Below are positions 1-64,000 of a stretch of 64,000 nucleotides of DNA, piece after piece (the stretch's first letter is position 1; every line of letters begins with the position of its first letter). This DNA comes from Halotalea alkalilenta (GTDB taxonomy: Bacteria; Pseudomonadota; Gammaproteobacteria; Pseudomonadales; Halomonadaceae). The translations under genes were made by a program, and so were the position numbers. The notes under the pieces were generated by a model. The model saw nothing but the letters and a program-made list of their open reading frames with translations. It did not search any database and was not told where the DNA came from. The DNA lies in NCBI RefSeq assembly GCF_001648175.1, contig NZ_CP015243.1, positions 3,782,001 through 3,846,000 of the forward strand, read 5' to 3'.

Positions 1-454
1 GCATCACCGTCGCCCAGATGGTGAAAGGAATCGCTATCGCCGTCCACCTGAAGGCATCGCGAACCGCAGGAATCAGCGCCGCATCGACATTGAACACCCT
101 GGTCGCGAGCACCTCGGAGCACGACCAGAACAGTACCCCGCCGAGCAGACCCATGATGCAAACCACCGGCAGCGCGGTGGAATAAACCAACCGGTTGCGC
201 TCGACTTCTCCCGCGCCGATATTGCGCGAGAGCAGGAAGGTCAACGCGCGGCTGATGCCCAGGTCGAAAAGGGTGAAGTAGCCGATCAGCATCCAGATGA
301 TCGACAGCACCCCGAACAGCTCGACACCCATCTGCCTGATGATCAGCGGAATGAACACCAAGCCCACTGCCAGGGGCACGATGAAACCGGCCAGGCTCCA
401 GGCAATGTTGCCGGAGTGCCCGGATCGCAGCCTCCCCAGCACTTTAGCGATCAC
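1..454 (-). CDS. Wzx-like oligosaccharide flippase (3' end outside window)
   Basis: The first 151 codons of a polytopic inner-membrane protein are present; the gene runs off the left edge. The product starts VIAKVLGRLRSG and has hydrophobic segments around residues 18-38, 45-65 and 90-115, with the basic, membrane-parallel N-terminus usual in polysaccharide exporters of the MATE/MVF type. The GTG start at 454 is chosen because AAGGAG lies seven bases upstream and no earlier in-frame start is better. It follows rmlD by 48 bases on the same strand as the rhamnose genes, so flipping of a lipid-linked O-antigen or exopolysaccharide unit is the likely role. The family call rests on hydrophobicity pattern and context; the substrate is inferred. 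Confidence 0.7.
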   Translation of the reverse strand, partial: MIAKVLGRLRSGHSGNIAWSLAGFIVPLAVGLVFIPLIIRQMGVELFGVLSIIWMLIGYFTLFDLGISRALTFLLSRNIGAGEVERNRLVYSTALPVVCIMGLLGGVLFWSCSEVLATRVFNVDAALIPAVRDAFRWTAIAIPFTIWATVM

Positions 455-502
455 CGCACGGCTCCTTACCGCGACACCCGTTGCCGGCCGCGAGCGATCC
501 TC

Positions 503-1393
503 TCATCGCCGTACCGCCAGCGCGGCAAGCATGGATTCGAGATCCTCTCTCCAGTCGCTCGGCGCTATCGCTGCCTCGCGTTCGAGCTTCGAGCAATCCA
601 GTACCGACCAGGCAGGTCGCTGCGCCGGGGTCGGATACTCCTCGGTCGACAACCGGCGCAGACGCGGCACGCGCGCAAGCACTGCCAGCGCCTGCGCACG
701 CTGGAAGATCGTCTCGGCGAAATCATACCAAGTGCAGGCTGGCGCGCCGGCGAAGTGATAAACCCCAGCACCCGGTGGCGATGGAGAGGCTAGCGCTTCG
801 CCGAGCCGCCACAGCGCCTCGGCGATGCTCACCGCCGAAGTCGGGCAGCCCCATTGGTCCGCGACGATGCCGAGTTCATCGCGCTCAACGCCGAGCCTCA
901 GCATCGTCTTGACGAAATTCTGGCCGTGGATGCCGAACACCCAGCTGGTCCGCAGCACCAGGCTATCGGGCGAGGCGGCCAGGAGCGCCCTCTCACCGGC
1001 CAGCTTGCTGGCGCCATAGACGCTGTTCGGCGCGGTAGGATCGTCCTCCCGATAGGGGCGATCGCAGTCTCCGCCGAAGACGTAGTCGGTGGAGACGTGC
1101 AGCACCGGAATCCCAGCGGCGGCGGCGGCCCGGCCAAGCCGGGCGGGTCCATCACGGTTGACCGCGAAGGCGAGCTCCGGCTGACTCTCGGCGCGATCGA
1201 CGGCCGTATAGGCCGCGGCGTTGATGACCTGGTCGGGCCGCCAGCGCGCGAAGGCCGCATCGATCGCGCCAGGGTCGGTGAGGTCGAGCTCGCTCGAGCC
1301 GACACCGATGGCCTCGACATCGAGCGGCGCGCGTTCGAGCAGCGCTCTACCGACCTGCCCCGTCGCACCGCCGACCAGCACTCTTCGGCTCAA
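503..1393 (-). CDS. rmlD: dTDP-4-dehydrorhamnose reductase
   Basis: This 296-residue protein would make dTDP-L-rhamnose from dTDP-4-keto-L-rhamnose using NAD(P)H, the last step of the pathway. It begins SRRVLVGGATGQVG, a Rossmann GxxGxxG motif, and has the short-chain dehydrogenase YxxxK catalytic pair in VYGASKLAGE. Length matches RmlD (about 290-300). The start is read as TTG at 1393, overlapping the TGA of rmlC, with GGAG at a good distance; the frame stays open much further upstream, but that part lies inside rmlC. GTG a few codons inside is a possible alternative. It is fourth in an rmlBACD run, which supports the assignment strongly. Confidence 0.93.
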   Translation of the reverse strand: MSRRVLVGGATGQVGRALLERAPLDVEAIGVGSSELDLTDPGAIDAAFARWRPDQVINAAAYTAVDRAESQPELAFAVNRDGPARLGRAAAAAGIPVLHVSTDYVFGGDCDRPYREDDPTAPNSVYGASKLAGERALLAASPDSLVLRTSWVFGIHGQNFVKTMLRLGVERDELGIVADQWGCPTSAVSIAEALWRLGEALASPSPPGAGVYHFAGAPACTWYDFAETIFQRAQALAVLARVPRLRRLSTEEYPTPAQRPAWSVLDCSKLEREAAIAPSDWREDLESMLAALAVRR

Positions 1394-1932
1394 GACACTC
1401 GCTCCAGCAGCTCGCGTAAAGTCGGATTGGCCGCATCCTTGTCCGAGAGCAGCGGCGACTCGATGGGCCAGTCGATGCCGATCTGCGCATCGTTCCAGAT
1501 CACCCCGCCCTCGTCGCCCGGCAGATAGTAGTCGGTGCACTTGTACTGGAAGTCGGCCACCTCGCTGAGCACGCAGAAACCGTGCGCATAGCCTGGAGGA
1601 ATCCAGAGCTGGCGCTGGTTCTGGTCGTTGAGCTCGATACCGAAGTGCTGGCCGCAAGTCCGAGAGGCGGGATCGATGTCGACCGCTACGTCGTAGACGG
1701 CTCCGCGACTGACTCGCACCAGCTTGCCCTGCGGCCTGGTGCGCTGGAAATGCAGCCCCCTCAGCACTCCCCGCGAGGAGCGCGAGTGGTTGTCCTGGAC
1801 GAACGCCGGCTCGATGCCAGCCTCGCGATAACGCTCGGCCTGGAAGGTCTCGAGGAAAAAGCCCCGTCCATCTGCGAATACCTTGGGTTCGAGCACCAGG
1901 ACGCCGGGCAGATGTGTCTCAATGACTTTCAT
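1390..1932 (-). CDS. rmlC: dTDP-4-dehydrorhamnose 3,5-epimerase
   Basis: The 180-residue cupin-fold epimerase acts on dTDP-4-keto-6-deoxyglucose at C3 and C5. Family signatures visible are VLEPKVFADGRGFF near the N-terminus, the RGLHFQ segment carrying the catalytic histidine, and the WIPPGYAHGF strand. Length is normal for RmlC (about 180-185). The ATG at 1932 has GGAG eight bases upstream and lies four bases after the rmlA stop; the open frame upstream of it sits inside rmlA and is not used. Its TGA overlaps the rmlD TTG start, so rmlC and rmlD are probably translationally coupled. Confidence 0.95.
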   Translation of the reverse strand: MKVIETHLPGVLVLEPKVFADGRGFFLETFQAERYREAGIEPAFVQDNHSRSSRGVLRGLHFQRTRPQGKLVRVSRGAVYDVAVDIDPASRTCGQHFGIELNDQNQRQLWIPPGYAHGFCVLSEVADFQYKCTDYYLPGDEGGVIWNDAQIGIDWPIESPLLSDKDAANPTLRELLERVS

Positions 1933-1936
1933 GGAA

Positions 1937-2806
1937 CTACTCCGATCGGCAAATCTGCAACAGGTACTGCCCATAGCCGGTTTTTTCCAGCCGCTGCGCC
2001 TCGGCCAGCAATCGGTCACGGGTAAGCCACCCTTGGCGATAGGCGATCTCTTCGAGGCAGGCGATCTTGAGACCCTGCCTGGTTTCGAGAATATGCACGA
2101 ACTGGCTCGCCTCCATCAGCGAGTCGTGGGTTCCGGTGTCGAGCCAAGTGAAGCCCCTGCCGAGCAGCTGCACGCGCAACTCACCGAGCTCGAGGTAGGC
2201 ATTGTTGATCGCCGTGATCTCAAGCTCGCCTCGCTCCGATGGCTGTACTCGCTTGGCGATTTCCACCACTTTGTTGTCGTAGAAGTAGAGCCCCGTCACC
2301 GCATAGGGCGAACGCGGTCGTTCAGGCTTCTCCTCGATCGAGAGTGCGCGCCCCTCGTGATCGAACTCGACCACGCCGAAACGCTCCGGATCGGCGACGC
2401 GATAGCCGAAGATCGTCCCGCCCGAAGAACGAGCCGCCGCTTCGCGCAGCATCGCGCTGAAGCTCTGCCCGTAGAAGATGTTGTCGCCGAGAATCAGGCA
2501 GACATCGTCGTCGCCGATGAAGGATTCACCGATGATGAACGCCTGGGCCAATCCGTCGGGAGAGGGCTGCTCACGATAGCAAAGCGACACCCCGAAGCAG
2601 CTGCCATCGCCGAGCAGCTTGCGGAAATTGGGAAGATCCTCGGGCGTGGAAATGATCAATATCTCGCGGATGCCCGCCAGCATGAGCACCGACAGCGGAT
2701 AGTAGATCATCGGCTTGTCGTAGATCGGTAACAGCTGCTTGGAGACGCCGCGGGTGATCGGGTGCAGTCGCGTACCTGAACCGCCGGCAAGAATGATTCC
2801 CTTCAT
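1937..2806 (-). CDS. rmlA: glucose-1-phosphate thymidylyltransferase
   Basis: RmlA joins dTTP and glucose-1-phosphate to give dTDP-glucose, the first committed step. The N-terminus [16 protein letters not shown] is the nucleotidyltransferase signature, followed by [17 protein letters not shown], which is typical of RmlA. At 289 residues it has the standard length. The start at 2806 is preceded by AAGGAGG on the minus strand. The gene sits 53 bases downstream of rmlB and four bases before rmlC, in one transcription unit. In this pathway RmlA is usually feedback-inhibited by dTDP-rhamnose; that is family knowledge and not visible here. Confidence 0.96.
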
Positions 2807-2859
2807 TGCTCCTCCTTATGGGCGACTAGAGCGGATCGCGCCCATTCCGCCACGCGTTC

Positions 2860-3930
2860 TCAAGCGCCAGAACCCAGACGGCCCAGGCGATAATCGCCGT
2901 CGAGCACGCGCTGCCACCACTGCCGGTTCTCCAAGTACCACACCACCGTCTTGCGCATCCCGCTATCGAAGCTCTCGCTGGGAGTCCAGCCCAATTCGCG
3001 CTGCAGCTTGGAGGCATCTATCGCGTAGCGCTGGTCATGCCCCGGACGGTCGGGAACGAAAGTGATCAACTCCCGGTAGGTGCCAACCCCCGCCGGCTTT
3101 TGCGGTGCGAGCTCCTCGAGCAGGTCGCAGATCCGCTCGACCACTTCAAGGTTACGTTTCTCGTTGTGGCCACCGATATTATAGGTCTCACCCACCCGCC
3201 CTCGCGTCACGACCTCGATCAGTGCGCGGGCATGATCCTCGACGTACAACCAGTCGCGGATCTGGCCGCCATCACCATAAACCGGCAGCGGCTCGCCTTT
3301 CAGCGCGTTGAGGACCATATGGGGAATCAGCTTTTCAGGGAAATGGTAGGGCCCGTAATTGTTCGAACAGTTGGTGATGACGATGGGCAGACCATAGGTA
3401 CGGTGCCACGCTCTGACCAGATGGTCGGACCCCGCTTTGGAAGCGGAATAGGGAGAGCTCGGCGCATAGGCCGTGGTCTCGACGAAGAACGCCTCGCTGC
3501 CATGCAGGTCTCCATAGACCTCGTCGGTGGAGACGTGATGAAAACGAAAAGCCGCTTTCTCGTCCTGCGCGAGCGTCATCCAGTAGCAGCGCGCCGCTTC
3601 GAGCAGGGTGTAGGTACCGAGCACGTTGGTGCGGATGAACTCTGCGGGGCTGTCGATCGAACGATCGACATGCGATTCGGCGGCGAGATGCATCACTGCG
3701 TCGGGACGGAACTCGGCAAAGATGGCATCCAGCGCCTCGCGATCGCAGATATCGACATGATGAAAGTCGTAACGCTCGGAATCGAGCACGCTCTGCAGCG
3801 ACTCCAGGTTTCCCGCATAGGTCAGCGAATCGACATTGGCGACCCTGTGCGGTGTGGACTGGATCAAGCGGCGAACCACCGCTGAACCGATGAATCCAGC
3901 ACCACCAGTGACGAGAATGCGTTTGCTCAT
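2860..3930 (-). CDS. rmlB: dTDP-glucose 4,6-dehydratase
   Basis: The 356-residue short-chain dehydrogenase family enzyme converts dTDP-glucose to dTDP-4-keto-6-deoxyglucose with bound NAD+. [18 protein letters not shown] carries the GxxGxxG nucleotide motif, and [13 protein letters not shown] holds the catalytic YxxxK. The conserved [11 protein letters not shown] segment, characteristic of RmlB, is present. The ATG at 3930 is preferred because it begins at the conserved [10 protein letters not shown]; sixteen extra codons upstream are open but unlike the family. It lies 44 bases after a rhamnosyltransferase-like gene on the same strand and starts the rmlBACD series. Confidence 0.95.
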
Positions 3931-3974
3931 GCTAGTCGTTCCATTCAAGGGGCGGTCGTCTGGGGCTGGTGATC

Positions 3975-4925
3975 TCACCGGCCCTTGACGATGATGCGAG
4001 CCACTACTCGCGCCTTGGCGTACTCCCCACGGCGCAGGCGATTGAGCCAGACAAGAAAGAGGCTCGCCCAGACGATCGGCAAGCGTAGCGGGTGGAACCT
4101 GCGAGTCAACTTGAGCCGGTTCCTGACGATGTAGTAATCGGAAAGAGCGCTGGTACCGGAGGCGGTACTCGCCCCTTCCTTGTGATACACCACGCTGTCG
4201 AGACTGACCCCGAGCCGGAAGCGCCCCTTGGCGCGCAGGCAGAGGTCGAGCTCTTCGTAATACAGGAAGTAGTCTTCGCGAAGCATTCCCACCTGTTCGA
4301 GCAAAGAGCGTGAAAGCAGCATCGATGCGCCGATCACGTAATCGATCTGGTCTTCGACCAGGGCGCGATCATAGTGCCCTTCACTGGGAGACCAGGCCTC
4401 GTAGTGCCGGGTGGTGCAGAGCCAGGGATTATAGCAGCCCCCCAATCCCTGCAGCTTGCCGCGATCATGCGCGTAAACCAGCTTGGCACCGCAGATGCCG
4501 ATCGAGGGATCCTCGCGACACCGTTCGACCATCTTCGACAAGCAGTCGGGGGCCACTTCGGTATCGTTGTTCAACAACCAGACGTACTCCATGTCTGGTT
4601 GATTCAGCGCCATGCGGATACCGACGTTGTTGCCTCCAGCGAAGCCAAGGTTCGCCCCGGTCTGAATCAGATACAGGCAGGATTCCCGCTCGTCGACCAC
4701 GTGGCGGCTCGCCTCCTGCGCGCTCAGCTCGAGCAGGGACAGCTGCATTCTGTCATCAGGCGCCTGAGCCTCGAACCAGCGCTTGATCACCTCGTATGAA
4801 TCATCCTGCGAGCGGTTGTCGCAGACCAACAGCCTGAATCGCTGCCCGCTCATGGCGAACAGACTGCGCAGGCAGGCGATCGTGTCTTGGGCTCCCTGCC
4901 AATTCAAAATAACGATATAAACCAT
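3975..4925 (-). CDS. family 2 glycosyltransferase (rhamnosyltransferase-like)
   Basis: About 316 residues, starting [15 protein letters not shown], the usual beginning of GT2 enzymes of the rhamnosyltransferase/WbbL type. The nucleotide-sugar binding part includes [11 protein letters not shown] (DTE acting as the DxD-like metal motif) and the acceptor-side helix contains [15 protein letters not shown], with ED-type residues. The C-terminus (about 265-300) is basic and weakly hydrophobic, suggesting membrane association. A GTG start at 4940 adding five residues is possible. Position directly upstream of rmlB suggests it uses dTDP-rhamnose to build a surface glycan; donor and acceptor are inferred from context only. 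Confidence 0.85.
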
Positions 4926-5153
4926 GTTTTTCCAAGACACTCCATGACCCAGGACCAGTCCCGCGCGCGGCGATCATCGAACGAGCCGCTGCCTGCGAAC
5001 CGCCCCGCATCATGTCATGCTGGCTTTCGGCTTACCACGTCGACGACGCACCGGCCCATGGGGAACATCCCCCCGTCACCGCGGTCAGAAAGCCTGTGTC
5101 CCGCCTGCTCATGCATGCCCCGACCATGCCCCGACAAGGAAGCCCGGACGACG

Positions 5154-5453
5154 ATGACCAGGAGAGAAACCACGCACCACCCTAGACGCCGCTGGCGCGA
5201 TCATCTCAGCGGCACGCTCGCCGCGCTGTCGATCCTGGCGCTGACCATGGCGGTGGTGGTCGGCCCCGGCACCAGCGTCGGACATCGGCTCTCCGAGCGG
5301 ATCGAAGCCTGGGTTGCCCACATCGCGCCGGTCGACGACGAAACCTTGGACCTCGCTTCGGTCGATCTTCCCCGACCCGTGGGCGCGGATCAGCCAGGTT
5401 CAGCCGTAATGGCGACGCAGGCGCTGGGCGAAGAAGTAAAGCTCGATCACTGA
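5154..5453 (+). CDS. possible small membrane protein, 99 aa
   Basis: No family is recognised. The frame gives a basic N-terminus (RRETTHHPRRRWRDH), one clear transmembrane segment at about residues 19-42 and a soluble acidic tail, so a single-pass inner-membrane protein with the tail in the periplasm would fit. Third codon positions are GC-rich like those of the neighbouring genes. Against it, the ribosome binding site is poor (AAGGA about 13 bases upstream) and its last 54 bases run antisense through the end of the convergent membrane gene. It is the only plausible gene in the 4926-5400 interval; otherwise nothing is seen there. Confidence 0.45.
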   Translation: MTRRETTHHPRRRWRDHLSGTLAALSILALTMAVVVGPGTSVGHRLSERIEAWVAHIAPVDDETLDLASVDLPRPVGADQPGSAVMATQALGEEVKLDH

Positions 5454-6077
5454 GAAGAGGATGAGCAGGTAACCGATCGATTCGGAGCACTCCTCGACCA
5501 TGTCCTTGACGATGCGCATATAGTCGTCGCCCATCGCCGCCTGCCACATCTTCCCGCGCCCCAGCAGACGGGAGAAGACGAAGGTGGACAGGAACCCCGC
5601 CAGGAAGAGTCCGAACGGCATCGAGGTGAAATAGAGCCGCATCTCGACGAACAGCCGATAACGATGGTGGAGCAGATAGTAGAGCGTCGGCAGCGCTACC
5701 AGCGCCACCGGCCATTTCCAGAAACCGTGGCTGATCAGATCATCCATCAGCGCATCGTTTTCTCTCAGCAGCGCCGAGAGCGCGAACATCGCCATGACCA
5801 TCAGGCCGACGCGGAACAATCCGAAGTATCGCCGCACCGCCAGAAGCCCGATGACGGTGAGCGCCAGAATGCCACTCTGGGTGATCTCGGTGAACGACCA
5901 CTCGGAGAATTTGAGCGATGCATCCATCCCGCGCTGGGCATCCCACAGCATGCCTTGGGCGTAGCCAACGATGACGAGAATGTAGAGCACCACCCGCAGC
6001 AATACGCCAGTAGATTCACGGGGAGAAAGCAACGGCGCCTGAGCGCCGTCGGGAAGAGGATTATGGAACTTGGTCAC
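5400..6077 (-). CDS. polytopic membrane protein, unknown function
   Basis: A 225-residue protein with about six hydrophobic segments (around residues 25-45, 65-80, 85-105, 120-135, 150-170 and 200-215) and no motif I can name. It starts at a GTG, VTKFHNPLPDG, with AGAG upstream. Charged loops alternate with helices, and the stretch GDDYMRIVKDMVEECSES lies between the last two helices. No operon partner is evident: the genes on both sides are separated or convergent. Its 3' end overlaps the possible 99-aa gene on the other strand by 54 bases. It is likely real, with good codon use, but its function cannot be inferred. Confidence 0.8.
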   Translation of the reverse strand: MTKFHNPLPDGAQAPLLSPRESTGVLLRVVLYILVIVGYAQGMLWDAQRGMDASLKFSEWSFTEITQSGILALTVIGLLAVRRYFGLFRVGLMVMAMFALSALLRENDALMDDLISHGFWKWPVALVALPTLYYLLHHRYRLFVEMRLYFTSMPFGLFLAGFLSTFVFSRLLGRGKMWQAAMGDDYMRIVKDMVEECSESIGYLLILFSVIELYFFAQRLRRHYG

Positions 6078-6231
6078 GGGCCACTCTAATTAGCGAGCTA
6101 TTAAATTTTCGGATGGCGCGCATTTTGCCACAAATCAGCAGCGCCGGTGGTCACTTTTCGCCACCGTGGCCAGTGAGGGATATCCCACATTCAGCTTTGA
6201 ATGCCCACTTTCAGATCCCCAATCGTATCGA

Positions 6232-8730
6232 TCACCCTTCCCCCAGCAGCTTGAGACTCTCCAATGGCGCGGTGCGGCGCAGGGAGCGCGAGAGCAGCAG
6301 TCCGATCCCCCCGATCAGCAAGGCACCGAGCGGTGGCATCGATAGCCACAGCAGCGGATGCGGTCGCGCCGGGAGATCCAGCCAGCCAAGATAGAGCGCC
6401 GCGGCGGCCAGCTCGGCGAGCGCGGCACCAAGCAGCCCGCTGCCGACACCGAGCAGCACGAACTCGGTGGCCTGGACACGCAGCAGGTAGCGGTCTCCCG
6501 CGCCGAACACCCGCAGCAGTGCCCCTTCATGGGCCCGCGCGGGATGCGAGACGATCATCGCCGCGTAGAGCACGGCGACCCCCGCGAACAGCACCAGCGC
6601 CAGGATCGCCTCCACCGCTCGTGAAACCTGGGCGAGAATCTCGCGCAGCTGAGTGAGCAAGGCATCTATATCGAGCAGGGTGACCGAGGGAAAGTCCCGC
6701 ACCAGCTGGTTGAGCAGCCCCTGGTGCTCGGCGGATAGATAGAAGGAGGTGATGTAGCTGGCACCGAAGCGCTCGAGCTCCCCCGGAGGGAAGATCACGA
6801 AGAAATTGGGCCGGAACGCCTCCCACTCGACTTCGCGAATACTGGTCACCCGAGCGTCGAGGATTTCACCGCCGATATCGAAGCCGAGCACGTCGCCCAG
6901 GTCGATGCCGAGGCGTTCGGACAGATCGCTCGCGATCGATATCGGTGCAGGCTCCCCTCCTTCGCCCACGGTGAACCACTCACCTGCGATGATCTGGTTG
7001 TCGGGTGGCATTTCCTCGCGCCAGGTGAGGTTGATCTCGCGGCTCAGGTTGCCATCCTCGCGAGCCTCCTCCGGCACCGCCTGGCGCGCGGTGACACCGT
7101 TGATCATGGTCAGGCGCCCGCGCACGATCGGGAAGAAGTCCGAGCGCGACTCGCCAGTGCCATCGAGCGCGCCGGCGAAGGCATCCAGCTGGCTCGGCTG
7201 GATATTGATCGCAAACTGGTTCGGCGCATCGACCGGCAGCCTCGCCTGCCAATCGCTGATCACATCGCCGCGCACCAGGCTGATGATTGCCATCGCCGCG
7301 AAGGTCACCGAGAACGCCACCAGCTGGCCCACGCTCGCCCGACGCCTGAGCGCCAGCTGCCGGGCACCGATACGCAGGGTCGATGGCAGCCAGCGGGCGA
7401 GGTAGAACAAAAGATCCAGCGCCACCCAGGTCGCCCCCCAAAGCGCGGCGAGCAGCACCAGCCCGCCCAGCAGTACGCCGAGCGAGAGCAGCAGCTCGCC
7501 GCTATAGAGCCACAGCAACGCACCGAAGCAGAGGGTGGCGACGCCCAGCGCCAGCCACCCCGACACCGGCAGCGGCTCGAGCTCGCGGCGCAGCACCTTG
7601 AGCGCGCTGACCTGACGCAGCCGGGCGAGAGTCGGCCCGGCGAAGCCGATCAGCACGGCGAGTGCGGTGAGCAGCCCCATCGCCAGCGGGGTGAAACCCG
7701 GCGCGGGCAGCTCGAGTGGGAGGAATGCAGCCAGCAGCCGCACCAGCAGCGCCTGGCCCAGTGCGCCAAGCAGCGCTCCCACAAGCGTGGCGGCAAGCGC
7801 CAGCCAGCCGAGCTGGAGCACGAACAGCGCCACCAGGTCACGCTGGACCATGCCGAAACAGCGCGCCAGCGCGGCGGCATCGAGATGACGCTCAACGTAG
7901 CGGCGGATCGCCATCGCTACCGCGACACCCGCGAGCAGCACCGCGGCGAGCCCCGCCAGGCTCAGGTACTGCTGGGCACGCTCGAGGGCACGTCCGAGGC
8001 TCGGGCTGTCCTCGCGCACATCGAGCACCCGAATCCCCTGGTCGCGCCAGCGCTGCAGCTGCGGATCGAGGCTTGCAAGCTGTGCGGCGTCACCCGCCGC
8101 CATCAGCCGGTAGGTCAGTCTCGCCCCGGGCTGCAGCAGACCACTGTCGTCGAGATCAGCCCGCTGGATCATCACCCGCGGGCTCAGGTCCTCGAAGCCG
8201 AGCTGCTGGTCGGGCTCGCTCACCAGCCACGCGTCCACCCGGTAGTGCCGGCTGCCGAGCTGCAGCTGGTCGTCGAGCCGCAGGGCCAGCAGCTGGGCGA
8301 GTCGCGGCTCGACCCAGACCGAGCCGCGCGGCGGGCCGCCCTGGGTGTCGAACGCACCATCTCCGCGATCGATGATCACGGTGCCGTACAGCGGGTAGTT
8401 AGCATCCACAGCCTTGAAGCTGACCATCTGGAAGCCGTCGTCGCGACTCGCCATCGATACACTGCGTATCTGTTCGCTCAGCCGCATACCCGACGCCTCG
8501 AGCCGCTCCACGGTGTCGGCATCGAAATCGCTGCCCTTGACCAGCACCAGGTCACCGCCGAGCAGCCGCCCGGCCTGGCGCTCGAGCCCCGACTCGACCC
8601 TTTCGAGGAAAAAGCCGATCATCGTGGTCGCCGCCACCGCAACGCACAGCGCGATGAACAACGCCCTGACGTCCGACGCCCGAGCATCGCGACGCAGCGC
8701 GCGCAACGAGTAGCCGAGCAGATGGATCAC
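6232..8730 (-). CDS. ybbP: YbbP-type ABC transporter permease (double FtsX domain)
   Basis: An 832-residue permease with ten or so transmembrane helices. It has an N-terminal helix followed by a long periplasmic MacB/core-like domain (about 45-250), four clustered helices (about 260-400), a second pair with another periplasmic region (about 430-700), and three C-terminal helices forming the second FtsX-like domain. This matches YbbP (about 800 residues). It starts at GTG 8730, overlapping the TGA of ybbA by four bases (GTGA), so the two are coupled. With YbbA it forms an ABC complex proposed to act on lipid or envelope substrates. The pairing next to tesA is the arrangement known from E. coli. 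The substrate is unproven. Confidence 0.92.
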   Translation of the reverse strand: MIHLLGYSLRALRRDARASDVRALFIALCVAVAATTMIGFFLERVESGLERQAGRLLGGDLVLVKGSDFDADTVERLEASGMRLSEQIRSVSMASRDDGFQMVSFKAVDANYPLYGTVIIDRGDGAFDTQGGPPRGSVWVEPRLAQLLALRLDDQLQLGSRHYRVDAWLVSEPDQQLGFEDLSPRVMIQRADLDDSGLLQPGARLTYRLMAAGDAAQLASLDPQLQRWRDQGIRVLDVREDSPSLGRALERAQQYLSLAGLAAVLLAGVAVAMAIRRYVERHLDAAALARCFGMVQRDLVALFVLQLGWLALAATLVGALLGALGQALLVRLLAAFLPLELPAPGFTPLAMGLLTALAVLIGFAGPTLARLRQVSALKVLRRELEPLPVSGWLALGVATLCFGALLWLYSGELLLSLGVLLGGLVLLAALWGATWVALDLLFYLARWLPSTLRIGARQLALRRRASVGQLVAFSVTFAAMAIISLVRGDVISDWQARLPVDAPNQFAINIQPSQLDAFAGALDGTGESRSDFFPIVRGRLTMINGVTARQAVPEEAREDGNLSREINLTWREEMPPDNQIIAGEWFTVGEGGEPAPISIASDLSERLGIDLGDVLGFDIGGEILDARVTSIREVEWEAFRPNFFVIFPPGELERFGASYITSFYLSAEHQGLLNQLVRDFPSVTLLDIDALLTQLREILAQVSRAVEAILALVLFAGVAVLYAAMIVSHPARAHEGALLRVFGAGDRYLLRVQATEFVLLGVGSGLLGAALAELAAAALYLGWLDLPARPHPLLWLSMPPLGALLIGGIGLLLSRSLRRTAPLESLKLLGEG

Positions 8731-9446
8731 TGCTGCCACTCCGGCTCGACGTCGTCGCAGGTCTCGCGTATTCGCCCCTGCTCGAGATGCAGCCGGCGCT
8801 GGCAACGGTTGGCAAGCGCCAGGTCGTGGGTCACCAGTACCAGGGTGGTACCGCGTTCACGATTGAGCGAGAACAGAAGATCGATGATGCGCTGGCCGGT
8901 CGCTCGATCGAGATTGCCAGTCGGCTCGTCGGCGAACACCAGCTTCGGCTCGGTGACGAACGCCCTCGCCACCGCCACGCGCTGCTGCTCGCCGCCGGAA
9001 AGCTGCCTGGGCAGATGCCCTGCGCGCTCATTGAGCCCGACCCGCTCGAGCCAGCGGCGAGCAAGCGCGGTATCGGCTCGCCCGCCGGCCATTTCGAGCG
9101 GCAGCATCACGTTCTCGAGCGCGGTCAGCGTCGGCAGCAGTTGGAAGTTCTGGAACACGAAGCCGACGCGCCCCGCGCGCAGCCGCGCCCGGCCATCCTC
9201 GTCGAGATGCGCAAGCTCCTGGCCGAAGAGTGCGATACTGCCGCTGGTCGGCGCGTCGAGCCCCGCCATCAGCCCGAGCAGGGTCGATTTTCCCGCGCCG
9301 GAGCTGCCCAGCACTGCAACGCTCTCGCCGGCGCCGATCGATAGACTCAAGCCATCGAGGACCGATAGCTGGCGCTCGCCGATACCGACCGTCTTGTTCA
9401 AGTCATCGACGCGAATCACTGGCTGGTCGTGTTTCTGCTCACCCAT
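8727..9446 (-). CDS. ybbA: YbbA-type ABC transporter ATPase
   Basis: A 239-residue ATPase of the LolD/MacB class. Walker A is GSSGAGKST, the signature is LSGGEQQRVAVARA and Walker B is KLVFADEPTGNLD, which includes the EPTGNLD typical of this class; the H-loop is VTHD. The start MGEQKHDQP at 9446 is chosen because the open frame further upstream lacks family similarity and a ribosome site. It overlaps ybbP by four bases and is divergent from tesA across about 100 bases, so one region probably drives both directions. Confidence 0.93.
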   Translation of the reverse strand: MGEQKHDQPVIRVDDLNKTVGIGERQLSVLDGLSLSIGAGESVAVLGSSGAGKSTLLGLMAGLDAPTSGSIALFGQELAHLDEDGRARLRAGRVGFVFQNFQLLPTLTALENVMLPLEMAGGRADTALARRWLERVGLNERAGHLPRQLSGGEQQRVAVARAFVTEPKLVFADEPTGNLDRATGQRIIDLLFSLNRERGTTLVLVTHDLALANRCQRRLHLEQGRIRETCDDVEPEWQQ

Positions 9447-9543
9447 AGTTCGTCCGATCTCGCGTCTCGTCTTATCATAAGGGGGTATCGACACCTTCAA
9501 GTTGAGCGCCGCAGCGGCCCATCCCCATCGCAAGGAGCGCAAG

Positions 9544-10305
9544 ATGTCCCCACCTTCACGCCCCCAGCTCTTCGTCTCGCGCCTCGACGCTCGAGGGCGG
9601 GCGTGTATCGATCATACGCGTGACTCGACCAAAGCATGGGCCGGAGGGGATCTTTTTCAACGTCGGGCAAGCAAATGGTTGGCGCTGCCGCTGTTCTTGC
9701 TGCTCTCGCTACTGCTGATGAGTACGCCGCTCGTCCACGCCGAGGACGAGGCTGATCGACCGACGGTCATGGTCTTCGGCGACAGCCTCAGCGCGGCGCT
9801 CGGCATCGAGCGCGAGCAAGGCTGGGTGAATTTGCTCTCCGAGCGCCTTGGCGATGAGTATCGGGTGGTCAACCCAAGCATCAGCGGCGAGACCACGGCG
9901 GGCGGCCTCGAACGCCTGCCCGCGGTGCTCGAGCGCTATCGCCCCGACTACGTACTGCTCGAACTGGGCGGCAACGATGGGCTCCAGGGCCTGCCACCGC
10001 GGCAAATGCGCGCCAATCTCGCCCGGATGATCGAACTCATCCGCGCCGAGGGCGCCCAGGTGGTGCTGCTCGGCATCATGATCCCGCCCAACTATGGCCA
10101 ACCCTATGCCGATGCCATCGCCGGGGTCTACCCGGCGCTGGCGCAAGAGTACGCCATCCCCTACCTGCCGTTTTTGCTCGAAGGCGTAGCGCTCGACAAC
10201 GCGCTGATGCAAAGCGACGGCATCCACCCGAACGCCAGCGCCCAGCCCCGGCTGCTCGACAACCTGTGGCAAGTGCTGGCACCGCTGCTCGGTGAGCCGA
10301 GCTGA
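9544..10305 (+). CDS. tesA: TesA: arylesterase / acyl-CoA thioesterase I / lysophospholipase L1
   Basis: A periplasmic SGNH hydrolase of 253 residues. The four blocks are visible: GDSLSAALG (Ser nucleophile), SGETTAGG, ELGGNDGLQG (Asn) and DGIHPNASAQ (Asp-His). It hydrolyses acyl thioesters, esters and lysophospholipids. The ATG at 9544 has AAGGAG seven bases upstream, which decides the start. The signal sequence is at about residues 39-61, ending at VHA before EDEA, so the n-region is oddly long (about 38 residues). A later start just before KWLALPL would give a normal signal peptide, but no good site is seen there. Confidence 0.93.
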   Translation: MSPPSRPQLFVSRLDARGRACIDHTRDSTKAWAGGDLFQRRASKWLALPLFLLLSLLLMSTPLVHAEDEADRPTVMVFGDSLSAALGIEREQGWVNLLSERLGDEYRVVNPSISGETTAGGLERLPAVLERYRPDYVLLELGGNDGLQGLPPRQMRANLARMIELIRAEGAQVVLLGIMIPPNYGQPYADAIAGVYPALAQEYAIPYLPFLLEGVALDNALMQSDGIHPNASAQPRLLDNLWQVLAPLLGEPS

Positions 10306-10380
10306 TTTTCGCAACGACTTGCCGTCCCCCGCTCGGCGAGCGGCACCACGAAACCCAAGCCAGGCCCAAGGAGAGCTTTC

Positions 10381-11367
10381 ATGGCGCAGACCGGCAGCGC
10401 ACTAGTGGCGGCCTATCGACTCGATGGCAAAGGCGGCGGAAACCCTCTGAGTACGGAAACGCTGAACGCAGCCTGGGACAGCGATCCCAACGACATCTGG
10501 ATGCATCTCGACTTCACCTTCGCAGACGCCGATTACTATCTCTCCACCCTCGCCGAGCTCGACGAGGCGCTGATCGAGGCATTGCTCGAAGAGTACACCC
10601 GTCCTCGCGTGGCGCGCTTTTCCGGCGGCCTGATGACCACCTTGCGGGGCGTCAACCTCAACCCGGGAGAGGCGCCGGACGACCTGATCTCGCTGCGGGT
10701 ATGGCTGAGCCACAATCGGCTGATCACGCTGCGTCGCCGTCCGCTGCAGGCGATCCAGCAGGTTCGCGACGATCTCGCCTCGGGCAGCGGTGCGTCGAAC
10801 GTCACCGCATTGATGGTCGAGATGGCGGATCACATGATCGACCAGATGGGTGAGCTGCTGCTCGAGATCGACGAGGCGCTCAGCCAGGGCGAGGAGAAGA
10901 TGCTGACCGGCACCGAGCTCAACGGCGACGACCTCGCCCGGCTGCGCCGGCCGATGATCACCCTGCGTCGCTTCATGGAGCCACAGTACGACTGTCTCAA
11001 TCGCCTCTGCGATGCCTCGCTCGGTCTCGACGAGACCAACCGGCTGGCGCTGCGCGAGGTCGCCAACCACCTGTACCGCTACATCGAAGACGTGCGCGCG
11101 ATGCAGGAGCGCGCGCTGATCATCCAGGAGCAGATCTGGAGCATCCACAATGAGCGGCTCAACAGCCGGATGTATTTGCTGTCGATCATCACCGTGCTGT
11201 TCCTGCCGCTGACCTTCCTCACAGGCCTCCTGGGCATAAACGTCGGCGGCATCCCTGGGGCGAACAACCCCTACGGCTTCGCCCTGGTCCTGGTGCTATG
11301 CCTGCTGGTCAGCGTGCTGGTGCTGGCAGCGGTCTGGGGCTGGCAGCGCTATCGCCAGCGCGGATAG
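10381..11367 (+). CDS. zntB: CorA-family zinc transporter
   Basis: A 328-residue member of the CorA/MIT family. The cytoplasmic domain spans about 1-265, with long helices in the last third, followed by two C-terminal transmembrane helices. The pore-loop motif reads TGLLGINVGGIPG, the GxN form found in ZntB instead of the GMN of magnesium-selective CorA. On family knowledge this is a pentameric, proton-coupled zinc transporter of the inner membrane. Start ATG 10381 is preceded by AAGGAGAGCTTTC. It lies 75 bases after tesA on the same strand and could be co-transcribed. Confidence 0.9.
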   Translation: MAQTGSALVAAYRLDGKGGGNPLSTETLNAAWDSDPNDIWMHLDFTFADADYYLSTLAELDEALIEALLEEYTRPRVARFSGGLMTTLRGVNLNPGEAPDDLISLRVWLSHNRLITLRRRPLQAIQQVRDDLASGSGASNVTALMVEMADHMIDQMGELLLEIDEALSQGEEKMLTGTELNGDDLARLRRPMITLRRFMEPQYDCLNRLCDASLGLDETNRLALREVANHLYRYIEDVRAMQERALIIQEQIWSIHNERLNSRMYLLSIITVLFLPLTFLTGLLGINVGGIPGANNPYGFALVLVLCLLVSVLVLAAVWGWQRYRQRG

Positions 11368-11377
11368 AGAAGCGGTA

Positions 11378-11650
11378 TCAGCTATGGCGATCGATATGCC
11401 CTAGGTCACGCTCGGGATCGAGCCGGTCCCGAACCAGCCGCTTGAGCGCCTTGATCTCGGGAAAGCCTTCGTCGCGCACCCGCTCCCACAGGCTTTCGCC
11501 ATCGACGAGGATCTCGAAGCGCCCGCCATGGCTCGGCACCAGCGCGACCTCCTCGAGCGATTCGCCGAAGGTCTGCAGCAGCTCCTGCGCATACCAGCCG
11601 GCACGCAGCAGCCAGTGGCACTGGGTGCAGTAATGGATGGCTATCTTCAT
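11378..11650 (-). CDS. SelT/SelW/SelH-family thioredoxin-like protein
   Basis: A 90-residue protein starting MKIAIHYCTQCHWLLRAGW; the CxxC (CTQC) after the first strand is the redox motif of the SelW/Rdx family, with cysteine where some homologues carry selenocysteine. The later segment PSHGGRFEILVDGE and the helix before the C-terminus follow the family fold, in which a cytoplasmic redox role is generally assumed. It is convergent with zntB (10 bases apart). Length is normal for the family. The precise partner is unknown. Confidence 0.88.
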   Translation of the reverse strand: MKIAIHYCTQCHWLLRAGWYAQELLQTFGESLEEVALVPSHGGRFEILVDGESLWERVRDEGFPEIKALKRLVRDRLDPERDLGHIDRHS

Positions 11651-11849
11651 TGCATTTCCTCATCGGTGGACGGATGCCGACGGCTCGGCGAATGGCCCCG
11701 GAGCGGCAACCTTTCCGGCACCGGGCACACAGGGTCGACGACCTGGCGATGAGCATTCTCCACCGCAATCGCCACAGGCTCCAGAGCGGCGAAAACCAGC
11801 CGTCCCGCGCTCCCACTTCCGACCATCGCCAAGACGATGGACAAAGCGC

Positions 11850-11878
11850 TTGTCATCGGCAGCCAAGCACGTTATACA
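11850..11878 (+). promoter_or_regulatory. sigma-70 type promoter for the 65-aa protein
   Basis: TTGTCA at 11850-11855 and TATACA at 11873-11878 are separated by exactly 17 bases, close to consensus at both boxes. The element lies 52 bases upstream of the ATG at 11930. It stands out in an otherwise GC-rich 279-base gap that shows no gene. Confidence 0.7.
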
Positions 11879-11929
11879 GCGTTCATGCTTTTCAAAGAGG
11901 CAAAAACACGCTTCGTTGGAGGTGTCAAG

Positions 11930-12127
11930 ATGAGCTCGGAACTCTACTCGGATCAGCAGGATGACGGTGACGATCTGGAAGCCGTCAATGACGAGATCTT
12001 CGCCCCCAAGAGCCGCGCCAAGAGTGATCCCCGCACACGGCGACGGGTCGAGGCACTGCTCGAGGAGCGGCGCTTGCAGCGCCTGATCGAGGACAGCTGG
12101 GATGGGGAGTTCGACGAAGAGGAGTAA
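11930..12127 (+). CDS. small acidic protein, PA3496-like
   Basis: A 65-residue hydrophilic protein. The first half is acidic (DDGDDLEAVNDEIF); the middle holds a basic patch, RRRVEALLEERRLQRLI, likely one amphipathic helix, and the tail is acidic (DGEFDEEE). It resembles the small conserved PA3496-type family of pseudomonads, some members of which are named as putative envelope-integrity proteins; I make that link from memory of the helical LEEKRL-type motif and it should be tested. GGAGG lies eight bases before ATG 11930 and a near-consensus promoter precedes it. A TTCG-loop hairpin follows. Confidence 0.75.
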   Translation: MSSELYSDQQDDGDDLEAVNDEIFAPKSRAKSDPRTRRRVEALLEERRLQRLIEDSWDGEFDEEE

Positions 12128-12154
12128 CTCTTCCGCCAGCGCTTCGGTCCCCCT

Positions 12155-12180
12155 TCGACGACGCCTTCGGGCGTCGTCGA
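12155..12180 (+). terminator. TTCG-loop hairpin after the 65-aa gene
   Basis: An 11-bp perfect stem (12155-12165 with 12170-12180) closes the stable TTCG tetraloop. It lies 28 bases after the stop at 12127. There is no strong T tract, so it may be a terminator or an mRNA 3'-end stabiliser. Confidence 0.6.
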
Positions 12181-12366
12181 CGTTTCGCCCTCCTCCTATT
12201 CCCCGATTCTCCTTCTCCGGCTGGTCTTGCCCGGCTCGGCTCTTTATCATCGGCCCCATTCGCCGGGGGAATCCATCGCCTATGCGCCGAGCGCGCGGGC
12301 AGCCTATGCGATCGAGACGCATCGCTCCCCCCTGAGTGCAACAAACCACGAGGAAGATCGTCACAC

Positions 12367-14028
<1,662 letters not shown>

Positions 14029-14048
14029 ATACGCCTTCGTAGCCTGAC

Positions 14049-14070
14049 GCGCCCGCTCATCGGCGGGCGC
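14049..14070 (+). terminator. hairpin between convergent ettA and lpxL-type gene
   Basis: GCGCCCGC at 14049-14056 pairs with GCGGGCGC at 14063-14070 around a six-base loop. It lies 20 bases after ettA and 36 bases beyond the stop of the convergent acyltransferase gene, so it could serve both strands. No T run follows on either side. Confidence 0.5.
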
Positions 14071-14106
14071 GGACGATAACCGTGGAGGTTCGGGCCGGAG
14101 CCCGGC

Positions 14107-15027
14107 TTAGTAGAGCGAGGGCTCGCCCTCGGGGCGCGTCTTGAAGCGGCGGTGCAGCCATAGGTACTGCTCGGGGTGCCGGCGGATCGCCTGTTCGATG
14201 AAGGCGTTGACCCGCGTGGCATCGGCTACGTCGTCACCGCTCGGATAGCCTTCCAGCGCAGGCAGGTACTCGAGGGTGTAGGTGTAGTCGTCGTCGTTAC
14301 GATGGAACATCAGCGGCATCACCGGGGCCCCGGTCATTTTAGCGATCTTGGCGGTGAGCTTGATGGTCGCGGCATCGACGCCGAAGAACGGAGCGAACAC
14401 ACTGGCATCGCGGCCAAAATCCTGGTCGGGGGAATACCACACCGCATTGCCCGCCTTGATCCGCTTGACCACACCGCGCAGGTCGTGGCGATCGATCGCC
14501 TGCCCGAATATCCGATTGCGTGCGCGGGTCATGAACTTCTCGAACACCGGATTGTTGTGCTGGCGATAGACCACGTCGGCGTCGAAGAACAGCGAGTGCA
14601 GCGCACCACCGAGATCCAGGGTCGAGAAGTGGATGCCGATGATCAGCACCCCCTTGCCCTCGGCCTTGGCCCGCTCCATGTGCTCGGTACCCTTGAACAC
14701 CACGCGATGGCGCATGTGCTCGGGATCGCGGCACCACCCCGTGGCGGTCTCGAGCACTCCGATGCCATTGGCGTGGAAGGTGCGCTTCACCAGCGCCTCT
14801 CGCTGGGCGTCATCGAGCTCGGGGAAGCACAGCCGCAGGTTGGTCTCGGTGATGTGGCGACGCCGCTTGAGCGTACGGTAGACGAGCTCTCCCAGCCCCT
14901 TGCCGACCCACAGTTTCAGCCGCCACGGCAGGAAAGCGCCGATGCGCATCGCAGCGATCATCGCCCAGGTGGGCCAGAAGCGGGGATGAAGGTGGCTTTG
15001 GGGATAGGGTTTCTTCTGCTTTGCCAT
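14107..15027 (-). CDS. lpxL: LpxL/HtrB-type lipid A acyltransferase
   Basis: A 306-residue inner-membrane acyltransferase that adds a secondary acyl chain to Kdo2-lipid IVA. A hydrophobic N-terminal segment around residues 18-36 anchors it. The HX4D catalytic motif is GIHFSTLDLG (His133, Asp138), and the conserved SPDQDFGRDASVFAPFFG block of LpxL/LpxP enzymes is intact. Length equals the family norm. Whether it is LpxL or the close relative LpxP cannot be told. It is a single gene, convergent with ettA. A second, more divergent member lies at 28040. Confidence 0.9.
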   Translation of the reverse strand: MAKQKKPYPQSHLHPRFWPTWAMIAAMRIGAFLPWRLKLWVGKGLGELVYRTLKRRRHITETNLRLCFPELDDAQREALVKRTFHANGIGVLETATGWCRDPEHMRHRVVFKGTEHMERAKAEGKGVLIIGIHFSTLDLGGALHSLFFDADVVYRQHNNPVFEKFMTRARNRIFGQAIDRHDLRGVVKRIKAGNAVWYSPDQDFGRDASVFAPFFGVDAATIKLTAKIAKMTGAPVMPLMFHRNDDDYTYTLEYLPALEGYPSGDDVADATRVNAFIEQAIRRHPEQYLWLHRRFKTRPEGEPSLY

Positions 15028-15140
15028 GTGAAATCGCGTGCCATAGGTCGAAGGAACACCGCTCAGCCACGAACAACCGAGCGCGCCGCATTGTACCCAT
15101 AAAGCGCGACGGATGCCGACGGCTCCAGGGCGAGAGCGCC

Positions 15141-16253
15141 TTAACCTACGCTCACGATCCGCGGCACCCGCGGCAGTATCCCGGTGAGCAGGGTGTAGCT
15201 GATCGTATCGCAGTGCCTGGCCACCTCGTCGACGCTGAGCTGCGAGCCATCCTCGGCCCGCCCCCAGAGCGTCACCTTGGCACCGATATCGGCAGTGGGG
15301 AGATCGGTGAGATCGACGGTGAGCATGTCCATCGACACCTTACCGGCAATCGCGGTGCGCCGACCATCGACCAGCACCGGCGTGCCGTCCACGGCGTGGC
15401 GGTCATAGCCATCGCCGTAGCCGCAGGCAACCACACCGATGCGCGTCTGCCGCGAGGCGATGAAGCGCCCGCCATAGCCGACCGGCTCGCCGGGCTCGAC
15501 GCTGCGCACCGCGATCACTTCGCTCTCGAGCGTCATCACCGGGCGCAGCCGAGCGCTGAACGGGTTGGCGCGCTCGAGCGGATCGGCACCGTAGAGCATC
15601 AGCCCGGGCCGATGCCATTGCCCCCGCGCCCGAGCCAGGGCGAGCGTGGCCGGGGAGTTGGCCAGGCAGCACGGCACCTCGTAGCCTTCGGCCTCGAGCC
15701 GGTACCGCAGCGCCTCGATCTCGGCGAGCTGATGATTGGCGTAGGCCATGTCAACCCCGTCCGCGGTGGCGAAATGGGTGACCAGGTGGACGCCGCATAC
15801 CTTGGGGCTGAGCGCGAGGCGCCGCCAATGGCGCACGAAATCCTCCGTGCCGAACCCTAGCCGGTGCATCCCTGAGTCGAACTTCAGCCAGGCATTGATC
15901 GGCCCGGGCAACCGGCTGCGCTCCACCGCTTCGATCTGCCAATCGCTGTGCAGCGTGGTCCAGAAGCCCTCCCGGGCGATGATCTCGAGCTCAGATTCCT
16001 CGAAGAATCCTTCGAGCAGCACGATCGGCTTATCGATGCCTCCTTCGCGCAGTTCGAGCGCCTCCTCGATGCAGGCCACTGCGAAAGCCGGGGCCAGGGG
16101 CTCGAGCGCGCGAGCGCAGGCGAGCGCGCCGTGACCATAGGCGTTGGCCTTGAGCACGGCCAGCGCGCGGCTTTCAGGAGCGCATTCGCAGGCGAGTCGG
16201 TAGTTGTGTCGGAGGGCATCGAGATCGAGCTTCGCGCGCAGCGGGCGGGCCAT
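15141..16253 (-). CDS. alr: alanine racemase
   Basis: A 370-residue fold-type III PLP enzyme interconverting L- and D-alanine for peptidoglycan. AVLKANAYGHG carries the PLP lysine (about residue 35), and ACGYGDGYDR carries the second catalytic tyrosine. The C-terminal beta domain contains VSMDMLTVDLTD. It starts at 16253, MARPLRAKLDLDALRHNY; AGGAA precedes it. The open frame further upstream is discarded because it lacks family similarity. It is monocistronic as far as can be seen, and codes toward the acyltransferase gene on the same strand 113 bases away. Confidence 0.95.
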   Translation of the reverse strand: MARPLRAKLDLDALRHNYRLACECAPESRALAVLKANAYGHGALACARALEPLAPAFAVACIEEALELREGGIDKPIVLLEGFFEESELEIIAREGFWTTLHSDWQIEAVERSRLPGPINAWLKFDSGMHRLGFGTEDFVRHWRRLALSPKVCGVHLVTHFATADGVDMAYANHQLAEIEALRYRLEAEGYEVPCCLANSPATLALARARGQWHRPGLMLYGADPLERANPFSARLRPVMTLESEVIAVRSVEPGEPVGYGGRFIASRQTRIGVVACGYGDGYDRHAVDGTPVLVDGRRTAIAGKVSMDMLTVDLTDLPTADIGAKVTLWGRAEDGSQLSVDEVARHCDTISYTLLTGILPRVPRIVSVG

Positions 16254-16380
16254 GGGGGTTCCTGAATGACTGAGGGGTGGCGAGAGTCGCATGCCGCCCG
16301 AGCAGGCGGGGACGAATCATCGCAGCTTTAGAACATTATTATTTTTCAACGCTCGCGCGATTGCACGGTGATTCCAAACG

Positions 16381-16416
16381 AAAGACCCGATCCATTGTGG
16401 ATGGATCGGGTCTTTT
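16381..16416 (-). terminator. strong bidirectional-looking terminator below tolC
   Basis: A perfect 15-bp inverted repeat, 16381-16395 with 16401-16415, and a five-base loop. The stem ends in AAA/TTT runs, so both strands show a short T tract. It lies 39 bases past the tolC stop. The rest of the alr-tolC gap shows nothing more. Confidence 0.85.
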
Positions 16417-16454
16417 GCCGTTACTACGCAGTAAAAACCTCTGCGCGGTAAGCG

Positions 16455-17876
16455 CTACTGCTGCATACCCATCTGGCTCAGGTCGATCTGCGCATCACCG
16501 ATCGGCTGCTCGCCCTGGGCATCGATGCGTACGGGGCTGTCATCCACCACCAGCCAGCGATTGAGCACATCGAGGGTATCGACGTCGAGCACCCCGGCCT
16601 GCTGACGCAGGCTGAGCATGTTAAGCACGTAGTCATAGCGCGCGCTGGCGTAGTCGGAAAGCGCGGTATAATAGTTCTGCTGAGCGGTGAGCACGTCGAG
16701 GATGGTACGCGTTCCCGCGTCGTAGCCGTCCTGGGTCGCCTGCAGCGCGGCGCGGTTGGAAACGATCGCACGCTGGCGCGCCTCGACCGTGAGCACGTCG
16801 TTGTTGGCCTGGGCGAAGAAGGAGCTGACCTGCTGCACCGCGGTGCGCAGCTGCTCCTCGGCGGTGAACTGCGCCTGCTCGAGGGAGTAGGTGTTCTGGC
16901 GCACCTGGGCGCTGGTCGAACCCCCGGTGTAGATCGGTAAGGTGGCCTGCAGACCGATGCTGTTCGACTCGTCATAGCCGATGTAGTTGCTGCGGTTGCT
17001 GTCGCCGTACTGGTAGTTGGCGACCGCCGAGAGCGTCGGCAAGTGCCCGGCACGGGCGACTCGCACGTTCTCGCGGGCCAGATCGATGCCGGCACGGGCG
17101 GCGCGCAGCGCAAGGTTCTGGGTGCTGGCCATCTCGACCCAGGCCTGACGGCTGGTCGGCTCCGGCGGCTGGATCGGCAGCTCCTCGGACAGACGGTCGA
17201 TGCTCGGATACTGCTTGCCGGTGAGCTGCTCGAGGGCTTCGAAGTTGACCCGCAGGATACTCTCCTGGGAGATCCGCTGTGCACGGGCGGAGTCGTAGGA
17301 GGCTTCGGCCTCGCGCACGTCGGTGGAGGCGATCACCCCGACGTCGAACTGCTCGCGGGTCTGGTCGAGCTGACGCTGGTAGGCCGTTTCGGCGGCGCGG
17401 TAGGTATCGAGCAGCTCCTTGGCGCGCAGAACCTCGAAATAGGCGCTGGCGACGTTGTAGAGCATCACCTGGCGGTTGTTGGAGAAGTTGAGCGCCTGCT
17501 GGGCGCTCTGCCGCTTGGCCGCCTGGAGGGTGTACCAGTTGGTCGCATCGAACAGCGACTGGGTCGCCTGCAGCTCGATCGCCGAGGAGTTGTAGGTGTT
17601 GTCACCACCGGAAGACAATCCATTGGCAGCGCGCGAGCTCTCACTGTTGGACACATGGTAGCGAGTGATGTTGCCGTTGGCGGTCACCTGCGGCAGCAAG
17701 CTGCCACGAGCGATCGCCTCGCCTTCCTGGGTCGCATTGACCCCGGCCCGGTCGGCCGCGAGGCTGGCATTGTTGAGCAGCGCATCCTGGGCGATCGTGA
17801 GCAGATCCGCCGCATGCGCTACCTGTGAAGCCATGGAGATCCCCAGAACCAACGGCAGCACTCTTAACGTCGACAT
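16455..17876 (-). CDS. tolC: TolC-family outer membrane channel
   Basis: A 473-residue outer membrane efflux protein. The signal peptide is about residues 1-22, ending VAHA before ADLLTIAQDALLNN. Two internally repeated OEP domains follow, each with long coiled-coil helices and paired beta strands; LPIYTGGSTSAQVRQ is the conserved strand-turn region of the second repeat. It forms a trimeric exit duct for tripartite efflux and type I secretion. Start 17876 is chosen over an ATG nine bases upstream because GGAT is well spaced. It is separate from the HasF-type paralogue at 43864, so the genome has at least two exit ducts. Confidence 0.93.
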   Translation of the reverse strand: MSTLRVLPLVLGISMASQVAHAADLLTIAQDALLNNASLAADRAGVNATQEGEAIARGSLLPQVTANGNITRYHVSNSESSRAANGLSSGGDNTYNSSAIELQATQSLFDATNWYTLQAAKRQSAQQALNFSNNRQVMLYNVASAYFEVLRAKELLDTYRAAETAYQRQLDQTREQFDVGVIASTDVREAEASYDSARAQRISQESILRVNFEALEQLTGKQYPSIDRLSEELPIQPPEPTSRQAWVEMASTQNLALRAARAGIDLARENVRVARAGHLPTLSAVANYQYGDSNRSNYIGYDESNSIGLQATLPIYTGGSTSAQVRQNTYSLEQAQFTAEEQLRTAVQQVSSFFAQANNDVLTVEARQRAIVSNRAALQATQDGYDAGTRTILDVLTAQQNYYTALSDYASARYDYVLNMLSLRQQAGVLDVDTLDVLNRWLVVDDSPVRIDAQGEQPIGDAQIDLSQMGMQQ

Positions 17877-18058
17877 CGATGCCATCCTATTTGTTGAGCT
17901 CTTCGCGTCTCTGTATTCGCCCGCGAATCGAAGGCTCGCCCTCGATGAGAACGCGGATAAAGTTAAATTGGCGAGAAGGTTATCACATCGTCTCGCACTT
18001 ACATACATCCACGCATGTTAGTAAGCGAGTCATCAAGAAAACCCATCCCTGACAAGCG

Positions 18059-18090
18059 CATCCCGCCCGGCCAAATGGCCGGGCGGGATG
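18059..18090 (-). terminator. long GC-rich hairpin downstream of rpoS
   Basis: A perfect 15-bp inverted repeat (18059-18073 with 18076-18090) lies 25 bases past the rpoS stop. Being very GC-rich and without a T tract, it could also protect the mRNA end. It marks the end of the ftsB-rpoS block. The remainder of 17877-18114 shows no gene. Confidence 0.7.
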
Positions 18091-18114
18091 GGAATGCTTG
18101 GAAAGGCCGCTCGA

Positions 18115-19149
18115 TCACTCGAAGATGCTATCGAGGGTCAGCCCCTGCTTCTCGAGCATGCGACGCAGCTTCTTGAGCGCCTCGACCTGGATCTGGCGAA
18201 CCCGCTCGCGGGTCAACCCGATCTCCTCGCCCACTTCCTCGAGGGTCGCCGCTTCGTGGCCACGCAGCCCGAAACGCCGCACCACCACCTGCATCTGCTT
18301 ATCGGAGAGTTCGGCGAGCCACTCGTCGACGTGCGCCTTGACGTCGAAGTCGACCAGATTGGACTCTGGCCCGGCTTCGTTCTCATCGGCGATGGTATCG
18401 ATCAAAGGCTTGTCGCTTTCGGCACCGATCGGATAATCGACCGAAGAGACCCGCTCGTTGAGGCCGAGCATCTTCTTCACCGATTCGACCGGGCGGTCGA
18501 GATGGGCGGCTATGTCCTCGGCGGTGGCTTCGTGGTCGAGCTTCTGGGTCAGCTCCCGCGCGGCGCGCAGATAGACATTGAGCTCCTTGACCACGTGGAT
18601 CGGCAGCCTGATGGTGCGGGTCTGGTTCATCAGCGCCCGCTCTATGGTCTGGCGAATCCACCACGTCGCGTAGGTGGAGAAGCGAAATCCACGCTCCGGA
18701 TCGAACTTCTCCACCGCACGAATCAAGCCGAGGTTGCCCTCTTCGATCAAGTCGAGCAAGGTCAGCCCGCGATTGAGATAGCGCCGGGAAATCTTCACCA
18801 CCAAGCGCAGGTTCGACTCGATCATGCGTTGGCGGCCGGCAGGATCACCCTTGCGCGCGAGACGACCGTAGTAAACCTCTTCCTCAGGTGTCAGCAGGGG
18901 AGAAAAGCCGATCTCGTTGAGATATATCTGGGTGGCGTCGAGGCTGCCGCTCTGGGCAGGGCGGTCGTCGCGATTGAGGGCGCGCTCGAAGGCGCCATCG
19001 TCCTCTTCGTCCTTTTCCTCGTCGTCCTGATCGAGTCCGAGGGCGCCGCGTTCATCGTCGACCTTGCTCTCTTCGAACTTGTCGTCGGTGAAGAACTCCG
19101 CGTTGGCGTTCTGCAGCTCACGTTCCTTCGTTCTAGCTACTGCGCACAT
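18115..19149 (-). CDS. rpoS: RNA polymerase sigma factor RpoS
   Basis: A 344-residue stationary-phase and general-stress sigma factor. After an acidic N-terminus (about 1-60) come region 1.2, region 2 ([16 protein letters not shown], and [18 protein letters not shown] for -10 recognition), region 3, and region 4, whose helix-turn-helix is [18 protein letters not shown]. Location directly after nlpD identifies it as RpoS rather than another sigma-70. Start [13 protein letters not shown] at 19149 has AAGGGG upstream. The 160-base gap to nlpD is normal for the separate rpoS leader that is often controlled by small RNAs, though no specific site is seen here. Confidence 0.96.
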
Positions 19150-19309
19150 GTCGATTCCCCTTCGTCCTTGGGGTGGTCGGTGCGAACGGGTTGCCCGGAC
19201 GACGACCGAACACCTATGTGACAGCACCATGTCCTCGACTACCGACGCTTCCGCTCCTGGGTTCCTTCGGGGCGGAAGACGCGCTGGACATGGCGCCTAC
19301 CCGTAGACC

Positions 19310-20329
19310 TCAGCGATCCGGCAAGAAAGTGATCGGATCCCTCGGCTGGCCATCCTGGCGTATCTCGAAATGCAGCTTGACCTGATCGGCCTCGGTGTCG
19401 CCCATCGTCGCGATCTGCTGTCCCGTCACCACGACCTCGTCCTCTTCCACGCTGAGTTCGGCGTTGTGTGCGTAAGCACTGAGGAATTGATCATTGTGCT
19501 TGATGATGACCAGATTGCCATAACCGCGGACGCCGCTGCCTGCGTAGACGACTATACCGGGACCTGCAGCGTAAACAGGTTGCCCCTTTTGACCCGCGAT
19601 ATCAATGCCCGCGGTGATATCAGTCCTGTCGGTGAAACGACCGACCAATCGTCCCTCGGTGGGCCACCGCCAGTCGATCTGGGTCGCCGGGGAATAGCGC
19701 CGATTCGGGTCGGCCTGGGGCGCTTGAGCGGTGGATGGCGCAGTGCTCGACGCCACCGGAGCCGGCGCGGGGGTCTCCGCTCCTGCCGCCGCACCGCTGG
19801 TTACAGCCGTAGCACCGCTGGATTGGACCACCTGCTGAGCGCCGCTCTGGGCGCCATCGCTGACCTGGGCGCCACCCTGGGGGGACCCTGCCGGCGAGGA
19901 GGAGAGCAGCCAGCTGTCGTCGTCACCCGCCGTGCCGGCCGCGGCACCGCCGAGGGGAATCGCCTGGGTACCGGTGGCGGAAGGTGCACTCGCCGCGGGG
20001 GCACCTGCACCTTCGCGCAGCCTGAGCCTCTGGCCGACGCTGATGATGTAGGGCGGCTGGATGTTGTTGAGCTGGGCAATCTGCTGGTAGTCGACGTTCT
20101 CGCGCCAGGCGATGCTGTAGAGCGTATCGCCGCTTCTCACCTGATAGGTGCCGTCGTCTTCCGGTGCATTGAGCGAGGCGTTCTCGACCAGCGGTACGCC
20201 GGTATTGCTCTGGCAGCCAGCCAGCAGTGCCACCGCGACGACCACGCCGAGCCCGGTGAGGCAGCGACGCTTGCCGCGGGCGAATTGAACCGTGAAAGAC
20301 CTATCCATGCTTTCGTCCATCCTCGACAT
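19310..20329 (-). CDS. nlpD: murein hydrolase activator NlpD (LysM + degenerate M23)
   Basis: An outer membrane lipoprotein of 339 residues. The lipobox is VALLAGC. The LysM peptidoglycan-binding domain is at about 60-105 (YQVRSGDTLYSIAW), then a long Ala/Ser/Gly/Pro linker, then an M23 (LytM) domain at about 230-335. The first zinc histidine is replaced (TAGIDIAGQKG), as in E. coli NlpD, which is not an enzyme but activates the amidase AmiC at division; LHFEIRQDG at the end is kept. Start 20329 has GGAG upstream and overlaps the previous gene by 29 bases; ATG 20308 is an alternative. Confidence 0.94.
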   Translation of the reverse strand: MSRMDESMDRSFTVQFARGKRRCLTGLGVVVAVALLAGCQSNTGVPLVENASLNAPEDDGTYQVRSGDTLYSIAWRENVDYQQIAQLNNIQPPYIISVGQRLRLREGAGAPAASAPSATGTQAIPLGGAAAGTAGDDDSWLLSSSPAGSPQGGAQVSDGAQSGAQQVVQSSGATAVTSGAAAGAETPAPAPVASSTAPSTAQAPQADPNRRYSPATQIDWRWPTEGRLVGRFTDRTDITAGIDIAGQKGQPVYAAGPGIVVYAGSGVRGYGNLVIIKHNDQFLSAYAHNAELSVEEDEVVVTGQQIATMGDTEADQVKLHFEIRQDGQPRDPITFLPDR

Positions 20330-21248
20330 TCATCAATCTCCCCTTCGAACCACGTTTGTCGACCACCAGCACCAGCGCGAAGCCTGCCGCCATCAGAGCC
20401 AGTGCCGTGGGCAGCTGGGCGGAAACGCCGAACAGCTGCGCATAATCCCACGGCGTCAGGTAGTCATAGGCGAGCGGCACGCTCTCTCCTCGCGCATCGA
20501 GGGTGTAGCTGGTCATCTGCCGCCAGGGCCAGAGGATCGGCAGCGAGCCGATCAACAGGCCCACCGACCCGGCCAGGGTGGGACCATAATGGTGTCGGAA
20601 CAGCCAGGACAAAAGCCGCGACGAAGTGAAAAGTCCCACCAGGCAGCCGAGCGCGAAGATCGACAGCACATCGAGGTCGAAGCTTTTCACTGCCCCCATC
20701 ACCGTACCGTAGAGCCCCATCAGCAGCAGTAGGAAGGTCCCCGAAAGGCCCGGCAGCAGCATCGCGCTGATCGCCACCGCGCCGCCGATGAACAGCATCC
20801 CCGCGCCGCCGCCGCTCGGCAGCAGCCCCGGTAGCGACTGAGCGATGAACAGGCCGATCACCAGCGGCAGGCCGTGGATCATCCGCCACTCCCCCATCCT
20901 CCTCGCCACGATCACCGCCGAGGCCACCACCAGCCCGAAGAAGAAGGCATCGAGCAGCAGCGGATGCTCGACCATCAGCCAGGTGACCAGATGCGCCACG
21001 CTGACCAGGCTGACGCCGATGCCCAGCAGCAGCGGGAGCAGGAATCTGAAGTTCAGGAATCTCACCAACCCGCTCAGTCCCTCGCGCCGCCACACCGGAA
21101 AGGCGCCGGGGCCGAAGCGCCGGATGGTGTCGATCAGCTCTTCGTAGATACCGGTGACGATGGCGATGGTGCCTCCAGAGACACCCGGCACCGCGTCCGC
21201 GGCGCCCATCCCCATGCCTTTCAAGAAAAGTGGATACAGCCGTTTCAC
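20301..21248 (-). CDS. DUF368 membrane protein (PopT-type polyprenyl-phosphate transporter)
   Basis: A 315-residue protein with eight or more transmembrane helices. It opens KRLYPLFLKGMGMGAADAVPGVSGGT, of which the AADAVPGVSGGT block is the DUF368 signature, and an equivalent second repeat reads MLLPGLSGTFLLLLMGLY. DUF368 proteins (PopT) have recently been shown to help recycle undecaprenyl phosphate across the inner membrane. It starts at a GTG overlapping the pcm stop (GTGA) and ends inside nlpD, so it is embedded in a stress and envelope operon. This insertion between pcm and nlpD is worth noting. Function is from family knowledge. Confidence 0.88.
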   Translation of the reverse strand: MKRLYPLFLKGMGMGAADAVPGVSGGTIAIVTGIYEELIDTIRRFGPGAFPVWRREGLSGLVRFLNFRFLLPLLLGIGVSLVSVAHLVTWLMVEHPLLLDAFFFGLVVASAVIVARRMGEWRMIHGLPLVIGLFIAQSLPGLLPSGGGAGMLFIGGAVAISAMLLPGLSGTFLLLLMGLYGTVMGAVKSFDLDVLSIFALGCLVGLFTSSRLLSWLFRHHYGPTLAGSVGLLIGSLPILWPWRQMTSYTLDARGESVPLAYDYLTPWDYAQLFGVSAQLPTALALMAAGFALVLVVDKRGSKGRLMNVEDGRKHG

Positions 21249-21934
21249 TCAATCACTCCCTCGATCAGGGGTACGAAACGCACCGGCTCCAGCCGCCGCA
21301 GCTGAACGCCGCGCGCGGTCTTGCGCGCGCGTACCAGCCACTGACGGCCGGCGTCCAAGCCATCGGCGCCTTGGAGCGGCGCGATCACCGCGCCGCCGGG
21401 GCGGAGCTGCTCGATCCACGCGGGGTGGATCTCAGTGGCACAGGCGGTGACCAGGATGGCATCGAAGGGCGCGGCAGCGGGCCAGCCCAGTCGGCCATCA
21501 TCGTGGCGCAACCGCACGTTGTCCACGCCTAGCCCCTGAAGACGCGCCGCTGCTCTCGCGCTCAGCGCCTCGATCCGCTCGATGCTGTGGACGCAATCGA
21601 ACAGCTGCGCCAACACCAGGGTCTGGTAGCCCGAACCGGTGCCGATCTCGAGCACCCGCCGGGGCGCTTCGCGCAGCGTGAGCTCGCTCATCCTCGCCAC
21701 CATCCACGGCTGCGACAGGGTCTGCCCATGACCGATCGGTAACGAGTCGGCGCGATAGGCACGATCGGCGAACGCGGGCTCGACGAACAGATGCCGGGGC
21801 GCCCTGGAGAGAACCTCGAGCACCCGCGGATCGATGATGCCGGCCTCGGCGAGCGCGGCGACCATTCGATCACGGACCCGCTGCGAGGTGATCCCGATGC
21901 CCGCGATATCCTCATCGCTGAAGCGCGGTCTCAT
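21245..21934 (-). CDS. pcm: protein-L-isoaspartate O-methyltransferase
   Basis: A 229-residue SAM-dependent methyltransferase that repairs isoaspartyl residues in aged proteins. RVLEIGTGSGYQT is motif I, and DAILVTACATEIHPAW follows. The N-terminal APRHLFVEPAFADRAY segment and SLPIGHGQTLSQPWMVA are typical of Pcm. Start 21934, MRPRFSDEDIAGIGIT, is chosen on family similarity; a longer open frame runs back into surE. It is 10 bases from surE and overlaps the DUF368 gene by four bases. Confidence 0.95.
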   Translation of the reverse strand: MRPRFSDEDIAGIGITSQRVRDRMVAALAEAGIIDPRVLEVLSRAPRHLFVEPAFADRAYRADSLPIGHGQTLSQPWMVARMSELTLREAPRRVLEIGTGSGYQTLVLAQLFDCVHSIERIEALSARAAARLQGLGVDNVRLRHDDGRLGWPAAAPFDAILVTACATEIHPAWIEQLRPGGAVIAPLQGADGLDAGRQWLVRARKTARGVQLRRLEPVRFVPLIEGVIE

Positions 21935-21944
21935 CCATTTCGAC

Positions 21945-22703
21945 TCAGCGTGCAGCGGTGAAGGCCTCAAGCCATGCCTCCAGCGCTCCGAGCGTATCGT
22001 GGCGGGTGAGATCGACCAGCAAAGGGGTGATCGATACGTATCCCTGCTCGATCGCAGCGAAGTCGGTATCCGGCCCATCGTCTACGTTCTTGCCGGCGGC
22101 GGCGATCCAGTAGCGCTTCTCGCCACGCGGATCGATCACCTCGATCGGCATCACAGGCCCCGCCTCGCGATGCCCGAGGCGGGTGATGCGGATTCCCCGC
22201 AGCTCCTCCCAGGGAAGATCCGGCACATTGACGTTGAGCAGGCTGCGTGGCGGCAACGAGAGGGTCGCCGCCGCCCCGACCAGGCTTGCGGCGACCCTGC
22301 CGGCGGTGGCGAAATGGCGCCGGCCGGCGAGCGAGATGGCGATCGCCGGCATACCCAGCGATCGCCCCTCCATCGCCGCCGCCACGGTGCCCGAGTAGAG
22401 CACGTCATCGCCCAGGTTGGCGCCGTGGTTGATGCCGGAGACGACGATCTCGGGCCGTTCGTCCCAGAGCCCGCTGACCCCCAGGTAGACGCAGTCCGCC
22501 GGGGTACCGTCGACGCTGTAGAAGCCGCTGTCCAGGGCGCAGATCGCCAGCGGTTTGCTCAGCGTCAGCGAATTGCTCGCGCCGCTCTTGTCGCGATCAG
22601 GAGCGATCACTCTGAGCCGAGCGCTGGGGGTCAGCGCGTCGTGGAGCGCGCGCAGACCCGGCGCGTGGACGCCATCGTCGTTGGAGAGCAGTACTCTTCT
22701 CAT
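21945..22703 (-). CDS. surE: 5'/3'-nucleotidase SurE
   Basis: A 252-residue metal-dependent nucleotidase/exopolyphosphatase. [16 protein letters not shown] carries the NDD metal ligands, and [21 protein letters not shown] is the strongly conserved SurE block. Length is normal. It lies between truD and pcm as in many gammaproteobacteria, linking it to stationary-phase survival. The start at 22703 is unambiguous. Confidence 0.97.
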
Positions 22704-22740
22704 CGGTGCTCCTATGGCGTGTTGAAAATTGGACGCCGGT

Positions 22741-23778
22741 TCAAAGCATCGGCGCGGTGATCAGCTCACGCAGCACCGCGGTGGCGTAGGCCCCCCGCAC
22801 CAGCGAGAAATCGAGCCGCGCCCCGCCATCGATCGGTGTCCAACCCGGTTCGATCAAGCGCACGCGCAGCGCCCGCCGGGCCAGCTCGACGCCAGCCCGC
22901 TCGAGCCCCTCGATCAGAATCGCTTCATCGGCGACCTGGGCGCGCTCGAACGCCGCTGCTTCGCCCTCACTGCCAAGCCGTCCCCGGCCCCACAGCGGCG
23001 CGGTCGGATGGACATCGAACGCGCCGAGCCGCGCGGCAAGCGCGGCATCGTCTTCGGCGGTGGCGAGAAAGAGGCTACCGCTGCCGTCGAGGTTGAGCAC
23101 CTCGCCCGGCAGCGCAACGTTCCAGAGCCCGGCGGCGACTCTTGCCGCCAGGGTGCGGTTGAACAGATAGCTGCGCGCGGTGGAGAGCAGCAGGCCGCCA
23201 CGGTCGTCGCGCTTGCGCCAGCCTCGCGCGAGCAGCGCCCTGGCGCGGGGCAGGTTGGCGCCACCGTGACCGAAGCGCTGGGCGCCGAAATAGTTCGGCG
23301 CCCCGGTCTCGACCAGCGCTTGCCAGCGCGCCTCGACCGCTTCGCGATCGCTTTCAGCGAAACCGATCTCGAGCACGAAACGGTTGAGCCGATGGCTGCC
23401 GCGCTTGAGCTTGCGCGGGTGGCGATGAACCTCTAGGACCTTCACTCCCTCGCTCGCCAGCGCCTCCAGCTGCCCTGGGTCGGGCGTCTCGCGCAGCGGC
23501 GCCGAGAGCCACTGGCGGGTTACCGCGTGGCGATCCTTCAGCCCGCTGTAGCCGATCGCCGCTTCGGACACGCCCATGATGCGAGAGAGCAGCGATACCG
23601 CCCGTCTGGTATCGACCCCGCGTTTTTCGATCCAAAACCAGAGATGCTCGCCATCCCCCTGCGGCGAAAACCCGAATGACTCGATGACCACGAACGCCTC
23701 GGGCGTCGCCCGGAAACTGCCCGGCGCGGGCGCTTCGCCCAGCGCGCGGGGCCAGTCCGGCAGGGCGTCGGGGCTCAC
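22741..23778 (-). CDS. truD: tRNA pseudouridine(13) synthase
   Basis: A 345-residue enzyme making pseudouridine at position 13 of tRNA-Glu. [15 protein letters not shown] contains the GxKD catalytic motif, with Asp as nucleophile, and NYFGAQRFG is the second conserved block. The insertion domain lies in the C-terminal half. Start is GTG 23778, overlapping the ftsB stop (GTGA), so it is directly coupled to ftsB. In many relatives ispD and ispF stand between these genes; here they do not. Confidence 0.95.
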
Positions 23779-24080
23779 TGCCCGCCCCCGCTGCGGGGCG
23801 CCGCGGAAACGTCCGGCACCCAAATGAACTGCTCGTCGTTGCGTACCATGCCGAGATCGTTGCGCGCCCGCTCCTCGATCGCATCGAGCCCGGTCTTGAG
23901 GTCGACCACCTCAGCGGCCAGCTGGTCGTTGCGTTCGCGCAGCTTCTCGTTGTTCTGCTCGAGATCGGCGACCCGCGAAGAGATGGTACGCAGCTCGAGC
24001 AGCCCTCCCTCGCCCATCCACAGATGGTATTGAAGCAGCGCGATCAGCAACAGCAGTGCAAGGGAAAGCCATTTCAGCAT
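23775..24080 (-). CDS. ftsB: cell division protein FtsB
   Basis: A 101-residue bitopic inner-membrane protein of the FtsQBL divisome complex. A short cytoplasmic start is followed by one transmembrane helix (about 3-21), then a periplasmic coiled coil with LEQNNEKLRERNDQLAAEV, and the conserved EERARNDLGMVRNDE segment. Start ATG 24080 (MLKWLSLA) is preferred; ATG 24095 would add five residues. Its TGA is shared with the truD GTG start. The C-terminus, [15 protein letters not shown], is not conserved. Confidence 0.93.
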   Translation of the reverse strand: MLKWLSLALLLLIALLQYHLWMGEGGLLELRTISSRVADLEQNNEKLRERNDQLAAEVVDLKTGLDAIEERARNDLGMVRNDEQFIWVPDVSAAPRSGGGQ

Positions 24081-24173
24081 CGAAAAACCGTCCATCCATT
24101 GTCAGCCTCACCGGCGAGCGGGCCGGGGGCGATTATGCCATTATCGCTCGCCGCGCGAGCGCCAAGACCCGCT

Positions 24174-24725
24174 TCAGCGGGAAAAGAAGCCGCTGGGCGG
24201 GCGGGCGATGGTTTCGCGATGCAGTGGGTATTCACCACGCCGCCGGTCAGTGTAGAAATATCGCAGGGTGGTCTCGACGGTAGGAAAGGAGAGCTCATCC
24301 CAGGGCACCTCGTGCTCCTCGAACAGCGCCACGTCCAGGCTCTCCGGTCCCGGCGCGTAGCCGCTCTTGAGTTCACCACGAAAGATCATGTAGACCTGAT
24401 CGATGTGCGGCAGGTCGAACAGCGCGTAGAGCGAAAGCCCCCCGATCTCGGCGCAGGCCTCTTCCCGCGTCTCGCGGATGGCCGCCTCGAAAGTGGTCTC
24501 GGCGTTTTCCATGAATCCCGCCGGCAGGGTCCAGTAGCCACGGCGCGGGGTGATCGCCCGGCGGCAGAGCAGCACTCTGGAACCCGCATTGATCAGGGTG
24601 CCGGCGACGATTCTCGGGTTCTGGTAGTGAACCGTGGCACAGTTCGGGCAAACGTAGCGCTCCCGATCGTCCCCCTCGGGCACCATCCTCTCGACACGCG
24701 CACCGCAGTGACTGCAGAAATTCAT
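24174..24725 (-). CDS. Nudix hydrolase with N-terminal zinc ribbon
   Basis: A 183-residue protein. The N-terminus MNFCSHCGARVERM plus YVCPNCATVHYQNP forms a four-cysteine zinc ribbon like that of NudC-type enzymes. The Nudix box follows: GFMENAETTFEAAIRETREE, where the usual Gly-hydrophobic end reads ACAEI, a variation also seen in related family members. It would cleave a nucleoside diphosphate derivative; the substrate is unknown. Start 24725 is decided by the zinc ribbon, since the upstream open frame lies antisense in the neighbouring gene. It is divergent from a second Nudix gene 63 bases away. Confidence 0.88.
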   Translation of the reverse strand: MNFCSHCGARVERMVPEGDDRERYVCPNCATVHYQNPRIVAGTLINAGSRVLLCRRAITPRRGYWTLPAGFMENAETTFEAAIRETREEACAEIGGLSLYALFDLPHIDQVYMIFRGELKSGYAPGPESLDVALFEEHEVPWDELSFPTVETTLRYFYTDRRRGEYPLHRETIARPPSGFFSR

Positions 24726-24788
24726 TGGCCGAGGCTCTCCCTGCGGGACCCGGCGTCCACCTTGCCCACGGCCAGGACGGATCACCAG

Positions 24789-25463
24789 ATGAAAGATGAC
24801 GCTATGGTAGAGAATCGCACGCAGCTTGAAAAACTGCGCGGCCGACTCGCCCACTATCGCCCTCGTCGGCTGCCTGGTGACTGGCGCCGCGCCGCGGTGC
24901 TGATCGCCATCGTCGCCCGGGAGACACCCGCGCTGCTGCTCACTCTGCGCACCCAGGGCTTGAGCAGCCACGCAGGCCAGGTCGCTTTTCCCGGCGGCAA
25001 GCGCGACCCCGGCGAGAGCCTCGAGGCGTGCGCGCTGCGCGAAGCCTGGGAGGAGGTCGGGCTTGAACCCACACGGGTGGAACTGATCGGCCAGCTCAGC
25101 GAGGTGATCTCGCTTCACGGCATCGCGGTCACCCCCTTCGTCGGACTGGTACGCGAACCGCCGAGTTTCATCGCCAATCCCTATGAGGTGGCGTCAGTCT
25201 TCGAAGTGCCGCTATCGGCGCTGGCGGAAGACCCCCGCCAGCACACCGATGCCATCGAGCTGGAAGATGGCCTGACCCTGTTCGTTCCCAGCTATGCTTT
25301 CGATGGCTATACCCTTTGGGGGCTTTCGGCGATGATGGTGGTCGAGCTGCTCGACGCCGGCCTGGGTGTCGACATCGGTCTCGATCGCGCGCCTCCCGGG
25401 GCGCCGCTGCGCCGCTCGATGAGGCGGCGGCAATCCCCCTATCCGACGGACTACTGGCAATGA
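24789..25463 (+). CDS. CoA pyrophosphatase-type Nudix hydrolase
   Basis: About 224 residues. LSSHAGQVAFPGGKRDPGE is the UPF0035/NudL signature, leading into the Nudix box GGKRDPGESLEACALREAWE followed by EVGL. The family splits CoA to 4'-phosphopantetheine and 3',5'-ADP. The start is uncertain: ATG 24789 is taken, ATG 24804 is possible. The stop overlaps the ATG of the 2OG dioxygenase (ATGA), so those two are co-translated. Confidence 0.88.
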   Translation: MKDDAMVENRTQLEKLRGRLAHYRPRRLPGDWRRAAVLIAIVARETPALLLTLRTQGLSSHAGQVAFPGGKRDPGESLEACALREAWEEVGLEPTRVELIGQLSEVISLHGIAVTPFVGLVREPPSFIANPYEVASVFEVPLSALAEDPRQHTDAIELEDGLTLFVPSYAFDGYTLWGLSAMMVVELLDAGLGVDIGLDRAPPGAPLRRSMRRRQSPYPTDYWQ

Positions 25464-26146
25464 GCGCGCCCCACTCCCCCACGGCACCGGACTGGCTCGA
25501 CGACGCCTGTCTCGATGCGCTGATCGACCAGCTCGCAGGCCAAGGCTATGCGCTGCTCGAGCACCAAGTGCCCGCCTCGCTCTGCCTGGCACTGGCCGAG
25601 GAGCTCGCCACCCTGCGCAGGCAACAAGCACTCCACGCCGCCGGCATCGGGCGTGGCAGCGAGCACGTGCTACGCCGGGACATCCGCAGTGATTCGATCC
25701 ACTGGCTCGACCGCTCGACCCAGGCGCAGCGCGATTATTTCGCGCTGATGGAACACCTGCGCGAGGCGATCAACCGAGCGCTGTTCCTCGGCCTGTTCGA
25801 ACTCGAGGCGCACTTCGCCCACTACCCGCCGGGCAGCTTCTACAAACCCCATCTCGACAGCTTCCGCGGACGCAGCAATCGAGTGATCTCGAGCGTGCTC
25901 TATCTCAACCCCGAATGGCCGCGGGATGCCGGTGGCGAGATGGTGATCTATCCATCCCAGCCGGAGTTCACCGATGCACCCGGCGAGCCTCTGGTACTGG
26001 TACGCCCGATGCTCGGCACGCTGGTCTGCTTTCTCTCCGAGACCATGCCGCACGAGGTGCTGCCGACCCGCCTGCCGCGCGCCAGCATCGCGGGATGGTT
26101 CCGCCGCAACGCATCGCTCAACGGCATGGTCGATCCCGCGCTCTAG
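25460..26146 (+). CDS. 2OG-Fe(II) dioxygenase, SM-20/PKHD-like
   Basis: A 228-residue double-stranded beta-helix oxygenase. The iron ligands are visible as HLD (His131, Asp133) and His198 in MPHEVLPT, with the 2-oxoglutarate-binding Arg207 ten residues later in PRASIAGWFRR. SSVLYLNPEWPRDAGGEMVIY matches the strand pattern of prolyl-hydroxylase-like members. The substrate is unknown; a protein residue or small molecule is possible. It is coupled by a four-base overlap to the Nudix gene. Nothing suggests transfer. Confidence 0.85.
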   Translation: MSAPHSPTAPDWLDDACLDALIDQLAGQGYALLEHQVPASLCLALAEELATLRRQQALHAAGIGRGSEHVLRRDIRSDSIHWLDRSTQAQRDYFALMEHLREAINRALFLGLFELEAHFAHYPPGSFYKPHLDSFRGRSNRVISSVLYLNPEWPRDAGGEMVIYPSQPEFTDAPGEPLVLVRPMLGTLVCFLSETMPHEVLPTRLPRASIAGWFRRNASLNGMVDPAL

Positions 26147-26200
26147 CACTCCCTGCAGGACCCGACATTGCGGGTGATGGGTGGTTTTAGAACTCGTGCG

Positions 26201-26291
26201 CATCCCGATCCCGAGCCTGTCGAGGGATCGCGCGGTGGCGATGAGGCCGTGGTTCGAGACGCTCGTTCCTCGCGGGCTCACTTTGAGCGGA
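26201..26291. repeat. dispersed intergenic repeat, related to 52.4-52.8 kb
   Basis: The stretch reading TCGAGGGATCGCGCGGTGG, then GTGGTTCGAGACGCTCGTT and GAGCGGA, follows the same order of blocks as the tandem repeats at 52427-52784. It lies in the 183-base gap between convergent genes. The similarity is degenerate, at a rough guess 70-80% within the blocks. Confidence 0.6.
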
Positions 26292-26329
26292 TGTCGAAGA
26301 GCTCTCGCTCCCGACCATGAACGGGCTTT

Positions 26330-27766
26330 TCAGGAGCGGTTCGTCTCCGGCTGTTCATGAACACCGGTCATCGGTTCAGGCCCCTGCGGATCGAGCAGGC
26401 GCAGATTGGAGGCCGGTACCCCTTGCTCTGCCAGGTCACCTTCGATCTCGAGCGCCTGGCGCTCGGCGTGCTCGCGCTCGGCATTCTCCTCATGGGCCTC
26501 GGTCTCGGTCTCGGCCTGCTCCGCGCCCGCCATCAGCTCATCGGTGACCAGCAGTTCGGCACCAACCACCGATTGGGCCGGCTGCGGTGCGAACGGCGCC
26601 AGCGGCTGTGGCGCCGGTCGGCGCGAACGGCGCCAGGAGAAGAACAGCGCAAGCGAAAGCGCTACCGCGCCGAAGCCGAAGAACAATCCATCGTTGCCGA
26701 CGTGCGCCATCAGCAGCGTGAGCAGAGGTGCCGAAATCGTGCAGCCGAGCGCGTTGATCAGCAGCATCCCCTGGCTCATACCGACCAGCGCGCTGGGTGG
26801 CGCACGGTCGGCGGAGTGGCCGACCGCTACCGGATAGAGCGAAAAGGCGCCGCCGCCATAGAGAAACAGCGCGACCGAGAGCGGCCAGTAGCCATAGGCG
26901 GCGAACGGCACCAGGAGTGCGAGCCCGACGAGGGCCGCGGTGATGATGATCAAGACCCGCTGGCGGTCGTGACGATCCGACCAGCGCCCGATCGGATACT
27001 GCAAGGCCATGCCTCCGACGATCACCGTCGCCATCAGCGTACCGATCTCGCTGAGCTGGTAGCCTCGACTCTGGAGGTAGAGCGGCAGCAGGCTGTAGAG
27101 CGCCGCGACCACCAGCCCCGAGCCGAAGCTCCCCACCACCCCGGTCGGCGTGATCTTGGCCAATCGCCAGGGCGATAGCGGCTCGGCATGCTCGATCAGC
27201 GGAGAGACCCGCGGGATGATCGCCATCGGCAGCAGCGACAGGGTGGCGAGGATGCCGATCAGCACGTAGGGCAGCGCGGCACCCGGCGCCTCGGGAGATT
27301 CGTCGAACAACCCGATCAGCAGCTGCCCGAGCGCCAGCGCGGCATACAGGGAGATCATGTAGAAAGCGAGGATTCGACCACGCATCGCGCGATCGCCGCC
27401 GGTCAAGAGCCAGCTCTCGATCACCAGGTACACCCCCACCGTGGCCCAGCCGCCGAAGAGCCGCAGCACGAACCACCAGCCGGCATCGAGCCACAGCGCC
27501 TGGGCCAGGGAGCTGGCGGCGACGATCGCGGCGAAACAAGCATAGGCACGAATGTGCCCGATCCGCAGCAGCAGCCGGTCGTTGAGCACGGCACCGAGAC
27601 CCAGACCAATGTAGTAGGCAGCGGACACCAACCCGATCGCCTCGACCGACGCGCCGGAGGCGGACAGCCTGATCGTGACCAGGGTGGAGAGAAAGCCGTT
27701 GCCAAGGGCGAGGATGAAGAGCCCGAGCAAAGGGGGAAAGGTCAGAGCGAACAGCTGGCGAGCCAT
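26330..27766 (-). CDS. MFS transporter (YcaD-like) with long acidic C-terminal tail
   Basis: A 478-residue permease with twelve predicted helices in about residues 1-390. PIGRWSDRHDRQRVL between helices 8 and 9 is the MFS motif A equivalent, and LRLFGGWATVGVYLVIESWL resembles the YcaD/sugar-efflux subfamily. After the last helix there is an approximately 90-residue cytoplasmic extension rich in Glu and Ala (TETEAHEENAEREHAERQ), unusual for such permeases. Start 27766 has GAGG six bases upstream. Substrate unknown. Confidence 0.85.
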   Translation of the reverse strand: MARQLFALTFPPLLGLFILALGNGFLSTLVTIRLSASGASVEAIGLVSAAYYIGLGLGAVLNDRLLLRIGHIRAYACFAAIVAASSLAQALWLDAGWWFVLRLFGGWATVGVYLVIESWLLTGGDRAMRGRILAFYMISLYAALALGQLLIGLFDESPEAPGAALPYVLIGILATLSLLPMAIIPRVSPLIEHAEPLSPWRLAKITPTGVVGSFGSGLVVAALYSLLPLYLQSRGYQLSEIGTLMATVIVGGMALQYPIGRWSDRHDRQRVLIIITAALVGLALLVPFAAYGYWPLSVALFLYGGGAFSLYPVAVGHSADRAPPSALVGMSQGMLLINALGCTISAPLLTLLMAHVGNDGLFFGFGAVALSLALFFSWRRSRRPAPQPLAPFAPQPAQSVVGAELLVTDELMAGAEQAETETEAHEENAEREHAERQALEIEGDLAEQGVPASNLRLLDPQGPEPMTGVHEQPETNRS

Positions 27767-28039
27767 GAACGACCTCGTGCGATGGCATGGACGCCCAGCG
27801 CTGGAGATCGCCGATGGCATCGGCCGACCGTCCGCGACGGGACTTCAAAGCGGTGAGTAGCAGTGCGCGGGGAAGGGAAAATTCGCGCGGACTATACGCC
27901 GAGACGATGCTCTTGCCAATCTCCCCCGCGGCCTTCATTGACGATGAAGATAATTAGGAATCGTGCATTAGGGCGGCTCTGTAAAGCACAATGAGCGAGT
28001 ATACTGCCCGCCCATGTTTCGTTAAGCTTCGACCAATCA

Positions 28040-28975
28040 ATGCCTTTGAAAGAAAAACTCAATGCGGGAGCGATTCGCGCGCTGTGGAAACGCTTTTCCC
28101 GCTGGACGCCCGCCCGTCTATGGCGTTTGGCGAAAATCGTCGCGCCGCTGTATGCCCTGTTCGCCACCCGTGAACGACGAGTGACCCGCCAGAACCTGCG
28201 CCAGGCCTACCCCCACCTCGACGAGTCGGTACGACGGGAGATGGCCGCAACCAGCATTCTCCACAGCGTGGCACTGGCCTTCGAAGTCGGATTCGTCTGG
28301 CGCGGCGATCCGCAGAGCGTCGCCGATGCGGTCAAGCGGGTCGAGGGTTTCGAGCTGTTCGAGGAAGCACAGCGCGCGGGACGCGGAGTGATCGTACTCG
28401 CGCCCCACATCGGCAACTGGGAAATGGTCAACTTCTGGCTGTCGAGCAGGATGACCTTCACCGCGATGTACGACCCACCCCGCATTGCCGCCCTCGACGG
28501 CGTGATCCGCCATGGCCGCGAGCGGATGGGCGCGACATTGGTGCCGACCAACGCGCGCGGCGTCGCCAGTCTGCTCAAGGCGCTGAACCGTGCCGAGGCG
28601 ATCGGTATCCTGCCCGACCAGGTACCCGATTGGGGCAGTGGAAAGTTCGCCGACTTCTTCGGCCACCCCGCCTATACCGCGACTTTGCTACCCAAGCTGG
28701 TTGCGCGCACCAATGCGCGCGTGGTGGTCGGCACGGCGCTGCGGCGCTGCAACCAGGGCGGCTTCACCCTGCACTTCATCGAGGCCGATCCTCGGGTCTA
28801 CGATGCCGACGAAGCCGTCGCAGCCCTCGGAGTCAACAAAAGCGTAGAGCGCGCCATCGCATTGGCCCCTACCCAGTACCAGTGGGAATACAAGCGCTAC
28901 AAGCGCACCCCAGGGCAGCTCGAAGAGGAACCGGGCTGGAAACAGCGCCGTTTCTATCGAATGAAAAAACGCTGA
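28040..28975 (+). CDS. LpxL/LpxM-like acyltransferase, second copy
   Basis: A 311-residue lysophospholipid acyltransferase-superfamily protein. The HX4E motif is APHIGNWEMV (His123, Glu128), and the IGILPDQVPDWGSGKFADFF block is the conserved substrate region. It is clearly related to, but distant from, the protein at 14107, which has HX4D. It may be the second late acyltransferase (LpxM role) or may act on another lipid. Ribosome site is weak. The 273-base gap upstream is relatively A+T-rich and probably holds divergent promoters, but I cannot fix them. Confidence 0.82.
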   Translation: MPLKEKLNAGAIRALWKRFSRWTPARLWRLAKIVAPLYALFATRERRVTRQNLRQAYPHLDESVRREMAATSILHSVALAFEVGFVWRGDPQSVADAVKRVEGFELFEEAQRAGRGVIVLAPHIGNWEMVNFWLSSRMTFTAMYDPPRIAALDGVIRHGRERMGATLVPTNARGVASLLKALNRAEAIGILPDQVPDWGSGKFADFFGHPAYTATLLPKLVARTNARVVVGTALRRCNQGGFTLHFIEADPRVYDADEAVAALGVNKSVERAIALAPTQYQWEYKRYKRTPGQLEEEPGWKQRRFYRMKKR

Positions 28976-29005
28976 GCCCAAGCGGTGCCCTGTCGTCCCA
29001 CTCGC

Positions 29006-29920
29006 TCAGCGGCGCCACTCCAGGTTTCGGCCCAGGCAGGTGCGCTCGAACAGCCTGAGCAACGCCGCCGCCGCCGGCGTGATTGGCGCATCGCGCAGCC
29101 TTACCGCATAGAAACGGGCGATCGGTAGCGCTTCGTCGAGCGCTACCTCGACTACACCAGCGAGCCCGTGGGCCAGCGCCATGCCTTCTGCGAATACCCC
29201 CACGATATCGCTCTGGGCGATCACGTTGAGACCGGTATTGAACGAGTCGGAGGTGATTCGGTTGGTTTCACGCAGGATCCCGCGCGAGGTCAAAAGCTCT
29301 TCCAACTCCCGGTAGTAACCGCTGCGACTGTGCGGCACCACCCAGTCGCAGCGGGCGAAGTCGTCGAGCCGGTCGGACCCCGCCAGCGGATGCCCCTTGC
29401 GCACGACCAGCCGGAATCGGCGATCGAACAGCCACTGGGCGGTAAGATCCTGATCGAGCGACGCCTTGAATACCGTATTGATCGCGAAATCGATCTCGCC
29501 GCCGCGCAAAAGCGGCCCCATCACCGACAGCTGCCCTTCGTTGATCGAAAGCGCGATGCTGGGATAGTCGGCGCGAAAGCGCGCGATCACTTCAGGCAGT
29601 AGCAGCCGAGCCACGGTGGCCGACAGCCCGATCCCCACCCTGCCTCGCCGAGAGCCCGAACACTGGCGCACGCTCTCCTGCGCACGTTCCAGCTGGGAGA
29701 GGATCAACCGCGCGTGCTCGGCCAGTGCCTGGCCGGCCGGCGTCAGGCTCGCGCCGCTGTGATGGCGCACCACCAGCGCCTCGCCAAGGCTCTCTTCCAA
29801 CTCGCGCACCGCGCGAGTCAGACTCGGCTGCGAGATGCCGAGTTCACGTGCCGCGCCGCGAATGCTGCCTAGGCTCGCGACGGCGGCGAAGGCGCGCAGC
29901 TGGTTCAACTTCAGATTCAA
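29006..29920 (-). CDS. abgR: LysR-family regulator of the abg genes
   Basis: A 304-residue regulator. The winged helix-turn-helix is at about 3-62 (GSIRGAARELGISQPSLTRA) and a periplasmic-binding-like effector domain covers about 90-295. It is divergent from abgT with 146 bases between, the classic arrangement for LysR activators, and E. coli abgR is placed the same way next to its operon. The likely effector is a p-aminobenzoyl-glutamate-related compound; that is inferred. Confidence 0.82.
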   Translation of the reverse strand: MNLKLNQLRAFAAVASLGSIRGAARELGISQPSLTRAVRELEESLGEALVVRHHSGASLTPAGQALAEHARLILSQLERAQESVRQCSGSRRGRVGIGLSATVARLLLPEVIARFRADYPSIALSINEGQLSVMGPLLRGGEIDFAINTVFKASLDQDLTAQWLFDRRFRLVVRKGHPLAGSDRLDDFARCDWVVPHSRSGYYRELEELLTSRGILRETNRITSDSFNTGLNVIAQSDIVGVFAEGMALAHGLAGVVEVALDEALPIARFYAVRLRDAPITPAAAALLRLFERTCLGRNLEWRR

Positions 29921-29966
29921 CTCAAGTCCTCGACTCTACCACCCCACGGCCTTCCCCGACGGGTGC

Positions 29967-29981
29967 ATAAGCTGCGGCTAT
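29967..29981. promoter_or_regulatory. LysR-type operator (T-N11-A)
   Basis: ATAAGCTGCGGCTAT fits the T-N11-A rule with imperfect dyad symmetry. It sits in the abgR-abgT intergenic region, 46 bases from the regulator start and 85 from abgT. Confidence 0.45.
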
Positions 29982-30066
29982 CACCAAGAAGGTAGTGCGA
30001 TCTTTGCCTGCCGCCCTGGATGCCGTTAGATGGTGAGCGGTACAAGAAAAAAACTGGAGTCTAACC

Positions 30067-31596
30067 ATGTCCTCTCCCGCGACCAAGGCGGCGCCATCCG
30101 CGCGTCTGCTCAACCGCATGCTCAACGGCATCGAACGGCTCGGCAACCGCCTGCCCGATCCGTTCATGATCTTCGTCTATCTCGGCCTGGTGGTGATTCT
30201 CACCTCGGTACTGATGTCGGCGTTCGATGCCAGTGTGGTCCATCCCAGCAGCGGCGACACCCTGGAAATCAGGAGCCTGCTCTCGGGCGAAGGCCTGCGC
30301 TTCATCTTCGGCTCGATGCTGACCAACTTCACAGGCTTCGCTCCGCTCGGCCTGGTGCTGGCGATGATGCTCGGCATCGGGCTCGCCGAAAAGCTCGGCA
30401 TGCTCGAAGTGCTGATGCGCCGTACGGTACTCAACGCCCCGCGCGCCATCGTGACCTACGTGATCGCCTTGACCGCGATGCTCGGCAATCTCGCCTCCGA
30501 TGCCGCCATGGTACTGCTGCCACCGCTTGCGGCGATGGTCTTCCATGCCATTGGCCGCCACCCGATCGCCGGACTGACCCTGGGCTTCGGCACCGCCGGC
30601 GCCGGTTTCACCGCCAACTTCCTGATCGTCGGCACCGATGCGCTGCTGTCCGGCATCTCCACCGCCGCCGCCCAGATCATCGAGCCGGGCTTCATCGTCA
30701 CCCCGGTCGACAACTGGTACTTCAACAGCCTCTCGGTGGTGGTGCTGACCATCGTTGCGGCGCAGATCAACGACCGCTTGATCGAACCCCGCCTCGGTGA
30801 GTACCGCGGCGAAGCCACCCAGGTCGACTACCAGGAGCCGCCCCACGCCGGCCGCGCGCTGCGCAACGCAGGGATCACCGCGGTTTGCTACATCGCAGCG
30901 CTGGTGACTCTGGTCGCATGGCCCGGATCGCCGATGCGCAACGAGGAAGGGGGCCTTTTACCGTCGCCGTTCCTCTCCTCGATCATTCCCTTCATCCTGC
31001 TGTTTTTCATCGCCACAAGCGTCGCCTACGGAAAAACCACCGGGCAGATCAAAAGTGCCCACGACGTAGTGGTGAAGATGACCGAGGCGATTCGGGATCT
31101 GGCCGGCTATATCGTGCTGATCTTCGCCGCCGCCCAGTTCATCGCCTACTTCTCCTGGAGCCATATCGGCACCTGGGTCGCGATCCACGGTGCCGAGGTG
31201 CTGACCGAGATCGGCTTCACCGGTCTGCCGGTGATCCTGAGCTTCATCCTGCTCACCTCGATGCTCAACCTGCTGATCACCAGCGGCTCGGCGATGTGGG
31301 CGCTGATGGCGCCGGTCTCGATCCCGATGCTGATGCAGCTCGGCTACCACCCGGGCTTCATCCAGATGGCCTACCGCGTCGGCGACTCGTCGACCAACAT
31401 CATCTCGCCGCTCAACCCCTACGTGATGGTGGTGCTTGGCTTCATGCGCCGCTATGACCCCGACGCGGGGCTCGGCACGCTGATTTCGCTGATGCTGCCC
31501 TATGCGATCTCGTTTTTGATCGTCTGGATGCTGATGCTGAGCGCCTTCGTACTGCTCGACCTGCCGTTCGGCCCCGGCATCTTCCCCATGCTCTAG
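30067..31596 (+). CDS. abgT: AbgT-family p-aminobenzoyl-glutamate transporter
   Basis: A 509-residue permease with about 11-13 transmembrane segments. The family blocks LGNLASDAAMVLLPPLAA, FGTAGAGFTANFLIVGTDAL and RVGDSSTNIISPLNPY are all present. Members import p-aminobenzoyl-glutamate, and some export sulfonamides. Here the hydrolase genes follow directly, favouring uptake. TGGAG stands seven bases before ATG 30067. It is first in abgT-abgA-abgB. Confidence 0.95.
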   Translation: MSSPATKAAPSARLLNRMLNGIERLGNRLPDPFMIFVYLGLVVILTSVLMSAFDASVVHPSSGDTLEIRSLLSGEGLRFIFGSMLTNFTGFAPLGLVLAMMLGIGLAEKLGMLEVLMRRTVLNAPRAIVTYVIALTAMLGNLASDAAMVLLPPLAAMVFHAIGRHPIAGLTLGFGTAGAGFTANFLIVGTDALLSGISTAAAQIIEPGFIVTPVDNWYFNSLSVVVLTIVAAQINDRLIEPRLGEYRGEATQVDYQEPPHAGRALRNAGITAVCYIAALVTLVAWPGSPMRNEEGGLLPSPFLSSIIPFILLFFIATSVAYGKTTGQIKSAHDVVVKMTEAIRDLAGYIVLIFAAAQFIAYFSWSHIGTWVAIHGAEVLTEIGFTGLPVILSFILLTSMLNLLITSGSAMWALMAPVSIPMLMQLGYHPGFIQMAYRVGDSSTNIISPLNPYVMVVLGFMRRYDPDAGLGTLISLMLPYAISFLIVWMLMLSAFVLLDLPFGPGIFPML

Positions 31597-31646
31597 TGCT
31601 TCGTCCACGAATGCTTCCATCCACTACGATCACGAGGAACATCCCT

Positions 31647-32987
31647 ATGTTGACGAGCCTGGAGCAGGAACTCGCAGCACTTGCGCCACAGCTGCGCGAC
31701 TGGCGGCGCGACTTCCACCGCCACGCCGAGCCTGGCTGGCTGGAGCTTCGCACCGCATCGATCGTCGCCGAGGAGCTCGACCGCCTTGGCTTCGAGCTCG
31801 CCGTCGGCCGCGATGTGGTGGCATCGCAAGCCCGCATGGGCCTGCCGGATGAGCAGACCCTGGCCCTTGCGGAGCACCGTGCGCTCGAGCAGGGCGCGGT
31901 GGCGCGCTGGCTGCCCGCTCTCAGCGGCGGCTTCACCGGGGTGGTGGCGACGCTGGACAGCGGCCGCCCGGGGCCTACGCTTGCGATTCGCGTCGATCTC
32001 GACGCACTCGACCTGGAGGAGTCCGGCGCAGCCGATCATCGCCCGCGCGCCGAAGGCTTCGCCTCGCTCAACCGCGGCGCGATGCATGCCTGTGGCCACG
32101 ATGGCCACACCGCCATCGGCCTCGGCCTGGCGCGGCTGCTCAAGCGCTTCGAAGCCGAACTCCACGGCCGGATCAAGCTGATCTTCCAGCCCGCCGAAGA
32201 AGGCGTGCGCGGTGCCCGTTCGATGGTCGAAGCAGGCGTCGTCGACGATGTCGACCTGTTGATCGCAAGCCACATCGGTCTCGACCGCCCGCTCGGCGAG
32301 GTGGTCTGCGCCGCCGATGGTTTTCTCGCCACCACCAAGCTCGACGTCGAGTTCAAGGGCGTGCCCGCCCACGCCGGCGGGCGCCCCGAGGCCGGACGCA
32401 ATGCCCTGCTCGCCGCCGCCCAGGCGGCACTGGGCCTGCACGCCATCGCCCCGCACAGCCTGGGCGCCTCACGGGTCAACGTAGGCGTACTGGAGGCCGG
32501 CAGCGGCCGCAACGTCATCGCCGCCGTGGCGCGAATGAAGATCGAAACCCGCGGCGAGTCGAGCGAGATCAACGCCTATGTCGAAGCCCGCGCTCGTGAG
32601 GTGATCGATGGCGCCGCCATCATTCACGGCGTCGAGGCCAGCGTCAGCGTCGCCGGCGGCGCCGATACCTGCAAGGCGAGCCCGGCGCTGGTCGAGCGAA
32701 TCCGCACCCTGCTCGAAGGAGCGCCCGGCATCGACCGTCTGGTCACCACCGACCCCTCGCCGAGCGGCTCGGAGGATGCCACCTGCCTGATGGCGCGGGT
32801 CCAGGCGCGCGGCGGCCAGGCGACCTACATGATCTTCGGCACCGAGCTCGCCGCCGGGCACCATCACCAGCGTTTCGACTTCGACGAGCAAGTGCTGCCG
32901 CTGGCGGTACGCACGCTGTTGCTGCTCAGCCAGCAGCTCACCGCGCATCCCTTCGCTACCGCCCCAACCGACAGGAACCCGGCATGA
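31647..32987 (+). CDS. abgA: p-aminobenzoyl-glutamate hydrolase subunit A
   Basis: A 446-residue M20D metallopeptidase-family subunit. MHACGHDGHTAIGLGLA and FQPAEEGVRGARSMVEAG carry the metal-binding His, Asp and Glu residues of the family. With AbgB it splits p-aminobenzoyl-glutamate to p-aminobenzoate and glutamate, recycling folate breakdown products. Start 31647 has GAGGA nine bases upstream. Stop and abgB start overlap by four bases. Confidence 0.93.
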   Translation: MLTSLEQELAALAPQLRDWRRDFHRHAEPGWLELRTASIVAEELDRLGFELAVGRDVVASQARMGLPDEQTLALAEHRALEQGAVARWLPALSGGFTGVVATLDSGRPGPTLAIRVDLDALDLEESGAADHRPRAEGFASLNRGAMHACGHDGHTAIGLGLARLLKRFEAELHGRIKLIFQPAEEGVRGARSMVEAGVVDDVDLLIASHIGLDRPLGEVVCAADGFLATTKLDVEFKGVPAHAGGRPEAGRNALLAAAQAALGLHAIAPHSLGASRVNVGVLEAGSGRNVIAAVARMKIETRGESSEINAYVEARAREVIDGAAIIHGVEASVSVAGGADTCKASPALVERIRTLLEGAPGIDRLVTTDPSPSGSEDATCLMARVQARGGQATYMIFGTELAAGHHHQRFDFDEQVLPLAVRTLLLLSQQLTAHPFATAPTDRNPA

Positions 32988-34462
32988 ACCAGCCATTCGA
33001 CATCGATCCTACCGCCCGCCATCTAGAAAACCTGGTCGAAGCCAAGCGCGAGCGCTTCATCGACGCCGCCGACCGGGTCTGGGAAAGCGCCGAGACGCGC
33101 TTCGAGGAGCATCGCTCGCAGCAGACCCTGTGCGAGCTGCTCGAAGCCGAGGGGTTCCAACTCGAGCGAGGCGTCGGCGGCATCGACACCGCCTTCATCG
33201 CGAGCTTCGGCCAGGGAGAGCCGGTCATCGCCCTGCTCGGCGAATACGATGCGCTCGCCGGACTCAGCCAGGCCGGCGCGGAGAGTGCGCCAAGGGCGCT
33301 CACACCGAACGGCAACGGCCACGGCTGCGGCCATAACCTGCTCGGCGTCGCCGCGCTCGCCGGCGCCGTCGCCGCCCGGGACTGGCTGCTCGAGCAGGGC
33401 CTGATCGGCGCGGGGCGCTCGGGCACCCTGCGCTTTTACGGCTGCCCCGGCGAGGAAGGCGGTTCGGGCAAGACCTTCATGGTCCGCGAGGGGCTGTTCG
33501 ACGATGTCGATCTCGCCCTCACCTGGCACCCCAATACCATGACCTGCGTGTTCTCGCAGCCGACCCTGGCCAACATCCAGGCCTACTTCCGCTTCAAGGG
33601 CCGCTCGGCCCATGCCGCCGCCTCGCCCCACCTGGGCCGCAGCGCATTGGATGCCGTCGAGCTGATGAACGTCGGCGCCAACTACCTGCGCGAACACATC
33701 TTGCCCGAGGCACGGCTGCACTACTCGCTGACCCAGACCGGAGGCGCCTCGCCCAACGTGGTCCAGGCCGATGCCGAAGTGCTCTATCTGGTTCGCGCCC
33801 CGGAGATGGAAGAAACCCAGGAGATCTTCGAGCGGCTCGAGCAGATCGCCCAGGGGGCCGCGCTGATGACCGGTACCCAGGTCGAGATGCGTTTCGACAA
33901 GGCATGCTCGAACTACCTGCCCAACCGCACCCTCGAAGACCGGCTGTACGCTCAGCTCCAACGCTTCGGCGCACCGGACTTCGACGATCGGGATCGTGAA
34001 TTCGCCGCGCGCATCCATGCCACCCTGGGGGCGGATCAGCGCGCGGCCAACCTCGCCGAGATCCGCCGCCTCGCCGGCCCGGAGGGGCGTGCCTACCTCA
34101 AGCGCCTCGAGGGCCGACCGCTGGCCGAGGAGGTGCTGCCCTATGCCGTCGGCACCGGGCTGATGTTCGGCTCGACCGATGTCGGCGACGTCAGCTGGAA
34201 GGTGCCCACCGCGCAGTGCTTCGTCACCTGCCTGGCCCTCGGCACCCCGCTGCACACCTGGCAGGTGGTCTCCCAGGGACGCTCCTCGCTCGGCCACAAG
34301 GGCATGCTCCAGGCCGCCAAGGTGCTCGCCGCCACCGCGGTGGAGGCATTCACCGATGAAGCGCTGCGCCGACGCGCCCGCGCCGAACTCGACGAGGCAC
34401 TCGAAGAGCGCCCCTATCGCTGTCCGATTCCGGCCGGGATCAGCCCTTCGCCGCTGAGCTGA
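32984..34462 (+). CDS. abgB: p-aminobenzoyl-glutamate hydrolase subunit B
   Basis: A 492-residue M20D protein, close to the 481 of E. coli AbgB. GNGHGCGHNLLGVAALAG, FYGCPGEEGGSGKTFM and LALTWHPNTM carry the metal-site and substrate motifs; a dimerisation domain lies at about 205-310. The start overlaps the abgA stop (ATGA), suggesting equal synthesis of both subunits. It is the last gene of the operon; a short GC-rich dyad follows within the 94-base gap. Confidence 0.93.
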   Translation: MNQPFDIDPTARHLENLVEAKRERFIDAADRVWESAETRFEEHRSQQTLCELLEAEGFQLERGVGGIDTAFIASFGQGEPVIALLGEYDALAGLSQAGAESAPRALTPNGNGHGCGHNLLGVAALAGAVAARDWLLEQGLIGAGRSGTLRFYGCPGEEGGSGKTFMVREGLFDDVDLALTWHPNTMTCVFSQPTLANIQAYFRFKGRSAHAAASPHLGRSALDAVELMNVGANYLREHILPEARLHYSLTQTGGASPNVVQADAEVLYLVRAPEMEETQEIFERLEQIAQGAALMTGTQVEMRFDKACSNYLPNRTLEDRLYAQLQRFGAPDFDDRDREFAARIHATLGADQRAANLAEIRRLAGPEGRAYLKRLEGRPLAEEVLPYAVGTGLMFGSTDVGDVSWKVPTAQCFVTCLALGTPLHTWQVVSQGRSSLGHKGMLQAAKVLAATAVEAFTDEALRRRARAELDEALEERPYRCPIPAGISPSPLS

Positions 34463-34556
34463 GCGATACCGGGCTCGTCATCCGCCGGGATGGCGGCCGG
34501 GAACGGCGCGCTACAGACAGGGAAAGAGCGTAGCTGACTTCGAAGCCGGCCTGGGT

Positions 34557-35042
34557 TCAGTCGCGAAAATTGTTGTACTGCAGCGCCAGGTCCGGTCCCT
34601 GCTCGCCTTTGAGCAGTGCGATCACGGTCTGCAGATCGTCACGCTTCTTACCGGTGACGCGCACCTTGTCGCCCTGGATCTGGGCCTGCACCTTGAGCTT
34701 GGCATCCTTGATCAGCTTGACGATCGCCTTGGCGTCGGCCTGCTCGAGCCCTTGCTTGAGCTTGACCTCCTGGCGTGCCTTGACCCCGGAAAGCTGGGGC
34801 TCCTGCTCATCCATGCAGCGCGCATCGATACCGCGCTTGATCAGCTTGGCGCGCAGCACATCGAGCATCTGCTTGAGCTGGAAGTCGGCGTCCGCCTCGA
34901 GGCGCACGGTATCGCCTTCGATCTCGAAGCTGGCATCGACACCCTTGAAGTCGAAACGAGTCTCGACTTCGCGATTGGCCTGATCGACCGCATTGGTCGC
35001 CTCGTGCTTGTCGAACTCCGAGACGATGTCGAATGACGGCAT
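34557..35042 (-). CDS. yajQ: YajQ-family nucleotide-binding protein
   Basis: A 161-residue cytoplasmic protein with two ferredoxin-like repeats. [20 protein letters not shown] is the typical start and [14 protein letters not shown] the typical end. Family members bind nucleotides; in Xanthomonas one acts as a cyclic-di-GMP effector. Start 35042 has GGGAG well placed, and the longer frame is discarded. It is convergent with abgB and divergent from the next gene. Confidence 0.95.
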
Positions 35043-35214
35043 GGAAACTCCCTCGTTGATGGTCTGGCTCGCCCCTTCCACTGCCTCGCTGCGAAAGGAG
35101 CCGGTACGGCTCGGATTCTAACTCATCGCGCCGGTTCCTCGCTGCCGCGCGCCCGGCTCGCTCCGGCTTTCGCAAAAGCCTAGAATGAGCCCACTTTCCG
35201 TACCTGGAGCCGCC

Positions 35215-35577
35215 ATGACCACCACCGAACCGATCGCCACCACCCTTGATGACGACAATCCAGCGATGGCGCGCATCATCTACATCCTCTACCTGGTCAG
35301 CCTCGCCACCGGGATCACCGCGCTGGTCGGTCTGGTGATGGCCTACGTCTATGGCGGGCGCGCTTCGCCATGGATCACCGCCCACTATCGATTCCAGATT
35401 CGCACCTTCTGGATCGGCCTCGGCTACTTCATCATCGCGACGCTGCTTTCGCTAATCGGCGTAGGCCTGCTGCTGTTCCCCTTGGTCTACCTGTGGATCA
35501 TCATCCGCTGCGCGCGCGGCTGGCGTGACCTGGAAAACCGCAGCGCGCCCGGCCAGCCGGACATCTGGCTCTACTGA
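35215..35577 (+). CDS. small DUF4870-like membrane protein A
   Basis: A 120-residue protein with three transmembrane helices (about 18-45, 70-88 and 90-100) and conserved ITAHYRFQIRTFWIGLGYF between helices 1 and 2, a pattern seen in DUF4870-type small membrane proteins. CTGGAG precedes ATG 35215. It is followed eight bases later by a paralogue. No function is known. Confidence 0.82.
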   Translation: MTTTEPIATTLDDDNPAMARIIYILYLVSLATGITALVGLVMAYVYGGRASPWITAHYRFQIRTFWIGLGYFIIATLLSLIGVGLLLFPLVYLWIIIRCARGWRDLENRSAPGQPDIWLY

Positions 35578-35585
35578 GTGGCACG

Positions 35586-36017
35586 ATGACATCTGCATTC
35601 GCGACGAAGCCGCCCCGCCGGGACCACGCACGCTTGGTCTACGTGCTCTACCTGCTCCAGCCGGTGACCGGGTTCACCGCGCTGGTGGGCATCGTCATCG
35701 CCCACCTCGCCCGCGCCTCGCACCCGCTCGAACGCGCCCATCGGCGCCGTCAGCTCGAGCTGTTCTGGGTCGGTTTCCCGCTTGGCCTGCTCTCCCTGGC
35801 ACTGCTCGTCTGCGGTGCCTGGCGCACGCTCATCGTGCTGTTCGACGTGCGCATCGAGAGCAGCGACCTGCTGTTCTCGCTCTCGATGGTGGCGCTCGGC
35901 GCCACCTCTTCTGTCGCCCTGCTCTGCTGGTGGCTGGTCCAGTGCCTGCGCGGCTGGCGAGCGCTCGAGTCAGGTCTCCCCCCCGGCGGCTCGACCCTGG
36001 CCGCTCACTTCAAGTAA
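35586..36017 (+). CDS. small DUF4870-like membrane protein B, paralogue of A
   Basis: A 143-residue protein sharing with its upstream neighbour the order YVLYLLQPVTGFTALVGIVI, then ERAHRRRQLELFWVGFPLG, then a C-terminal CLRGWRALESG; protein A has the matching RGWRDLENRS. It has three or four hydrophobic segments, with a longer central loop. The pair likely arose by duplication. Its last 13 bases overlap the convergent regulator gene. Function unknown. Confidence 0.78.
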   Translation: MTSAFATKPPRRDHARLVYVLYLLQPVTGFTALVGIVIAHLARASHPLERAHRRRQLELFWVGFPLGLLSLALLVCGAWRTLIVLFDVRIESSDLLFSLSMVALGATSSVALLCWWLVQCLRGWRALESGLPPGGSTLAAHFK

Positions 36018-36466
36018 CCCAACGGCAGTGCGGTAGTGTATTTGAGCTGCTCCATCGCGAAGCTCGAGCTCACGTCGGTCAGCCCCTCGATCTGGATCAG
36101 GCGCTTGTACACCGCGTCATAGGCGGCGATATCAGGCACCACGACGCGCAGCCAGTAGTCTATGTCTCCCGACATTCGATAGGCCTCGACCACCTCGTCG
36201 ATCGCCTCGATCGCCCGCTGGAACTCGACCAGCCATTGGGCGCTGTGACTCCTGGTCCGGATCGACACCATTACGCTGACGGCTGCGTTGATCTTCTCAC
36301 CATCGAGCAGCACCACCCGCCGGCGCACCACTCCCTCCGCCTCCAGCTTCTGTATCCGCCGCCAGCACGCGGTGGTGCCGAGCCCCACCCTTTCGGCAAT
36401 CGCGCTGACGGGCAGGGTGGCATCCTGTTGAAGTGAATCAAGAATCCTTATATCCAATCGATCCAC
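36005..36466 (-). CDS. Lrp/AsnC-family transcriptional regulator
   Basis: A 153-residue regulator: N-terminal helix-turn-helix at about 15-45 (LPVSAIAERVGLGTTACWRR) and a C-terminal RAM domain with GDIDYWLRVVVPDIAAYD and a family-typical final strand. Start is GTG 36466, with GGAG well spaced; further upstream the frame is A+T-rich intergenic DNA. It is divergent from a cystathionine beta-lyase-like gene, and so may respond to an amino acid and control it. In Pseudomonas putida the Lrp-type MdeR is divergent from the methionine gamma-lyase gene in the same way. Confidence 0.88.
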   Translation of the reverse strand: MDRLDIRILDSLQQDATLPVSAIAERVGLGTTACWRRIQKLEAEGVVRRRVVLLDGEKINAAVSVMVSIRTRSHSAQWLVEFQRAIEAIDEVVEAYRMSGDIDYWLRVVVPDIAAYDAVYKRLIQIEGLTDVSSSFAMEQLKYTTALPLGYLK

Positions 36467-36492
36467 GAAAAAAATCTCCACATAACGATCAA

Positions 36493-36509
36493 TGAAGAAA
36501 AATATTTCA
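36493..36509. promoter_or_regulatory. possible Lrp-type operator
   Basis: TGAAGAAAAATATTTCA, with GAAA and TTTC arms around an A+T core, is in the A+T-rich 139-base divergent region between the AsnC-type regulator and the lyase gene. It loosely fits Lrp-like sites. Confidence 0.4.
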
Positions 36510-36605
36510 CATACGAAGCAGTTCCTCGACCAGATTGTCAAAAAAATTCTCAACCGATGGCGATAAGCTGGAACGCATTCCCAGCCGCCTAGATGGATGC
36601 GTTCG

Positions 36606-37823
36606 ATGAACTCCCCGCGCCGCCACCCCAACACCACCCTGCTCCACTGCGGGCGCGATTCGCAGCGCTTCGATGGATTGGTCAACGTGCCCGTCTGCCG
36701 TGGCTCGACCCTGCTCGCCGAAAGCTTCGATGTCTGGGAGCGCGCCCGCCAGGGCGGCAACCCCTACGCCCACTATGGCCGCTTCGGCACTGCCACCACC
36801 CATGCGTTCGAGCGCGCGATCAATGAACTGGAAGGCGGCCATGGGTCACGGGTGTTTCCCTCCGGGCTCTCGGCCTGCACCCACGCCCTGCTCGCCTTCC
36901 TTTCCAGTGGCGACCATGCGCTTTTCAGCGACAGCGTCTATGGCCCGACACGGGTGTTCGCCGAGCGGGTACTCAAACGCCTTGGCGTCGCCGTCGACTA
37001 TTTCGATCCATGCGACCCCGAAGACCTGGCCCGGCAGCTGCGCGACAGCACTCGCCTGGTATTCGTCGAGGCCCCCGGCTCGCTGACGTTTGAGATGATC
37101 GATCTGCCCCGCGTCTGCGCCATCGCTCACAGCGCCTCGGCCATCGTGGTGATGGACAACACCTGGGCGACACCGCTGGGCTGCAGACCCTTCGAACTCG
37201 GCGTCGATGTGTCGCTGCATGCGGCGACCAAGTACATCGTCGGCCACTCGGATGCGCTGCTCGGCGTCGCCACCGCCACGACTGATGCCTGGGAGCGACT
37301 GCGCGACGGCGCCCAGGACTTCGGCGAGACCGCAGGCCCCGACGATCTCTACCTCGCGCTGCGCGGCCTGCGGACCCTGGGCGTGCGGCTCGAACGCCAC
37401 GCCGCCAACGCCCGCTGCTTGGTCGACCAGTTGGCTGACCATCCGATGATCGCCTCGGTCCATTACCCCGCATCGCCGCGAGACCCAGGCTATGCGCTTT
37501 GGCAGCGCGACTTCGACGGTGCCAGCGGGCTATTCGGTGTGCGGCTGAAGACCACCGAGCGCGACGCCATCGAGCGCTTCTTCGATCGCCTCGAGCTGTT
37601 CGGCATCGGGCTCTCTTGGGGAGGGTTCGAAAGCCTCGCGCTACCGGTGGGCACGCCATTGCGCAGCCGCGCTCAGGCCAATGGGGAAGGTTATCTGGTT
37701 CGCTTCCATGCCGGTCTCGAGCAGGCCTGCGATTTACTGGCCGACCTCGATCAGGCGCTCGCCGCGCTCGACCCAAGGGTCAGCGTGGCAGTACCGTCAG
37801 CGGTGAATGCCAGCGCCGGCTGA
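36606..37823 (+). CDS. cystathionine beta-lyase-like PLP enzyme
   Basis: About 405 residues, of the Cys/Met-metabolism PLP family. YAHYGRFGTATTHAFE binds the cofactor phosphate, VFVEAPGSLTFE resembles the MetC block, and HAATKYIVGHSDALLG carries the PLP lysine. It could cleave cystathionine or another C-S or gamma-substituted amino acid. ATG 36606 is preferred for spacing to GGA; ATG 36597 adds three residues. The divergent Lrp-type regulator suggests amino-acid induction. MetC is the closest match by motif. Confidence 0.85.
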   Translation: MNSPRRHPNTTLLHCGRDSQRFDGLVNVPVCRGSTLLAESFDVWERARQGGNPYAHYGRFGTATTHAFERAINELEGGHGSRVFPSGLSACTHALLAFLSSGDHALFSDSVYGPTRVFAERVLKRLGVAVDYFDPCDPEDLARQLRDSTRLVFVEAPGSLTFEMIDLPRVCAIAHSASAIVVMDNTWATPLGCRPFELGVDVSLHAATKYIVGHSDALLGVATATTDAWERLRDGAQDFGETAGPDDLYLALRGLRTLGVRLERHAANARCLVDQLADHPMIASVHYPASPRDPGYALWQRDFDGASGLFGVRLKTTERDAIERFFDRLELFGIGLSWGGFESLALPVGTPLRSRAQANGEGYLVRFHAGLEQACDLLADLDQALAALDPRVSVAVPSAVNASAG

Positions 37824-37834
37824 CCATGAACGAA

Positions 37835-38725
37835 TCAGGATCCGCGGCGGTCCAGATGGGCCTGGCGGGCGGCGACTTCGTACAGGCTCGACCAATCCTT
37901 GTCGCCATCGCCGTTGGCCAGCCCGTCGAGCATCCGCGCGTTGACCGCCGCGGCCAGCGGTAGCGGCACCCGGGCCTGGTCGGCAGCGCTCAGCGCCAGA
38001 CCGATGTCCTTGTGGCCGAGACGCAGCGAAAAGCCCGCTGGTTCGAACGCGCGCGCCTTGATCAGGGCGCCGTAGCCTTGGTAGGCGGGCGCGGCGAACA
38101 GCGTCTGGGTGACCACCTCGATGAACTCCGCGGCTTCGATGCCGTGGGCCTCGGCCAGGCTGGTCGCTTCGGCGAGTGATTCGATCGCGACGCCGAGCAT
38201 GAAGTTGGCCCCGATCTTGACCACGTTGGCCTGCTCAGGGACATCGCCGATCGGCCAGATCCTGACGCTCGCCGCCTTGAGCAGCGGCCAGACCGCCTCG
38301 ACCTGGACGGGCGGCCCCGCCACCAGCAGGTTCAGCTCCCCGCGCTCGGCCACCTCCGGGCGACCCAGCACGGGCGCGGCGACGTAGCCTTGGCCGAGCT
38401 TGGCATGCAGCTTGGCCAGGGTCGCTGCGAACGGCACCGAGACCGTCGCCATATTGACGTGGATGGCATCGCGGCGCATCGCCTCCAATGCGCCGCCTTC
38501 GAGCATCACCTCGCGCAGCGCGCGATCGTCGGCGAGCATACTGACCACCACATCAGCGCGCTTGACCGCCTCGGCCGGGCTCTTGGCGAGCTTGCCGCCG
38601 GCATCGACGAGGGCCTCGAGCGACGCCGGGGAGCGATTCCAGAGCGTAAGCTCGAAGCCCGCCTCGAGCAGTACCTTGGCAATCGCCCTCCCCATCCTGC
38701 CCAGTCCCAAGAATGCGATTTTCAT
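37835..38725 (-). CDS. NAD(P)-dependent beta-hydroxyacid dehydrogenase family protein
   Basis: A 296-residue protein starting MKIAFLGLGRMGRAIAKVLL, with the GxGxMG nucleotide motif, then substrate-side RGELNLLVAGPP and the catalytic lysine in NVVKIGANFM. The fold is that of 3-hydroxyisobutyrate dehydrogenase and glyoxylate/succinic semialdehyde reductases; the TLAKLHAK region replaces the usual DAPVSGG block, shifted to VAAPVLGRPEVAERG. The substrate is not predictable. It follows a LysR gene by three bases on the same strand. Confidence 0.85.
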   Translation of the reverse strand: MKIAFLGLGRMGRAIAKVLLEAGFELTLWNRSPASLEALVDAGGKLAKSPAEAVKRADVVVSMLADDRALREVMLEGGALEAMRRDAIHVNMATVSVPFAATLAKLHAKLGQGYVAAPVLGRPEVAERGELNLLVAGPPVQVEAVWPLLKAASVRIWPIGDVPEQANVVKIGANFMLGVAIESLAEATSLAEAHGIEAAEFIEVVTQTLFAAPAYQGYGALIKARAFEPAGFSLRLGHKDIGLALSAADQARVPLPLAAAVNARMLDGLANGDGDKDWSSLYEVAARQAHLDRRGS

Positions 38726-38728
38726 TGT

Positions 38729-39646
38729 TCACTCCTTTTCAGCTTTGCTAAGGGGGTATCGACGCTCGGCCCCATCGAACAGCGAAACCAACCATTCGAG
38801 CCCGGCGGCGACCCTTGGGTCGCGCTCGAGCCTCGGCGCATGCAGCAGCCACAGCGGCAGCGGCGCAGCCATCGCACCGCTGCACTCGACCAATTTGCCC
38901 TCGACGAGCGCCGGTTCGGCGCAGTCGCGCGGCAGCTGAACGACGCCGGTGCCAGCGATCGCCGCTTCAAGTGCGATATCGAAGCCCTCGACCCGCACTC
39001 CCGGAGAGGATGCCAAGCGCCGTATCTCACCGGCGATGATGAACGAAAGCGGCAACGGTGCCGCATCCCGGCTGTCGATCACAGCCACCGTCGGCAGCTC
39101 GGCGAGCCCTTCGATCCCACCGCCTGGCCCGGCGGCGATCACCCCGGGCGCGGCGCAGGTGACCATCTCAAGCTCGCCGAGCGCACGCTGCTCGAGCGTG
39201 CTGTCGCGAGCCACTCCGGCCCACAGTGCGCAGTCGATATCCGGCTCGAGCAGATCTTCCCAGCGCTCGCGGATCAGCAGTCTCAGTTCGATACCGGGCT
39301 GGGCGGCGATGAATCCGGGCAGCGCGGGCGCAAGCCGATGACGGGCCAGATGGCCCGGCGCCGCTATGCTCAGGCTGCCGCGAGCAAGACCCGGCTCGAA
39401 CTCCGCTTCGATCTGACCGTGAAGCGCAAGCAGCTCTCGGCAGCGCAGGTGGTAGCGACGCCCCTCCTCGGTGGGCTCGACCCATCGGGTAGTGCGCTCG
39501 AGCAGCTTGAGGCCGAGGCGTTCCTCCAGATGGCGCACGGTGCGCGTCACCGTCGAGCGCGGAATTCCAAGCTCGCGCGCAGCGGCGGAGAAACTGCGCC
39601 GCTCCACCACGCGCCCGAACACCTCCATCGACTTCAGACGGTCCAT
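38729..39646 (-). CDS. LysR-family regulator
   Basis: A 305-residue regulator: MDRLKSMEVFGRVVERRSF begins the winged helix-turn-helix, with recognition helix IPRSTVTRTVRHLE, and the effector domain covers about 88-295. GAGG precedes ATG 39646; the frame upstream is not family-like. Only three bases separate it from the dehydrogenase gene, so both are on one mRNA, unlike the usual divergent layout. It belongs to the CrgA/DsdC-like group by its N-terminus. Confidence 0.88.
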   Translation of the reverse strand: MDRLKSMEVFGRVVERRSFSAAARELGIPRSTVTRTVRHLEERLGLKLLERTTRWVEPTEEGRRYHLRCRELLALHGQIEAEFEPGLARGSLSIAAPGHLARHRLAPALPGFIAAQPGIELRLLIRERWEDLLEPDIDCALWAGVARDSTLEQRALGELEMVTCAAPGVIAAGPGGGIEGLAELPTVAVIDSRDAAPLPLSFIIAGEIRRLASSPGVRVEGFDIALEAAIAGTGVVQLPRDCAEPALVEGKLVECSGAMAAPLPLWLLHAPRLERDPRVAAGLEWLVSLFDGAERRYPLSKAEKE

Positions 39647-39848
39647 CCGTGCGCCTCGCTGCGGCCATGTTGGGAAACGGGCATCCCGCCCGTCCGGGTC
39701 GGCTTGGCGAGGATTCACGCCCAGTCGCCGCCTCGCCAGCTGAGCGTAGTGCGCCCCCGCTCTTCTGACCATATTGACGCTTGACCGCCCAGCCGGCCAG
39801 CGACGACACTGTCGAGACTTCGCCGCATCGAGGCGAAGCGTAACGCTT

Positions 39849-39980
39849 GACGGGGTGCCGGTGGATGCCGGCTGAGATCGCGCCAGGGCCACAGGCCCCA
39901 GCGCGGGTCCCGCCGAACCTGATCCGGGTGAAGCCTGAACGTGTGATCACGTCATGGCCTGTACCGGCGTAGGGATCAAG
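39849..39980 (+). ncRNA. TPP riboswitch (THI element) controlling tenA-thiC
   Basis: The conserved pieces are in order: GGGGTGCCGG, GGCTGAGATC (39871 on), CCGAACCTGATCCGGGTGAA (39913 on) and CCGGCGTAGGGATCA (39964 on). The P3 arm is extended. An extra stretch of about 30 bases, with the perfect dyad ACGTG-TGAT-CACGT, is inserted where L5 is normally short. It lies 75 bases before the tenA start. Confidence 0.93.
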
Positions 39981-40012
39981 CGGCGCCCCCGCCCCATCGC
40001 TCTTCGCGCCCC

Positions 40013-40052
40013 CACTCCCTTCGCTCCCGGATCCTCGACCGCCACGGGAGTG
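40013..40052 (+). promoter_or_regulatory. expression platform: anti-SD / SD pairing
   Basis: CACTCCC at 40013-40019 is the exact complement of GGGAGTG at 40046-40052, which contains the tenA ribosome binding site. This would let the TPP-bound form hide the site, i.e. translational control. The pairing is read from sequence; alternative folds were not computed. The 39647-39848 interval shows nothing further. Confidence 0.65.
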
Positions 40053-40055
40053 ATC

Positions 40056-40721
40056 GTGCCAAACCCTTTCGACCGCCTCATCGAGGCCTGCCATCACGAC
40101 TGGCGCGCCTACATCGAGCATGAGTTCGTCCGCCGACTCGGCGATGGCAGCCTGCCCGAAGCCAGCTTTCGCCACTATCTCGAACAGGACTATCTGTTCC
40201 TCGGCCACTTCGCCCGCGCTTGGGCGCTGGCGCTGTACAAAAGCCGCGATTTCGACGAGCTGCGCGGCGCCTTCGATCGACTGAAGACGATCGTCGACCT
40301 GGAACTCGGCCTGCACCTCGACTACTGCGCTCAATGGGGCATCGACGTCGCCACCCTCGATGCGCTCCCCGAAACCCGCGCCACCCTCGCCTATACCCGC
40401 TACGTGCTCGACGCCGGCGCTCGGGGCGATCTCCTCGAACTGCGCGTGGCGCTAGCGCCCTGCCTGGTCGGCTATGCGCGGATCGGCAAGTGGCTGGCGT
40501 CACGCGCCGAGACCCGCCTGGAGGGCAACCCGTACGCGGCCTGGATCGAGATGTACACCGACGACGCCTACCTCAGCGCGGCGAGCGAGGAGGAAGCCTG
40601 GCTCGACCAGGCGCTGGCCGAACAACCAGCCAAGCGAATCGCCGAGCTCGAGGTCGTGTTCCGGGACGCGACCCGGCTCGAGATCGACTTCTGGCAAATG
40701 GGACTCGAGCGCCACGCTTGA
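40056..40721 (+). CDS. tenA: TenA-family aminopyrimidine aminohydrolase
   Basis: A 221-residue all-helical TenA/PqqC-family protein. YLEQDYLFLGHFARAWAL carries the conserved Asp, VALAPCLVGYARIGKWLA the catalytic Cys, and LEIDFWQMGLE the conserved Glu near the C-terminus. It hydrolyses 4-amino-5-aminomethyl-2-methylpyrimidine, salvaging degraded thiamine. Start is GTG 40056, five bases after GGAG. It is the first gene after the TPP riboswitch, followed by thiC 34 bases on. Confidence 0.93.
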   Translation: MPNPFDRLIEACHHDWRAYIEHEFVRRLGDGSLPEASFRHYLEQDYLFLGHFARAWALALYKSRDFDELRGAFDRLKTIVDLELGLHLDYCAQWGIDVATLDALPETRATLAYTRYVLDAGARGDLLELRVALAPCLVGYARIGKWLASRAETRLEGNPYAAWIEMYTDDAYLSAASEEEAWLDQALAEQPAKRIAELEVVFRDATRLEIDFWQMGLERHA

Positions 40722-40752
40722 GTCCACGACCACGCAGACCCCAGGGAGATGA

Positions 40753-42678
<1,926 letters not shown>

Positions 42679-42731
42679 TTCCACCCGTGCCGTCGCAGTG
42701 CGCTCCCGGGGGCGAAGGGGGCGCCTGCAGT

Positions 42732-42797
42732 GACTATCGAAAGGGACTATCGAAAGGGGATATCAAAAGAAACTATCACAGAGACTATCGACAAGGC
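42732..42797. repeat. short degenerate tandem repeat after thiC
   Basis: Five imperfect copies of an 11-14 base unit, roughly GACTATCGAAAGG, run head to tail in the 141-base gap between convergent thiC and a small membrane gene. Copies 1, 2 and 5 are nearest each other. Confidence 0.7.
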
Positions 42798-42819
42798 AGA
42801 GCGGCGGGAGGCTGAGTGA

Positions 42820-43050
42820 TCAGCGCTGCTGCTCGGCGTCGAGCCGCCGATTGCGCCGCCAGCCCTGGAACAGGCTGAACGCCATGCAGCCGGCGAAGAC
42901 CAGCAGCAGACGGACGAAAGAGAAGGAGTAGCTGAGCCACCAGGCGACCAGTCCTTCGAGCATGAAACACCACAGCGCCATGAACACCGCGGCGGCGATG
43001 AACTCTTTGATGCCATAGCGGCGTACCGGCAGCTCGGGTTTTTCACTCAT
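42820..43050 (-). CDS. small two-helix membrane protein, 76 aa
   Basis: No known family. The protein has a charged N-terminus (EKPELPVRRYGIKE), helix 1 at about 16-38, helix 2 at about 42-62, and a basic end RRNRRLDAEQQR. Both ends would be cytoplasmic. It is third in a run of small membrane-protein genes on the minus strand (35, 36 and 76 residues). GAGAGG precedes the start. Confidence 0.72.
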   Translation of the reverse strand: MSEKPELPVRRYGIKEFIAAAVFMALWCFMLEGLVAWWLSYSFSFVRLLLVFAGCMAFSLFQGWRRNRRLDAEQQR

Positions 43051-43138
43051 CGGGCTCAGAGCCTCTCTCGACCAGGCGGGGCGCCCATTCTAGGTGCTGA
43101 GCACGAAGGCGTCGAGCGGGGCGGAAAGCGCCGCACGA

Positions 43139-43249
43139 CTAGCGTCGATCATGGGGCGGATCATCCCTGCTGCCGCGAACGAAAGCGAAGATCGCCCAGA
43201 TCGTTCCCAGCCAGGCGAGCGCAGCTACCGACAGACAAACCATCGTCAT
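43139..43249 (-). CDS. putative 36-aa single-pass membrane protein
   Basis: The peptide is MTMVCLSVAALAWLG followed by TIWAIFAFVRGSRDDPPHDR and a final Arg: one helix of about 20 residues then a charged cytoplasmic tail. GAGAA lies about nine bases before the ATG. A large hairpin at 43261-43298 lies immediately upstream. The clean hydrophobic-then-charged design and GC-rich codons make it plausible; there is no family. Confidence 0.5.
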   Translation of the reverse strand: MTMVCLSVAALAWLGTIWAIFAFVRGSRDDPPHDRR

Positions 43250-43260
43250 GATTGCGTTCT

Positions 43261-43298
43261 CGCATAGCGCTCGGCGGCCATTCGCCGGGCGCTATGCG
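43261..43298 (-). promoter_or_regulatory. two-tier hairpin upstream of the 36-aa gene
   Basis: CGCATAGCGC at 43261-43270 pairs with GCGCTATGCG at 43289-43298, and inside it CGGCG pairs with CGCCG. On the minus strand it ends about 12 bases before the small gene's ATG, next to its ribosome site, so it could terminate the upstream message or gate translation. Confidence 0.6.
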
Positions 43299-43409
43299 GC
43301 CCGCGCCTAGGCGCCTGCGTTGAGTGGACCAGCCGACAGGGCTCGGAATCCCGGCGTCGTGCGAGCAAGGGCTCAGTGGGGGAGCTGGTGGATCATCCAC
43401 CTTGCGCCC

Positions 43410-43517
43410 TCAGCCGTCGTCGGCATCTCCACGGCTACGCATCGAGCAATGGGTGAAGATACAGACGAACACGACCATGAGAGTCCAGCCGACCAGTAAG
43501 ACTGTCGTACAGGCCAT
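43410..43517 (-). CDS. putative 35-aa single-pass membrane protein
   Basis: The peptide MACTTVLLVGWTLMVVFVCI continues FTHCSMRSRGDADDG: one helix, then a basic and acidic tail, resembling the 36-aa neighbour in design. GGGGAG stands about nine bases before ATG 43517. Upstream, minus-strand frames of 32 and 51 codons are chained to it by GTGA and TGATG overlaps, but their codon use looks noncoding. The rest of 43518-43863 holds only those frames and a 6-bp dyad at 43800-43814. Confidence 0.45.
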   Translation of the reverse strand: MACTTVLLVGWTLMVVFVCIFTHCSMRSRGDADDG

Positions 43518-43863
43518 CACGCCATACTCCCCAGCACTCGAACGGATGCAGCCGGAAATGAGCAACGCTGTGTCGCGTCAACGAGCGTCGGTTCAGGAGC
43601 AGGGAATCGCGCATGGCCACCGACCCAGCTCCTATCGGCCGACCAGCCGAGTGACTTTAGGGCTGTTTTCACCGATCGTTCTCCCCGTCGACGATCCGCG
43701 AGGGGTGGCCGCTGGCTCGCGTGCCGGGCACCCGTGAACGGATGGGACAGGATGCGCTAGCCCCCATCGGCAACCTCCTCTTTCTTGTACGGTTGTATTC
43801 AGGCCGATGGCCTGGTTCAAAAGCGCGCGAACCCTTTGACTCGAAAGCGCCTCGAGCCATGCA

Positions 43864-45249
43864 CTAACCAGCGGATGCGAACAGCGCGCTGACCTTGTCG
43901 ATATCGCCCTGCTCGAGCACGCCCGCCTGCCAGCGCAGCGACAGCCAGGCGAGCAGCTGGTCGTAGCGCGCGCGCTGGAAGTCGCGCATCGACTCGAAAC
44001 GCTGGCGTTCGGCGTCCAGCGCATCGAGGTTGGTACGCTCGCCGCCAAGGATGCTGCGCCGGGTGGCCTCGAGCCGCTGGCTCGCGGCGCTCACCGCTTG
44101 GGCATAGGCATCGCTTCTTCGTTGGCTGCTGAGCAGGGTGCGGTACTGCCGCTCGAGATCGTTGAGCAATTCGCGCGTCGTACCATCGAGCCGATGGATG
44201 GCTTCCTCCAGCTCCGCCTGGGCCTGGTCACTGGCAGCGGAGACCCGACCGCCGGCATAGATCGGCAGGTTGACCTCGACCCCGAGGCTGTCGGTGTCGT
44301 AGCGCTGGCCGACCTGGTTCTCGGCGCTCGAATCGTTGAGCTGGCGCCGCGCATAGACTCGCATGCTCGGCAAGTGGCCGGCGCGCGCGGCCTTGACCTG
44401 CTGCCTGGACGCCTCGAGCAGGCGGCGGCCGGCGGCGAGCTCTGGGTTGCGCTTGAGCGCGAGCTGCTGCCACTGATCGAGCGGGCGCTCGGCATCGAGC
44501 GCAAGCGATGCGGATTGATTCAACCTGGCAAGCGGTGCGTCGAGCAGCACCGCACCGGTCAGCACGCGCAGTGCGTTGCGGGCATCGAGCAGTGCGTCGT
44601 GGGCCTGGATCTCCTCGGCCTCGACCACTCGCAGCCGGGCCTCGATCTCGAGTTGGTCGGTGCGGGTGCCCTCCCCACCGGCGACGAAGGCCGCCGCCCG
44701 GAGCGTATCCTCCTCCAGCGAGCGGCGCTGGGTCTCGGCGAGCGCCAATTGGTCCTCGGCGTAGAGCACCGCGGTATAGGCTTCGAGCACCCTCACCGCC
44801 AGGGCCTGCCGCGCCCGTTCCAGGGTCAGCCCGGCGGCTTGCGCCCTGGCCTGGCCTTCACGGTACTGGGCATAGGCCGCCGCATCGAACAGCGGCTGGG
44901 TCAGAGTGAAAGCGGAGGAATAGCTCGAGTAGTCGAGATCGCTGGTGATCTCTCCCGCCGCGGTGTCCTGGCGAACCTCCGACCAGTTCCTTGCCCGCGA
45001 GTAGCGATAGCTCAGGTTGGGCAAGAGCCCGGCGCGTCCAAGCGCGCGCTCCTCGACATCGGCACGGCTTCGCTCGCGGGCGGCAAGCCAGGTGGGGTCC
45101 ATCACCAGCGCCATCCGGTAGGCCATGGCGAAATCGACACTCTCAGGCTCCACCGCCATGGCGTTGGGCACCCGCTGGAGCAGGGCGAAGGCGATCAGCG
45201 CGAGCAGCAGCGGCAGTGGGCCGAACCATCCCGAACGACAGCCGTTCAT
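43864..45249 (-). CDS. hasF: TolC-like outer membrane protein of HasA secretion (HasF role)
   Basis: A 461-residue outer membrane efflux protein for type I secretion. A hydrophobic signal segment (about 8-32, ending AMA) precedes ESVDFAMAYRMALVMDPTW; the two OEP repeats follow, the second with LPIYAGGRVSAASDQA. It would be the exit duct for HasD-HasE. ATG 45249 overlaps the hasE stop (ATGA); a start 12 bases earlier is possible. It is distinct from tolC at 16455, so this system carries its own channel. Confidence 0.88.
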   Translation of the reverse strand: MNGCRSGWFGPLPLLLALIAFALLQRVPNAMAVEPESVDFAMAYRMALVMDPTWLAARERSRADVEERALGRAGLLPNLSYRYSRARNWSEVRQDTAAGEITSDLDYSSYSSAFTLTQPLFDAAAYAQYREGQARAQAAGLTLERARQALAVRVLEAYTAVLYAEDQLALAETQRRSLEEDTLRAAAFVAGGEGTRTDQLEIEARLRVVEAEEIQAHDALLDARNALRVLTGAVLLDAPLARLNQSASLALDAERPLDQWQQLALKRNPELAAGRRLLEASRQQVKAARAGHLPSMRVYARRQLNDSSAENQVGQRYDTDSLGVEVNLPIYAGGRVSAASDQAQAELEEAIHRLDGTTRELLNDLERQYRTLLSSQRRSDAYAQAVSAASQRLEATRRSILGGERTNLDALDAERQRFESMRDFQRARYDQLLAWLSLRWQAGVLEQGDIDKVSALFASAG

Positions 45250-46601
45250 GCATCGCCCCAAGCGGTGCGGGCGCGATCGAGCAGCGGCTTGAACAGGTAG
45301 TTGAGCAACGAGCGCTCGCCGGTGCGGACGAACACTTCGACCGGCATACCCGCGCGCAGCATCCGCCCATCTAGCCGCGCCAGCTGTTCGGGTCCTACCT
45401 CGACCCGGACGCGATAGAACGGCATGCCACTGCGCTCATCCTCGAGGCGATCAGCAGAGACCAGCGTCACCTCGCCCTCGAGACGCGGAGTGCTGCTGCG
45501 ATCGAAGGCGGTGAAGGCAAGCTCCACCGGCAGGCCCGCCACCACCTTGTCGATGCTCTCGACCGCGAGCTGGCCTTCGACGGTGAGCGGCCGCTCCAGC
45601 GGTACGATCTCCATCAGCCGGGCGCCGGGCTGCACCACGCCGCCAACGGTATGCAGCGAAAGCCCCACCACGGTGCCGTCGACCGGCGCGCGGACCACCT
45701 GGTGCGCCAGCTCGAATTCGGCCGCAGCGCGGCGCTGGACCAGCTGGTCGAGCTGGCCACGGACATCGGCAAGATCACCACGCACTTCCTGCTGGAAGAC
45801 GTCACGACGACTGCGCGCGCGCAGCTCGAGCTCATTGATCTGTTCACGGGTCTGGCCCAGGGCACCAAGGTCGCTTGCGATCTCACCATCGAGCTGACTG
45901 CGCTGGCGATCGAGCTCGAGCAGCCGGTTGCGCGGCACGTAGCCCTCATCGGCCAGACCGCTGAGATTGCGCCACTGCTGCTCGAGCACCGCGCGCTGGG
46001 AGCGCCGGGCGGTCAGCGACGACTCGATCCCGGCCAGCGCCGCGCGCTGGCCGGCGAGCGAGGCCTGGATCCCGGCCAGTTCGCCCTCGAGCGCGGCACG
46101 GCGGCTGTCGAACAAAGCGCGCTGGAGCTCGAAGGCGCTGTCACCCTCGATGGAGAGACCCAGTGGCGCGACCACGCCATCCAGCCCATCACGCTCGGCG
46201 ATGAGCCGCGCCTCACGCGCTCTCAGCACCTCGAGCTGGCCATCGATGTCGCCGAGTGCGCTGACCGCCCGGGTGGGGTCGAAGTGCACCAGCGGCTGGC
46301 CCGCGCTCACCCGGTCGCCTTCACCGACCGAAAGCGTCTCGACCACGCCGCCGCCGAGGCTTTCGACCGCCTGCCGCTCGCCGGCCACCATCACGGTGCC
46401 AGGCATGTTGATGCCGTTATCGAGCGGTGCCAGCGCCGCCCAGGCGAGGAAGCCGCCGAATCCCGCCAGCAGCAGCCACCAGCCCAGCCGCGCAGGATGC
46501 CGCTGCTCCAGCCGTGCCGGCTCGCCCGCCAGCGCCTGCCAATCCGGTAGCGCTTTTGCCTCGCTGCCGCGTTCGATATCGCTCGGGTGCTCGACTTTCA
46601 T
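45246..46601 (-). CDS. hasE: HlyD-family membrane fusion protein (HasE role)
   Basis: A 451-residue periplasmic adaptor: cytoplasmic N-terminus, one helix at about 39-60 ([20 protein letters not shown]), a lipoyl/barrel-sandwich half, long coiled-coil hairpin (about 150-290), second lipoyl half with [20 protein letters not shown], and a C-terminal beta-barrel. It follows HasE/PrtE-type adaptors. Start and stop overlap both neighbours by four bases. Confidence 0.9.
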
Positions 46602-48418
46602 TCCTGGGCTCCCGGCGTACGTCCACCGAGGGTGACACTCGCCATCTGATAGCTCCCTGCCGCCGACCCCATCGGCGTGACCTTCGGCTGGCTCCCCGCG
46701 CCGTTGCCGCGCAGCCGCGCCAGCACCTCCTGGGTCGCTCCGCTCAGCTGCAGCTGGCCAGCCTTGAGCACCAGAAGCCGCGTGGTCGCGGCCAGCACCT
46801 TGGGCCGGTGGGTGATCACCACCACGCTGACGCCCTGCTCGCGCAGCCGCGCGAGCGCTTCGAGCAAAGCGGTTTCTCCAGCCTCATCGAGGCTGGCATT
46901 GGGCTCGTCGAGCACCACCAGCCGCGGCGGCCCGTAGAGCGCTCGCGCCAGTGCGATACGCTGGCGCTGGCCGCCGGAGAGGCCGAGGCCACCGACACCG
47001 AGCGGGGTGTCGTAGCCTTGGGGCAAGGAGAGGACCAGCTCGTGGGCACCCGCCAGCCGAGCCGCCGCCACCACCCGCGCAGCGTCCGCATCGGGCTCAT
47101 CGCTCGGTTCGGCGAAGCGCGAGATATTCTCCGCCACCGTGCCAGCGAACAGCTCGACATCCTGCGGCAGGTAGCCGATGTACCCGCCCAGTCGCTCACG
47201 CTCCCACTGCTGGATATCGCCGCCGTCGAGGCGCACCTTGCCGATCCGGGCCCGCCAGACCCCGACCATCAGCCGGGCGAGGGTCGACTTGCCGGAACCG
47301 GAGGGCCCGATCACTCCGAGCACCTCTCCCGCTGGCAGCTCGAAGCTCAGATTGACCACCGACGGGAGCTGAGCCACCGGCGGCACCGCGGTGACCCCTT
47401 CGAAGCGCAATACGCCGCTGGGGGGCGGCAGCGGCAGACCCTGAGCGCGCAGCGGATGTTCATCGAGCAGCGTCTTGAGCCGCTGGTAGGCGAGCCGTGT
47501 GCCGCTCCACTGCCGCCAGGCGGTGATCACCATATCGATCGGACTCAGCACCCGGCCCATCAGGATCGAGCCGGCGATCATCATTCCCGGGCTGATTCGC
47601 CCCTCGATCGCAAGCCAGGCGCCAAGCCCCAGCACCAGCGACTGCAGCGCGATACGCAGGCTCTTGGAGATCGCGCTGATCAAGGCGGTGCGTTCGCTGG
47701 CCAGCGCCTGGCGCCAGACATAGCCGCGATGCATCACCCGCCAGCGCCGCAGCAGCCGCCCGAGCATGCCCATCGACTCGATCGCATCCACGTTGCGCAG
47801 CTGCCCCTCGACGCTGGCGTTGGCCCGCACCGAAAGCGTTCCCGCCTCTGCCAGCGGCCGGCGCGACAGCCACTCGTTGAGCCAGGCCAACGCGATCAAC
47901 AGCGCCGCACCGACGGTGGCAAGCACGCCGAGCCAGGGGTGGAACAGGTACATCACCAGCAGGTAGAGCGGAAACCAGGGCGCATCGAAAAAGGCGAACA
48001 CCGCATTGCCGGTGAGGAACTGGCGCAGTGCGTTGAGATCGTTGATCGCCTGGCCGGCGCTGGCCTGGCCACCGGCCAGGCCGCGCTCGAACGCGGCCTG
48101 ATGGACCCGCGCGCCGAGCAGTGCATCGAAGCGCGAGCCGATCTGGATCACCGTCAGGCTCCTGACGTACTCCATCGCCCCCATCAGCGCGAGCAGGCCG
48201 ATCGCGATCAACGTCAGCATCAACAGGGTGAATTCGTTGCCGGAGGCGAGCACCCGATCGTAGACCTGGAGCATGTAGAGCGCCGGCACCAGCATCAGCA
48301 GATTGATCACTGCGCTGAACGCGCCGATGCTGCGCAATCCACCGCGGTGGCAGGTCAGCGCAGCGCGAATCTCATCCTTGGGCGGGGCGGCGCCGGAGAC
48401 ATGGCTTGGAGGGTTCAT
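46598..48418 (-). CDS. hasD: type I secretion ABC transporter (HasD role)
   Basis: A 606-residue permease-ATPase of the HasD/PrtD class. The membrane domain covers about 20-310 with six helices ([20 protein letters not shown] is the first). The ATPase domain has Walker [10 protein letters not shown], signature [15 protein letters not shown] and Walker [14 protein letters not shown]. It energises export of HasA through its uncleaved C-terminal signal. The start at 48418 (MNPPSHVSG) is chosen because 36 codons of open frame upstream overlap the Fur-like operator. It is first in hasDEF. Confidence 0.92.
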
Positions 48419-48505
48419 CGATGTGCTCGCTGGTCGACTTGCAGACGAAATCTGGCGCGAAACGCGCGATTGGCGCGGACGATCATCCGCGCCGATACGA
48501 CAAAA

Positions 48506-48530
48506 TACAATGAGACTTCTTCTCATTGTA
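48506..48530 (-). promoter_or_regulatory. Fur-box-like palindrome upstream of hasD
   Basis: A perfect 10-bp inverted repeat, TACAATGAGA and TCTCATTGTA around CTTCT. The AATGAGA-N5-TCTCATT spacing equals that of classic Fur boxes, with a diverged core. It lies 88 bases before the hasD start. Confidence 0.7.
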
Positions 48531-48531
48531 A

Positions 48532-48559
48532 GGTCGCACGGCGAACCTCCCGTGCGACC
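48532..48559 (-). terminator. 9-bp hairpin between hasA and hasD
   Basis: GGTCGCACG (48532-48540) and CGTGCGACC (48551-48559) form a perfect stem with a 10-base loop. Located between hasA and the hasD operator, it could end most hasA transcripts. Confidence 0.6.
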
Positions 48560-48568
48560 CTTGCCCTA

Positions 48569-48606
48569 CTAGGCGAACCCGGTAGGGATCACCACCATCC
48601 GCCTAG
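48569..48606 (-). terminator. dyad just after the hasA stop
   Basis: CTAGGCG (48569-48575) pairs with CGCCTAG (48600-48606), starting three bases past the hasA stop, with a 24-base loop. Together with the neighbouring 9-bp hairpin it would attenuate read-through or protect the hasA mRNA end. Confidence 0.5.
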
Positions 48607-48608
48607 GA

Positions 48609-49205
48609 TCAGGCGGCCAGCGCCAGATCGGCATCGGTGGCGGACGCAGTGCCGACCAGCGAGGCGATCGATGCATCGACGTCGAGCCCGTTGTCGATCA
48701 GCGCCTGGACCAGCCCACCGTTGGTGCCGGTACCGATGCTATCGTCAGCGCCGACCACCGAACCGTTCATCAAGCCCCAGATGACATCGTGGACATCGTT
48801 GGTGCGCCCTTCGGAGACGTCGCCGGTGATCGCCTCATCGAAGGTGAAGGTGATGAAGGCATCCGCTACCGAGCCATCCGAATTGAGACCACCACCGAGG
48901 GTGATCGAATCGATCGAGCCCCACAGGGTGTGCGAGGTCGGTCCATCGCCGACGTTACCGTTGAGCGGCGGGAAGTAGTAGTTCAGGTCACCGGTGGCCT
49001 GGAAGGCGAAGCCCAGGCTGGCATCGACGTAAGAGTAGCTGGTGCCGCTGAACGAACCGCCGCCATAGAAGCCGCCGGTATTGTTGGGGTGGGAACCTTC
49101 GAGGCCGTTGTTCTGGAAGGCGATCAGCACATCGTACAAGCTATCGTTCAGACCAGTACCATCTGGGAACCAATTTTCATCGTAGGAAGAGATGGATGCT
49201 GCCAT
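48609..49205 (-). CDS. hasA: HasA hemophore
   Basis: A 198-residue secreted heme-binding protein. Identity rests on GGFYGGGSFSGTSYSYV, closely matching HasA of Serratia (GGFYGG), on GDLNYYF with axial Tyr76, on SHTLWGSIDSITLGGGL with His92 beside the Tyr, on a candidate distal ligand His39 in EGSHPNNT, and on VHDVIWGLMNGS. There is no N-terminal signal; the C-terminus DADLALAA fits the HasA type I export signal. The Tyr-to-His spacing is 16 residues instead of 8, so that loop is longer. GGAG lies nine bases before ATG 49205. Confidence 0.92.
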   Translation of the reverse strand: MAASISSYDENWFPDGTGLNDSLYDVLIAFQNNGLEGSHPNNTGGFYGGGSFSGTSYSYVDASLGFAFQATGDLNYYFPPLNGNVGDGPTSHTLWGSIDSITLGGGLNSDGSVADAFITFTFDEAITGDVSEGRTNDVHDVIWGLMNGSVVGADDSIGTGTNGGLVQALIDNGLDVDASIASLVGTASATDADLALAA

Positions 49206-49285
49206 TTCGCATTACTCCAATAGTTTCAATAGTCGATGCCGAAGAATGTCTTCGACACCCTCGACGGCGGCCGGTCGGACGCCGT

Positions 49286-49307
49286 ACATGCGAATCGCCT
49301 CGCATGT
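49286..49307 (-). terminator. hairpin between hasR and hasA
   Basis: ACATGCGA (49286-49293) and TCGCATGT (49300-49307) make a perfect 8-bp stem with a 6-base loop, in the 121-base gap. It may trim or stabilise transcripts so that hasA is made at a different level from hasR. Confidence 0.5.
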
Positions 49308-49326
49308 CCTTATCGCCTCGTAGACC

Positions 49327-52254
49327 CTAGAACAGGATCTCGAAGCCCATCTGCACCGTGCGCCCCGGCGCCCAGGTGCGCGCCAACGCGTCGGAGTAGC
49401 CGTCCAGGTACATCCGGTCGGTGACGTTGTCGATCGAGGCCATCAGCTTGACGTTGGGGTTGAGCAGATAGCTGCCGTACCAGTCCCAGGTGGTAGTGGT
49501 GTACCAGGTCTGGCCGCCGCCGGTGGAGCGGTTGTACCAGCCGCTGCCGCTGTAGTTGAAACGCACCCCGGTATCGAGCCGCCGATCGAACAGCCGCACG
49601 CCGAGGTTGGCGGTGCCCTTGTCGACCGGCATTGCGACTACGCTGTTGTAGGCCAGGTTGCCGCAGCGCACCTCGTTATCGAGGCTCTCCTCGTAGGAGT
49701 CATAGCCATCCGCGACCGCCTGCTGGTGTTCCTCGGTCATCGAACCGTCTTCGTTGGGCTGGTCATATTGGGAAATACCGCTACCCAGCCACCACCGCCT
49801 CTGGCAGAAGGTATTGGGGCCGCCGACATAGTGGGTGTAGGTGGCGCCGCCATAGATCCAGCCGGCGTCGTAGCGACTCTCCAGCTCGATACCGCGAAAG
49901 CGGGTCTGGGCCAGGTTGTTGTTGAACACCAGCCTACCCAGGCCGCCGGCGATTTCTCCTGGTACCTGGTTCTGGATCGAGGTGAACAGGTAGTTGTCCG
50001 CCTTGGTATCGAAATAGCTCAGCTTGGCGAACAGCATATCGCCCTGGGTGAACAGGTCGCGGAAGGTGGTGTTCGCCCCGACCTCCCAGCTGGTGGTGGT
50101 CTCCGGCTCGGCGTAGGGGTTGGGGTACATACTGGCGAAGGGGTCCCCGGGGTGGCTGCCGGCCATCAGCGACTCATTGATCGCCGGCGGACGCCACGAC
50201 TTGCCCCAATTGGCGTAGAGCTCGAGCCAGCTGGCCGGGCGGATCGCCGCCCCCAGCGAGGGCAGGAACTTATCCTCGGAGCGATCGACGTGGTAGTCGT
50301 TGAGCACCTGCTCGTCTTCCCAGCCCGGTGCGTAGTAGCCGCGAGTCCAGTACAAGTCCCCTGCATAGGCGATGGCCCCCTGCTCGCCGCCTGAGCGTGC
50401 CGCCTCGCAGGCGGCCACGCTATATGCACTGGATCGATTGCAGTTGTAGTTAATGAAACGGTCGAGCCGGCTGACATAGTTGCTCTCGGTTCCCCATACC
50501 TGGGTATCCCCCTTGAGCCAGTAGCGGTCGTAGCGCAGCCCGGCGGAGAGGGTGTAGAAGTCGTCCTCGAGGGTCAGGTTGGTGAACAGGCTGCCCATGG
50601 TGCGCCTGCCCATAGGGTTCAGCGTATCCCCCGCCGCGGCGCTGACCTGGCGCCCTTCGCGGTCGGTAGTGATCCACGACTCAGCGCGATCCTGGAAGTA
50701 CTCGAGCCCGTAGTTGGCGCGCAGCTGGGTGGTCTGATTGAGCTGCCAGCGCGAGGTATTGTCGATCTGCAGTCCATAGGTCTCCATCTCGATGCGCTGG
50801 TTGCGGCCAGTACCGTAGCTGCAGGAGCTCGCCCATGAGTCCGGAATCGGATCCAGGTCGCAGTAGCCGTAGTCCCAGGCGTAATCGACCAGTACGGAGC
50901 CGCTCGCCGGATAGGTAGGGTTGCTGTAGTTGCGGTTTTTGGTATCGACGTAGTAGAGCTTGACGTTGAGATCGATCAGGTCGTTGTCGCTCGGGTTCCA
51001 CTTGTAGTCGAGGCCGAAGTTTTCAGACTCGACCCTGGAGCTGCCGAGGCTGCGCCAGGGGGTGCCACTTGCCTGCAGCGAGGTGTCGGCATCGGTGGTA
51101 TTGGCGTAGCTGATCTCGGTGCCGATGTAGCTGAACTGGATCGACTGCTCGGGCGAAATCTTGTACTTCGCCTTGAACAGCTGCGAATCCTGCTGCTGGT
51201 CGGCGAACTTCACGCTGTCGTAGTAGCCGTCGTAGCCGGTATCGGTCCAGGCGCGGTTGAGCCCATTGCCGCCATGCCGGCCGATATCGTAGTCGCCGAT
51301 CGAACGGCGCGAGCGGGCGGCGAGCAGTTCGAGCCGGTCGTCGATACGCCCGGCGACGGCGAGGCTGCCGATGAAGTCGACGCCGTTGCCCTCGCCGCCG
51401 AGCCCGGTGTTACCGCGCAGCCGGCCGCCAAAATCGCGACCGGGCTTGATCAGGTCGTCGAAGTCCAGGGTGGAGAAGTTGACCTGTCCCGCGATCGCGC
51501 CGGCGCCGTGCACGTCGGCCCGCGGGCCGCGCTCGACTGTCGCGCCGGAGAGCAGTTCGGAGTCGACGTACATCTCGCCGTTGCGCTGCTGGTGGCCGTT
51601 GCTGACGAAGTTCTGGCGCATGCCGTCGATCATCATGTTGACCCGGCCGAAGTCCTGCATCCCGCGGATGTTGATCGAAAGCCCCGGATTCAGGCGATTG
51701 ACCGCGCTGGTCACCCCCGGGGTCTCCTCGAGCAGTTCGGCAGCGTGGCGCACCGGCAGCCGGTCCATCTGCTCGCGGGTGATCACGCTGACCGAACGCG
51801 GGGTCTGGTAGACCCAATCATCGCGCCTCGCGGTGACAGTGAGCTGTTCAAGTCGCGCGGCGCCTGCGCTCGGCAGCGGCTCCAGCAGCACCTCACCTCC
51901 CGGCTGTACCAGCGCACGCAGGCCGCTGCCTTCGAGCAACCGGTCGAGGGCAAGGGCCGCGCTCATCTGCCCTTGCAACGCCGGCGCCTGACCAGCGATC
52001 GCCTGGTCGCTGGGGCGGATCAGCGAGAGCCCGGTGGTGGCGGTGAAAGCGCCAAGCGCGGCGAGGCGCGGCTGCGCGGGAATATCGAAATCGTACTCGG
52101 CGCTGAAAGCGCTTTCCTGGGCGGAGGGCGCCGTTTGAGCGAGCACAGGCGCAACGCCCAGCCCCACTCCCAGCGCCATCGCCAAGGTCACGGCCAGGCG
52201 CAGCTTGTTCGGCGCCCATGGCTGCCGCTGAGCCGTCATCTCTCTAACGCTCAT
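49327..52254 (-). CDS. hasR: HasR-like TonB-dependent hemophore/heme receptor with signalling domain
   Basis: A 975-residue outer membrane receptor. The signal peptide ends near VLA-Q; an STN signalling domain follows at about 50-115 (FDIPAQPRLAALGAFTATTG), then a plug at about 130-260 (RSVSVITREQMDRLPVR, SINIRGMQDFGRVNMMIDGM) and a beta-barrel ending in Phe. The STN domain is what talks to a FecR/HasS protein, present here. Start 52254 is chosen (AGGGGA upstream); ATG 52239 or TTG 52275 are possible. It lies just upstream of hasA and below a Fur box. Confidence 0.92.
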   Translation of the reverse strand: MSVREMTAQRQPWAPNKLRLAVTLAMALGVGLGVAPVLAQTAPSAQESAFSAEYDFDIPAQPRLAALGAFTATTGLSLIRPSDQAIAGQAPALQGQMSAALALDRLLEGSGLRALVQPGGEVLLEPLPSAGAARLEQLTVTARRDDWVYQTPRSVSVITREQMDRLPVRHAAELLEETPGVTSAVNRLNPGLSINIRGMQDFGRVNMMIDGMRQNFVSNGHQQRNGEMYVDSELLSGATVERGPRADVHGAGAIAGQVNFSTLDFDDLIKPGRDFGGRLRGNTGLGGEGNGVDFIGSLAVAGRIDDRLELLAARSRRSIGDYDIGRHGGNGLNRAWTDTGYDGYYDSVKFADQQQDSQLFKAKYKISPEQSIQFSYIGTEISYANTTDADTSLQASGTPWRSLGSSRVESENFGLDYKWNPSDNDLIDLNVKLYYVDTKNRNYSNPTYPASGSVLVDYAWDYGYCDLDPIPDSWASSCSYGTGRNQRIEMETYGLQIDNTSRWQLNQTTQLRANYGLEYFQDRAESWITTDREGRQVSAAAGDTLNPMGRRTMGSLFTNLTLEDDFYTLSAGLRYDRYWLKGDTQVWGTESNYVSRLDRFINYNCNRSSAYSVAACEAARSGGEQGAIAYAGDLYWTRGYYAPGWEDEQVLNDYHVDRSEDKFLPSLGAAIRPASWLELYANWGKSWRPPAINESLMAGSHPGDPFASMYPNPYAEPETTTSWEVGANTTFRDLFTQGDMLFAKLSYFDTKADNYLFTSIQNQVPGEIAGGLGRLVFNNNLAQTRFRGIELESRYDAGWIYGGATYTHYVGGPNTFCQRRWWLGSGISQYDQPNEDGSMTEEHQQAVADGYDSYEESLDNEVRCGNLAYNSVVAMPVDKGTANLGVRLFDRRLDTGVRFNYSGSGWYNRSTGGGQTWYTTTTWDWYGSYLLNPNVKLMASIDNVTDRMYLDGYSDALARTWAPGRTVQMGFEILF

Positions 52255-52277
52255 CGCTAAAACGTTCCCCTGCAATA

Positions 52278-52294
52278 ATGATAATGATTGTCAT
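52278..52294 (-). promoter_or_regulatory. Fur box upstream of hasR
   Basis: ATGATAATGATTGTCAT is a palindrome matching at seven of eight base pairs and extends into further ATAATGATAATG repeats, very close to the GATAATGATAATCATTATC consensus. It lies 24 bases from the chosen hasR start, where Fur would block transcription or early elongation. Confidence 0.88.
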
Positions 52295-52426
52295 ATCACT
52301 ATCGATAACGTTTGAGCCCGGGCGCTTCCTCAGGGAAAAACTCAAAAAATTAAGTTTGAACGAAGCTTCCCACACCCTGGTGCGCAGCGCGGAGCGCACG
52401 CGTCGGCGATACCCATCGATAAGTCC

Positions 52427-52784
52427 TGCGGCAGCGGCATGGCCGTGGTTCGACACGGGCCTCCATGGTGTCTTGCAAGATTGCCCAAGTCGACGAAGGC
52501 CCGGCTCACCACGAACGGACAGATACACCCGTTCGTCCCGAGCGGCGCCGATACGCGCCAAGGCCGGGTACCGACTCGGCAATGGGGGCGCCAGTCGAGG
52601 GATCGTGCGGCGGCGGTATGGCCATGGTTCGACTCGGCTCGTTCATCACCGGCTGACCACGAGCGGATATGGGGGATGCCGGGCCTTCGCGCCAATTTCC
52701 AACCCGTTCGTCCCGAGCGGCGCCGATACGCGCTAAGGCCGGGTACCGACTCGGCAATGGGGGCGCCAGTCGAGGGATCGTGCG
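52427..52784. repeat. tandem intergenic repeat, about 175-180 bp unit, 2+ copies
   Basis: An 82-base block at 52528-52609 recurs at 52703-52784 with one mismatch (offset 175). A more diverged partial copy starts at 52427, with TGCGGCAGCGGCATGGCC and GTGGTTCGAC matching the unit at 52606. A relative lies at 26201-26291. It fills most of the 633-base gene-free gap 52255-52887; besides it only the Fur box region is recognisable there. Long open frames here are artefacts of repeat sequence. Confidence 0.85.
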
Positions 52785-52887
52785 ACGATGGCTCGTTCCT
52801 CCGAGCATCTCTAGCAAGAAGCGCACCGAGGGGCACGAACGGTACGGGATCCCGCCCATCGTCTCACCGTACGCGAATACGCCTGGT

Positions 52888-53310
52888 TCAGGGACGCTGC
52901 CGGGCGGTGAAGACGATCGCTTGCTCGACACGCTGGGGCTCGCTTCGGTGATTGGTCCGCCAACGCTTGACGTCGTTGGTCACGCGGGTGAGAAATTCAT
53001 GGCTCACATGTTCGCTGGCGCTGGTGCCGAGCACTTCCACACTGCCATCGGCTTGCAGTTCGAGGATCAGGACCACTGCCAGGTCGGGGTAGAACAGCAT
53101 GCCGCCGTCGCGGGGCGACACCTGCACCACCTCGGCGTAGGGATATTCGGGCAACGGACAGGTGAGTACATCGAAGGTGGCCCCTGCCTGGGGCTCGTAA
53201 TGACGGCAGGCCTCGTCCTGCTGCCAGGTGACCGCGTTCGGCGACGCACAGCCAGCCAGCAGTACCAGCGCGGCACAGCAAAGCGCCCGTTGATTGGCTT
53301 TCCCGCTCAT
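52888..53310 (-). CDS. lipoprotein with TonB C-terminal-like domain
   Basis: A 140-residue lipoprotein: MSGKANQRALCCAALVLLAG is followed by Cys21 of the lipobox. The part at about 55-137 reads like a TonB C-terminal domain: PEYP, hydrophobic strand VVLILELQADGSVEVLGTSA with its DG turn, then a helix ending DVKRWR, and a last strand VEQAIVF. HasB, a dedicated TonB, belongs to some Has systems, so this may be its counterpart, but it has a lipid anchor instead of an N-terminal helix and no proline-rich linker. GGAGAGGG precedes ATG 53310. The similarity is by eye and unproven. Confidence 0.7.
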   Translation of the reverse strand: MSGKANQRALCCAALVLLAGCASPNAVTWQQDEACRHYEPQAGATFDVLTCPLPEYPYAEVVQVSPRDGGMLFYPDLAVVLILELQADGSVEVLGTSASEHVSHEFLTRVTNDVKRWRTNHRSEPQRVEQAIVFTARQRP

Positions 53311-53369
53311 TTCCCTCTCCTCGCAAATGCCCGCTCCGTCGGGCGGTTCACCCACTCGATCGATGGAAG

Positions 53370-53400
53370 AGCCCCACAACGTTCAGGTCGTGGGGCTTTT
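53370..53400 (-). terminator. hairpin after heme oxygenase gene
   Basis: AGCCCCAC (53370-53377) pairs with GTGGGGCT (53390-53397). It stands 15 bases beyond the hemO stop on the minus strand and separates hemO from the lipoprotein gene. The T run is on the plus strand side, so its strength for minus transcripts is uncertain. Confidence 0.65.
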
Positions 53401-53414
53401 GCGCATGCGCCGGC

Positions 53415-54041
53415 TCAGGCATCGTCGCGCAGCGTTTCTCCCAGCTTCAGCACCGTTTCGAAGGCCTCGCGGGCGCCGAGGATCACAGCCTGCTCGTGCT
53501 CGGGCTCGATCGGTGCGGCGTCGATCTGCGCGGCGAACTGCCGCCAGTGCAATCCGCGGCCTTCGGGATGGGGGGCCAGATGACGAGCGCCGAACTCGCC
53601 GTCGAGACCGAGGCTGGCTGCGTATTTGTAGAGAAAGGCAGCGCCGAGATTGGAACCTTCGTTGACGTACAGCCATCCGAGCGCGCGAGCACGCTCGGAG
53701 GCATCCATAGGCGGTGCCAGCTTGGCGGCGGCGGGGGTCGGCACGACGACGCCGAGATCGCGACAGTCCTGGTCGACCGCGCTGAAGCGCTCGCGCTCGG
53801 CGAGTCCGGGCAGCCAGCGATTGAGCTCGGCATCGCGATAGAGCGCTTCGGTCAGCCAGTGGAAGGCATGCTGGAGCCGCAGAAAGCGCCCGTAGCGCTC
53901 GCGATCATCGAACAACTTGGCCGCCATCATCCTGGCGTCGATCTGTTCGTGCAGCTCGCGGGTGGCGAGCTTCAATACCATCGCCCTGCTCTGCTCCACG
54001 CGATCGGGCGCCATATCGACGCCTTGATTTACATCGCTCAT
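53415..54041 (-). CDS. bacterial heme oxygenase
   Basis: About 208 residues of the HemO/PigA class: proximal heme His31 in ATRELHEQIDARM, and the distal helix with conserved glycines in GWLYVNEGSNLGAAFLYKYA. It opens heme to biliverdin, CO and iron, the step expected after heme import. ATG 54041 is preferred because AGAGG stands eight bases before it; ATG 54071, two bases after the fecR stop, would add ten residues. It is co-transcribed with the sigma/anti-sigma genes. Confidence 0.88.
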   Translation of the reverse strand: MSDVNQGVDMAPDRVEQSRAMVLKLATRELHEQIDARMMAAKLFDDRERYGRFLRLQHAFHWLTEALYRDAELNRWLPGLAERERFSAVDQDCRDLGVVVPTPAAAKLAPPMDASERARALGWLYVNEGSNLGAAFLYKYAASLGLDGEFGARHLAPHPEGRGLHWRQFAAQIDAAPIEPEHEQAVILGAREAFETVLKLGETLRDDA

Positions 54042-54072
54042 TCCTGGTTCCTCTGCTTGTTGTACGATCATG

Positions 54073-55116
54073 TCAATTCCCTTCCCCCCGGCGCTCGCTC
54101 AATACCACGCTGCCATCCGGCAGAGTGAATACATTCACCCCAAGCGCACTGGGCAATGCCTGCAGTACGGCGGAGGGCTCGGTGCGTGCGAAGGTGGCGG
54201 AAAAACGCCGCTGTTCGAGCCGATCCCGATCGAATACCAGCACTCGCCCCGGTCTGGTTCGTTCGAGTTCGCGTACGACCGTGTCGATATCGGCACGATC
54301 GAAGATCATCAGGCCACGTCGCCAGGCCAGCCCCACAGCGGGCTCGAAGCCGGTGACGCTACCCAGCCGCTCCGCATCGACCTCGACCCGCTGCCCGGCT
54401 TCGAGCACGACGCGCTCACCGCCCGGTGCGCTCACCCCCACCCTGCCCTGCTCGACCGAAACGTCCACGCTTTGCGCATTGCGCTCGACGGCGAAGCGGG
54501 TGCCCAGCACAGCGACTTCGACACCGTTGGCCTCGACCAGGAAAGGGCGACCATCGCGGACGACGTCGAGCCATACGCGTCCGCGCCGAAGCTCGATGCG
54601 CCGGTCGCTGGCGGAGAAATCGACATCGAACGCGCTGTCGCCGTCGAGAAACAGGCGCGAGCCATCGACGAGCGTCACCTCGCGTCCCGGTCCCGCAGCC
54701 ACTGCGTGATCGGCGAACGCGCGGGTCGTCCAGCCCGGGTCGCGCCAGACCAGCAACAGCACCGCCAGTACCAGCGGCAAGCATGCGGCGATCGCAAGCG
54801 CTGGCCGCCAGCGGCGAAGCGCCAAGGCGCGACTGCGGTCTCTGCCAGCCGAAGCGATGGAGACGGTTTCGGCAGCACCGCCGCTGCGCTCCTGGACCGC
54901 CAGCAGCAGCGCCGCTCGATCACCGAGCGCCGAGATCTCCTCGGCCTGCCGCCAGGCCCGCCGATGCTCCGGTGCCGCGGCCAGCCATGCCTGGAGCGCT
55001 GCGAGCCGGGCGGGATCGACGTCGGGATCCCTGGTCGCCACCAGCCATTCGAGTGCCCGGTCGAGCAGTGCCGCCTGTTCGACGTCGCGATCGTTGTCGT
55101 TATCGCTATCGTTCAT
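54073..55116 (-). CDS. hasS: FecR-type anti-sigma regulator (HasS role)
   Basis: A 347-residue bitopic inner-membrane protein: N-terminal DUF4880-like cytoplasmic part (LEWLVATRDPDVDPARLAAL), helix at about 107-124, then a periplasmic FecR domain (about 140-235, GREVTLVDGSRLFLDGDSAF), and an end that resembles the receptor-interacting secretin/STN-like module. It would relay the HasR signal to the sigma factor. It follows the sigma gene by 114 bases. Confidence 0.9.
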   Translation of the reverse strand: MNDSDNDNDRDVEQAALLDRALEWLVATRDPDVDPARLAALQAWLAAAPEHRRAWRQAEEISALGDRAALLLAVQERSGGAAETVSIASAGRDRSRALALRRWRPALAIAACLPLVLAVLLLVWRDPGWTTRAFADHAVAAGPGREVTLVDGSRLFLDGDSAFDVDFSASDRRIELRRGRVWLDVVRDGRPFLVEANGVEVAVLGTRFAVERNAQSVDVSVEQGRVGVSAPGGERVVLEAGQRVEVDAERLGSVTGFEPAVGLAWRRGLMIFDRADIDTVVRELERTRPGRVLVFDRDRLEQRRFSATFARTEPSAVLQALPSALGVNVFTLPDGSVVLSERRGEGN

Positions 55117-55230
55117 TCACCCGCCTATGCGCAAATCACGGTTGCTCGACCCACCCCTACCTTTGTTATACGCGCGAGCCTGCGCTACTCCTCATTCATT
55201 ACCGCTCATCCACTACCCACGCATGGCGCG

Positions 55231-55746
55231 TCACTGACTCTCCCGCCAGCGTCGGCACACCTTGAGCGCCCGCATCATTTCCTTCTCCACCAGGCTCACC
55301 GAGAGGCCCAACCGCTCGGCGATCTGGGCGTAGCTCAATTGATCGACCCGATTGAGCAGGAATATCTGGCGGGTACGCGCAGGCTCGCGGCCCAGCACCG
55401 ACATCAGCGACTCCAACTGCTCGCGCGCAGCCACCAATCGTTCACTGGAGGGGCTCTCTTCCTCGTCCTCTTCGCTCGCCAGGACCTGGACGTAACGCTC
55501 CCGCACCCGCAGCCCGCGCAGGCGGTCGAGGGCCAGGTTACGCGCGGTACGATAGAGCAACCCGGTGCAGTCACCCTCGGGCACGCACCCCTGCCGCTGG
55601 CGCTCCCAAAGACGCAGGAAGGCATCGTGAGCGACCTCTTCGGCGATCGCAGTGCTGCCGACGATGCGCCTGAGCACACCGAGCAAGCGCTTGCGCTCGC
55701 GGGCGAAAACCTCCAGCAGGGCTGAGTGATCCGCTCTCGGGTTCAT
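55231..55746 (-). CDS. hasI: FecI-type ECF sigma factor (HasI role)
   Basis: A 171-residue sigma factor with region 2 (IAEEVAHDAFLRLWER) and region 4 (LSYAQIAERLGLSVSLVEKE). FecI-type factors are controlled by FecR proteins and TonB receptors with STN domains, both found downstream. A Fur-like site lies 90 bases before the ATG at 55746. It would drive hasR and its companions when heme-HasA is present. Confidence 0.9.
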   Translation of the reverse strand: MNPRADHSALLEVFARERKRLLGVLRRIVGSTAIAEEVAHDAFLRLWERQRQGCVPEGDCTGLLYRTARNLALDRLRGLRVRERYVQVLASEEDEEESPSSERLVAAREQLESLMSVLGREPARTRQIFLLNRVDQLSYAQIAERLGLSVSLVEKEMMRALKVCRRWRESQ

Positions 55747-55835
55747 GTGCTCATCGTTGGCATGTGGGAATGAGGTTCGTCACCTGGTTGCATCCCGCCT
55801 GTGGCGGACTGGCGATGATCCATTCAAGCCGTGCA

Positions 55836-55854
55836 AATGGCAACTACTATCATT
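55836..55854 (-). promoter_or_regulatory. possible Fur box upstream of hasI
   Basis: On the minus strand AATGATAGTAGTTGCCATT, with matching AATG and CATT arms and a weak core, is inside the 326-base gap (55747-56072) divergent to the aminotransferase gene. Nothing else is clear in that gap. Confidence 0.55.
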
Positions 55855-56072
55855 AAAGACGGTCGACTCGCACATCCCCGGCGTCATCCAGGCTCGCCAG
55901 AGCTTGGTCGATAGCGTCCATGGATCGCGCCGGCGGCGGTCAGCGCGAGACCAAGCGCGAGCCGCGTGGCATGATGAAGGCGTGCAACGACGCATCACCT
56001 TTCGCCGCCCCAGGCCTTCGGGACGACGCTCACTCAAATCCTTCGTGCCACCGCAGAACAAGAGACCTAGAG

Positions 56073-57278
56073 ATGTCCAGCGCCTACGAAAGCTACGGCC
56101 TGTCCAGCCGCGTCGCCGAAATACCCGAGAACCAGATCGCCAGGATCGCGGACCTTGCCCGCAACGACCCCGAAGTGATCAAGCTGTGGATCGGCGAGGG
56201 CGACCTGCCAACGCCAGGCTTCATCAACCAGGCCGCCGAGCGCGCGCTACAGGATGGCGAAACACGCTATACCTACTCGCAAGGGCTACCGCAGCTGCGG
56301 GAAGCGCTTGCCCGCTACCACCAGCGCCATTGGAACGTAGCGGTCGACCCGTCGCGCTTTTGCATCACCGTCGGCGGGATGAACGCGTTGATGCTCAGCC
56401 TGCAGATGATCCTCGAGCCCGGCGACGAGGTGATCACCCCGACGCCCGCGTGGCCCAACTCGCTGGAAGCGATCCGCATCCTCGGCGGGGTCAATGTCAC
56501 GGTGGGCTATGAGTTCGACGCCGGTGGCGGCATGAGCCTGCCGCTCGATAGGCTCTTCGGTGCGGTTACCCCGCGCACCCGGGCGATCTTCATCAACTCC
56601 CCTTCCAACCCGACCGGCTGGAAGATGTCGCGCGAGGAGATGTTCCAACTGCGCGACTTCTGCCGCGAGCGCAGGCTGTGGATCATCGCCGACGAGGTCT
56701 ACGCCCACTTCGTCTACGATGACGCGGGGGTTGCGCCATCGTTTCTCGAAATTTGCACCGCCGACGACCGGCTGATCGTCACCAATACGTTTTCGAAGAA
56801 CTGGTGCATGACCGGATGGCGCGCCGGCTGGGCGATCGTGCCCGAGGGCCTGGGAGGGCTCTTGTCGAACCTGGGGCAGTACAACACCACCAGCATCCCG
56901 ACCTTCATCCAGCATGCCTGCGTCACCGCACTCGATCAGGGCGACGACTTCATTCGCTATCAGGTCGAGCGCTGTCGCGCCTCCCGCCAGGTGCTGGTCG
57001 AGGGTCTCTCCCGCTTGCCCCATGTCTCGGTGTTCGCGCCCCAGGGCACTTTCTATCTGTTCTTCCGTCTCGACGGCGTGAGCGGGGAAAGCTTCGAGAT
57101 CGCGCGGCATATCCTCGAGCAAGCCAAGGTAGGCATTGCCCCCGGCAGCGCCTTCGGTAACGGCGGCGAAGGCTACATGCGGATCTGCTTCGCGATCGAC
57201 CCGGCGCTGGCCCAACAGGCGCTGGAAAGATTGACCCCTTGTCTCATCGCACTGGGCACGCTGTCGAAAAGCGCTTGA
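56073..57278 (+). CDS. class I/II PLP aminotransferase
   Basis: A 401-residue fold-type I enzyme. FINSPSNPTGWKMSREE, IIADEVYAHFVYDD and NTFSKNWCMTGWRAGW (PLP lysine, with the downstream Arg) are the family motifs; GGMNALMLSLQMILEPGDEV is the cofactor-phosphate region. It belongs to the aspartate/alanine aminotransferase group; the substrate cannot be told. Start 56073 (MSSAYESYGLSSR) is chosen from family similarity and AGAGA upstream. It stands alone, divergent from hasI. Confidence 0.88.
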   Translation: MSSAYESYGLSSRVAEIPENQIARIADLARNDPEVIKLWIGEGDLPTPGFINQAAERALQDGETRYTYSQGLPQLREALARYHQRHWNVAVDPSRFCITVGGMNALMLSLQMILEPGDEVITPTPAWPNSLEAIRILGGVNVTVGYEFDAGGGMSLPLDRLFGAVTPRTRAIFINSPSNPTGWKMSREEMFQLRDFCRERRLWIIADEVYAHFVYDDAGVAPSFLEICTADDRLIVTNTFSKNWCMTGWRAGWAIVPEGLGGLLSNLGQYNTTSIPTFIQHACVTALDQGDDFIRYQVERCRASRQVLVEGLSRLPHVSVFAPQGTFYLFFRLDGVSGESFEIARHILEQAKVGIAPGSAFGNGGEGYMRICFAIDPALAQQALERLTPCLIALGTLSKSA

Positions 57279-57321
57279 ACCGCTGACGCAAGCCCTTCGA
57301 CGCAAGTCCATAACGAAAAAA

Positions 57322-57347
57322 GCGACGGGCGCATTCGCGCCCGTCGC
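57322..57347 (-). terminator. rho-independent terminator of the csbD-like gene
   Basis: GCGACGGGCGC (57322-57332) and GCGCCCGTCGC (57337-57347) pair over an ATTC loop. On the minus strand the stem is followed by six Ts, 22 bases past the gene stop at 57369. The stem also lies 43 bases after the aminotransferase stop. Confidence 0.9.
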
Positions 57348-57368
57348 CTCTCGATGCCTGTTCAGGTG

Positions 57369-57557
57369 CTATCTATGGTGAGGATCGAGCGCTTCTTTGA
57401 GCTTGCCCTTGCCTTTCTTCGCCTCACCCTTCACCTGCTGGGTCTTGCCTTTGGCTTCCAGCTCGCGGTTACCGCTCGCTTTGCCGGCGGCTTCCTTGAC
57501 CTTGCCAGCCGCTTTATCCGCAGTACCCTTGAGCTTATCGGTCTTGGAACTGGTCAT
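57369..57557 (-). CDS. CsbD-family stress protein
   Basis: A 62-residue, lysine/alanine-rich, hydrophilic protein, MTSSKTDKLKGTADKAAGKV, with repeated helical KGxAxKxxGK motifs typical of CsbD. Such proteins are made under general stress, and the role is unknown. GGAGG lies nine bases before ATG 57557. Its own strong terminator suggests a highly expressed single gene. Confidence 0.88.
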   Translation of the reverse strand: MTSSKTDKLKGTADKAAGKVKEAAGKASGNRELEAKGKTQQVKGEAKKGKGKLKEALDPHHR

Positions 57558-57688
57558 CGCGTATACCTCCAATCCATGGTTGGCGAGCGGCCGGTAATCG
57601 CAGGCGCTCTATTGGCCGCTGATCCCGGCACTCTTCGAGCGTAGTCGTGAATCGAACGCTCGGCTGCATGAATTGGTCATGGGTCGGC

Positions 57689-58063
57689 TCAGCCGAAGCG
57701 CGACACCAGGTAGCGATTGATATCGGCGGACTCGTAGAGCCACTCCTGATTGCCTTGCTCATCGGTGATCAAAAGGCATGGCACCTGCGTTTTGCCTCCC
57801 CCCTCGGCCAGCGCCTGGCGATGGTGCGGATCCAGCAGGGTGTCGCGCATCTCGATGTCGAGACCGAGTTCGGCGATCTTGTGACGGACCCGGACACAGA
57901 AAGGGCAAGTCTCGAAGTGATAGAGCACGAGCCGCTGGGTGGCGAGATCCACTTCGGCTTGGCGTTCGGGGGTGCGTTGCATGGGGCTGGGCCTTCTCAA
58001 GCGATCATAGAGGCGCACGCAGGGAGCGAGCATCGCGCGGGCCGTGCGTTTCAGCAGCGACAT
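57689..58063 (-). CDS. glutaredoxin-like protein with N-terminal extension
   Basis: A 124-residue protein: a basic, amphipathic leader (SLLKRTARAMLAPCVRLYDR) precedes a glutaredoxin/GST N-terminal-type fold starting at about 45, with CPFC active site in FETCPFCVRVRHKI, cis-proline TQVPCLLI and YESADINRYL. It is likely a monothiol/dithiol exchange protein using glutathione. AAGGAG precedes ATG 58063, fixing the start. Confidence 0.88.
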   Translation of the reverse strand: MSLLKRTARAMLAPCVRLYDRLRRPSPMQRTPERQAEVDLATQRLVLYHFETCPFCVRVRHKIAELGLDIEMRDTLLDPHHRQALAEGGGKTQVPCLLITDEQGNQEWLYESADINRYLVSRFG

Positions 58064-58134
58064 CGCTGTCTCCTTGGCGTACTCGTCAGTGCCAGCATAC
58101 GCGCTCCTCCTGGGGGAATGAACGTCGATTCGCG

Positions 58135-59379
58135 CTAACCGTCGGCTCGCCCGGCCCGCTGTTCGACCTCGGCCGCTCGTGCCAGGCTGCGCCGGAACAG
58201 CACCAGCACCAGCGCTACGGCGAGATAGGCGGCAAGCGCTGCGAGCCCATAGATGATCGCATAGCCGAACCCTCCCGCCACCGCCCCGGCCAGCGGCCCG
58301 GTCAGGCCAATAGAGAGATCGAGGCATAGCGAGTAGGCGCCGAGCGCCGCGGAGCGGTTGCTCTCCGGCACGTTCTTGACCGCGACCACGCCGAGCGCGG
58401 GATAGATCAGCGAGACACCGAAGCCCGCGAGCAACGCACCGCCCAGCGCCCAGCCGGCGGAAGGCGCGAGCCAGAGAAGCACCATGCCCAGACCCTCGGT
58501 GGCGCAGCAGGCCACCGCCACCCGATAGCCGCCGAAGCGCTCGATCACCCCCGCCAGCAGCAGCCGGGCGGCGACGAAGGCCAGGCTAAAGGCAGTCAGC
58601 CCCCAGGCAGCGTGTTCCCATCCCTGGCTTGCGTAGTAGAGCGTGATGAAGGTGGCGATCACACCGAAGCCGATGTTGCTCAACCCCAGCGCCAGGCCGT
58701 AGGGCGCGATGCGGGCGAACACGCTGAGGAAGGAGAGCCGCTTGCCCGGCACCAGCGGCGCGGCCTTGAGCCGGCAGACGAACAGTGCGCCGAGCCCAGT
58801 CGCGAGCGTGGTCGCCACACCCAGGCTCCAGTAGCCGAACAGTCCGACCAGCGACATGCCGAGCGGCGCACCGACCGCCATCGATCCATAGGCGGCGATG
58901 CCGTTCCATGAGATCACTTTGCCCATTCGCCGTGATCCAGCGATACCGATGGTCCAGCTCAGCGTACCGGTACCGATCAGCCCCTGCGAGAAGCCCAGTA
59001 CCACACGACCGATCAGCAGCAGCACGATGCTGGCGGCATGGCCCACCAGCAGCATCGAAAGCCACACCAGCATACCGCTCAGCGCACAGCCGACGAGTCC
59101 GGCCACAACGCTCTGCTTGGCACCGACCCGATCAGCGATACGCCCGGCCAAAGGGCGGGCACAGAGCGTGGCGAGGAACTGCAGGCTGATCACGATGCCG
59201 ACCATCACTGCGCCCTGGCCAAGCACCTGGCTGACATAGAGCGGCAGCACCACGAGCGACATGCCGACGCACAAGTAGCAGAGGAAGGTCGCACTGATGA
59301 TCGAGAGCACCAGCGGCTTGTAGTGGCGAGGTGGAGATTGGGCAGTCATCGACGCGTCGGGCCTTTTATTGTTGGTCAT
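58135..59379 (-). CDS. MFS transporter, YfcJ/YhhS type
   Basis: About 414 residues with twelve helices. ARPLAGRIADRVGAKQSVV is MFS motif A, and GKVISWNGIAAYGSMAVGAPLG is the characteristic block of the YfcJ/YhhS efflux subfamily. It probably exports sugars or small toxic molecules; no substrate is shown. The start is uncertain: 59379 overlaps the previous gene by 14 bases; 59394 and 59349 are possible. Confidence 0.87.
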   Translation of the reverse strand: MTNNKRPDASMTAQSPPRHYKPLVLSIISATFLCYLCVGMSLVVLPLYVSQVLGQGAVMVGIVISLQFLATLCARPLAGRIADRVGAKQSVVAGLVGCALSGMLVWLSMLLVGHAASIVLLLIGRVVLGFSQGLIGTGTLSWTIGIAGSRRMGKVISWNGIAAYGSMAVGAPLGMSLVGLFGYWSLGVATTLATGLGALFVCRLKAAPLVPGKRLSFLSVFARIAPYGLALGLSNIGFGVIATFITLYYASQGWEHAAWGLTAFSLAFVAARLLLAGVIERFGGYRVAVACCATEGLGMVLLWLAPSAGWALGGALLAGFGVSLIYPALGVVAVKNVPESNRSAALGAYSLCLDLSIGLTGPLAGAVAGGFGYAIIYGLAALAAYLAVALVLVLFRRSLARAAEVEQRAGRADG

Positions 59380-60817
59380 CACCGGGCTTGTCATCCGTGC
59401 TCGAATGCCGACTTGGCTCCGGCGAGCCCGCGGTAGCTGATTTTCGCTCCTCGACGGTCACTTCCTCCACGTCGATGATCTTCGAGCGGTTGAGCACGAT
59501 CTTCCAGCGTTGGATCACTGCCTCCTGGTCGCCCTGTACGCTACGCGCGATCAGGTTGAACTGGTAGCGCTTCTCCACCGCCTGGCGGCTGACCTCGCCA
59601 TCTTTCAGTACGTAGACGTGGTGGTTGCCCGGCTCCATCAGCTTGGTCAGCACGCCGAGATCCAGCATCAGGGTTTCACGGGTCTGCTCGTAGCCGCTGA
59701 GGAAGCGGGTCGGCAGCATCCGCGAGCGGCTGCGATAGTGCAGCACCACCTCCTCGCGCTGGCTGACGCTCGAGCGCCGGGCGTTTCGGATCTCCTCGCT
59801 CAGTCGTGCCGGTCGCTTGTAGTCGAACCACTCACGCTGGCTACCGACGACCTGGCCGCTCTCTGGGTCGCGATAGCGACGCCGCCACTTCGGCCGCCCC
59901 TTGCGCACCCAGCGCCACAGGGTGTTGCGCAGATCCTCCTTGAACACTTCGCGCATCGCGTAGAGCACCGCCAGGGCGATGAAGAACCAGAAGGTGACGT
60001 CGCCGAAGATATGGCGCATCTCGAGGATCAAGATCGAGATCACCATCATCACGAGCCCGGTGACCAGCGCCTTGACCGCGCGCTGCTCGCCGCCGCCGAG
60101 CTCCTTGGGCCGGTCCTTGAGCGTCACCGGGAACTCGATCAGCCGGCGCAGCAGGCGCATCTTGTTCGACATCCTCGTCGGGCTCGCCATCGCCCGTTCG
60201 GAGTTGTAGCGCTTTTCGAGCCGATAGCCGGCTTCGCGCTCGCAGAGCGCGAGCAGCCGGCGCTCGATTTCCGGATAGTCACCGTCACGGGGAAGCTCGC
60301 TGAGCAGCGCCAGCATCTGCTGCTCGGTGAACCAGGAGAGATAGTTGTCGATATTGACGAAGTACTTGGTCAGCCGCCCTTCGTCCGGGGCGTTGCGGCG
60401 CAGTCGGCGCAGGATGCTCTCGACCAGCTCCAAGTGGGCGTCGATCCGGGTGAGCCCCGGACCCGATCGCTGGTCATCGTCGCTCCCGCCGCCGTCGAGC
60501 AGGTCGCGGGTCGACTGCTCCAACGCCGTAGCGTACTGGTAGGCATAGAGGCTGAGGCTCAGCCGGTAGCGCTCGGCGGGCATGCGACCGCGACCGGCGA
60601 GCCGGCTGTGCACCAGCGGAAGCTGGTAGGCGGTGCTGTAGTAGGTGCGCTTGGTGTGGATCGCGTTGTGATAGAAGGTATCTTCGGAAACCAGGTGGGT
60701 GGTGAGTCCCAGTTCACCGGGGACGAACAGGTAGAGATCCAGCGAGTGACCCGACGCCTCGCGCAGTACCCGCGTGATGCGTAGATTGAAGCCTTCCTTG
60801 CGCTGAACCCTGATCAC
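59366..60817 (-). CDS. uncharacterised 483-aa membrane protein
   Basis: No family is recognised. The N-terminal approximately 265 residues are soluble (opening VIRVQRKEGFNLRITRVLRE); there are two adjacent transmembrane helices at about 272-310 (GLVMMVISILILEM and TFWFFIALAVLYAM), then a soluble basic C-terminal half and a disordered acidic end (SSTDDKPGDDQQ). GTG 60817 has AAGGAG seven bases upstream, a decisive start. It overlaps the MFS gene, so they are co-translated. Roles in the envelope are possible but unproven. Confidence 0.8.
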   Translation of the reverse strand: MIRVQRKEGFNLRITRVLREASGHSLDLYLFVPGELGLTTHLVSEDTFYHNAIHTKRTYYSTAYQLPLVHSRLAGRGRMPAERYRLSLSLYAYQYATALEQSTRDLLDGGGSDDDQRSGPGLTRIDAHLELVESILRRLRRNAPDEGRLTKYFVNIDNYLSWFTEQQMLALLSELPRDGDYPEIERRLLALCEREAGYRLEKRYNSERAMASPTRMSNKMRLLRRLIEFPVTLKDRPKELGGGEQRAVKALVTGLVMMVISILILEMRHIFGDVTFWFFIALAVLYAMREVFKEDLRNTLWRWVRKGRPKWRRRYRDPESGQVVGSQREWFDYKRPARLSEEIRNARRSSVSQREEVVLHYRSRSRMLPTRFLSGYEQTRETLMLDLGVLTKLMEPGNHHVYVLKDGEVSRQAVEKRYQFNLIARSVQGDQEAVIQRWKIVLNRSKIIDVEEVTVEERKSATAGSPEPSRHSSTDDKPGDDQQ

Positions 60818-60910
60818 CCACTCGCTCCTTCGACTAGCGTGCGGACCGCACGTGCGGCCCTTGCTGGCCCCCACTCTACCCCACTGTGCGCGCGCGCTGA
60901 ATCGCGACCC

Positions 60911-61882
60911 TCAGCGCGCGACGACCACCCGGGGGTCTGCGAGCACCACCGCGCGTCCAGCGAAGAAGTCGTTGAGGTGGGTGAAGGCGTCGCCGAAGTA
61001 GAGCTCGTAACTCTGGCGTTCGACGTAGCCAAGGTGCGGCGTGCAGAGTACCCGCGGGTGGCACAGCCAAGGATGGTCGGGATCGAGAATCGGCTCCCGT
61101 TCGAACACATCGAGCGCCGCGCTGCCGGGGCGACCGGCGTCGAGCGCGGCGAGCAGCGCCCCGGGCTCGATCAGCTCGGCGCGGCTGATGTTGAGCAGCA
61201 GCGCGCTCGGCTTCATTCGTTTGAGGTCCTCGAAAGTGACCAGATGGCGGGTCGCCTCTACCAGGCGCAGGTTGAGGCTGACCACGTCCGATTCGGCGAA
61301 CAGCGCCTCGCGCGAGGGCGCTACCTCGAGACCATCGGCCTCGGCGCGCGCGCGCGATGCCTCGCTGCCCCATATCCAGACAACCATTTCGAAGGCGCGG
61401 GCGTAACGCGCAAGCCGGGCACCGATCTTGCCGTAGCCCCATATCCCGAGCCGGCTACCGGCCAGCCGCTCGCCCATGTCGACCTGCCACTGCCCCAGGC
61501 GCATCGCCACGACCGCATCGACCAACCGACGCCGCGCATTGATCAGCAGCGCCCAAGCGAGCTCCGCCGGCGCGATCGGCGAACCCCGCCCCTCGACCAC
61601 CGCCACCCCGTGACGCGTACAGGCCTCGAGGTCGAGGTGCGCTGCGACCTTGCCGGTCTGGCTGATCAACTTGAGCCGAGGCAGTCGAGCCAGCAGTGCG
61701 TCATCGATCCGGGTGCGCTCGCGGATCAGCACCAGGGCATCGGCCTCGGCGAAGCGTTCGGCGAGTACGTCCCGATCATCGACCGCGTCATGGTAGAGCG
61801 TAACCTGGTGCCCCTCGAGGAGCGAAAAGACGTCGAGCGTCTCGACCAGTCTGGCGTAATCGTCAGGAATCACGATGTTCAT
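60911..61882 (-). CDS. D-2-hydroxyacid dehydrogenase family protein
   Basis: A 323-residue NAD-dependent dehydrogenase. GSRLGIWGYGKIGARLARYA carries the GxGxxG motif; LKRMKPSALLLNISRAELIEPGA is the typical catalytic block with the Arg in NISRAELI, followed by the Glu in VFEREPI and the catalytic His in CTPHLGYVE. It resembles phosphoglycerate/hydroxypyruvate reductases. Start 61882 (MNIVIPDDYARLVETLD) is decided by homology; the frame upstream reads through intergenic DNA. Confidence 0.88.
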   Translation of the reverse strand: MNIVIPDDYARLVETLDVFSLLEGHQVTLYHDAVDDRDVLAERFAEADALVLIRERTRIDDALLARLPRLKLISQTGKVAAHLDLEACTRHGVAVVEGRGSPIAPAELAWALLINARRRLVDAVVAMRLGQWQVDMGERLAGSRLGIWGYGKIGARLARYARAFEMVVWIWGSEASRARAEADGLEVAPSREALFAESDVVSLNLRLVEATRHLVTFEDLKRMKPSALLLNISRAELIEPGALLAALDAGRPGSAALDVFEREPILDPDHPWLCHPRVLCTPHLGYVERQSYELYFGDAFTHLNDFFAGRAVVLADPRVVVAR

Positions 61883-62194
61883 GGAATATCGTCCTCGGGC
61901 GACAGGTGCCGCGGTAGGGAATTGATGCCGATGCGATTCTCCGTACCAGCGTTCCATGCCGGCACCGCCGCGTCCATTGCACGACTGTGTTAAACTGCAT
62001 CGCTTCGGCCAGCCGGGGGGACCAATGTCCTCGCCCTGGGGTCGACCGCGGCACGGCATTCCCTCTTACTCACTCGCCCTCGAGGCGACGTCACTTCGAA
62101 ATGCTGGGGAATCGTCCCGCCAACGCCGCAGGCAAAATCTTTCCAATACCTTCGCGCGGGACGCGCGGGGGCGATTCGAGGTTCATTCTCTTTG
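61883..62194. other. gene-free leader region of rhlE
   Basis: In these 312 bases between divergent genes I see no convincing gene or fixed promoter. It probably contains the divergent promoters and a long 5' untranslated region for rhlE, as is common for DEAD-box helicase genes. Confidence 0.5.
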
Positions 62195-63523
<1,329 letters not shown>

Positions 63524-63549
63524 ACCCAACGGTCGATGAGCCCTTCCCC

Positions 63550-63574
63550 AAGGCCCTGCACATGCAGGGCCTTT
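63550..63574 (+). terminator. terminator of rhlE
   Basis: AAGGCCCTGCA (63550-63560) and TGCAGGGCCTT (63563-63573) form an almost loopless dyad, ending with TTT, 26 bases after the rhlE stop. A workable loop forms by opening the innermost pairs. Confidence 0.75.
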
Positions 63575-63669
63575 GCATGGGCTCGCCTGCAGAGCATCGA
63601 TGCATTGTTTACACTTGCCATCGAAAGCCGTCGACAGCCGCCGATCTTCGACCTGGAGCACACCCAGAC

Positions 63670-64000
63670 ATGGAAAAGTCCCGACGCCCTCTCGCCGATA
63701 CCGGCCAGACCGCCCGATCGCCGCTGGAAATTCCCCGAGCCGGCTGGAAGCAGGTGCTGCTGCGCCTCTACTACACCTCGGAGGAAAACCACACGAGCCT
63801 GGTCGCCTCGGGGATCGCGTTCTACAGCCTGCTCGGACTGTTCCCCGCGATCGCTGCGCTGATCTCGATCTGGGGGCTGGTTTCGGATCCCGCCCAGGTC
63901 GAGCAGCAGTTCGCGCTGCTCAATGAGTTCATTCCCGCGGACGCCGCCAACATGATCACCGCCCAGGCCCGCTCGGTCAGCGCCAGCGCAGGCGCGGGGA
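63670..64000 (+). CDS. YihY/BrkB-family membrane protein (3' end outside window)
   Basis: The first 110 codons of a polytopic membrane protein are seen. RLYYTSEENHTSLVASGIAF followed by YSLLGLFPAI is the family start, with transmembrane segments at about 45-72. The family (also wrongly called ribonuclease BN) has no firm function. ATG 63670 gives the usual N-terminus; the gene runs off the right edge. Confidence 0.85.
   Translation, partial: MEKSRRPLADTGQTARSPLEIPRAGWKQVLLRLYYTSEENHTSLVASGIAFYSLLGLFPAIAALISIWGLVSDPAQVEQQFALLNEFIPADAANMITAQARSVSASAGAG

Follow-up and report, generated by a model that had tools for sequence, protein, structure and literature searches.

A lipoprotein gene between hemO and hasR

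The window, a 64,000-nucleotide stretch of Halotalea alkalilenta DNA, contains a full has locus in which a lipoprotein gene lies between hemO and hasR (Table 1). This setting had been recognised from the sequence alone, and it was confirmed by Pfam matches. The genes share one strand, with hasR, hasA, hasD, hasE and hasF downstream of the lipoprotein gene and the heme oxygenase, FecR-type anti-sigma and ECF sigma genes upstream. The N-terminal STN match of HasR was sub-threshold (21.9 bits vs. a cut-off of 28.4).

Table 1. Features of the has locus, by position in the window.
Feature	Position	Strand	Remarks
hasD-hasE-hasF type I secretion genes	43864..48526	-	Pfam
hasA hemophore (PF06438)	48609..49205	-	Pfam
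hasR, TonB-dependent heme receptor	49327..52275	-	Pfam
Sigma-70-like promoter match	52278..52305	-	directly before hasR; 2 in region vs. 0.4 expected
Fur-box-like site	52279..52293	+	1 mismatch to TGATAATNATTATCA; just upstream of hasR
Dispersed repeat block, 86-bp core in 2 copies	52424..52787	.	between lipoprotein gene and hasR
Orphan lipoprotein gene, 140 aa	52888..53310	-	signal peptide 1-20, lipidated Cys21, TonB-CTD-like core at about residues 77-136
Predicted TonB-CTD-like core, residues 77-136	52903..53082	-	E77-85, E91-98, H104-120, E129-135; predicted secondary structure and hhalign
Type II signal peptide, lipobox LAGC (Cys21), +2 Ala	53248..53310	-	direct reading
Hairpin of 11 pairs, possible terminator or attenuator	53370..53397	-	between hemO and lipoprotein gene
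hemO, heme oxygenase (PF01126)	53415..54071	-	Pfam
FecR/HasS-type anti-sigma factor	54073..55116	-	Pfam
FecI/HasI-type ECF sigma factor	55231..55746	-	Pfam

Translation of the minus strand from 53310 to 52888 gave 140 amino acids and a stop codon, as the sequence-only reading had stated. Direct reading located the lipobox at L18-A19-G20-C21, preceded by a basic n-region (K4 and R8) and a hydrophobic run, which is the type II signal peptide of a bacterial lipoprotein; the LAGC motif is kept in the second Halotalea genome. Under the Asp+2 rule, a lipoprotein with alanine at position +2 is expected in the outer membrane, and this one is probably sorted there. The N-terminus is occupied by the signal peptide with Cys21, and an inner-membrane helix for contact with ExbB/ExbD is absent from the sequence, which agrees with the initial claim. 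A good ribosome-binding site (AGGAGAGGGAA) lies upstream of the ATG. Codon usage was coding-like in the lipoprotein frame (+0.26 bits/codon, below all 10 comparison neighbour genes at 0.31-0.61) and negative in the five other frames, and the codon score of a 304-aa antisense ORF over the gene was negative. The gene is real and correctly read.

The lipoprotein gene is separated from hasR by 612 bp. The 86-bp repeat core in this gap has 57 matches genome-wide, often arrayed at a spacing of about 150-230 bp. The consensus TGATAATNATTATCA is what we take to be the Fur-box motif; allowing up to three mismatches, 0.21 sites were expected in the window, and at least one was present in 19 of 100 shuffles. 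The scan of the region for sigma-70-like promoters listed none upstream of the lipoprotein gene. The hairpin after hemO had a folding z of -2.89 (5 of 200 shuffles folded equally well or better), and it was not in the list of the consensus terminator scan. Because of the repeats and the Fur-box-like and promoter-like sites before hasR, and of the hairpin after hemO, it is doubtful that the lipoprotein gene is co-transcribed with hasR, and uncertain that it is with hemO. The putative tie of the lipoprotein to HasR comes from gene position, and it is weakened by the hairpin, the repeats and the Fur-box-like site.

Distribution of the gene in Halotalea and its relatives

A search of 5.8 billion proteins returned a single cluster, the lipoprotein itself, and a search of genome contigs matched H. 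alkalilenta DSM 17697 only. In that genome the gene is 99% identical and adjoins hemO. The contig stops some 235 bp past the gene, probably because of the 86-bp repeat in the gap, and hasR is on another contig. The six-frame search of 275 family genomes detected the gene in two at E<=1e-3, both of them Halotalea, so that it is known from one lineage and from beside hemO in each case. A further 88 family genomes gave weak matches only (E 0.004 to 1). The best of these contains stop codons, and five others were identified as two PilP proteins, two AMP-binding enzymes and one true TonB_C protein. Three true TonB domains (G017, G000 and G001) were among the weak matches, with PilP and AMP-binding enzymes at equal or better E-values. 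Plasmid searches gave weak protein matches or none. The lipoprotein is genus-restricted, with no relative found beyond Halotalea.

The two Halotalea copies of the gene differ by one non-synonymous and three synonymous changes, four in all and a weak basis for dN/dS. In the block 52888-53414, 4 of 527 sites differ between the two genomes; divergence is 1.0-5.6% in other genes and 4-6% in hasR, hemO and fecR. This low divergence could reflect recent exchange rather than constraint.

HasA was found in 20 of the 275 family genomes: two Halotalea, 17 other has loci and one genome (G194, locus L044) that was excluded because it has no other has gene. The comparison stays within the family; a class-wide HasA search returned the window's own genome only (1/369). 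The hemO-hasR gap was compared in 15 of the 17 other loci, L028 and L039 being left out as no hemO was found beside hasR within the fetched stretch. None of the 15 gaps held a comparable lipoprotein. In eight of them the opposite strand carries a NUDIX-like ORF, recognised by Pfam in one case and by eye in the others; five encode a small hydrophobic protein, about 90 aa long (L031, L037, L038, L042 and L043; one, when tested, was without a Pfam match), and two have neither. The L037 ORF (87 aa) fits a loosely defined lipobox but resembles a membrane protein. About 4 kb lie between the hasR side and hasA in two loci (L038:5140-9476 and L039:5580-9344), unlike the compact loci. Across the 20 fetched has stretches, no further ORF stood out as TonB-like. 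In related loci, a conserved gene of this kind adjoining hasR was thus absent rather than kept. The presence in two family genomes, the gaps without the gene and the distance to hasR do not bear out the suggestion that the gene encodes a new accessory of has systems.

Resemblance to TonB C-terminal domains

The lipoprotein carries YP at residues 56-57 and 74-75, DG at 88-89, KRWR at 115-118 and a strand-like stretch at 128-135. The features of the TonB pattern that had been read over residues 55-137 are present; the one exception is the register of the YP, as the YP of TonB aligns on residues 74-75 instead of 56-57. In the alignment with TonB_C the YP occurs twice and the RG.EG segment is absent, and the TonB_C order, in which helix 1 and RG.EG lie between the YP and the first strand, was not found. 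Judged from this alignment, the half of TonB_C that comprises YP, helix and RG.EG is either absent from the lipoprotein or remodelled there.

Profile comparison gave a divided answer. In Pfam-A the lipoprotein had no match at E<=1 or E<=10, the cut-off of TonB_C (PF03544, 24.6 bits) was not reached, and the protein was not among the four PF03544 matches of the genome at E<=10. By contrast, hhalign against TonB CTDs gave a match over residues 80-139 (score 27.5, P 2.1e-4, probability 46%). This score was reached by 0/300 shuffles (best 22.5) and by 0/599 further ORFs in the range 110-180 aa (the best of them 20.3; the sample was 600 of 746 such ORFs, one of them the lipoprotein's own frame), while genuine short TonB_C lipoproteins scored 61-161 in the same ORF test. 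A profile of relatives' TonB domains, built from 27 of 31 TonB_C loci, scored the lipoprotein at 7.6 bits (0/5000 shuffles, best 7.2); the score fell to 6.4 bits when the misaligned L071 and L077 were dropped. In the scan of 3566 six-frame ORFs, the lipoprotein and its orthologue came top at E ~1, with the next ORF close (6.4 vs. 6.0 bits). When 27 TonB domains were compared by BLASTP, those of the two Halotalea TonBs matched best (31% over residues 74-139). These tests were not blind, as the gene had been chosen for its TonB look, and they point to a resemblance above chance at a modest level.

Structure prediction had a similar outcome. The single-sequence AlphaFold2 model, of low confidence, showed the order strand-strand-helix-strand, and TonB CTDs came first in two structure searches with it at insignificant E-values; in one of these, unrelated folds tied with them and the HasB CTD ranked low. 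A second model, with TonB rows in the alignment, had a whole-protein pLDDT of 57.6 and a pTM of 0.49. Structure searches from it are circular, so the weight rests on the single-sequence model; the HasB CTD was not among the matches listed for one such search. The core of the lipoprotein is probably a TonB-CTD-like strand-strand-helix-strand unit, a reading that is supported, weakly by sequence.

The genome's own TonB (G000:C1:2524184, locus L001) has the same C-terminal strand and shares 31% identity with the lipoprotein over the last 66 aa. Unlike the lipoprotein, it is 377 aa long, with a likely membrane helix (read from the sequence) and an Ala/Glu-rich linker. HasB, which serves the Serratia has system as its own TonB, is described in passages of PMC3602595 as an inner-membrane TonB paralogue whose CTD has an extra N-terminal helix, whereas the Halotalea protein is a 120-aa mature lipoprotein.

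Seven loci chosen for their short TonB_C ORFs were compared, five with a lipobox, one (L102) with a near-lipobox and one (L105) with neither; PF03544 was confirmed for six of the seven. The lipobox-bearing proteins (L103, L104, L106, L108 and L107, an Endozoicomonas 'TonB family protein') have in common with the Halotalea protein the lipobox signal peptide, the TonB-CTD-type core, the lack of an inner-membrane anchor and a similar length (129-156 aa). Unlike it, they pass the Pfam cut-off and mostly keep the YP...G region. No TonB receptor was found among the seven large ORFs tested beside these genes at six loci: two encode GH20, four others NAD synthase, LeuRS, YhdP and a PKD protein, and the last is without a Pfam match. 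The short TonB_C genes near GH20 (L102:6898-7272 and L103:6795-7184) belong to two genera of one family, and each may form a conserved pair with the GH20 gene. A lipoprotein with a TonB tip is therefore not a new architecture, since genuine examples exist in other Pseudomonadales. New in the Halotalea protein are its strong divergence, its genus restriction and its position in a heme locus. A narrow search of the open-access literature found no study of a TonB-tip-only lipoprotein, though such proteins are in databases.

Possible roles of the lipoprotein

We tentatively favour, at less than even confidence, a genus-restricted, unenergised TonB-tip-like lipoprotein of the outer membrane that possibly acts as a passive binder of the HasR tail. 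It would probably be tethered at the inner face of the outer membrane, with its diverged TonB-CTD-like domain in the periplasm. Having no contact with the motor, it could not itself transduce energy. Its last strand (about 128-135) may pair with an exposed peptide, the likeliest partner being the TonB box or N-terminal tail of HasR. Holding or shielding this tail would tune the access of the real TonB or the signalling to the FecR/HasS partner. The idea is drawn by analogy from systems described in parts of three papers: HasB uses its last strand, aided by helix 1, to bind the TonB box of HasR (PMC3602595); the FecA signalling domain can block the FecA TonB box (PMC11658791); and Has signalling passes through HasS and HasI (PMC9249621). 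That the helix-1 motif is lost and the gene is not conserved counts against binding of the HasR tail, and a role unrelated to HasR is almost as likely.

Such an unrelated role, with the protein belonging to the existing kind of short TonB_C lipoproteins, serving for example another envelope partner and placed after hemO by chance, is a somewhat doubtful reading that we nevertheless take seriously. Short TonB_C-only proteins, mostly lipobox-bearing, occur at other places in other Pseudomonadales (L102 and L103 near GH20, L104, L106, L107 and L108) and, where their neighbours were checked, not beside heme genes; in addition, the repeats and the Fur-box-like site part the gene from hasR. On the other hand, the gene is inside the heme-uptake cluster and adjoins hemO in both Halotalea genomes, the second contig ending before hasR.

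An orphan lipoprotein of another fold, with a TonB look due to chance or to a convergent strand-DG-strand-helix pattern, seems unlikely. The missing Pfam match, the E ~1 in the ORF scan, the low model confidence and the tie with unrelated folds in one single-sequence-model search are in line with it. So are weak links to the catalytic core of IS256/Mutator transposases: an alignment over residues 54-116 (E 2.1 in PDB sequences), matches at E 0.3-1 in nine plasmid records, two annotated IS256, and the IS256-type transposase 6xg8 at rank 14 in a search with the second model. However, TonB CTDs were top in both searches with the single-sequence model, and the TonB match extends over the last strand as far as the C-terminus, a part that the transposase alignments do not cover; the lipoprotein also differs from the transposases in being secreted and in having no Pfam hit. 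Three transposases gave E 0.026-0.047 over 38-62 residues (five-locus set) vs. 4.5e-5 for TonB (27-sequence set), values from different small databases that are indicative and appear to lower the IS256 reading. The genome itself has two partial IS256-family transposase matches at G000:C1:3504350-3504807. Decay or near loss of function, for example in a remnant of a lost HasB/TonB-like gene, would fit the genus restriction, the strong divergence and the site, with a repeat block on one side and a hairpin on the other; we consider it highly improbable given the intact frame, the lipobox, the ribosome-binding site, the coding codon usage and, weakly, the one non-synonymous against three synonymous differences between the Halotalea copies.

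A more novel reading is a genus-specific 'decoy TonB', an outer-membrane-tethered tip that would sit on the TonB box or the signalling domain of HasR and gate access of the real TonB or HasS/HasI signalling. We regard this as improbable; if true, receptor shielding by a lipoprotein would be a new layer of control of TonB-dependent transport. If a TonB tip acts on a TonB-dependent receptor without motor coupling, a passive mimic of TonB is able to gate receptors. Halotalea is described in part of PMC4572670 as an osmotolerant environmental genus, and its has locus would be a manageable setting for testing such a mimic.
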